Shown piece after piece: positions 1 through 33,760 of a DNA stretch of 33,760 nucleotides (position 1 is the stretch's first letter; each line of letters starts with the position of its first letter). Below the pieces are notes generated by a model. It was not told the origin of the DNA. It made no database searches and worked only from the letters and a program-made list of their open reading frames with translations. The position numbers were made by a program, and so were the translations under genes. Origin of the DNA: Treponema sp. (GTDB taxonomy: Bacteria > Spirochaetota > Spirochaetia > Treponematales > Breznakiellaceae); the NCBI GenBank assembly GCA_031260245.1, contig JAIRKH010000071.1:1-33760 (forward strand), read 5' to 3'.

Positions 1-15
1 GGGGGCGGGCGTAAG

Positions 16-1803
16 TCAGACGCCGAAATTTGTTCTATAACTCCGATCCAGTTCTTCTAGAGAAGCTCGTAGGCGCTGTTCAAAGTCGTCCAGAGTCGCG
101 CGATCGTCATTTCTTACCACGTTTTTCAGGCGCGCGAGTTCTTCGCGTTCCGTCAAGGACATTATTTTGATGAGCGGCGCGCCTAGCTTGATGCATAGAG
201 CGGCCCGCTCGTAAAAGTCCATGATAAGCTCTAGGAGGCGTACCTGTTTTGACGGCGTACAATACATATCAACCTCGTCAAAAGAATTTTGTTGTAAAAA
301 GCCGTTTTTGATGATTTCCGCTGTAACGAGGATGAGCCGCTTGTCGTCAGGCAGGGCGTCGGGACCGATGAGGCGCACAATTTCCAAAAGCTTTTCCTCT
401 TGCTTGAGCAAATCAAGCGCCTTTTGACGGGCGATGGTCCATTGCGGGTTCACTTTTTCCCACCACGCTTTGACCTCTTCGGCGTATTCCGAATAACTGT
501 CGATCCAACTGATAGCCGGATAGTGGCGGGCGTTGGCAAGGTCCCTGTTAAGCGCCCAAAAGCATCGAATAAATCGTTTAGTGTGCTGGGTGACCGGCTC
601 GGAAAAATCTCCGCCGGGCGGAGAGACGGCGCCGATGATGGAAACCGAGCCTTCCGCACCGTTCAGGGTTTCAACAAGTCCTGCCCGCTCGTAAAATTCC
701 GCAAGCCGCGTGGGTAAATACGCGGGGAAGCCTTCTTCCGCGGGCATTTCCTCCATGCGCCCGGACAGTTCTCGCAAGGCTTCAGCCCAGCGGGACGTGG
801 AATCCGCCATAATCGCCACGTGGTAGCCCATATCGCGATAGAATTCCGCCATGGTAACGCCTGTGTAAATTGAAACTTCCCGCGCCGCGACTGGCATATT
901 GGACGTGTTGGCGATTAAAATCGTGCGTTCCATAAGGGAGCGTCCTGTACGCGGGTCAATGAGATGAGGGAATTCAGTCAGAACGTCGGTCATTTCGTTG
1001 CCGCGCTCTCCGCAACCGATATAGATGATGACGTCGGCGTCGCACCATTTGGCGATGGCGTGTTGCGTCATGGTCTTGCCTGTGCCGAACCCGCCCGGAA
1101 TCGCGGCTGTGCCGCCTTTGGATAGTGGGAAAAACACGTCGATTACTCGCTCACCGGTAATGAGAGGTTTGTCCGCGGAGAGGCGTCTTGCGGTAGGACG
1201 GGACAGACGCACGGGCCACCAGTGGGATAGGGCGAATTCTTCGCCTTGGTCAGTTTTTGCGATTGCGTCATTGATGGTATATTTGCCCGCGGGCGCGAAT
1301 TCCGTGAGCAAGCCGTTTTTGGCGTTAGGCGGAACCATTATCTTGCACACTATACTGGCGGTCTCCTGTACGGTTCCCAGAACCATGCCCGGAACAACCC
1401 GCGTTTCTTCCTTTCGCGCCGCTTTTTCAGCGATTCCAGGCTCCGGGACGAAATCCCACAGCTTGTCCGGGTCAAGGCGTTCGCCGCGCAGACCCGGCTC
1501 CATAAACGCGCCGGACTGTCTGTAGAGCAATTCAAGAGGGCGTTGAATACCGTCGTAAATGGCGCCGATAAGACCAGGACCAAGGCGCGCCGAAAGAGGA
1601 CGCCCTGTAGATTCGGCCGCCGCGCCAATTTCCATTCCAGTGTCGTCTTCATAAACCTGAATCACAGCCGTGTCTCGCTCAAGCCGCACAACCTCGCCGA
1701 TGATTTTTTTGCTTCCAACGTCCACAACGTCAAAAAGTCCGGCGCCGACCATCCCATTCGCATGGATGATGGGTCCGGAAATGCGTTGGACAGTACCGCT
1801 CAT
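16..1803 (-). CDS. atpA: V/A-type ATPase catalytic subunit A
   Basis: This is the catalytic A subunit of a V/A-type H+ or Na+ ATPase, which hydrolyses or makes ATP in the cytoplasmic V1 head. At 595 residues it has the usual length for the family. A Walker A loop GGFGTGKT lies at residues 237-244, the catalytic-glutamate region [11 protein letters not shown] at about 263-273, and [13 protein letters not shown] at about 333-345. The insertion region typical of V-type A subunits precedes the P-loop. The loop differs from the common GPFGAGKT form but keeps the GKT core; I think this is a spirochaete-type variant. The ATG is preceded by AAAGGAGAAGAAAG. It overlaps the stop codon of the upstream stalk gene by 4 bp (ATGA), so translation is probably coupled. 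Subunit B would be expected just beyond the left edge of the window. Confidence 0.97.
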
Positions 1804-2441
1804 ACTTTCTTCTCCTTTAGCGCGGACGCGCCTATCAGGGCCGCGGTCAACTCTCCGCGTTTGTCTCGTAAAAGCGACTCTACGACTTCGTCCAGAGACG
1901 CGGTGAGTTTCACTTTTTTTGTATTTATGACGACGGCGGGAAATTGCCCCGCATTCTTGAAGGATAGAGGCGGTTCAACGATGAACCGCTTTAACTCTTT
2001 CGGTAACAGCTTCCCTAGCTCTCTCTCGGTCAAAAATCTGCTGTAGACTTCAGGCTTATCTTCTGTGGTTATGGGATCCCCCACGTCTTCAAGCTCCTTG
2101 AGGCGTATGGTCAGCTCTTTTTTCAAAAGCGCAAGCTGTCTCTCTCTGTTCAAGCTTTTGAGGAACGAAAAAGCCGCGTTCTTCAAGGCGTTTTCTATCT
2201 TTGCGGAACGAAGCCTCTGTTTGTCTAAAACGAGGCGCGACATGATTTCATCGCCGTCCCGCTTTGTCTTTTCCGTATATTTTTTCTGAAGCTCGCTAAT
2301 GGCGGCCTGAATCTTTTGTTCCCAGACCACGGACGCATCTTTAATGGTATCTTCGGACGATTTGAGCGTGCGGAACGCCTTCTTCCGCGCGTCTTCGAGG
2401 ATTTCCTTGTCCAAAACCTCGGTTGATTGCAATTCTTCCAT
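1800..2441 (-). CDS. V-type ATPase peripheral-stalk (E-like) subunit
   Basis: This protein of about 213 residues is rich in Lys and Glu. Its N-terminal two-thirds looks like a long charged helix or coiled coil ([15 protein letters not shown] and onward), followed by a small globular C-terminus. That architecture matches E-type peripheral-stalk subunits, which tie the V1 head to the membrane sector. Direct overlap with the A-subunit start supports the role. A longer reading opens at a TTG at 2492, but that codon has no ribosome-binding site. The ATG at 2441 begins [15 protein letters not shown] and is the better start, although its Shine-Dalgarno is weak. It may instead be the second, hypothetical stalk protein that I recall next to atpA in treponemes, rather than AtpE proper. 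No further ATPase gene lies upstream, so it appears to open the operon. Confidence 0.7.
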
Positions 2442-2574
2442 AGCAGTTACTTTACAATTATTTTCGCTGTATTTCAAGACCTCAAGTTTCAAAGGGAAGA
2501 CAAAACGCCTTTTTTTAATTGGACTAAATCTTAAAAGGATATTATATTACTTTTATGAAAACTGAAGCGCGAAT

Positions 2575-3558
2575 ATGGTTTTTGCCGAAATGTTGCTGAC
2601 CGCGGGCGTTGATGACGACGGACGGCGGCTTGACCGTATACTGCGAAAAATGTGTCCGAGCTTGCCTTTGTCTGTCATATACCGGCTGTTGCGAAAGGGG
2701 CGCATTCTTGTTGACGGGAAGAAGGCTTCGGCTGACGACCGAGTCCGCGTCGGCAGCGTCGTTCTCATCCCATTCTTCTCGGATGTTGATGTCGTTTCGG
2801 AAGGGGCGGCGCAGAGTAAGCGAGGTAATCAAGCTGTAGATTTGGAAATAATAGCCGAGTCAGAATTCCTGCTTGCGCTCAACAAGCCGTCTGGGTTGGC
2901 TGTTCACGATGGAGAAGATAGTCTCGCCTCGCGGGTCGCGGTGTATTTGGCGGGTAAACTAAAGGCGTCGTTGTCGTTCAAGCCAGGTCCCTTGCACCGT
3001 CTCGACCGTCCGACCAGCGGTCTCATCGTCTTTTCAAAGAATCTCAAAGGAGCGCGGATATTCTCGTCTCTTCTCCGTGAACGCGCTCTTGTGAAGCGCT
3101 ATCTCGCGCTTGTGGACGGGTGTGTTGATAGGGAATGTCTGTGGGAGGACTCGCTGTTGCACGACAAGAATCGTCGCAAGACCTTTGCCGATGGTAAAGG
3201 TAAGCCCGCGCTAACTCGTATTATCCCAATCACGGTCTCATCCACTCAATCTCTCGTTTGCGCGGAAATACTCACCGGTAGAACCCACCAAATTCGCGCC
3301 CAAGCCGCCTGCCACGGGCATCCTCTGTCAGGCGACAAGAAATACGGGGGCCGTTTTCAAGAGAACGGCTTCATGCTTCATGCTTCTGAAATGGAATTTT
3401 CCGCGGAACTTGAAAATCTTTTCTCTACAAGCGGTCTTTTAGAAGCCGATTCCACAGGCAAATCCGCCGATTTCAAAAAACTCGTCGCGCCGCTACCGCA
3501 GGCTTTTCAAAAGAAGGTAGAGGCGATATTCGAGCGGAAAATTATTATTGCCAGGTAA
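2575..3558 (+). CDS. RluA-family 23S rRNA pseudouridine synthase (RluC/RluD-like)
   Basis: The protein isomerises specific uridines in rRNA to pseudouridine. An S4 RNA-binding domain fills about residues 10-70 (RLDRILRKMCPSL, then RLLRKGRILVDGKK). The RluA catalytic domain follows, with HRLDRPTSG at 141-149 in which Asp144 is the predicted nucleophile. The later GRTHQIRAQAACHGHPLSGD motif is also typical. At 327 residues it matches RluC/RluD proteins; which uridines it modifies cannot be read from sequence. The start could be the ATG at 2575 or the one at 2590, and neither has a clear ribosome-binding site. It is transcribed away from the ATPase operon. Its last 52 bp overlap the convergent membrane-protein gene. 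Confidence 0.93.
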   Translation: MVFAEMLLTAGVDDDGRRLDRILRKMCPSLPLSVIYRLLRKGRILVDGKKASADDRVRVGSVVLIPFFSDVDVVSEGAAQSKRGNQAVDLEIIAESEFLLALNKPSGLAVHDGEDSLASRVAVYLAGKLKASLSFKPGPLHRLDRPTSGLIVFSKNLKGARIFSSLLRERALVKRYLALVDGCVDRECLWEDSLLHDKNRRKTFADGKGKPALTRIIPITVSSTQSLVCAEILTGRTHQIRAQAACHGHPLSGDKKYGGRFQENGFMLHASEMEFSAELENLFSTSGLLEADSTGKSADFKKLVAPLPQAFQKKVEAIFERKIIIAR

Positions 3559-4172
3559 GCGGCTGTGAATAACACTACGCAGAGAGTCCGGAATACTGTC
3601 TCGCCTTTGGTTCCGGCGACTATCTTCGCAAAACGGAAGTAATGGCGGGAAAACGGATAGAGCCAAGGTACGCCCTTGCGGTTGAATGTATCGGCTGCTA
3701 GATGACTGAACCAGCCGAAACAGAAACCGAGCCACGCGCTCATCATTGAATTTGTGAAGGGAGACGCCTGAATAAAACGTACTATGTAAATGTTGGGGAG
3801 AAATAGTACAATTATGACAAGTCCGCAATGAGTTCCTTGTCGGTGTTTTGACTTAAATACAAAGAGGCTGATACAGCAGAGCGTAAAGAAGAGCGGTAGA
3901 AGGAAACGCGCGTCGTCATGGGAAAAAAAAAGCAACAAGAGCCCTGAGATGACGATGGATACGAGGAGGAGGCGTCTCACTTTTTTCCCGGCCTTGCTGT
4001 TCGGCATATCAACGTCCGGCCCCAACGCTCCCAGTACCGCCGGGAAAAGCCCGATAATGGGATAAACTATATGAGAACCTATGCTAAACCCTAGTTTTCT
4101 TTCGGCTATACTGAACGCCACGGGAATCCCGCCGCACAATCCACCTACAACCATGTGTGTATAACTGTTCAT
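3507..4172 (-). CDS. YdjM-like (DUF457 family) multi-spanning membrane protein
   Basis: This 221-residue membrane protein resembles the YdjM/DUF457 family, annotated as predicted membrane-bound metal-dependent hydrolases. Supporting motifs are an N-terminal MNSYTHMVVGG with an early His, GPDVDMPNSKAG at about residues 51-62, and a histidine in WFSHLAADTFNRKGVPWLYP. Several hydrophobic segments lie between them, including about residues 75-90, 95-108 and 117-125. The biochemical function of the family is not firmly known. It follows the RNA methyltransferase gene by 37 bp on the same strand, so the two are probably cotranscribed. Its 3' end overlaps the rluA-like gene tail to tail. The upstream AGAGAGATT is a modest ribosome-binding site. 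Confidence 0.8.
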   Translation of the reverse strand: MNSYTHMVVGGLCGGIPVAFSIAERKLGFSIGSHIVYPIIGLFPAVLGALGPDVDMPNSKAGKKVRRLLLVSIVISGLLLLFFSHDDARFLLPLFFTLCCISLFVFKSKHRQGTHCGLVIIVLFLPNIYIVRFIQASPFTNSMMSAWLGFCFGWFSHLAADTFNRKGVPWLYPFSRHYFRFAKIVAGTKGETVFRTLCVVLFTAAYLAIIIFRSNIASTFF

Positions 4173-4209
4173 AATCTCTCTCTATTTGCCAAGTCTAATA
4201 TGGAGGCTT

Positions 4210-4929
4210 TTATCGCTCTTGGTTTTGCGCTAACTGCGCGGCCTTTGCGAAAATATCCTTCATATACGCGCCTTCTTTTATGGAAAGTCCCGCCCGCGAG
4301 ACTACGTCGCGGAAGAATTTCTCCTGATACTCCCTACCCCTCTGTTTATAGAAGCCGAGTAACGCGAGCGAATCCGTTATCGACGAGGCGAGTTCCGTAA
4401 TTTTCGCCATATCCATGGGCGTCCATTCGCCCGGAACCGGTTTACTGGCGCCCAAAGCGCGAAATAGTTCGTAGGCGAAGATTTGAACCGCGTGGGAGAG
4501 GTTAAGGGAAGGGAAATCCTCGGCTGTGGGGATATGGGAAGAGAGACCGCAGAGGGCGATCTCCTCGTCTTCAAGCCCAGTGCGCTCGTTGCCAAAGACC
4601 AATGCGGCTGAACCCCTTCGGCTTTGCAGGAAGCGAGCGGTCTCTTCGGGGAGCATGGAAAGCCCGCGCTTATGACCGCGCCGCCGAGTCGCGCCGACGA
4701 CTACGCCGCAGTCCGCGAGCGCGGGCGCAAGCGCGTCGAAGATACCCGCCTTCTCCCACACGTCAACCGCATGAACGGCGCGGGCGCGGATAACCGCCTC
4801 GTCCAACGCGCTCGCGCCCGCCAGTCGAAGACGGGACAACCCGCAGTTTTTCATAGCGCGGCACACCGCCCCGACGTTGCCGGATTCTTCAGGACGAACC
4901 AAAATGATGACGACATCTGATAAATTCAT
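4210..4929 (-). CDS. SpoU/TrmJ-family RNA 2'-O-methyltransferase
   Basis: This is a SPOUT-fold methyltransferase that transfers a methyl group from S-adenosylmethionine to a ribose 2'-OH in tRNA or rRNA. All three SpoU motifs are visible: NVGAVCRAMKN near the N-terminus, ALVFGNERTGL in the middle, and IPTAEDFPSLNLSHAVQIFA towards the C-terminus. Together they form the knotted cofactor site. The overall arrangement is closest to the TrmJ/LasT group, whose E. coli member modifies position 32 of tRNA; the target here is not provable. I place the start at ATG 4929 (MNLSDVVIILVRPEESG), where homology begins, giving 239 residues. A TTG at 4971 would add 14 residues. It sits downstream of the nucleotidyltransferase and upstream of the YdjM-like gene. 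Confidence 0.92.
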   Translation of the reverse strand: MNLSDVVIILVRPEESGNVGAVCRAMKNCGLSRLRLAGASALDEAVIRARAVHAVDVWEKAGIFDALAPALADCGVVVGATRRRGHKRGLSMLPEETARFLQSRRGSAALVFGNERTGLEDEEIALCGLSSHIPTAEDFPSLNLSHAVQIFAYELFRALGASKPVPGEWTPMDMAKITELASSITDSLALLGFYKQRGREYQEKFFRDVVSRAGLSIKEGAYMKDIFAKAAQLAQNQER

Positions 4930-4971
4930 TTTACTAGTTAGGAATATTGTAAAAAGGGACTCGTACGCCAA

Positions 4972-4985
4972 GCGGTTATAACCGC
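4972..4985. repeat. Perfect 14-bp palindrome upstream of the RNA methyltransferase
   Basis: GCGGTTATAACCGC reads identically on both strands. It lies between the nucleotidyltransferase stop and the methyltransferase start, about 43 bp before the chosen ATG. No T tract follows it on either side, so an intrinsic terminator is unlikely. A dimeric regulator site or an RNA hairpin are both possible. Confidence 0.6.
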
Positions 4986-5013
4986 CCTTTTGGTAGCGGC
5001 GTTTGATAAGGAA

Positions 5014-5910
5014 CTACCCCCACAGGTTTTCCGGATACACGCCGTCTCGCGTTAATTGAGCGATGCGTTGGACGGCCGCGTCTCGGTCTTCCCTGTAGGT
5101 AACGCCGAACCATGCCGTCGACGTTTCCAAGACCTTCACGTTAAACAGACCTGTTCGGACAAGGTGGTCCACGAATGAAGGGATGTAGCATTCGCTGTTC
5201 AGGTTTTCCCCCTGTTTTGCGAGGAAATCGTCAAAATATTGATTTAATTCTGGGAGAACGTCCGGCGGGAATCCCCAGAAATTCATGGACGCCGGCGCGT
5301 CTGCGGGTAATTCTCGTTTGACCCCTTCCACAGTACAGAAAATTTTCCCATCTTCGGTCGCGATGTTCTTCAATTCGTCTACGGATGTCAGACGGCCGTC
5401 CTTGACTCCGCATACGCCCCGCGTAACGCTCCCCTGAGGGCTTAAAGTCTGGTCGAGCCTGTAGGGAACGATGGCGCATTCTCTTTTGGCGTCTGAAAGG
5501 AATTTTCCCAAAGCGAGATACGCGTTTCTTCCATAGAAATCATCAGAATTGATAACCGCGAACGGCGCGTCCAGTAGATCCGCCGCGCAGAGGAGCGCGT
5601 GCGCGGTTCCCCAAGGCTTGGACCTATTCTTTATCGCGGTCGCCATACCCGCGGGAATATGGCTGTCCAATTCCTGATACGCTATCTCGTATTGAAAAGA
5701 ATTTTTGAAACGTTTAAGCGCCGCGTCTTGGAAATCCTTTTCAAGGTTCCGCCTTATTATAAAAACGACCTTTCCAAAGCCCGCTCTTAAAGCGTCGAAC
5801 ACAGAATAATCCAACAATATCTCGCCGTTTTTACCGAGTCTATCTATCTGTTTAATGCCGCCGTAGCGGCTTCCTATGCCAGCCGCTAACACAACCAAGA
5901 TTGGTTTCAT
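5014..5910 (-). CDS. Sugar-phosphate nucleotidyltransferase (NTP_transferase family)
   Basis: This 298-residue cytoplasmic enzyme has the fold that couples an NTP to a sugar phosphate to make an NDP-sugar. The nucleotide-binding signature is at the N-terminus (LAAGIGSRYGGIKQI, residues 8-22). The metal and substrate region NSDDFYGRNAY is near residue 120. A conserved PWGTAHALLCA stretch precedes it. The family includes GalU and RmlA relatives, but this subgroup has no fixed substrate, so no symbol is given. A good ribosome-binding site (AAAGAGGTAG) supports ATG 5910. It follows the polyprenyl synthase by 167 bp and precedes the RNA methyltransferase on the same strand. The neighbourhood does not reveal which sugar is activated. 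Confidence 0.88.
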   Translation of the reverse strand: MKPILVVLAAGIGSRYGGIKQIDRLGKNGEILLDYSVFDALRAGFGKVVFIIRRNLEKDFQDAALKRFKNSFQYEIAYQELDSHIPAGMATAIKNRSKPWGTAHALLCAADLLDAPFAVINSDDFYGRNAYLALGKFLSDAKRECAIVPYRLDQTLSPQGSVTRGVCGVKDGRLTSVDELKNIATEDGKIFCTVEGVKRELPADAPASMNFWGFPPDVLPELNQYFDDFLAKQGENLNSECYIPSFVDHLVRTGLFNVKVLETSTAWFGVTYREDRDAAVQRIAQLTRDGVYPENLWG

Positions 5911-5979
5911 ATCTACCTCTTTTCAAAAATCGTTTGAATTCTATAGCATATCGGCTGTTTTGTCAAGAACAAGCCGTAA

Positions 5980-6035
5980 GGCGAAAATATCCAATATTTT
6001 AATGAAACGCAGGAAAGAAAGAAAATATTTTCGCC
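5980..6035. repeat. 11-bp inverted repeat with 34-nt loop
   Basis: GGCGAAAATAT at 5980-5990 is the exact reverse complement of ATATTTTCGCC at 6025-6035. It occupies the AT-rich gap between the polyprenyl synthase stop and the nucleotidyltransferase start. The loop is long and no U tract follows, so it is not a convincing terminator. It may be a paired regulator site or an RNA structure. Confidence 0.5.
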
Positions 6036-6077
6036 GATAGCATCGTCATTACCTCGTTGTATGAATTAAGAAAATCT

Positions 6078-7052
6078 TCACGTATTCCGAATCAAAAGTC
6101 GCTTCGTGATTTTCTCAAGCGTTTCTCGTCCTTTCCCTTTTGGGAGGAGGCTGATTTCCTTCAAGGCGCGATTCGTATAGACTTCGGCGAATGAATACGC
6201 CGCCTCCACGCCTTTTGATTTTTTGACGAGGCTTATGATTTTGTTGTCGTCTTTTACGGTAAAAGAAGGCTTGGAAAACAGGGCTTTCAATCCGCCGGTT
6301 TCGTCTCTGGAGACGGCCTCAATCAGGGGAAGGGTAACAAGCCCTTCTCTTATGTCGTTGCCCAGGGGTTTGCGGAGAGCGGTTGTATCGCCCGCGTAGT
6401 CCAGAATGTCGTCGACGATTTGAAACGCCATACCGATATTGTAGCCGGTTCTACGGAGGCGTTCAATCGTCTGGCGCGGCGCTTTCGCCTCGTCCGCGCC
6501 GACGTGGCAGGCAAGCGTGAAAAGGATAGCCGATTTACCCATAATTTTCCGCAGATAACGCCGCAGTCCCAAGTCGGATACGAAACGGCTCGCGTGCTGC
6601 TCAATTTCCATCGAACACATACGGGACATAAGCCGCCCCAGATACACGGCGTTTTGCGGGGAGGCGTCCTCTGCGGCGAGAAGAAAACATTTTGACAAGA
6701 GGTAATCGCCGATAAGAACCGCGTCGCGCTTTCCGAAACGGGTATGAACCGCGGGCAGCCCTCGCCGTAGAGGAGAATCGTCTATCACATCGTCGTGGAC
6801 GAGAGTCGCTATATGAAGCATCTCAAGACAAGCGGCTAATTTGTATATCTTTTCCTGTTTCTTGCCGAAACCAGCCGCTATGAGCAGAAGCCCCGGGCGG
6901 AGAAGTTTTCCCTTACCGTCAAACAATCCTAAAAGCCCTTCCTTGACGACCGGGTTTTGAGAAGCGCACGTCTCTTGAATAATAACGGCGACCTTTTGAA
7001 GGTCGCCCGCTATTTCTGGAAAATCGAGCCAAAACGAGGGTTCTTGATTCAC
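6078..7052 (-). CDS. Polyprenyl diphosphate synthase
   Basis: This is an all-trans polyprenyl diphosphate synthase that condenses isopentenyl diphosphate units onto an allylic primer. It has both Asp-rich metal-binding motifs: HDDVIDDSPLRRG (first DDxxD, residues 87-91) and QIVDDILDYAGD near residues 219-229. GKLLRPGLLL around residues 48-57 is the substrate-binding stretch. Chain length is not predictable with confidence; product types in this family include geranyl/farnesyl chains and longer quinone side chains. The start is a GTG with AAGGAATAAAC upstream. It lies just downstream of the NADH:quinone oxidoreductase-like gene, which would suit a quinone side-chain role, but a stable hairpin separates the two genes. 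Confidence 0.93.
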   Translation of the reverse strand: MNQEPSFWLDFPEIAGDLQKVAVIIQETCASQNPVVKEGLLGLFDGKGKLLRPGLLLIAAGFGKKQEKIYKLAACLEMLHIATLVHDDVIDDSPLRRGLPAVHTRFGKRDAVLIGDYLLSKCFLLAAEDASPQNAVYLGRLMSRMCSMEIEQHASRFVSDLGLRRYLRKIMGKSAILFTLACHVGADEAKAPRQTIERLRRTGYNIGMAFQIVDDILDYAGDTTALRKPLGNDIREGLVTLPLIEAVSRDETGGLKALFSKPSFTVKDDNKIISLVKKSKGVEAAYSFAEVYTNRALKEISLLPKGKGRETLEKITKRLLIRNT

Positions 7053-7072
7053 GTTTATTCCTTAAAAGAGAG

Positions 7073-7112
7073 GAGCGGATTTCGTTAAAATTCAGCGCCG
7101 ACGAATCCGCTC
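7073..7112 (-). terminator. Stem-loop between the ndh-doxX fusion and the polyprenyl synthase
   Basis: The arms at 7073-7085 and 7101-7112 pair as GAGCGGATTTCGT with ACGAATCCGCTC, with one bulged base and a 15-nt loop. On the minus strand the stem is followed by a pyrimidine-rich CTCTCTTTT. This could be an intrinsic terminator or a processing hairpin that lowers readthrough into the downstream gene. The T run is short, so termination is uncertain. Confidence 0.5.
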
Positions 7113-7128
7113 TCCGTTCCCTCGTTTC

Positions 7129-9129
7129 CTATTTCTTTGACGGATTTCCGAAATACAGATACAGCCTACGAGCCAATTTCGTACCGTTCCACCATTTCTT
7201 AAAAACAGGGACGACCCAGCAGTCAAGTCCGAAGGCGCGTCCGCCCCCGCCGAGGAACAGGAAGCCCGCGAATATAAACCAGACCTTGTACCACTCGAAC
7301 ATACCCGTGAATGTGAACATGAGACACATTACGATAGAGAAAGCGGCCGCCCACCAGGTAAACAACCCGCCAATAAGACAGAGTCCTATGCCTATTTCAA
7401 AAAGAACCACGAATAATTGGAAGCCTTGGAAGGGGATATATGACATAAGTCCGTCCATGAAAACCTCTCGAACCCACGTCGCTATCGCGCCTTCGCTGTT
7501 GAAAATCGGCTTGGTGAAGTCCCAAATCGTCCTGAATTGAGATGCGGTCGTCGCGGCGACCGCGCCGCTCGCCGCGGTTACGGCGGCTTCAGCCGCTCCC
7601 GAAGCCGCGGTTACAGCCGCCGCGCCGCTCGCCGCGGTCGTAGCCGCTTCAGCCGCCCCAGACGCCGCGCTTACCGCGTCCGCTACGCCCGCCTGCGTTA
7701 CCCACGACGAGAACATCCACGCGGATTTGGTACCCGCGGACCATGACAGCCATCCTTCCCCTATCTTGTTGATACCTTCAAACACCCACATGAGTCCCAG
7801 CCAGAGGCGCAGGGGCAGGAGCCAGTACCCCCGCGTCTTATACGCGCCGAAGCCGCGGATGAACGAGCGGTGGTCCTTCCTATCCAGGAATTCGTGTTTG
7901 ATGTATTCCCAGCATTGGTTGATACCGGCCACGCCGATGAGGTAATGCAGATTCACGATATGTTTCATAGCTTGGGCGAAAATACCGGACATCTTTATAT
8001 TCATGGCGTTTGAAACAGCGTACTGCCCGCCCACGCTCACCATAAAACCGTGGTAATCGGACTTGAACTTCTTATGCGGATACTTGTCGTTTTTTTCGAT
8101 GTCCGCGATGATGTTATCAGCCGCGCAGGTACCAGTTTGTATTGCGGTTTCCACGATTTGCGGCAAGGGCTTTTCGTTCTCGATAAACCAGAGATTGTCG
8201 CCGACGGGGAACACGTCCGGGTAATCAACCGAGCGCATTTCGTCCGTTACCAGAAGCCGTCCCCGGCGATTGCGTTTACCCGGTTCTGGGTTTTTGCCAA
8301 AGGGACCTGTCGACAATCCAAGCGACTCCGCGAACTGATTGCCGCTGACGCCCGCGGTCCAGATAAAGGAGTCTGTCCGTATGGATTCGCCGGTTTTCAG
8401 TTTTACGACGCCCGGCTCCGCGCCGGTAATAGCCGTACCGGTGAGCAGTTCCACGTCGTGTTTTTTTAGATAAGCCGCGATTTTGTCTCGCAGGTCCTCC
8501 TCGAAGAATGGAAGGATGCTCGACATTGCCTCGATAATGACGATACGGACGTCTTTGGGGTCAATGAGCCACTTCGCGGACATAGCGTCCCGCCATTCGA
8601 GCAGCTCGCCCGCCATTTCCACGCCGGTGAAGCCCGCGCCTGCGACGACGAAGGTGAGCGCCTTTCGACGTTTTTCCTGATTTGGCTCGGCGACGGCTTT
8701 CTCAAAAATATCGTCGATGTGAAACCGTAGTTTCATAGCGTCGTCAAAGGACCAAAGGGTGAAACAGTTTTCTTTTACGCCCGGAATTCCGAAAAATTCG
8801 GGTTCCGCGCCCATGCCCAACACGAGATAGTCGTAAGGGTAGACCGCGGTCTCGGACTTCGCCTCTTTTTTGACGAAATCGACGGAGACGATCGCGTCCA
8901 TCTTCACGTTGACCTTTGACGCGCCGAAAATTTTTGCATAGGGGACACGTACCGAATCTGGCTCCACGCGATGTCCCGCGACCTCGTGAAGTTCCGTCAT
9001 CAAGGTATGGAACGGCCGTTTATCAATCAATATGATAGACATATCGTCGTCTTTCTTGAATTTCTTCGACAGTTTTTTCGCCGCAGCGATACCGGCGTAC
9101 CCGCCTCCGATAATAAGAATGTTCTTCAT
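7129..9129 (-). CDS. Type II NADH dehydrogenase-like flavoprotein fused to a DoxX membrane domain
   Basis: This 666-residue fusion has two parts. Residues 1-430 are an NDH-2-type FAD/NAD(P) oxidoreductase, with an FAD loop IIGGGYAGIAAAKKL (6-20), a second dinucleotide loop VVAGAGFTGVEMAGEL (161-176) and the late FAD motif DVFPVGDNLWF (305-315). Residues 436-645 are a DoxX-like domain with hydrophobic helices at about 437-452, 571-590, 592-610 and 617-630. NDH-2 proteins pass electrons from NADH to quinone at the membrane without pumping; DoxX domains belong to membrane redox subunits. An Ala-rich insertion (about 484-530) sits between the first DoxX helix and the rest. AGGAGGGATT precedes the ATG, a strong ribosome-binding site. 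The fusion would anchor the enzyme directly in the membrane. The actual acceptor is not known. Confidence 0.93.
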   Translation of the reverse strand: MKNILIIGGGYAGIAAAKKLSKKFKKDDDMSIILIDKRPFHTLMTELHEVAGHRVEPDSVRVPYAKIFGASKVNVKMDAIVSVDFVKKEAKSETAVYPYDYLVLGMGAEPEFFGIPGVKENCFTLWSFDDAMKLRFHIDDIFEKAVAEPNQEKRRKALTFVVAGAGFTGVEMAGELLEWRDAMSAKWLIDPKDVRIVIIEAMSSILPFFEEDLRDKIAAYLKKHDVELLTGTAITGAEPGVVKLKTGESIRTDSFIWTAGVSGNQFAESLGLSTGPFGKNPEPGKRNRRGRLLVTDEMRSVDYPDVFPVGDNLWFIENEKPLPQIVETAIQTGTCAADNIIADIEKNDKYPHKKFKSDYHGFMVSVGGQYAVSNAMNIKMSGIFAQAMKHIVNLHYLIGVAGINQCWEYIKHEFLDRKDHRSFIRGFGAYKTRGYWLLPLRLWLGLMWVFEGINKIGEGWLSWSAGTKSAWMFSSWVTQAGVADAVSAASGAAEAATTAASGAAAVTAASGAAEAAVTAASGAVAATTASQFRTIWDFTKPIFNSEGAIATWVREVFMDGLMSYIPFQGFQLFVVLFEIGIGLCLIGGLFTWWAAAFSIVMCLMFTFTGMFEWYKVWFIFAGFLFLGGGGRAFGLDCWVVPVFKKWWNGTKLARRLYLYFGNPSKK
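7549..7668 (-). repeat. Two 60-bp in-frame tandem repeats encoding an Ala-rich linker
   Basis: Two adjacent 60-bp units (7609-7668 and 7549-7608) encode residues 488-507 and 508-527 of the NDH-2/DoxX fusion. Each 20-residue unit has the form AASGAAEAA-T-AASGA, itself two related half-repeats. An identical 18-bp stretch (CGCGCCGCTCGCCGCGGT) starts at 7561 and again at 7621, exactly one period apart. Such repeats can gain or lose units by slippage without breaking the frame. Confidence 0.9.
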
Positions 9130-9192
9130 AATCCCTCCTATAGTTAGAAAACAATAATCGTTCTTTTTAAAAATTTGCGATAAGTCTCCAAA

Positions 9193-9221
9193 ATCATACA
9201 GTATTCTTTAGAAAATAGCAA
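9193..9221 (-). promoter_or_regulatory. Sigma70-type promoter of the ndh-doxX fusion gene
   Basis: On the minus strand there is a TTGCTA -35 hexamer, a 17-bp spacer and a TATGAT -10 hexamer. It lies about 63 bp upstream of the gene's ATG and leaves a leader of about 55 nt. The spacing is optimal and each hexamer has one or two mismatches to consensus. Confidence 0.6.
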
Positions 9222-9374
9222 TACAGTTTAGACGATTTTTAGAAATCGCCGTCGTTTAGCCTGAAATCGTCGCGTATTATAGCTTGACAATTAAAGTAAT
9301 ATTATGGATATAACATATCTTATTGAAATTATCATAAGCGCAATGATAATGGAATTACTCGCCTCTTTTAGCAT

Positions 9375-9404
9375 GGGCGGATTCTACTCTTTATCCTTCC
9401 GCCC
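9375..9404 (-). terminator. Possible stem-loop after uxaA
   Basis: The 7-bp arms GGGCGGA (9375-9381) and TCCGCCC (9398-9404) are separated by 16 nt. They lie just past the uxaA stop in the direction of transcription. No clear U tract follows, so this may only stabilise the 3' end of the pectin transcript. Confidence 0.35.
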
Positions 9405-9408
9405 CTCG

Positions 9409-10902
9409 TTACAGCGTTACGCCGTTTTTGAAAACGGCGATTTCACGATAATTGTTAATCTCGTTCTTTGTTTTAATTCTACCGCAAGCCGCGTCTAATA
9501 TCAAGTGGAACAACTCAGCCCGCAAAGATTCCGCATCTTCAAGAAGCATCCTGCCCGCGTCGAAGTCAATCCAATTCTGTTTTTTTTGCGCTAATTCTGA
9601 ATTGCTCGCTATTTTGACTGTGGGAACCGGCGCTCCGAGGGGCGTGCCGCGTCCAGTGGTAAAAAGGACGATATGCGCGCCCGCAGCCGTCATCGCGGTC
9701 GTCGACACGATGTCGTTGCCCGGTCCCTCCAAGAGAACGAGTCCCTTTGCGGATAAGGGCAGGCGTTCTCCATAGCGGTAAACGCCGCGCACGACCGCGG
9801 AACCGCCTTTCTGTACGCACCCGCAAGACTTGTCTTCAAGCGTGGTAATGCCGCCCGCCTTGTTGCCCGGAGACGGGTTTTCGTAGACCGTCTGCCCGTA
9901 GGAGCGGAAGTATTCCTTGAAATCCTCGATGAGGCGGACGGTTCCGTCAAAAACTTCTTTGTTTTCGCACCTGTCCATCAATATCTGTTCCGCGCCGAAC
10001 ATTTCTGGTACTTCGGTCAAGATAACGCTTGCGCCAAAACCCGCTAACGTATCGCATATCCGCCCCACGAGGGCGTTAGCCGTAACGCCAGAAAGCCCGT
10101 CCGAACCGCCGCATTTCATACCGACCACTAATTCGCTCGCGTCCGCTGTTTCCCGCTTCGCCTGTTCCGCGTGAACGACGAGTTCCTCAAGCAGTTTCTT
10201 GCCCTCCGCTATTTCGTCCACGCTTTCTTGGGTAATGAGGAAGCGAATACGCCCATCGTCTTGCGCGTATTCACCGAGCAGTCGTCTGAAACTTTCGGGC
10301 GTATTGTTTTCACAGCCGAGCGACAGGACAAGAACCGCGCCCGCATTGGGGTGTTTCGCTAAATCCGCAAGTACAGCGCGGGCGGCTTCGTGGTCTTCGC
10401 CCAGTTGAGAACAGCCGTAGGGGTGGGCCCAGGCGAATACACCGTCGATATTCCTGTCCGCGAATTCCGCGGACGCCCAATCCGCCAGTTTCCGCGCGGT
10501 TTGGTTTACGCATCCGACGGTCGGTACTATCCACACCTCGTTGCGGACTCCGACGCGCCCGTCCTTGCGCCTGAACGCCTGAATTTCGGGCGCGGGCGCG
10601 AGAGGCTTGGGCGCAGATGCGCCGTTCCAATGGTATTTCGGCGTTTCCGTAAGCAGAGTCTTCAGGTTATGGGTATGTATGTGGGCGCCCATCGGTATGT
10701 CCCGCGTAGCCGCTCCTATGACGCAACCGTACTTGACGACCCTTTCGTCTTTGGCTATGTCCTTAAGCGCAATCTTATGCCCTCGCGGAATGTCTTCCAG
10801 ACATACGAGGGTTTGTCCCTCGACGACGACGCTTTGACCTTTGGCGAGCGGCTCTAGCGCCACGGCTACGGTGTCGACCCTGTTGATACGGATTATTTTC
10901 AT
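9409..10902 (-). CDS. uxaA: Altronate dehydratase
   Basis: UxaA dehydrates D-altronate to 2-keto-3-deoxy-D-gluconate, the last step before KDG phosphorylation in the galacturonate pathway. The 497-residue protein has the usual two-part layout. A small N-terminal SAF-type domain (about residues 1-80, with LAKGQSVVVEGQTLVCLEDIPRG) is followed by the large UxaA/GarD catalytic domain. Recognisable stretches include HPYGCSQLGEDHEAARAVLA, GCENNTPESFRRLL, GMKCGGSDGLSGVTANALVG and TTGRGTPLGAPVPTVKIASN. Two ATGs stand in tandem at 10905 and 10902; the second has better spacing from AAGAAGGT. It lies 28-31 bp downstream of uxaB and is almost certainly cotranscribed with it. It is the last gene of the pectin locus. 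Confidence 0.95.
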   Translation of the reverse strand: MKIIRINRVDTVAVALEPLAKGQSVVVEGQTLVCLEDIPRGHKIALKDIAKDERVVKYGCVIGAATRDIPMGAHIHTHNLKTLLTETPKYHWNGASAPKPLAPAPEIQAFRRKDGRVGVRNEVWIVPTVGCVNQTARKLADWASAEFADRNIDGVFAWAHPYGCSQLGEDHEAARAVLADLAKHPNAGAVLVLSLGCENNTPESFRRLLGEYAQDDGRIRFLITQESVDEIAEGKKLLEELVVHAEQAKRETADASELVVGMKCGGSDGLSGVTANALVGRICDTLAGFGASVILTEVPEMFGAEQILMDRCENKEVFDGTVRLIEDFKEYFRSYGQTVYENPSPGNKAGGITTLEDKSCGCVQKGGSAVVRGVYRYGERLPLSAKGLVLLEGPGNDIVSTTAMTAAGAHIVLFTTGRGTPLGAPVPTVKIASNSELAQKKQNWIDFDAGRMLLEDAESLRAELFHLILDAACGRIKTKNEINNYREIAVFKNGVTL

Positions 10903-10933
10903 CATTACCTTCTTTAATAATCGCCGCCTTTAT

Positions 10934-12457
10934 TTATTCGGCGCAGATTCTCTCTAGTTCAGCTTTGACTCCGTTTTTCCAAATACCTTCGAGATTGGCG
11001 GCGACCGCGTCCGTAAACCCCGGAATAACGGATAGATCTTCGCCCCACCAAGCCGCGGAAGACAACACGGCTTGGGCGACCGCGTAGGCTCTGTTCGGGT
11101 CGTCCGCACTCTTTTGGTAGAGCGCGGCGAACCGCGCCAAAATATCCTCGCCGTCCTTGATGGAGTACCTCTCTCCGCCGCGGAACCCAAGCGTCTCGCC
11201 GTCCACAAACTCGCCTTCGTAAAAGGCGACGAGCGCGGCAAGTGAAAACACGAGGCGACGCGGCAACTCTCCCTTCTTTTGCAGAAAGCCCTTGATAGAA
11301 GGCAGAACGCGGGTCTTGAACTTTGAAATCGAGTTCAGGGTGATGGACAGCCACCGGTGTTTGATATAGGGATTGGCGAAACGCTCGAGGACTTTGTCCG
11401 CGTAAGCGACGAGCTCGTCCGCGCCCCCGTTCATAGACGGTATTATCTCTTCAAAGATACCCTTTCTCATAAACGTGGACGTCAGCGGGTCCTTACAGCA
11501 GGCTTCCACTGTATCAAGCCCGGAGAGGAACGCGGCGGCCGCGGTCATAGTGTGTGCGCCGTTCAGGATTCGTACCTTGCGGGTGCGGTAGAAGCTCATG
11601 TCGTCCGTCCAGACGACGTTGAGCCCGGCGTCGACGAAGGGCAGCTCTTTGGCGTAGTCGCGCTTCGTTTCTATGACCCAGAGGTGAAAAACCTCCGCCG
11701 CGTCGAGCAGGTTATCCGTGTATCCGAGTTTCTTCCAGAGGGTTTCCGCTTCCTCGCGGGGATAACCCGGAACGACGCGGTCAACGAGGCTGTTGCAGAA
11801 GTCGCACGCTTCTAACCACGTGGAGAAAGCGTCCTCTAAATTCCATTCTTCGGCGTATCTCACGACTATTTCCCTTAACGTATCGCCGTTTTTGTCGATG
11901 AGTTCGCACGGGACGATTACAAGCGTCTTGCTTGGGTCTCCGTTGAAATACTTCCAACGCCGATACAGGAACGCGGCGACCTTACCCGGAAACGAACGTT
12001 GGGGCTTGTCGTCGAGCCTGTCCGCCGCGTCGTAGGCGATTCCCGCTTCCGTTGTATTGGAAACGACGAACCGTAGGTCCGGGTTCTCCGCCATCTTGAT
12101 GTATTCGTCGAACTGCGCGTAGACATTGACGCACCGACTTATAGACGTAACGAGACGGAACTCCTCGACGACTTCCCCGTCCGCTACCCCGCGCAGAACG
12201 GTCGTGTAAAGCCCGTTCTGCGCGTTTATAACGTCTCCCATACCCTTTTCCAAGGGCTGAACCACCGCGACGTTCCCGTTGAAATCGGTCTTTTCGTTGA
12301 GGATGTCAACCATCCAGTCCACAAAAGCCCGTAAGAAGGCGCCTTCGCCGAATTGAAGGACCCTTTCGGGTCTCTTTACAGGCTTCGCCTGTTGGACGAC
12401 TTCGCGTGGGACGTCGTCTGAAGGAGGCGTCCCCGTCTTAACGCTTTCGTTATTCAT
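10934..12457 (-). CDS. uxaB: Tagaturonate reductase (altronate oxidoreductase) with a repeat-derived N-terminus
   Basis: UxaB reduces D-tagaturonate to D-altronate with NADH in galacturonate catabolism. The 507-residue protein follows the mannitol dehydrogenase family closely. From residue 29 it reads RPERVLQFGEGAFLRAFVDW, close to the E. coli start as I recall it. SNTTEAGIAYDA, IIPSMNGGADELVAYADKVLERFANPYIKH and an RILNGAHTM motif follow. In E. coli the enzyme begins only about 16 residues before PERIIQFGEG; here the start is MNNESVKTGTPPSDDVPREV, adding about 12 residues. Residues 7-27 are encoded by a copy of the locus repeat (12379-12439). AAGGAGATAAT precedes the ATG, which is a strong start, so the extension is translated. 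uxaA follows. Confidence 0.95.
   Translation of the reverse strand: MNNESVKTGTPPSDDVPREVVQQAKPVKRPERVLQFGEGAFLRAFVDWMVDILNEKTDFNGNVAVVQPLEKGMGDVINAQNGLYTTVLRGVADGEVVEEFRLVTSISRCVNVYAQFDEYIKMAENPDLRFVVSNTTEAGIAYDAADRLDDKPQRSFPGKVAAFLYRRWKYFNGDPSKTLVIVPCELIDKNGDTLREIVVRYAEEWNLEDAFSTWLEACDFCNSLVDRVVPGYPREEAETLWKKLGYTDNLLDAAEVFHLWVIETKRDYAKELPFVDAGLNVVWTDDMSFYRTRKVRILNGAHTMTAAAAFLSGLDTVEACCKDPLTSTFMRKGIFEEIIPSMNGGADELVAYADKVLERFANPYIKHRWLSITLNSISKFKTRVLPSIKGFLQKKGELPRRLVFSLAALVAFYEGEFVDGETLGFRGGERYSIKDGEDILARFAALYQKSADDPNRAYAVAQAVLSSAAWWGEDLSVIPGFTDAVAANLEGIWKNGVKAELERICAE
12379..12439 (-). repeat. Locus repeat copy 1, in frame inside the uxaB N-terminus
   Basis: Read on the minus strand this copy runs from AAGACGGGGACGCC through the core GAAGTCGTCCAACAGGC to GAAGCCTG. 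It encodes KTGTPPSDDVPREVVQQAKP with no stop codon. It aligns with copies 4 (14192-14263) and 6 (15131-15197), sharing AAG-CGGGG at the left and GAAGTCGT--AACAG at the right. Confidence 0.75.
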
Positions 12458-12567
12458 ATTATCTCCTTGTTTAACAATATTGCATATCTCCTAATTTTTT
12501 AACCGTTCCGCCTGTTGGTCGGCAGTTATAAGCGCAACCGCCAAGTTGGGGCGGCGGCGCCCCCCCC

Positions 12568-12616
12568 TTCGGACAAGCCCTCGTGTGAAGTCATAAAACA
12601 GGCTGCGCTTGCAACC
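12568..12616 (+). repeat. Locus repeat copy 2, over the pectate lyase stop codon
   Basis: This copy is on the plus strand, opposite to the others. It runs from TTCGGACAAGCCCTCG through GAAGTCATAAAACAGGC to TGCGCTTGC. In the family's reading frame it would encode SDKPSCEVIKQAALA, comparable to SDDVPREVVQQAKPV in UxaB. The last seven codons and the stop of the pectate lyase gene are read from its opposite strand. Confidence 0.7.
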
Positions 12617-14135
12617 ATTTCGCGGTTACGCTTTTGTCCGCGCCCGCGTCCGCGGGAACGGCTGTGGGCAAGCCCGAAACCGCGCCCAAGTCGTAGGCGT
12701 AAGCCGGGGTCCAGGGCTTGGCGGTTGCGGCGAAATGCGCGGACGGCGCTACGGGAACGTTGTTGTCCGCCGCGAAGACTTTCGCGGGATACGCGGACGC
12801 GTCGTAGTAGTCGACGATTTTAGTACTGGATTTGAAGGTTTCTACGGCGAAGAAGTTGCTTTCCACGATGAATTCCGCGTTTCTACCGGGTCCAAGGCAA
12901 TATCCGTTGTTGCCGTCGACTCCTACGTCCTTCCAATAGTTGTTATAGATGTGCATAAGGGTTCCTCGTGTGCGGGGCGTGCGCTGGGTGGTTTGATGGA
13001 AGTAGTTGTGGTGCAGGGTTATTCGCCGCTCGTCCGCATTCAGGTACTTGGTCTCGTCGGAGCCGACGAGCATAACCTTGTCGTGGTTGGTGAATTCGCA
13101 CCACGAGACGGTGATGTCCCGCCCGTGTTTGATGTCGAAAGAACCGTCGTGGTTGTAGTTGCGAATCATGTCGTTGCAGGTTCCGTCCGTGAATGTACAG
13201 TGGTCTATCCAGACGCCGCTTGGTATAATATCCGCGCCCTCCTCCACGACCAAAGCGTCTATGCTCGCTTTGGAGCTTTCGTTGCCCGACTTCGACGTAT
13301 CTCTTTCCGTCGACCCGTGCGCGTCCCAGAACGTGAGGTTGCGGATGATGACGTTGGTTCTGCCGTTTATTCTCAATCCTCCGAATTTAACGCGCGCGTT
13401 GTCGACGCCTATGATGGTCTTATCATTCTCTATCTTAAAGGTAATATCGCTGTGTTTGCGGGCGAACGGCTCGGTCGCGTTAAATTCGTCGAAGTAGCTG
13501 TGGTCTGTGTCTGACACCTTGCCGTCCGAGAGGTCTACGTCCCCGCTAACGATGATAAAGGCGGGCGCCTTGCCGTTTATCGCGTCTGTAAAGGCTTTGC
13601 GCTTGTCGAGCGGGTTGGGGTAGGTCGCGTCGTCGATGAGAGCGAGAGTCGCGGGGTTTGTATAGAACATGCCCGCGCCGTCGTTGTACATATCCGCCCA
13701 GCCGTTTGTTACGGCTTTTTGTCCCTTGAGCAAGGCGAATATGTCCGCGGGGGACAGTTCCGCGTCCTCGTCTATGGGCGGCGTTACGGTTGCGTTCACG
13801 GTTACGGTAACCGCTCCGCTCTTGTCCGACCCGTCTACGGCGGTCGCGGTGATTTTCGCGATTCCAACGGCGAGCGCCTTTACCAAGCCGTCCTCGTCCA
13901 CGGTCGCGGTTTCCTCGCGACTCGACGACCAACGTACCGCCTTGTTCGCGGCGTTTGTCGGCTCGACGCTGACGGTAAACCGCTGCTCTTCGTTTTCAAA
14001 CAACGCGGCGTCGCCTTCGTTTATGGACACCGAAGACACAGCGACCCGCGTCGTCGTATGCGCGTCTACGAGACAGCCGACGACCAACGCACCGCATATA
14101 AGAGCGGCGCTAATTCCTTTACAAATCTGTTTCAT
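12591..14135 (-). CDS. Pectate lyase (PL1-type) lipoprotein with an Ig-like Big2 domain
   Basis: This secreted enzyme of 514 residues cleaves de-esterified pectin (polygalacturonate) by Ca2+-dependent beta-elimination. A lipoprotein signal ends at Cys21 (ALVVGC). A bacterial Ig-like group 2 domain spans about residues 30-115 and the parallel beta-helix lyase about 125-500. PL1 landmarks are GVWIDHCTFTDG (307-318), DGSFDIKHGRDITVSWCEF (330-348, Ca-binding Asp), NHDKVMLVGSDE (350-361) and the catalytic Arg region RTPRTR (385-390). GAGGAGAAAAGA precedes the ATG. The C-terminal LQAQPVL lies inside repeat copy 2, so the natural end may have been altered. It probably sits on the cell surface or faces the periplasm, and works after the methylesterase. 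Confidence 0.95.
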   Translation of the reverse strand: MKQICKGISAALICGALVVGCLVDAHTTTRVAVSSVSINEGDAALFENEEQRFTVSVEPTNAANKAVRWSSSREETATVDEDGLVKALAVGIAKITATAVDGSDKSGAVTVTVNATVTPPIDEDAELSPADIFALLKGQKAVTNGWADMYNDGAGMFYTNPATLALIDDATYPNPLDKRKAFTDAINGKAPAFIIVSGDVDLSDGKVSDTDHSYFDEFNATEPFARKHSDITFKIENDKTIIGVDNARVKFGGLRINGRTNVIIRNLTFWDAHGSTERDTSKSGNESSKASIDALVVEEGADIIPSGVWIDHCTFTDGTCNDMIRNYNHDGSFDIKHGRDITVSWCEFTNHDKVMLVGSDETKYLNADERRITLHHNYFHQTTQRTPRTRGTLMHIYNNYWKDVGVDGNNGYCLGPGRNAEFIVESNFFAVETFKSSTKIVDYYDASAYPAKVFAADNNVPVAPSAHFAATAKPWTPAYAYDLGAVSGLPTAVPADAGADKSVTAKWLQAQPVL

Positions 14136-14148
14136 TCTTTTCTCCTCA

Positions 14149-14191
14149 ACTTCTTATGGGGTCTTGTCCGAAGGAAACTCCGCTGACTCCG
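14149..14191 (-). repeat. Locus repeat copy 3, leader of the pectate lyase gene
   Basis: On the minus strand it reads CGGAGTCAGCGGAGTTTCC, then TTCGGACAAGACCCC and AAGAAG. It matches the left half of copy 4 (GTCAGCGGAG) and the TTCGGACAAG start of copy 2. It ends beside the pectate lyase ribosome-binding site and is a shortened copy in tandem with copy 4. Confidence 0.6.
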
Positions 14192-14263
14192 CAGTCGAAG
14201 GCTGTTTAACGACTTCGCACGGGGCGTTGCCTGAAAAGAGGCTCCGCTGACCCCGACTTGACG
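14192..14263 (-). repeat. Locus repeat copy 4, between acetylesterase and pectate lyase
   Basis: On the minus strand it reads CCGTCAAGTCGGGGTCAGCG, then GGAGCCTC, a variable middle, and the core GAAGTCGTTAAACAGCC. It is the closest relative of copy 6 upstream of the acetylesterase; both start CCGTCAAG-CGGGG and end GAAGTCGTTAAACAG. It fills most of the 177-bp gap together with copy 3. Confidence 0.75.
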
Positions 14264-14312
14264 GCTCAGCTTGCTTGCAAGCGGAGCCTACTTTAATATT
14301 ACAGACGTCTTA

Positions 14313-15077
14313 CTACTCACAGAACGCCAGACACCATGGCGGCGTCAAACGCCGAAGCAAGCAAAGCCTGTTCCATGAAACAAGAGGAAGTTCCGCGGAC
14401 CCCATGGCTTGAACCGCGAGTCCACATACGAGTCGCGCGCCTTTGGCGTTGAAGTGGGTATTGTCTACGTCGCTTTCGTCTTTCTTTACGGCGAAAAGCG
14501 CGGCCGTAGCGTCCGCGCCGCCTTGCGCAAAGAGGTCTGTAAACGCCTGCGCGGTCTTTTGCGTCAAGTCTATGAGCGGGACGCCGATTTGCGCGGACAG
14601 GTCCCTAACCGCGGCAGTGTAAGCGCCGTGCGAGTCGACGACGCTCCCGTCCTTGGCGCGCCTGCTCACGGGCGTTACGAGTACGGGGAGCGCGCCTTCT
14701 TCCCGCGAGGGAACGATGTATTTGTTGTAAAGAAACCACTTGAACGAGCCTTCGGCGTCTACGGACAGGCTTGCGTCGGTTCCGCGAGATGGGTCTTCCG
14801 TCTTTTCGTCGTTATGCCCGAATTGGATGAAGAGGTAATCGCCTGCGCGGAGTTCGTTCAACAGCTTCCGATAATTGGATTCTACGGTGAAGCTTTTACT
14901 GCTCCTGCCAGAGAGCGCGTAGTTGACGACCCGCGCGTTTGACGGCTCAAAGTAATCCTGCAAATAACGTCCCCAACCTGCGCGTTTGACCAAGTAGGCG
15001 GGGTCCGCCGCATAATCGCATACGGTAGAGTCTCCCACGAGAAATATCTTTATCGACAATGGGATATCCCCAGCCAC
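14313..15077 (-). CDS. Rhamnogalacturonan acetylesterase (CE12-like SGNH hydrolase), probably frameshifted at its 5' end
   Basis: This SGNH-fold esterase removes acetyl groups from rhamnogalacturonan, opening pectin to lyases. All four SGNH blocks are present: FLVGDSTV with Ser17, NYALSGRSSKSF with Gly57, FIQFGHND with Asn89, and DNTHFNAKGA with the catalytic Asp205 and His208. The longest frame opens at a GTG (15077) without a ribosome-binding site and lacks a signal peptide. A perfect signal peptide lies directly upstream in the next frame (15050-15151), so the gene seems to have lost a base near 15075-15100. The last 19 residues (NRLCLLRRLTPPWCLAFCE) look unrelated to the family and partly come from repeat copy 5. 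As it stands the product may be unexported. Confidence 0.85.
   Translation of the reverse strand: MAGDIPLSIKIFLVGDSTVCDYAADPAYLVKRAGWGRYLQDYFEPSNARVVNYALSGRSSKSFTVESNYRKLLNELRAGDYLFIQFGHNDEKTEDPSRGTDASLSVDAEGSFKWFLYNKYIVPSREEGALPVLVTPVSRRAKDGSVVDSHGAYTAAVRDLSAQIGVPLIDLTQKTAQAFTDLFAQGGADATAALFAVKKDESDVDNTHFNAKGARLVCGLAVQAMGSAELPLVSWNRLCLLRRLTPPWCLAFCE
14354..14404 (-). repeat. Locus repeat copy 5, 3' end of the acetylesterase gene
   Basis: On the minus strand it reads GGGGTCCGCGGAACTTCC, then CTCTTGTTTCATGGAACAGG and CTTTGCTTGC. The left part resembles GGGGTCAGCGGAGCCTC of copy 4, and AACAGGCTTTGCTTGC resembles AACAGGCTGCGCTTGC of copy 2. It is diverged and supplies part of the odd C-terminal tail of the esterase. 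Confidence 0.5.
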
Positions 15078-15151
15078 AGGGCGGACGCGAAACGTCCCCC
15101 GATAATAAGCATAATAAGGATGAGCAGGCTACGCCTGTTTAACGACTTCAT
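15050..15151 (-). pseudogene. Out-of-frame signal peptide of the acetylesterase
   Basis: A 33-codon frame from ATG 15151 reads MKSLNRRSLLILIMLIIGG, then RFASALWLGISHCR and a stop. The charged start, the hydrophobic LLILIMLIIGG core and the ASA cleavage site make a textbook type I signal peptide. The downstream esterase is in a frame that would be joined by restoring one base, for example in the five-G run (15096-15100) or in TGG at 15074-15076. The ATG and first codons lie in repeat copy 6. I infer this is the broken 5' end of the esterase gene. Confidence 0.65.
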
Positions 15152-15197
15152 AATTGACTGCATCTGACAACTCCTCTGTCCCCCGTCTTGACGGTTG
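15131..15197 (-). repeat. Locus repeat copy 6, start of the acetylesterase gene
   Basis: On the minus strand it reads CAACCGTCAAGACGGGG, then GACAGAGGAG, and ends GAAGTCGTTAAACAGGCGT. In the family frame it encodes GTEELSDAVNYEVVKQA and then a stop, comparable to GTPPSDDVPREVVQQA in UxaB. It directly adjoins the GC-rich hairpin repeat at 15219-15322. Confidence 0.75.
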
Positions 15198-15218
15198 CGC
15201 CTGCGCCGCGGCGCATGG

Positions 15219-15322
15219 CTGGGGGGGTAGCGGGAGACCCGCGTAAGCGAGTCTCCCGCGTAGGGGGGCGCGGCGAAAAGCGCTCCGACAGCCGACTACG
15301 CTCTGGAAAATGCGCCCCCCTA
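15219..15322 (-). repeat. GC-rich double-hairpin dispersed repeat, copy A
   Basis: Read on the minus strand it begins TAGGGGGGCGC and ends GGTCTCCCGCTACCCCCCCA. Two stem-loops are visible. The first pairs TAGGGGGGCGC with GCGCCCCCCTA; the second pairs GCGGGAGAC with GTCTCCCGC. A hand alignment with copy B (28532-28637, opposite strand) gives about 14 mismatches and four indel positions over about 106 columns. It lies in the 271-bp gap between the pectin methylesterase and acetylesterase genes and could stall or process the transcript. Confidence 0.85.
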
Positions 15323-15348
15323 CTTCTAGGACGCTCCACACCCTCGTC

Positions 15349-18084
15349 TTATTCTCCGTAATCGTTGTCTGCGCTGACGTCGGGCGAGGCGTTGAACGCG
15401 GCTTCAAGAGCCGTTACGTCCCACGCAGAACTTGCGGGTTCGTAGGCGCCAGGAGCTGTCCTATACACGCGGTTCAAAATCGCGCGCCTGCCGTTGTATT
15501 CAAGCGCGTAGTCCGTGATTGGGACCACATTCGCCGCCGCGCCGCTCGCGTCAAAGGTTCCGTCCTTAACCGTTACGTTGTGGTATTTCGCGCCAACGTG
15601 TTGCGGGAAACCCGCCAAGAAGTCGTATGTTGAACTAGCCCATAGCGCCGCGCCGATTCTGCCTGAACCCTCGTTGGTAAACTCGGTATCCACGATAGCG
15701 ACTTGGTCGTAGAAGTCGCCCGCGCCCGCGTTCCGCCCAAAGTAGGTCGTCATACCGTTTTGCGTCTTTACCTTTGAGTTGAACAACACGTAACCCTTGG
15801 GAACGGAGGTCGCGGCTTTAGTCGCGGTTCGCGCCACGAAGAGGACCGCGTCCTTGCTGTTCGTCTTGTTCGCGTCGTTCACGCTGACCAGTTGAGACTC
15901 CTCCACCAAGCACGCTTCCGCTGTTCCCCAAATGTAATCCGTGTCTCCCTCGATGTAGCACTTGTAGAACCAGTTCCTGCCCGTCGTTTGAATCGTATCT
16001 TGATGGGACAGGAAGGAGCAGTTGAACGCGGCGAAGGTTCTGCCCGTCCCATTGGCAAAGTAGACGGCTTCGGCTTGACCGGGGTCGTAGCCGCTTGCGC
16101 GCGCGCTCGCGTTCTTCAACGTGAGGTTCTTCAAGACCAAGTTCGCGCCTGAAAAGTAGAACGAAGCCCGCGCGTGCGTGCCTGTGTTCATCCTTTCGCT
16201 GTTCGTCCACTGAATAACCACGTCGCTTCCATACTCGCCGCTTCCCGTCCCGTTGATGGTAACGTTGGCGGAACCCACGTAATGAACGAGTTCCGTGTAG
16301 GTTCCGGGCGCGACGTTGACGACGACGTCGCCGCTTTGCGAAGCTATAGCCTTCAACGCGCCGTAGACTGTGCGGAAGTCCGCGGTCGAGGTCTGGGAGC
16401 CGTCCACCGTAATCGGCGTTCCCGCGCTTATCGCGGGCGCCGCCCTTGTGGTAAAGGACCACGAGGCTGCGTCCTTGCTATCGCTCAAGCCCGCGAAAGG
16501 GGCGCCGTTCAAGGTACCGCTGATAGCCCCGTCAGGAATAGCGACGTAGTATTCTTTGGAATACGCCAAAGCGTTGAAGTGTGGCGTCCAGTAGACGCTG
16601 TTCCCTTGAACCCGCGCCAATTGAGAGTCTACGTTGAGGTTGTTGTTGCTTGAGCCGAGGGTTACTTGTTTTTCGCCCTCAAACAGGATAACGTCTATCG
16701 GTTCGCCAGTCGCCTTGTCGTAGACGCAGATAGACCCGCCTTCGAGTAGTTGCGGGGGCGCGTCAAAGGTAAGCATGAACTCGCCGTCCGTGTACGCGGC
16801 TGTCGCGCCCGCCGACGGATATACGGCGGTCAACGCGCCGTAGGCGTCCGCCTCCGGGAAGTTCGTTACCGTTACGGAAAAGGTCGCCGTAAGGTAAGGC
16901 GCGGCCGCGTTGGTAACAACCACGTTGGTTACACCGACCTTCAGAGCCGTGAACGTTATGGTTCCGTTGAAAGCGGCGTCAACCCTGACCGCTGTTGGGT
17001 CCTCGGAGACCGCCGAAACCGCTGACGCCCCGCCGCCTGCCGCGGTCGCCGTATAAGCGAGGGTTCCCTGTCCGTTCAGAGGAACGCGAACCGCCGCAGA
17101 CGCGACCGAAAGAGACGGCAACGCGGATTGCGGCTCCAGCGCGTCGATGTCGTAGGTTACGCCGTTATAGAAGACCTGTATTTCCGACCATTCCATATTG
17201 CCCACGCCCGTGCCGCCGACAGCCGCGTAGACTACGTCGGTCGCCGCGTGCCCCTGGACGACGTTGGTGTTGGACTTTTGGTTGAACAGGGTAATTCCGT
17301 CCTCCGCGTAGATGTAATGGTTGACGACGCCGTTGGCAAGCTCCGACTTAAAGACGTAGGTTCCGCCCGCCTCCCAACCGGACGCGCCGTTCCGCCAGCC
17401 CTCCAAGCCTTGTCCGCCCAATCCGCCCGTCGTGCCGACGTTCTTGACGTTCTGCGCGGTGTTCAGCATATAGCCTTTGCGAGTCGAGCCGTCGACGCTG
17501 ATAAAGCCCGTTCCGTTATGCCCCGACAAGGAAACAGGTTTAACCTTCGCTCTTATGGAAATGGTGTCGGTCAGTATGTCGAGTTTGACTGGGTAGAGGA
17601 GATAGGCTTCGTTGCTCGTCTTCCCAAACGCGGTAATCACGCCAGTCCCGTCGTAAGCGAGCTCGTCTTTGGCGTTAAACTTGACCAAAGCCGCGCCCGG
17701 GCTAATCTGCTGCGCTTCTCCTACCGTTACTGCGCAGGACGCGGCGAAACCGCCGTCAACGGTCGTTACGGCAACGGTCGCGGAGCCAGCCGCTAACGCC
17801 GAAACGGTAACGGTCTCCCCGCTTGTCGCGCTCAACGAAACAATCGAGTCGCGGTCGACCGTCCAGACAACCGCCTTACCACTGGCGTTGTCAGGCGCGA
17901 CCGTCGCGGTCAGATTGAATTCCGCGCCCGCGCTCACCTTCTTCGCGGTTTCGGTCAGCGTTACGCCCGTAACTCTGACGGTTCCATTACCGCCAGACCC
18001 ATTGTCGCAAGACGTGGTAAATCCTAAAACAATACTTAACGCGCCTGAAAGAGCGGTTAAGACCTTGAGTTTTCTCGATTTCAT
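15349..18084 (-). CDS. Pectin methylesterase (CE8) multidomain lipoprotein
   Basis: This 911-residue surface or periplasmic enzyme removes methyl esters from homogalacturonan, producing pectate for the lyase. A lipoprotein signal ends at Cys26 (GFTTSC). Ig-like Big2 domains lie at about 38-122 and 325-405. Between them is an unassigned beta-rich region (130-315), possibly carbohydrate-binding. A Big5/SbsA-like domain covers 415-548 and the CE8 beta-helix 556-870. Catalytic residues are visible: GQAEAVYF (669-676), SHQDTIQT with Asp696, GDTDYIWG with the Asp716 nucleophile, and YFGRNAG with Arg784. The plant-type GRPW motif is GRNA here. AAAGGGGGC precedes the ATG. It is the first gene of the pectin locus and divergent from malQ. 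Confidence 0.95.
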   Translation of the reverse strand: MKSRKLKVLTALSGALSIVLGFTTSCDNGSGGNGTVRVTGVTLTETAKKVSAGAEFNLTATVAPDNASGKAVVWTVDRDSIVSLSATSGETVTVSALAAGSATVAVTTVDGGFAASCAVTVGEAQQISPGAALVKFNAKDELAYDGTGVITAFGKTSNEAYLLYPVKLDILTDTISIRAKVKPVSLSGHNGTGFISVDGSTRKGYMLNTAQNVKNVGTTGGLGGQGLEGWRNGASGWEAGGTYVFKSELANGVVNHYIYAEDGITLFNQKSNTNVVQGHAATDVVYAAVGGTGVGNMEWSEIQVFYNGVTYDIDALEPQSALPSLSVASAAVRVPLNGQGTLAYTATAAGGGASAVSAVSEDPTAVRVDAAFNGTITFTALKVGVTNVVVTNAAAPYLTATFSVTVTNFPEADAYGALTAVYPSAGATAAYTDGEFMLTFDAPPQLLEGGSICVYDKATGEPIDVILFEGEKQVTLGSSNNNLNVDSQLARVQGNSVYWTPHFNALAYSKEYYVAIPDGAISGTLNGAPFAGLSDSKDAASWSFTTRAAPAISAGTPITVDGSQTSTADFRTVYGALKAIASQSGDVVVNVAPGTYTELVHYVGSANVTINGTGSGEYGSDVVIQWTNSERMNTGTHARASFYFSGANLVLKNLTLKNASARASGYDPGQAEAVYFANGTGRTFAAFNCSFLSHQDTIQTTGRNWFYKCYIEGDTDYIWGTAEACLVEESQLVSVNDANKTNSKDAVLFVARTATKAATSVPKGYVLFNSKVKTQNGMTTYFGRNAGAGDFYDQVAIVDTEFTNEGSGRIGAALWASSTYDFLAGFPQHVGAKYHNVTVKDGTFDASGAAANVVPITDYALEYNGRRAILNRVYRTAPGAYEPASSAWDVTALEAAFNASPDVSADNDYGE

Positions 18085-18132
18085 AGAAAGCCCCCTTTGA
18101 TTTGGTTGCTATGGTAATGGTCCGCATGGTTA

Positions 18133-18157
18133 GTAGCTTGTTTAACTTACAATTCAC
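18133..18157 (-). repeat. Degenerate locus repeat copy 7, leader of the methylesterase gene
   Basis: On the minus strand it reads GTGAATTGTAAGTTAAACAA and then GCTAC. It aligns with GTCAATTATGAAG-GTTAAACAGGC of copy 6 after a three-base gap. It lies about 50 bp upstream of the methylesterase ATG. It is short, so it is a weaker case than copies 1-6. Confidence 0.4.
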
Positions 18158-18308
18158 TCTACAAATTAAATGTTTTTGAGAGGGAAAAGCGGGAGGGTTA
18201 TTGTATTTTTCAGACATCAATCAGCGGATTAAGTAAACAAGAATCAAACGCTCATAACGCCCAAGTTTCGCTAGAAAAACAGTTATTGAGAAAATACTGT
18301 AAAAAACG

Positions 18309-18336
18309 GTTGCTTTTTTCCTTTTTCGTGTTATAA
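18309..18336 (+). promoter_or_regulatory. Promoter of malQ (extended -10)
   Basis: TTGCTT at 18309-18314 and a consensus TATAAT at 18331-18336 are separated by 16 bp, with an extended -10 TG at 18328-18329. The start of transcription would fall about 33 bp before malQ. The rest of the 291-bp divergent region holds repeat copy 7 and no clear methylesterase promoter. Confidence 0.7.
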
Positions 18337-18349
18337 TGAGAAAAGTTCT
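18337..18349 (+). promoter_or_regulatory. Small inverted repeat at the malQ transcription start
   Basis: GAGAA and TTCTC flank a 3-bp centre (AAG) immediately after the malQ -10 box. Its position over the likely transcription start is what an operator for a sugar-responsive repressor would show. It could equally be chance. Confidence 0.3.
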
Positions 18350-18375
18350 CCAGAAAGAGAACAAGGAGGCTATTT

Positions 18376-20379
18376 ATGGATAGAAGAATAGGCGTTGTCG
18401 TTCCTATCGGGGCGCTCCGTGGGAAAGAAAGCCTGGGCGTGGGGGAGTTCCCTGACCTCAACGAATTTGCGTCCATGGCAAAGGATATGGGCGTTGGTCT
18501 TATCCAGTTACTGCCCGTGAACGATACAGGATTCGAAAGCTCGCCGTACAGCGCGCTTTCGGCGTTTGCCTTGCATCCTCTTTATGTGAGAATCGGGGAT
18601 ATAACGGGCGCCGCATCTTTTTCCCAGAAAATCAAAGACGCGCTCGAAGGGTTTGAAAAAGAACCTCGTTTCCCGCATCAACGAATACTCCGCGCAAAGC
18701 TCGGGTTGCTCAAGGAAATTTATATTGCCAATGAGAAAGATATTATCAAAAGCGCCGAGTTCGGCGAACTTGCAAAATGGACAGAAGAGAACCCCTGGGT
18801 CAAGCCCTACGCGGTATTCAGACGTCTGAAAGAAGTGAACGACCAGAAAAGCTGGAAGGAATGGGCGCCTGAATACCGTAAAGTTACCAAGAAGCAAATA
18901 GAGGCGTTTTGGGACGACGAAAACCTCCGTAGCGAGCACGTCTTCTGGGTATGGGTACAAGAAGCGCTTGACGCGCAGTTCGCCCAAGCCGCGAAAGCGG
19001 TCGCGGACGCGGGGATTATCCTCGAAGGCGACCTTCCCATTCTGATAAACGACGACTCCTGCGACGTATGGGCGTATCCTGAATATTTCCACATGAACCT
19101 GTCCGCGGGCGCGCCGCCGGATATGTACAGTCCCAACGGGCAAAATTGGGGATTCCCAGTCTATAATTGGCGGAATCTGGCGAAAAACGGCTATGAATGG
19201 TGGAAAAACCGTCTCAAAGCCGCGGAGAAATACTATAAGGCTTACCGAATTGACCATGTTTTGGGCTTTTTCCGTATCTGGGCTTCCTCGCAAAAAGACT
19301 TGTCCTCGACTTCGCTTATGGGCAGGTTCATCCCCTATAAGCCGATATTGCGTAAAGACTTGGAATCGCTGGGCTTTGACGGTGGGCAAATTCGATGGCT
19401 TTCTTATCCGCACATCCCCACCAGTGAAGTATGGCGTTCCCTCGAAGGCATAAAAGACGCTAACGGCGGCAACGACTACGAAGCCGTCCGTCAAGCCGCG
19501 GAAAAAGCCTTTATAACCTGCCTGGAACGTATCAATAACGAGGAGCTTTGGTGGTTCAACGACGATGTCAAGGGTGAAAAGGACATCGTAGACAAAGACC
19601 TACATCCGTTTGTGCGAGATTATTTGATTTGGGCGTGGAGAAACCGTACATTACAGGAATACGAGAAGGGTAAGTATTCGCCGATTTGGTTCTACCGCGA
19701 CACCCGCGCTTATAATAGTCTTTCGGACGAACAGAAGGGCAAACTGGAAGCTCTTATCAAAAGGCAGAATACAGCGTCCGAAAAAATGTGGGAAACTCAC
19801 GGCAAGAAGCTCCTTATCATGCTGAAAGAGTCGGCGTCCATGCTCCCATGCGCCGAAGATTTGGGCGAAGTCCCGGACTGTGTGCCGAAAACGCTTGATA
19901 AACTCAAGATTTTAGGACTCCGTGTGGTACGCTGGGCGCGCGACTGGGACGAAAAAGATTCGCCGTTCATCCCGCTGGAAGATTATCCTGAATTGAGCGT
20001 ATGCACGATTGCGGTTCACGACAGCTCCACCGCGCGCGAATGGTGGGACCACGAAGTGGAACAGGACGTGTTCAGCGCCTTTTTGGGACAACCCGCTCTG
20101 CCGCCCGTTTATAACCCCGGCAACGCAAAAATCATCTTGAAAAAAACCGCGTCCGCGGCCTCCATGTTCCGCGTATTCCAAATACAAGACCTCCTCCACC
20201 TCTCGCAACGTTACTATGCGCCTGACCCAAAATCCGAAAGGGTAAACGTGCCTGGTTCCGTAAGCGAGTTTAATTGGACGTACCGTCTGCCCGCGTCTAT
20301 CGCGGAAATCGCCGAGGACAAGGAACTCCTCCGCGCGGTCAAAGAACTGTCGGAAGTAAAGCAAAGTGAAAAGAAATAG
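18376..20379 (+). CDS. malQ: 4-alpha-glucanotransferase (amylomaltase, GH77)
   Basis: MalQ moves alpha-1,4-glucan segments between maltodextrin chains and releases glucose in the cytoplasm. The 667-residue protein has the GH77 start (GALRGKESLGVGEFPDL, then LIQLLPVNDTGFESSPYSA). The nucleophile motif is YRIDHVLGFFRIW with Asp293. The acid/base region is CAEDLGEVPDCV and the third carboxylate lies in AVHDSSTAREWWDHE. Longer than bacterial MalQ of about 500 residues in some lineages, it matches the plant-DPE1-like to larger forms; no extra domain is obvious. ACAAGGAGGCTATTT gives a strong ribosome-binding site. A large GH13 protein follows by 112 bp on the same strand, so both probably act on starch or glycogen breakdown. 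Confidence 0.96.
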   Translation: MDRRIGVVVPIGALRGKESLGVGEFPDLNEFASMAKDMGVGLIQLLPVNDTGFESSPYSALSAFALHPLYVRIGDITGAASFSQKIKDALEGFEKEPRFPHQRILRAKLGLLKEIYIANEKDIIKSAEFGELAKWTEENPWVKPYAVFRRLKEVNDQKSWKEWAPEYRKVTKKQIEAFWDDENLRSEHVFWVWVQEALDAQFAQAAKAVADAGIILEGDLPILINDDSCDVWAYPEYFHMNLSAGAPPDMYSPNGQNWGFPVYNWRNLAKNGYEWWKNRLKAAEKYYKAYRIDHVLGFFRIWASSQKDLSSTSLMGRFIPYKPILRKDLESLGFDGGQIRWLSYPHIPTSEVWRSLEGIKDANGGNDYEAVRQAAEKAFITCLERINNEELWWFNDDVKGEKDIVDKDLHPFVRDYLIWAWRNRTLQEYEKGKYSPIWFYRDTRAYNSLSDEQKGKLEALIKRQNTASEKMWETHGKKLLIMLKESASMLPCAEDLGEVPDCVPKTLDKLKILGLRVVRWARDWDEKDSPFIPLEDYPELSVCTIAVHDSSTAREWWDHEVEQDVFSAFLGQPALPPVYNPGNAKIILKKTASAASMFRVFQIQDLLHLSQRYYAPDPKSERVNVPGSVSEFNWTYRLPASIAEIAEDKELLRAVKELSEVKQSEKK

Positions 20380-20491
20380 AAAAATTCGCAAAAAGAAGCG
20401 TATCATTCTGGAAAATTATCCGTATCATTTGGGGGAAAGATACAGATGATTTCTTGAAATCGCTTAACAAGAATTAACAAAAGGAAATTAT

Positions 20492-23400
20492 ATGAAACTA
20501 GAAATCATCATGTCCGCCTTTGAAGGCAAAGACGCAACACGGCAAATGCGGAGTCCGACTATGGAATTCCACATTTGTAATGAAGTACGGAACGAGTGCG
20601 CTCTTGAGAGCGAACTGTTTTCCCTCACAGGTAATGTGGTGTTCGCGGATTTTCCGCAAACGCGCGCCTTCGCCCAAAAGTTGAATGAGAGAGGGTACGA
20701 AATCAAAGACGGACAGCTCAACGCAATGGGATTCATTGACGAGGCTCTGCACTATATGACGAGACTTTACCGCGAACAGGTTCAGCCGGATATATTTGAG
20801 ACCGCGCTCGCGCGCCTTAACGAGACGTTGGGCGAAGAGCAAACCAACGAGTTGTTGCGTAAATTTTGCGAGCGTTTCCCTCCGAAAAAAGTTTATACCA
20901 AAGAAACCGACATTGAAGACTACTTGCAAACCTCCGAAGCGGGCGTTAATCATTCCCTCATGTTGCTTGAAGAGATTCTCCTGTTGGCGCTCGCCAATAT
21001 CAACCCGGCGTTTAAGCCTTTTCTATTCATGTTTGACGATAAACCCTTGTCTATGGAAACAAAATCCGTCTACGACAGCGCGGTCAAAGAATTGGAAAAA
21101 CACCTAAAAGCCTTGCCGGTCTTCGGCTCTGACAGGCAGAACTTGTGGGACATACTTCGCGCGCCAGCCCTCGCTTCTCCTGATTCTTTAAGCGGACAGC
21201 TCGATTTCATGCGCCGACAATGGGGGGTTCTCCTCAAGAAGTTTATGAGGCGGCTTTTGGTAGGTATGGATATTATCAAAGAAGAGGAAAAACCCTCTTG
21301 GGGCGACGCGTCAGGACATACCGAGATCATATCTTTCGGACATCGCGACGATGAATACGAAAAATTTAGTCAGGACCAGGACTGGATGCCCCGTACGGTG
21401 CTTATAGCAAAGTCAACCCTCGTGTGGCTTTACCAGCTCTCAAAGAAATATAATCAAGAAATCACCCGTCTTGACCAGATTCCCAATGAGGAACTAGACG
21501 AGCTTTCGCGGCGCGGCTTCACCGGGCTGTGGCTCATCGGACTGTGGGAACGAAGCGCGGCTAGCAAAACTATCAAGCAGTGGACCGGCAACCCGGACGC
21601 GGCCGCCAGCGCCTACAGCCTCTACGACTACGACATCGCGAGCGAACTTGGCGGGTGGGACGCATTGGGGAACCTCCGCGACCGATGCCGCCAGCGCGGA
21701 CTCAGACTCGGCGCGGACATGGTGCCCAACCACACAGGCGTCGATTCCCGATGGGTCATGGAATACCCAGACCGGTTCCTGCAATTAGACCATCCGCCTT
21801 TTCCGTCTTATAGTTATAACTGCGGCAACCTTTCGGGTCGGGAAGACATAACGGTTCAAATTGAAGAGCATTACTTCACCCGAAGCGACGCGGCCGTCGT
21901 GTTCAAACACGTCGACAACCGCACTGGAATAACGCGCTTCATCTACCACGGTAACGACGGCACATCCATGCCTTGGAACGATACCGCGCAGATTGACTTC
22001 TTGAATCCCGAAGCCCGTGAAGCTGTGATACGCGCCGTCATCAAGGTGTGCCAACAGTTCCCCATTGTACGATTCGATGCGGCCATGACCCTGGCAAAAC
22101 GGCACATTCAACGACTCTGGTACCCGGAACCCGGACGCGGCGGCGACATCGCCTCGCGCTCTGAATACGGCTCCATGACCAACGAGGAGTTCGACCGTAG
22201 AATCCCTAACGAATTCTGGCGCGAAGTAGTTGACCGCGCCGCGGTTGAAGCGCCGAATACCTTGCTTCTCGCTGAAGCCTTCTGGATGATGGAAGGCTAC
22301 TTCGTACGTACGCTTGGAATGCACCGCGTCTATAATTCCGCTTTTATGAATATGCTCAAAAAAGAGGAAAACAACAAATATCGCGCTTCAATTAAGAATA
22401 CGCTTGAATTTGACCCGGAAGTATTGAAGCGATTCGTCAATTTCATGAACAACCCTGACGAAGAAACAGCGGTGGCGCAATTCGGTAAGGACGACAAGTA
22501 CTTCGGGATATGTACATTGATGGTTACTATGCCAGGTCTGCCAATGTTCGGGCATGGACAAATTGAGGGCTTCGAGGAAAAATACGGCATGGAATACCGC
22601 CGTTCTTACCGCGACGAAAAGACGGATCAATGGCTCGTTGACCGACACGAGCATGAGATTTTTCCCCTAATGAAACGGCGTATGCTCTTCTCAGGTAGCG
22701 AAAACTTCTGCTTGTTTGACCTTTACGCGGAGGACGGTTCAGTGAACGAGAACGTGTTCGCCTATTCGAATCGTTTCGGTAATGAACGCTCGCTTGTGTT
22801 TTACAACAATTCTTATTACGAAGCCTCTGGCTGGATACATACGAGTTGCGCGAACATCCCGCTCAAAGACGGCGGAACCAAACGGGACACGCTGGGACAA
22901 GCGCTGGCGTTGGAAGGCGATTTCGCGCTTTTCTATGAACAGCGTTCCGGACTGTGGTTCGTGCGCTCGGTCAAGGAACTCTACGAGCGGGGCTTCTTCG
23001 TCAAGCTGAAAGGCTATGAAGCGCAGGTTTACCTTGACGTCCACACGGTTCACGACGCTGACGGCAAATGGTCGTGTATATGTAACGAGTTGAACGGCGG
23101 CGGAGTACGCGACCTCGAAGCCGCGTTCCAGGATACATTCCTCGCGGAACTCTACAAGCCGTTTACTGCGATATTCTCTGGCGAGCGCCTAAAAAACTTG
23201 GTAGACGCATTCTCGCGGAGTAAATTAGCCATAATCGCGGAAGCCGCCGCGGAAATCGCGGAACAATATATTGATTCGCTAGAAGAGCCGATTTTAAGTT
23301 TCATAATTCAGGCAAAGCGTTACCTAGTCGGCGCGGACGGACGTTACAAACCGTTCAAGACCGCATCGTATTACCCGCATAAGATTACAGAACCGTCTAC

Positions 23401-24031
23401 TGTATGGGAGGAATTTGCGGGGTATCTGCGGCGGCTGTTCAAACTGTCGGAAGACATGGCGGCTGTGGAAGATTTGCCGTTTGTTCTAGGATATGGAGTA
23501 TTCTCCGCGCTTCGTACGCTTTTGGTTGACGGCTCCGGCGCCGACGCGGTAGCGCTCGTCGGGCATTGGCGCCTTGACCGCAAAATGCGGGACGCTTTTT
23601 CCCAGGCGGGCGTCGGCGGCGATACGAGCCGCGTTATCGCGCTTATGAAAGCCGTGCTTGCCCGGACGTCCGTAGACTCGATTCCAGACGGCTTGACGCA
23701 AATCTTCATGGAAAATTATCACAGCGACGACTTCCGTCAGATTCTGGGAATAAACGTCTTCAACGGCGTCGTATGGTTTAACAAAGAGGCGTTTGGCGCT
23801 ACTATAACCTATGCGCCGCTCTTCCTGTCCCTCGAAAGCGACGTTGCCTTCAAGCCCAAACTTGTTACACTCAAGAAAACCGCGAGACAGCCTTCCGCGA
23901 AATCCACAAAACCATCAAAGACAAAATGGGAAAAGCGCGTCAAGGCAATCGCCCAAGCCGTGAAGAGACTGCGCGCGGCTGAGGAGAAATCAGACTACCA
24001 GTTCGAGAAACTCTTGGCGGAACTAGAGTAG
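20492..24031 (+). CDS. Very large GH13 alpha-amylase-family protein
   Basis: This protein has 1179 residues, whereas GH13 enzymes are usually 450-700. The (beta/alpha)8 barrel falls at about residues 340-710. GH13 conserved regions are visible: GADMVPNHTG (407-416), IVRFDAAMTL with the Asp529 nucleophile, and LLLAEAFWMMEG with the Glu595 acid/base. The last region, normally NHD, reads FMNNPDEET (651-659), recalling the NTPD of maltosyltransferase-type members. About 335 helical residues precede the barrel and about 470 follow it, neither with an obvious domain. No signal peptide is seen, so it is probably cytoplasmic. AAAAGGAAATTAT precedes the ATG. Pairing with malQ suggests glucan breakdown or remodelling; hydrolase versus transferase activity cannot be decided. 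Confidence 0.9.
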   Translation: MKLEIIMSAFEGKDATRQMRSPTMEFHICNEVRNECALESELFSLTGNVVFADFPQTRAFAQKLNERGYEIKDGQLNAMGFIDEALHYMTRLYREQVQPDIFETALARLNETLGEEQTNELLRKFCERFPPKKVYTKETDIEDYLQTSEAGVNHSLMLLEEILLLALANINPAFKPFLFMFDDKPLSMETKSVYDSAVKELEKHLKALPVFGSDRQNLWDILRAPALASPDSLSGQLDFMRRQWGVLLKKFMRRLLVGMDIIKEEEKPSWGDASGHTEIISFGHRDDEYEKFSQDQDWMPRTVLIAKSTLVWLYQLSKKYNQEITRLDQIPNEELDELSRRGFTGLWLIGLWERSAASKTIKQWTGNPDAAASAYSLYDYDIASELGGWDALGNLRDRCRQRGLRLGADMVPNHTGVDSRWVMEYPDRFLQLDHPPFPSYSYNCGNLSGREDITVQIEEHYFTRSDAAVVFKHVDNRTGITRFIYHGNDGTSMPWNDTAQIDFLNPEAREAVIRAVIKVCQQFPIVRFDAAMTLAKRHIQRLWYPEPGRGGDIASRSEYGSMTNEEFDRRIPNEFWREVVDRAAVEAPNTLLLAEAFWMMEGYFVRTLGMHRVYNSAFMNMLKKEENNKYRASIKNTLEFDPEVLKRFVNFMNNPDEETAVAQFGKDDKYFGICTLMVTMPGLPMFGHGQIEGFEEKYGMEYRRSYRDEKTDQWLVDRHEHEIFPLMKRRMLFSGSENFCLFDLYAEDGSVNENVFAYSNRFGNERSLVFYNNSYYEASGWIHTSCANIPLKDGGTKRDTLGQALALEGDFALFYEQRSGLWFVRSVKELYERGFFVKLKGYEAQVYLDVHTVHDADGKWSCICNELNGGGVRDLEAAFQDTFLAELYKPFTAIFSGERLKNLVDAFSRSKLAIIAEAAAEIAEQYIDSLEEPILSFIIQAKRYLVGADGRYKPFKTASYYPHKITEPSTVWEEFAGYLRRLFKLSEDMAAVEDLPFVLGYGVFSALRTLLVDGSGADAVALVGHWRLDRKMRDAFSQAGVGGDTSRVIALMKAVLARTSVDSIPDGLTQIFMENYHSDDFRQILGINVFNGVVWFNKEAFGATITYAPLFLSLESDVAFKPKLVTLKKTARQPSAKSTKPSKTKWEKRVKAIAQAVKRLRAAEEKSDYQFEKLLAELE

Positions 24032-24130
24032 GATTCAGACGCCGATGGTGAAATTCACAGCGATTTAAACGACGCCGTGGACTCCTCTAACTATTTGAGG
24101 GTTAGATATTGGATTACTGGGAAGAAGACG

Positions 24131-25474
24131 ATGGAAAAAATTCTGAAAGAAATAACCGCGGTGTTCGTAGAAAACGGGAAAAAGGTATTCCTTGTCGGCG
24201 GCGGCGTGAGGGACAAGATTCGCGGGGAGAATCCCAAAGATTTTGACCTTGCCACAGACGCGGAGCCGGACGAAGTGTGCGCCATGTTCCGCAAACGGGG
24301 GTGCGTTGTCGCGCCCACCGGCATAAAACACGGCACCGTTACCGTTTTTTTTAAAAATACCGCCTTTGAAACCACCACGTTTCGCGCCGAATCGGACTAT
24401 GTTGACGGCAGGCGTCCGCAAAGCATCTCCTTTAGCAAAAACATCGAGGAAGACTTGAGCAGGCGGGACTTCACCATGAACGCCATTGCGGTCGAGCTAC
24501 CGTCTGGGCGCGTACTTGACCCATTCTGCGGAATTACGGACATAAAGGCGCGCCTTATCCGGTGCGTGGGTAACCCGCTTGACCGGTTTGACGAGGACGG
24601 ACTTCGTCCCTTGCGCGCCTGCCGTTTCGCGGCGCAACTCGGCTTTTCCGTTGACGGGGCGCTGGCGGCCGCGATTCCGCAAACTCTGCAAACCGCGGCA
24701 AAGGTGTCTATGGAACGAGCGCGAGACGAATTCGCCAAGACCTTGCTTTCGCAAAAACCGTCTGTCGGACTATTGCTCATGGAAAAAACCGGACTCTTGC
24801 GGCTGTTTGTACCGGAACTAGCGAATTGCCGCGGCGTGGAACAAAAGGGCTTCCACCGTTTCGATGTGCTTGACCATTTACTGTTAGCTTGCGACTACGC
24901 CGCAACTGAAAACCGTTGTCTTGAAGTGCGCCTTGCCGCGCTTTTCCATGACGTCGGCAAGCCGTCAACCCGCCTGATGGACGAAAGCGGCGTGTGGACT
25001 TTTTATCGCCATGAACATGAATCTGCCCGCCTCTGCCGCATTATCCTGACGCGCTTTCGCTTCTCTAACGCGGTAATAGACGCCGTTTGCCGACTTGTCG
25101 CGGAACATATGTTCTTCTATGAGAATATATGGACGGATGCCGCTGTGCGGCGCTTCGTCATGCGAATCGGGCTTGAAAACCTTGAAAACACCTACGCGCT
25201 TCGCAGAGCAGACGCCTTTGCAATAGCTGGTCAACCCCTGACTGTTGGATTCTTGTCAGACCTCATATCCCGGGTTGACGCGGAACTTGCCAAAAAACGG
25301 GTGTTTTCCTTGAAAAACCTAGCCGTTTCCGGTAAAGACCTCATCGGCGTCGGCATAAAACCCGGACCCCGCATGGGCGCCATTCTGAATGAACTACTTG
25401 ACAGCGTGGTGAGGGACCCGGAACTCAATACGCGGGAGAAATTGCTTGAAATCGCGGGAAAATACGAGAAGTAG
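24131..25474 (+). CDS. CCA-adding tRNA nucleotidyltransferase / poly(A) polymerase family, with HD domain
   Basis: The enzyme adds or repairs the 3' CCA of tRNA. The class II nucleotidyltransferase head has FLVGGGVRDKI (20-30) and the catalytic DFD (37-39, in PKDFDLATDAEP). SRRDFTMNAIAVEL and EDGLRPLRACRFAAQLGFSV follow. A C-terminal HD phosphohydrolase-type domain carries AALFHDVGKPSTR and RHEHESARL, as in CCA enzymes of many bacteria. It could be a CC- or A-adding half of a split system or a poly(A) polymerase. I start it at ATG 24131 (MEKILKEITAVFVENGKK), 448 residues. A GTG at 24077 would add 18 residues without homology. The 99-bp gap after the GH13 gene shows nothing notable. Confidence 0.92.
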   Translation: MEKILKEITAVFVENGKKVFLVGGGVRDKIRGENPKDFDLATDAEPDEVCAMFRKRGCVVAPTGIKHGTVTVFFKNTAFETTTFRAESDYVDGRRPQSISFSKNIEEDLSRRDFTMNAIAVELPSGRVLDPFCGITDIKARLIRCVGNPLDRFDEDGLRPLRACRFAAQLGFSVDGALAAAIPQTLQTAAKVSMERARDEFAKTLLSQKPSVGLLLMEKTGLLRLFVPELANCRGVEQKGFHRFDVLDHLLLACDYAATENRCLEVRLAALFHDVGKPSTRLMDESGVWTFYRHEHESARLCRIILTRFRFSNAVIDAVCRLVAEHMFFYENIWTDAAVRRFVMRIGLENLENTYALRRADAFAIAGQPLTVGFLSDLISRVDAELAKKRVFSLKNLAVSGKDLIGVGIKPGPRMGAILNELLDSVVRDPELNTREKLLEIAGKYEK

Positions 25475-25525
25475 GTTCCGCATAGAATAAACGACTCGTA
25501 GAAACAGCCGAAAGCCGCTTGAGAC

Positions 25526-26326
25526 TCAATATACATCCAGTTCGCCGGTTACAAAAACAGACGGGACTTCCGCCCCATGCGGCAAGATAAGCAAAGCGCC
25601 GTCCTCTCCAACCCCCGAAAGAACGCCTTCAACCACAGAACCAGAATCGGCGCGCCCCGCAATGAAACGCGCCGCCTCCCCGCGCCTATAAAGCCTATCC
25701 AAAAGCCGCTCCCGCCAATCTTTCGCAGTAAGCTCCCGCCGAAGTCGCGCAAGAACAAGCTCCAGCAGACGGAAACGCGCAGACTTCAACGCAGACGCCG
25801 ACCCTATTTTTAGCGCGAGACTGCCTGCTTTTTCCCGCAGTTCCGCGGGAAATTCGGTCTGACCCACATTCACGCCGATACCTATGAACACGCTCTTCCC
25901 ATCCGACTCGACGAGTATACCCGCTATTTTTTTGGAATCAAGCATCAAATCGTTGGGCCACTTCACCGTGCAGAACAAATTTCGAGTTTCCCCGACGCCG
26001 CAAAACAACGCGGCAAAATCTTCGACAGCCGACGCCGCGGCAAGCCCCGCTCTCAATGAAAGAGCTATGGGAATCGCGGAAAAACCCTGGAAACGCAACA
26101 AAACGGTAAAAAGAAGATTCTCCCCTCCCCTCCCCCGCCATAACCTCCCCGCGCGCCCCCTGCCCTTTTCCTGAAAGTCCGCGACAACCACGGTCCCATG
26201 CGGCGCATTCTCCCGCTCCAAGTCGTGGGAGACGTCCATAGTACTAGACACGGACTCTGCGTAAAAGACAGGCGCGTTAAACGGGTTTTTTATATCCAGC
26301 CTCTTTTTCAAATTGCTGTATATCAT
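25526..26326 (-). CDS. birA: Biotin-protein ligase without a repressor domain
   Basis: BirA activates biotin with ATP and attaches it to a lysine of biotin carboxyl carrier proteins. The catalytic motif GRGRAGRLWRGRGGENLLFT lies at about 55-74, KWPNDLMLDSKKIAGILVE around 127-145, and a short SH3-like C-terminal segment follows. The 266-residue protein lacks the N-terminal helix-turn-helix of bifunctional BirA, so it should not repress genes. I start it at ATG 26326 (MIYSNLKKRLDIK). A longer reading from 26494 would lie inside purF and adds no homology. This start overlaps the end of purF by 50 bp. A G-rich GGGGGGAC stands upstream as a possible ribosome-binding site. It appears to be the last gene of a purC-purF-birA operon. 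Confidence 0.92.
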   Translation of the reverse strand: MIYSNLKKRLDIKNPFNAPVFYAESVSSTMDVSHDLERENAPHGTVVVADFQEKGRGRAGRLWRGRGGENLLFTVLLRFQGFSAIPIALSLRAGLAAASAVEDFAALFCGVGETRNLFCTVKWPNDLMLDSKKIAGILVESDGKSVFIGIGVNVGQTEFPAELREKAGSLALKIGSASALKSARFRLLELVLARLRRELTAKDWRERLLDRLYRRGEAARFIAGRADSGSVVEGVLSGVGEDGALLILPHGAEVPSVFVTGELDVY

Positions 26327-27725
26327 ACAAGTCCCCCCACGCCGCCTCCACGCGCACCGGAATAGGATATTCGCCAATGAAACAACCCAGACAATAACCC
26401 TCCTTACCGTCAAGAGATTCGAGCAAACCCTCGACAGAAAGAAAAGCGAGACTATCCGCGCCCAGGGACTGACAAAGCTCGTTGATACCGCCACTTGAGT
26501 TACTGATAAGATCTTTGCGGTGAGGCGTGTCGATGCCGAAGAAACAAGGAAATTTGACCGGCGGAGAACAAATACGAATATGCACTTCCGCCGCGCCCGC
26601 CTCCTTCAAGACAGACACGAGCCGTCTACTCGTGGTACCACGCACGATAGAATCGTCTATCAAGACGACTCGTTGACCTTTCACCTCGCTTTTGAGCGCG
26701 TTATACTTAACCGCCGCGGCCCGCTCTCTCGCGTTTTGGTCAGGGGCGATAAAAGTTCTACCTACATATTTACTTTTGACGATACCCGTGCCGAAACGGA
26801 CGTCCGCCGCCCTCCCGTAACCGATTGCGGCCGGAACGCCCGAATCCGGCACTCCGACGACCAAATCGGCGTCCACCGGCCGCTCCCGCGCCAGAATTTC
26901 GCCGGCGCGCGCCCGCGCCCCGTAAACGTCCACTCCGTCGATGATACTATCTGGACGCGCGAAGTACACATATTCAAAAGCGCAGCTCGCGCGCCGCGTT
27001 TTTTCGCTAAAAGTGAACGAAAGCACCTGCTCGTTACTGACGATGACCATTTCCCCAGGCTCCACATCCCGCACGAATTCGCCGCCTATCGCATCGACGG
27101 CGCAAGACTCGCTCGACAAAACCCATCCGTCGCTGATTTTACCTAGGCATAAAGGACGTATACCATTAGGGTCGCGCGCGCCCACCATAGCGTTATCGGT
27201 CAGTACAATCAGCGCGTAAGAACCCTTTATAGATTGAATCGTATCCGTCAAAGCCTTTTCAAGTCCTTTTTTATAATTTTTGGCGATAAGATTGACAATC
27301 ACTTCGCTATCGCTTGACGACGTGAAACCGATACCCGCGTCTTCAAGCAATTCCCGCACGACCTCCGCGTTAGTGAGCGTGCCGTTATGAACAGCGGCGA
27401 TAGAACCAAGCTTGAACCGACTAACGAAAGGCTGGGCGTTTTCAAGACTACTCGCGCCTGCGGTTGAATAACGCACATGTCCAACCGCGGCTGGGCCGCG
27501 CATTTCCCGCGCCTCGCCACCCCTGAACACATCCCCCACAAGCCCCATACCCTTTCTACACTCGATAACGCCGTTCTTCAAAGCCGCTATACCCGCGCTC
27601 TCCTGCCCCCGATGCTGAAGCGCGAACAACCCATAATAAACCAACGCCGAAACGTCTCGTTCAGACTCTCTACAGAAAACCCCGAAAACCCCGCACTCCT
27701 CCCGAAATTTATCGCATTCTTTCAT
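26277..27725 (-). CDS. purF: Amidophosphoribosyltransferase
   Basis: PurF makes 5-phosphoribosylamine from PRPP and glutamine, the first committed step of purine synthesis. The N-terminal glutamine amidotransferase domain begins MKECDKFREECGVFGVF, where Cys11 is the predicted nucleophile after propeptide cleavage. YGLFALQHRGQESAGI and GHVRYSTAG follow. The PRPP loop VVLIDDSIVRGTTSRRLV lies at about 355-372. Cysteines in RICSPPVKFPCFFG and YCLGCFIGEYP, together with the propeptide, fit the Fe-S-containing B. subtilis-type enzyme rather than the E. coli type. It starts one base after the purC stop, so translation is tightly linked. The length of 482 residues is typical. Confidence 0.97.
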   Translation of the reverse strand: MKECDKFREECGVFGVFCRESERDVSALVYYGLFALQHRGQESAGIAALKNGVIECRKGMGLVGDVFRGGEAREMRGPAAVGHVRYSTAGASSLENAQPFVSRFKLGSIAAVHNGTLTNAEVVRELLEDAGIGFTSSSDSEVIVNLIAKNYKKGLEKALTDTIQSIKGSYALIVLTDNAMVGARDPNGIRPLCLGKISDGWVLSSESCAVDAIGGEFVRDVEPGEMVIVSNEQVLSFTFSEKTRRASCAFEYVYFARPDSIIDGVDVYGARARAGEILARERPVDADLVVGVPDSGVPAAIGYGRAADVRFGTGIVKSKYVGRTFIAPDQNARERAAAVKYNALKSEVKGQRVVLIDDSIVRGTTSRRLVSVLKEAGAAEVHIRICSPPVKFPCFFGIDTPHRKDLISNSSGGINELCQSLGADSLAFLSVEGLLESLDGKEGYCLGCFIGEYPIPVRVEAAWGDLYDIQQFEKEAGYKKPV

Positions 27726-27726
27726 A

Positions 27727-28464
27727 TTATAACCCTATTCTATTCCAAATCTCCACATAAGCCTCTCTGACCCCGCCGAGATCCCGACGGAAACGATCTT
27801 TATCGAGCTTTTCGCCGGTTTTCGCGTCCCAGAAACGGCACGTATCCGGCGATATTTCGTCAGCGAGCAGAAGATTACCGTCCACGTCCCTACCGAATTC
27901 GAGCTTAAAATCTATTAGACGCACGCCTTTTTCCAAGAAAAAAGCGGAAAGAGCGTCGTTCACCCTGAAAGCGGACCTCTTAATTTCATCTATTTCCGCA
28001 AAAGTAGACGCGCCGATAGCGACCGCGTGAAAATCGTTAATGAGCGGGTCGCCAAGACCGTCGTCCTTGTAAGAAAGCTCGAACACAGCGGTCTTGAGCG
28101 GCGAACCTTCAGGCAGACCGAGACGCTTCGCCATTGAGCCGGCCGCGACGTTACGGACGATAACCTCAAGCGGCGTGATTCTGACTTTTCGACAGACCAT
28201 ATCGCGGTCGTTTTTCACGCCTATGAAATGACTTGACACACCTTTTTCCGCCAAAAGACCGAACAAACCCGCAGCTATCCGATTATTCAGGACGCCCTTA
28301 TCTTGGATTTGCCCTTTTTTCCCGCCGTTAAACGCGGTAGCGTCGTCCTTATAATGAATAATCACCAAGTCGTCGCGGCCTTCAACCGCGAACACCTGCT
28401 TTGCCTTACCCTCGTAGAGCATGGGACCCTGTACGAGCGTAGAGACGTTGATATTTTCATTCAT
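27727..28464 (-). CDS. purC: Phosphoribosylaminoimidazole-succinocarboxamide synthase (SAICAR synthetase)
   Basis: PurC ligates aspartate to CAIR using ATP in purine synthesis. Landmarks are [67 protein letters not shown] and [20 protein letters not shown], ending with the [21 protein letters not shown] region. The protein is 245 residues, the usual bacterial length. I choose ATG 28464 ([14 protein letters not shown]) because CGAGGTAAAT precedes it. A TTG at 28509 that could extend it is itself the -35 box of a good promoter. It is the first gene of the purC-purF-birA operon. Confidence 0.97.
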
Positions 28465-28479
28465 ATTTACCTCGTTTTC

Positions 28480-28509
28480 ATTATAGTCCAAGCAGGCGTT
28501 GAGAATCAA
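28480..28509 (-). promoter_or_regulatory. Promoter of the purC-purF-birA operon
   Basis: On the minus strand TTGATT and a perfect TATAAT are separated by 18 bp. The -10 ends about 16 bp before the purC ATG, which leaves a leader of about 10 nt including the GAGGT ribosome-binding site. No purine riboswitch can fit into such a short leader. Confidence 0.65.
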
Positions 28510-28531
28510 GCAGGCGGAGACTATTTTATGT

Positions 28532-28637
28532 TAGGGGGGGGCGCGTTTCCAAAACGTAGTCGGATGGCGGTACGCTTTTCGTTGCGCCCCCCCTACGCGG
28601 AAGCCCCGCTTGCGCTGGTCTCCCGCTACCCCCCCAG
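28532..28637 (+). repeat. GC-rich double-hairpin dispersed repeat, copy B
   Basis: It begins TAGGGGGGGGCGC and ends GGTCTCCCGCTACCCCCCCA. It matches copy A (15219-15322), which is in the opposite orientation, along its whole length. The first stem (GGGGGGGCGC with GCGCCCCCCC) is intact; the second is weakened by substitutions (GCGGAAGCC against GGTCTCCCGC). It lies just upstream of the purC promoter. Similarity may continue to about 28650 (TGCGGCGCA), and GTCCAAGCAAGCGGAACC (28657-28674) faintly recalls the locus repeat core. Confidence 0.85.
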
Positions 28638-28813
28638 ATTGCGGCGCAAGTCCGCGTCCAAGCAAGCGGAACCTCCAAGACGCCCCAAGCGCCGTTTCGC
28701 AGACACCGCTAGACGTTCGCGCTAGAGTCGTTGCCGAGACGCCCGCGCCGCTATGGTGTCAGACACCTTCACTAATACCAAAGTTTCTTTCTACATAAGA
28801 TACTTCAGAGGAT
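28638..28813. other. Remainder of the parA-purC intergenic region
   Basis: The gap between the parA-like stop and the purC start is about 350 bp; copy B and the purC promoter fill its purC-side half. The rest is GC-rich and non-coding as far as I can see. It contains short palindromic stretches, CGCTAGACGTTCGCGCTAG (28707-28725) and GGTGTCAGACACC. No gene, RNA or terminator stands out. Confidence 0.5.
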
Positions 28814-29956
28814 CTAAACCCTGAACCCTTGCGTAAACGCCTTTGTCAGTTTTGTCTTCAAGAAATTGTTTTCTTTTTTCAGTTTGTTGATTTCTATCTG
28901 CTGTATTTTGACCGTTTCTATGAGGTCGCCGTGGGACAGCGCGCCAGAATGGAGTAAGTCTTCCACGTATTCCATTTTACTTTCAAAGTCAACCTCCGCT
29001 TCCGCTCCCGCTTCCAGAAAGCTCTCGTTGATTTCCTTGTCGGTGATGGAAAAGTGGTCTTCGGCCGATTGGAGGATTTTGTCAGCGATGCGGTAGACGG
29101 CTTGGGAAAGTACGGAACCCGGCTTGTAAAGGGTAATGGGGAGACGGGAAGCGAGGCTAATATCCTGTAGGGCATCGCGATAGATGATACCCAGGTGTTC
29201 TATCTTTATGGCTAGGTACTCTTCACAGGAGCGTCGTATCTTCACGGCGACGTCCGCGTCCTTGGGGTTTTCAATCATGTTGGTGATGAGGCGGGGGTGA
29301 AAGCGGTTGAGATGGTCCATGAACGCCTCGTAGGAGGCGTTATCTATCCGCTTTATTTCCGGGAGAATTTTGGGGATGTAGAGCCGCTGGTATCCGCCGC
29401 TCTTCTTCATCTTTCCAAGGTACTCATGGGCTTTGGTTCCGGGCGCGAATATAGTATTTAACATCCTGAAGACTGTGTTCTTGATAAAGACGTAGGCGTT
29501 AAGTACAGCGGTAACAGCCGGCGCGGTTACCACTATGCCTTGTCCAGACAAAAGGAAAAAATCAAGGATAGATTGGTGGGTTCCTGCGCCCAGGTCTATG
29601 AGTAGAATATCCGTATTGTTTTCAAGAGAGAGGAGCTTCTTGACGAGGATGTTCCGTTGACTCGCCTTTAGGTTTGCGAGACCGGGTATTTCCGTGTCTC
29701 CGGGGATAAAGCGGAGATTCTGCGCATCCGTTTCCGCAATGACGCTGGCAAATTCTATCTTTGTATCGTTCAAGAATGTGCCGATTCCCATTTTCGGCGC
29801 TTGGTGCCCAATGACGAGATGCAGATTCGACGCGCCCAAGTCCAGGTCCACAAGCACGACTCTTTTGCCCGCTTGAGCAAAAACCACTCCTAAATTAGCG
29901 GCTATCAGAGACTTACCGACTCCGCCTTTACCGCTCGCTATGGGGATTATCCTCAT
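28814..29956 (-). CDS. ParA/MinD-family ATPase with a C-terminal coiled-coil tail
   Basis: This is a deviant-Walker ATPase of the MinD/ParA/FlhG group, proteins that dimerise with ATP and position other factors on the membrane or nucleoid. The Walker A loop GKGGVGKSLIAANLG (9-23), VVLVDLDLGASNLHLVIG with the switch aspartate, and ILLIDLGAGTHQSILDFFLL are all present. At 380 residues it is about 110 longer than MinD. The extension (about 270-380) ends in a charged helix GDLIETVKIQQIEINKLKKE. This tail is shared with the upstream membrane protein. No MinD-type amphipathic membrane helix is obvious. It starts in a 4-bp ATGA overlap with the upstream gene. No flagellar or division genes are nearby, so the cargo is unknown. 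Confidence 0.9.
   Translation of the reverse strand: MRIIPIASGKGGVGKSLIAANLGVVFAQAGKRVVLVDLDLGASNLHLVIGHQAPKMGIGTFLNDTKIEFASVIAETDAQNLRFIPGDTEIPGLANLKASQRNILVKKLLSLENNTDILLIDLGAGTHQSILDFFLLSGQGIVVTAPAVTAVLNAYVFIKNTVFRMLNTIFAPGTKAHEYLGKMKKSGGYQRLYIPKILPEIKRIDNASYEAFMDHLNRFHPRLITNMIENPKDADVAVKIRRSCEEYLAIKIEHLGIIYRDALQDISLASRLPITLYKPGSVLSQAVYRIADKILQSAEDHFSITDKEINESFLEAGAEAEVDFESKMEYVEDLLHSGALSHGDLIETVKIQQIEINKLKKENNFLKTKLTKAFTQGFRV
28877..28936 (-). repeat. 60-bp tail repeat, copy in the ParA-like gene
   Basis: It encodes SHGDLIETVKIQQIEINKLK (residues 341-360 of the ATPase). It aligns codon for codon, without gaps, with 29971-30030 in the upstream gene, which encodes SHGDLMETIKTQHIEINKLK. The similarity extends a little further upstream, through the codons for S-x-A. 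Confidence 0.85.
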
Positions 29957-30420
29957 TCTCCGCCTCCTTCTTTAAGCTTATTGATTTCGATATGCTGGGT
30001 TTTAATCGTTTCCATGAGGTCGCCGTGAGACGGCGCGTCGGAATAGTCTTCTTCGTTTTTTCCGCCTTGTTTCCTTACGCCTTTCATAATATGCATATAC
30101 GCGAAAATGGAAAAAATATCGCCTATTGCTATAACCGCTGTGAAGAAATCCACGCTTGCGCCCATCAGACCGCTGAAAACGCTCCATATCGTCAAAACGG
30201 ACGCAATACTTTTTCCTGCTGTGGATAGCCGCAGAAACGCCGCGTATCTATCTAAATCAATCAACAAGAACAACGCCATCAATGGAAAAAGAGCATTGGC
30301 GGATGTCCATTGCCATTCCTGTATAGTTGCAAAAATAGCGTTTCCATGTATGGCAAACAGAATGAAACGAAAAATCTCATAGAAAAGAAGCGCCGTCCGT
30401 AGCGGTTTGTAAATATTCAT
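29953..30420 (-). CDS. Small four-helix membrane protein sharing its tail with the ParA-like ATPase
   Basis: I do not recognise this 155-residue protein. It has about four hydrophobic segments: residues 9-32 (ALLFYEIFRFILFAI), 41-55 (ALFPLMALFLLID), 71-88 (SIASVLTIWSVFSGLMGA) and 91-112 (FFTAVIAIGDIFSIFAYMHIM). A hydrophilic C-terminus of about 40 residues follows, ending in SHGDLMETIKTQHIEINKLK plus EGGGE. That tail is nearly the same as in the ParA-like protein encoded next, whose start overlaps this gene's stop (ATGA). The membrane domain with a cytoplasmic tail suggests a membrane anchor or partner for the ATPase; this is inference. The ATG has no ribosome-binding site, and a promoter sits right before it, so the transcript may be leaderless. 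Confidence 0.75.
   Translation of the reverse strand: MNIYKPLRTALLFYEIFRFILFAIHGNAIFATIQEWQWTSANALFPLMALFLLIDLDRYAAFLRLSTAGKSIASVLTIWSVFSGLMGASVDFFTAVIAIGDIFSIFAYMHIMKGVRKQGGKNEEDYSDAPSHGDLMETIKTQHIEINKLKEGGGE
29971..30030 (-). repeat. 60-bp tail repeat, copy in the membrane protein gene
   Basis: It encodes SHGDLMETIKTQHIEINKLK, residues 131-150 of the membrane protein. Of 20 residues, 16 are identical to the copy at 28877-28936. After the repeat this gene ends within five codons, while the ATPase continues for 20 residues. Confidence 0.85.
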
Positions 30421-30426
30421 GCTGAT

Positions 30427-30455
30427 AGTTTACGCACCAGAGGCTTAACCGTCAA
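30427..30455 (-). promoter_or_regulatory. Promoter of the membrane protein-ParA operon, possibly leaderless
   Basis: On the minus strand TTGACG and TAAACT are separated by exactly 17 bp. The -10 box ends only six bases before the ATG at 30420. Transcription would therefore start at or next to the first codon, and no Shine-Dalgarno is present. This fits a leaderless mRNA, though a more distant promoter is possible. Confidence 0.5.
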
Positions 30456-30519
30456 GAGGGCGATTTGAGAACAATGAGTATCGTTTTGCGCTCATTTTTG
30501 TTCTTCTTTGGCGGTTAAG
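30444..30519. repeat. 76-bp imperfect inverted repeat between the divergent promoters
   Basis: The outer arms CTTAACCG (30444-30451) and CGGTTAAG (30512-30519) are exact complements. The inner arms AGAACAATGAG (30468-30478) and CTCAT---TGTTCT (30491-30504) also pair, with three extra T in one arm. The centre is a 12-nt loop. It covers the -35 box of the leftward promoter. It could be an operator region, a cruciform or a small mobile element. Confidence 0.55.
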
Positions 30520-30563
30520 AAACAAAATTATCAAAATACGCCCTAGTCCCTCTTAAAAATATC

Positions 30564-30572
30564 TGTTATACT
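30564..30572 (+). promoter_or_regulatory. Extended -10 promoter of recJ
   Basis: TGTTATACT combines an extended TG with a TATACT -10 hexamer. No good -35 box stands 17 bp upstream, as is common with extended -10 promoters. The -10 lies about 40 bp before the recJ ATG. Confidence 0.45.
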
Positions 30573-30610
30573 TTTCGAGAAATAAATCAGTAAGGAAGGA
30601 ATGTATCAAA

Positions 30611-32764
30611 ATGAAATGGGAAAAGAAAAACATACCGCAAGGATTGGCGAAGGAGATTGCGGCGAAGTACAAATGCGACCAAATAAGCGCCTCGATTCTC
30701 GCGCGCAAGGGTATAATAAACGGGGGAGAAATTAAGTATTTTTTAGAAGACGCGCTCCGTTTCCTGCATAATCCTTTTGACATACCGAATATGGAAGACG
30801 CGGTTGAGAGAATCCTAGAGGCAAGGGACGAGGGTGAAAAGGTGTTGGTGTTCGGGGACCGGGACGTTGACGGTATGACGAGCACCGCTCTGTTGACGAA
30901 CTGCCTGCGCCAGTTGGGAATTGACACACAATGGCGTATTCCGATAGGGGACGAACCCTATGGTCTGTCCATAACAGCGGTGGAGGAGTTCGCGGCTGGC
31001 GGAGGCGCCCTCATCATCACCGTTGACTGCGGCATCTCCAACTTCAGCGAAGTCAAGCGGGCCGCGGAATTGAACATCGACGTCATCATTACGGATCACC
31101 ACAACCCGCAAGATGAAACGCCGTCCGCGCTCGCCATAGTAAATCCTAAGCTTTCGGAGTCGCGCTACCCGTTTCGCGACTTGGCTGGATGCGGGGTCGC
31201 CTACAAGCTTGTATCCGCTCTACGATTCGCGCTGAAAAGCTCTCTGTTTAAGCAGTCCGTCTGTCTGTTTAATATCCGTCCTGCAAATGATTCCTACGTC
31301 ATTGAGCTGGTCAAGCTCCGTAATCTGTCCGTCGTAGACCGGCTGACCGAAATTGTTGTGCCGGGCGTAGTGCATATCACTCAGACGCGCCTGCCCGCGT
31401 TCCTTGAGTCGCAACAAATTTTCGTGTGGGACGCTCGTATGCAGAAGGCGGCAATCGCCAAGATTTTCGGCAAAGATATCGAGGTGCAGATGTGGGACGC
31501 CGCTCCGGAAATCGCCAAGGAATTGCCTTCAACAACCGGGAAAAGCCTCCTCCGACTCAGAGAAGAGTCGAGTATTGCCCGCTATTCAGATATGGAATTC
31601 GAGGAGATTGACGTATTCGTAAACCTCTTCATTTCGTTCGTTCAAAAGAAGGAAAAGTTATTCACCGAAGACGACCGTCAGGACTTACAGCTCGCGTGTC
31701 TCGGCACCATAGCGGATATTATGCCGCTTAGGGACGAAAACCGCATCATCGTGAAGGCGGGGCTTGATTCCATGCAGAAGAATCCCCGACCTGGACTTGA
31801 CGCCTTGTTGTTTAAACTTGACCTTGCGGGCAGACGACTCACTTCCAACGACTTAGGATGGACGCTCTGTCCAGCTATAAACGCGGCCGGACGCATGGGA
31901 AGTCCAGAAAGAGCGGTGCATATGCTCCTCCTTGAGGAAGACAAATACAAACTCGCGGACGAACTTGTGGATATGAACAAGAAACGTAAGGAGAAAGGCG
32001 AAGAGACCTGGGCGCGTATCAAACCCATAGCCGAAAAAAGCCTCTCGAATTTTGACCATAAGTTCACGGTTGTGGGTGATGAAAACATATTCAGAGGCGT
32101 TACCGGTATCATGGCGAACCGTATGGCTGACTATTTCAAGACCCCTGCGCTTGTCGCCTCCTTTGGGGGCGGAGTCGTCACAGGCTCCCTTCGCTCGAAT
32201 ATACGGGACAATCCGAATTTTACCCTCACGCCGATTCTGGAGGAGTGCGCGGAACTGTTCATCGACAAGGGCGGACATGATTACGCGGCAGGTTTCAGTA
32301 TGCGCGTCGAGAATTGGGAACCTTTTTTGAAAAGGCTTAAGAATAGAATCGTGCCGTCGATAGAGCCCGCAGAGCAAACGGAGGAAGTCATATTCATTGA
32401 TGCGGAACTACCTCCCGCATACCTGAATTTCAATATCATGCGGATCATAGACTTGTTCGAGCCTTACGGAGGTCCCTACGGCTCGCAAAACGAACAGTTG
32501 ACTTTCCTGACGCGGGGCGTGTCGGTCCAAGACATCGCCTTCATGGGCAAAAACGGAGCGAATCATGTGAAGCTCACGGTGGATACAGGCAAGAATAAAT
32601 GGACCGCCCTCTACTGGAACGCGGCGGATCGTGTGCAAAACGACTTCAACCTCCACGACAGAATCGATATTGTTTTTAAAATAACCAGAAATTTCTACAA
32701 AGGCACGGAAACCCCTCAAATAGAGATTAGGGATTTGCGGAGAGAAAAGATGGGAGATGAATAA
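30611..32764 (+). CDS. recJ: Single-stranded-DNA exonuclease RecJ with a large insertion
   Basis: RecJ degrades single-stranded DNA 5' to 3' in recombination and mismatch repair. DHH-family motifs are FGDRDVDGMTST (81-92), TVDCGIS (137-143), TDHHNP (161-166) and GTIADIMPL (365-373), followed by AINAAGRMGSPERA and the DHHA1 motif GGHDYAAGFSM. The protein has 717 residues against about 580 in E. coli. The excess is a stretch of about 150 residues (about 205-355) between the DHH triad and GTIADIMPL, with no family I recognise. Metal ligands are all kept, so activity is expected. AAGGAAGGAATG precedes the ATG. The stop overlaps the start of the M23 peptidase gene (TAATG), implying cotranscription. 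Confidence 0.95.
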   Translation: MKWEKKNIPQGLAKEIAAKYKCDQISASILARKGIINGGEIKYFLEDALRFLHNPFDIPNMEDAVERILEARDEGEKVLVFGDRDVDGMTSTALLTNCLRQLGIDTQWRIPIGDEPYGLSITAVEEFAAGGGALIITVDCGISNFSEVKRAAELNIDVIITDHHNPQDETPSALAIVNPKLSESRYPFRDLAGCGVAYKLVSALRFALKSSLFKQSVCLFNIRPANDSYVIELVKLRNLSVVDRLTEIVVPGVVHITQTRLPAFLESQQIFVWDARMQKAAIAKIFGKDIEVQMWDAAPEIAKELPSTTGKSLLRLREESSIARYSDMEFEEIDVFVNLFISFVQKKEKLFTEDDRQDLQLACLGTIADIMPLRDENRIIVKAGLDSMQKNPRPGLDALLFKLDLAGRRLTSNDLGWTLCPAINAAGRMGSPERAVHMLLLEEDKYKLADELVDMNKKRKEKGEETWARIKPIAEKSLSNFDHKFTVVGDENIFRGVTGIMANRMADYFKTPALVASFGGGVVTGSLRSNIRDNPNFTLTPILEECAELFIDKGGHDYAAGFSMRVENWEPFLKRLKNRIVPSIEPAEQTEEVIFIDAELPPAYLNFNIMRIIDLFEPYGGPYGSQNEQLTFLTRGVSVQDIAFMGKNGANHVKLTVDTGKNKWTALYWNAADRVQNDFNLHDRIDIVFKITRNFYKGTETPQIEIRDLRREKMGDE

Positions 32765-33759
32765 TGGAAAACGGGATTTTTGCCGGCAGGCGAGGGTTTA
32801 TTACTTTTACACAGCGATTGATAGCGAGACTCTCCACTTCTCGCTATCTATCCTTTTTGTTTCTGCTTTTCCTAGGTTTTCCCATTCATTCTCTACGCAT
32901 TGCGGTCATACCGGACAACGCCAAACCTGGTTATCCGTTAAGCGTTGCCGTTGAGGGCGCGCGGGGAGAAGGACTTGTCGCCAAGCTGGTGAACACCCAA
33001 GGGGTTATTAGTAGCGCGCCGCTCTTTGATATGAATCCGCGTAGGTTCCTGCGGGGCAACATCGTCAAAGCCGCTCTTTTGTCCGTGCCGAGTACCGCAA
33101 AGAGCGGGCGGGCTACGCTTAAAATCGAGAATAACCGCGGGCTTTTAGGAGAATCCGTCGTCAATATTATGGAGCGGGATTTTGTTTCAGAAGTCATTTC
33201 CCTTGACAAGCGCAATACGGAAATCCGCGCTACGCCGTCTATAAAAAAAACCGAAGAGGCGCAGAAGTTATGGACTATTCTGTCGCGGACCGACGACGCC
33301 TTTTATGCGGCGGAGATGAGTTTTTCGCCGCCTGTGGCTTCCACGCGGCGTACGAGTTTCTTCGGGGACCGCCGCGTCTACCGGTACAGCACGGGCGGTA
33401 CCGACACGGCGATTCATGCTGGCATTGATTACGGGGTGCCGATAGGAACGCCTGTCAAGGCCTGCGCGTCCGGCAGAGTGGTTCTGGCCGCGTTCCGCGA
33501 GGCAACCGGCAACTCGATAGTACTGGAACATCTGCCCGGCGTATATTCTCTCTACTATCACTTGAGCCGCCTCAATGTAGAAGAGGGCGCTTTTGTTCTG
33601 CGCGGCGATACGCTGGGCGAATCCGGTATGACAGGGCTTGCCACGGGTCCCCATCTTCACTGGGAAATCCGCATCGCCGGCGAAAATACGGACCCGGATG
33701 TATGTATCCTCAAGCCAATCTTTGACAGCGAGTCCTTGATACGGCGTCTTCAGGAATAG
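32764..33759 (+). CDS. M23-family (LytM-type) cell-wall metallopeptidase
   Basis: This 331-residue exported protein probably cleaves peptide bonds in peptidoglycan or regulates enzymes that do. A hydrophobic N-terminal segment (about 28-43, YLSFLFLLFLGFPIHS) follows a charged stretch and acts as a signal peptide or anchor. A beta-rich region of about 45-130 comes next. The LytM domain occupies the C-terminal third. Its Zn ligands are visible in AIHAGIDYGVPIGTPV (His and Asp) and in TGLATGPHLHWEIR (final His), so it should be catalytic. The signal peptide would be better placed if translation began later, but the TAATG overlap with recJ supports this start. The gene ends one base before the window edge. 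Confidence 0.93.
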   Translation: MENGIFAGRRGFITFTQRLIARLSTSRYLSFLFLLFLGFPIHSLRIAVIPDNAKPGYPLSVAVEGARGEGLVAKLVNTQGVISSAPLFDMNPRRFLRGNIVKAALLSVPSTAKSGRATLKIENNRGLLGESVVNIMERDFVSEVISLDKRNTEIRATPSIKKTEEAQKLWTILSRTDDAFYAAEMSFSPPVASTRRTSFFGDRRVYRYSTGGTDTAIHAGIDYGVPIGTPVKACASGRVVLAAFREATGNSIVLEHLPGVYSLYYHLSRLNVEEGAFVLRGDTLGESGMTGLATGPHLHWEIRIAGENTDPDVCILKPIFDSESLIRRLQE

Positions 33760-33760
33760 C

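Follow-up and report, generated by a model that had tools for sequence, protein, structure and literature searches.

Rickettsia palindromic elements (RPEs) are repeats of about 150 bp that carry a conserved peptide, and nearly half of them lie in ORFs (PMC10969869). REPs are known to give stop codons to adjoining ORFs (PMC3733652), and RAYTs have been described as single-copy (PMC3116915). In this study, we analysed a family of small repeats present in the pectin locus of a Treponema genome. The window, i.e., the whole stretch of 33,760 nucleotides that was analysed, is contig 28 of a 124-contig, 2.34-Mb genome (hereafter G000) rated ~94% complete. The core motif of the repeat is matched five times in the window, against 1.1 expected, and none of 100 shuffles reached five. 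A first-pass annotation had claimed at least six related copies and a weaker one. Four copies are well supported, being significant matches to a covariance model (14191-14292, 12500-12612, 15124-15205 and 12378-12467), and another is a tandem fragment, whereas the segment 18133-18157 and most of the segment 14354-14404 did not withstand analysis: the former aligns to native sequence of the related genome G011 and gives no covariance-model match, and the latter is mostly native esterase coding sequence (model score 9 bits, E = 0.14).

The best full-length copy (14191-14292, reverse strand; 105.5 bits, E = 1.9e-29) is organized as a 5′ hairpin, a middle part, a GAAGTCGTTAAACA block and a 3′ hairpin. 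Directly 3′ of it lies a shortened tandem copy (14147-14190, reverse strand), which was called by eye from its similarity, with no separate covariance-model score, and which is absent in G011. The counterpart in G011 of the whole spacer holding 14191-14292 is about 24 nt. At the scale of the pectin locus, the gene order is unchanged in G011 and the window copies are missing, this genome being nearly free of the family.

The clearest site is the uxaB gene (10934-12457, reverse strand), which encodes a protein of mannitol dehydrogenase-like fold (Pfam PF01232 and PF08125). Relatives read GTTAAGACG|GTAAA at this site, and G000 has 54 additional bases between the two parts (12379-12432, reverse strand; model match 12378-12467, 40 bits), that is 18 in-frame codons adding the 18-residue sequence GTPPSDDVPREVVQQAKP without loss of host sequence. 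The exact empty site is found in the DNA of both G009 and G011, and the extension of UxaB, which had been noticed from its sequence, proved to be missing in all 11 relatives with a readable N-terminus (G009, G011 and nine others). The uxaB copy has no 5′ hairpin, and the 5′ junction of the insert falls in the native GTTAAGACG, which is similar to the element's own GTCAAGACGG. No target duplication beyond 1–2 nt is seen at uxaB and a possible AACC duplication is seen at the pectate lyase site, few sites keeping both flanks. The position of the uxaB junction in a short element-like stretch suggests, on the basis of few sites, that joining may occur by microhomology.

Two other window copies adjoin gene ends. 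The copy at 12500-12612 (forward strand, 53 bits; compared with G009 and G011) is antisense to the pectate lyase gene (12591-14135, reverse strand; PF00544) and lies at its 3′ end. As initially proposed, the stop codon of this gene is inside the copy, which supplies a new tail, QAQPVL, and the stop. The copy at 15124-15205 (reverse strand, 47 bits) lies at the start of the GDSL esterase gene (14313-15077, reverse strand; PF13472), whose native start differs in G011. The suggestion that this copy forms the start of the acetylesterase was correct in that an ATG of the element (15151) opens the native signal-peptide frame; however, this frame is broken about 65 nt further on. In the region 15070-15151, a small deletion relative to G011 puts the esterase body in a different phase from the signal-peptide frame, reflecting either a real frameshift or an assembly error. 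It is also worth mentioning that a different repeat, GGGGGGCGC...CGACTnCGyTTTGGAAAryGCGCCCCCC, adjoins several copies (window 15263-15322, L042, L105 and L112) and that a further recurrent motif, AAGCGTACCCTTYGGGTRTTTTAAAGCG, is found beside copies in two stretches of the genome G010 (L316 and L327).

The repeat unit is roughly 100 bases long, with sizes ranging from about 54 to 115 nt, and full-length copies from several species align across about 102 columns. An ungapped profile of 56 copies is sharply bounded at the 3′ end and fades out on the 5′ side. The full unit bears a different hairpin at each end: the 5′ hairpin is NGNAGGYTCCGCTTG...CAAGCGNARCC and the 3′ hairpin is CAGGC-nnn-GCCTG or CACCC-nnn-GGGTG, switching among copies. 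The stretch between the hairpins reads GTCAAGACGGGGwCAGCGG...CCYTTTCnnACAACRCCCGTTGTGAAGTCGTTAAA, and the middle part exists in two versions, GGGGACAGCGG... and the rarer GGGGACAGACAAGTTTACTAAC.... In young G010 copies, the element extends on its 5′ side to the GNAG-tagged hairpin and a further 10 nt or so. The terminal hairpins show compensatory change: 96% of cells are paired, both partners have changed in 8 of the 14 pairs, and the covariation score is 0.344 versus 0.155 for shuffled alignments and 0.04–0.10 for slid controls. A middle GGGG/CCCC helix proposed by single-sequence folds was discarded, having no covariation support, and the single-sequence folding energy of the element is only modestly below that of shuffles. 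Rfam searches of the window and of eight loci with copies gave no match above the curated score.

We then asked how the family is distributed. In G000, AAGTYRTTAAACAGGC with up to 2 mismatches has 63 matches, versus 9 for the reversed control. The covariance model confirmed that further copies exist elsewhere in this genome, with 87 matches genome-wide; it also returned 135 matches in G009 and at least 150 in G010, both from sister species, 18 in G002, 9 in G004, one each in G003, G006 and G011, and zero in the remaining members of the genus and in eight other genera. With a strict pattern applied to 79 genomes, the counts were 27 (G000), 52 (G009), 48 (G010), 4 (G002) and 3 (G004), the other 74 genomes having none. 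When one genome from each of 84,980 species was scanned for the pattern, 42 stretches of Treponema MAGs were retrieved and, outside the genus, only 4 scattered single-stretch matches; viral contigs scanned for the pattern gave no match. Copy-rich contigs hold 176 matches in 356 kb, and near-identical full-length copies are found in G010. As all these genomes are fragmented MAGs, repeat-rich sites may be misassembled. By the named matches of the species scan, the nearest relatives that bear the repeat are Treponema MAGs, which probably come from termite guts. No description of such a family in Treponema was found in the open-licence papers searched.

To follow the insertions, the sequence 3′ of the element was searched in G009 and G011 for 14 further copies, and counterparts were found for nearly all. 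These loci were picked mostly for a gene adjoining the 3′ end; the rate of gene-end copies was therefore taken from the separate counts given below. For the clearest copies (L006, L036, L011, L060 and L026, and L015 compared with G011), the homology of the relatives restarts at most 2 nt from the 3′ end of the element, and in two of these copies this is the case in both relatives. The homology restarts 5 to 26 nt past the 3′ end at L003, L013, L024 and L042, and overlaps the element by up to 11 nt at L005 and L028, as expected from diverged spacers. The element site in the aroC gene of G010 is likewise empty in relatives. Two insertions are common to G000 and G009 and absent in G011, hence some copies are older than that split. 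Taken together, the empty sites and the species-restricted bursts show that the repeat is mobile, and that the family spread recently through a few related treponemes. We consider it likely that these copies constitute a new family of small, non-autonomous, structured mobile repeats.

Is the encoded peptide important for this spread? A shared, protected peptide frame had been proposed from the window copies, and the wider sample does not support it: the EVVKQA frame contains stops in 14/82, 12/40 and 22/94 copies of three species (17–30%), and the other frames are open as often or more often. In the chorismate synthase (AroC) of G010, the net gain is 21 residues, most of them from the element, immediately ahead of the NNAGG motif; the native loop is replaced and not simply split, and the frame used differs from that used in uxaB. 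(Chorismate synthase has no match in G000 despite its 94% completeness, which may be a MAG gap.) The uxaB and aroC insertions are the only two clear internal in-frame insertions in about 300 copies examined. They are what an RPE-type repeat, with a peptide conserved for insertion into proteins, would produce; however, the use of two frames and the common stops in the proposed frame led us to reject selection on the peptide, and with internal insertions being so rare, we regard this explanation as extremely improbable.

Copies are located in spacers or at gene ends and only rarely within a gene in frame. With a simple gene caller, on which the gene-end and read-in rates rest, a more frequent effect than internal insertion was seen: the frame of a facing gene continues into the 3′ hairpin at 19/141 G010 copies and 15/52 G000 copies (about 18%), the pectate lyase gene being one example, and gains a short tail and a stop, often HPSGV or QAxPV followed by the stop codon. 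In G010, the distance from the 3′ end of the element to a facing stop is no more than 30 nt in 37/65 cases, compared with 4/59 for the 5′ end. This asymmetry, together with the covariation of the hairpins, could be expected if selection maintained a functional RNA regulator or a terminator-like element at gene ends. However, the density of G010 copies is alike in convergent, unidirectional and divergent spacers with no orientation bias in the unidirectional ones, relatives have the same genes without the copies, and several copies are located in coding sequence; such a function is therefore quite unlikely to account for the family. Because REPs are already known to supply stop codons, the gene-end effect is not new in itself. 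In our view, the effects on proteins (the 18-aa UxaB insert, the short C-terminal tails and the start codon) arise incidentally from open frames and are not the cause of the spread.

Among copies, the 5′ end is more variable than the 3′ end. As a mobile repeat, the element would be moved in the form of a folded single strand, with one end of the moved unit defined by the 3′ hairpin, and the 5′ end might sometimes be resolved by short homology, as at uxaB and in the truncated tandem copies. We regard as doubtful the proposition that the repeat generally enters at short homology, always ends at a single 3′ hairpin with no target duplication, and in passing provides dozens of proteins per genome with the same short C-terminal tail. 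No dedicated transposase would be needed if DNA copying switched template into a copy at short homology and left it at the strong 3′ hairpin, which would yield 5′ junctions with microhomology and a 3′ end that is always the hairpin. The uxaB junction, with its GTTAAGACG/GTCAAGACGG match and its missing 5′ hairpin, agrees with this, as do the 5′-truncated tandem copies, which recurrently begin at the same points immediately behind a 3′ end (a tandem pattern common in G010), and the 45 of 143 G010 copies with a complete 3′ end that begin 20 nt or more inside the element. However, most of these G010 copies are full length (91/143 begin within 10 nt of the 5′ end), the occurrence in only a few species points to a specific factor, and microhomology is clear at only one two-sided site. 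Template switching thus seems to us a rather unlikely source of the family. A structured unit with a fixed 3′ end and a more variable 5′ end is also reminiscent of a SINE-like retroelement copied via RNA by a reverse transcriptase acting in trans; however, no RVT_1 domain was detected in the genome at E 0.001 by a search that was positive in control genomes, an absence that is not absolute in a genome about 94% complete, and we deem this origin very improbable. The GTTAAAC motif resembles an attC box, but an integron attC reading was set aside on general grounds, the copies being solitary and dispersed.

For a mobile repeat of this kind, the most plausible agent, which we propose tentatively, would be a putative IS200/IS605-type (Y1, RAYT-like) transposase acting in trans. 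G000 has 28 Y1 transposase genes, although none could be tied to the family. The number of RAYT-like genes does not track that of the copies, with 38 genes for 18 copies in G002 and 13 genes for 135 copies in G009. RAYT-like genes are framed at fixed distances (about -137/+390) by GTGTCWGACAC, and the hairpin repeat family is found at variable distances from them; a RAYT as the direct owner of the family was rejected. Copies near RAYT-like genes mostly point outward, an orientation on which we do not rely since the distances vary and all these repeats share spacers. The framing repeat, GGTGTCWGACACC, is a second repeat with 95 exact sites in G000 (e.g., window 28755-28767, L090 and L087) and frames most of the 28 genes. 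RAYTs having been described as single-copy, it is unusual to see one that is present in several copies and framed by a palindrome of its own.

What is recorded here is a recent burst of a repeat in one treponeme genus, for which we describe empty sites, covariation of the hairpins and a fixed 3′ end. It adds one more group to the bacteria whose conserved enzymes receive small repeats in frame. Because copy numbers in sister species range from almost none, through about 10 and about 90, to over 150, the source of mobility is testable.

How does this family compare with described systems? The likeness to RPEs noted at first pass stands for the dispersed copies, their location at gene ends and the in-frame copy in uxaB, and fails for the protected peptide frame: as with RPEs, small repeats enter conserved genes in frame at sites empty in relatives (uxaB and G010 aroC), although this is rare here, and the treponeme family has no protected frame and few internal insertions. 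With REPs and REPINs, it shares short, high-copy hairpin repeats that lie in spacers, overlap gene ends, supply stops and are in some cases within genes (GTAG and CGTC repeats, PMC3733652; REPINs, PMC3116915), and Y1 transposases are present in the genome, as in REP/RAYT systems. In contrast to REPs, the treponeme unit is asymmetric, with a long conserved block flanked by two unlike terminal hairpins. Unlike in GTAG REPs, the tag position is not conserved, reading GTAG, GGAG, GCAG, ATAG or AGAG in young G010 copies, and the repeat that frames the RAYT-like genes is GTGTCWGACAC and not the family itself. Whereas REPINs are inverted pairs, the treponeme units are mostly single or in direct tandem (only one head-to-head pair among the first 56 copies), and their terminal hairpins differ in sequence. 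Like MITEs, the family is non-autonomous, short, present in high copy number and subject to recent bursts, but the ends of its consensus are not inverted repeats of each other. The family is therefore close to REPs and MITEs in its behaviour, and by the features tested it lies outside the REP, REPIN, MITE and RPE classes.
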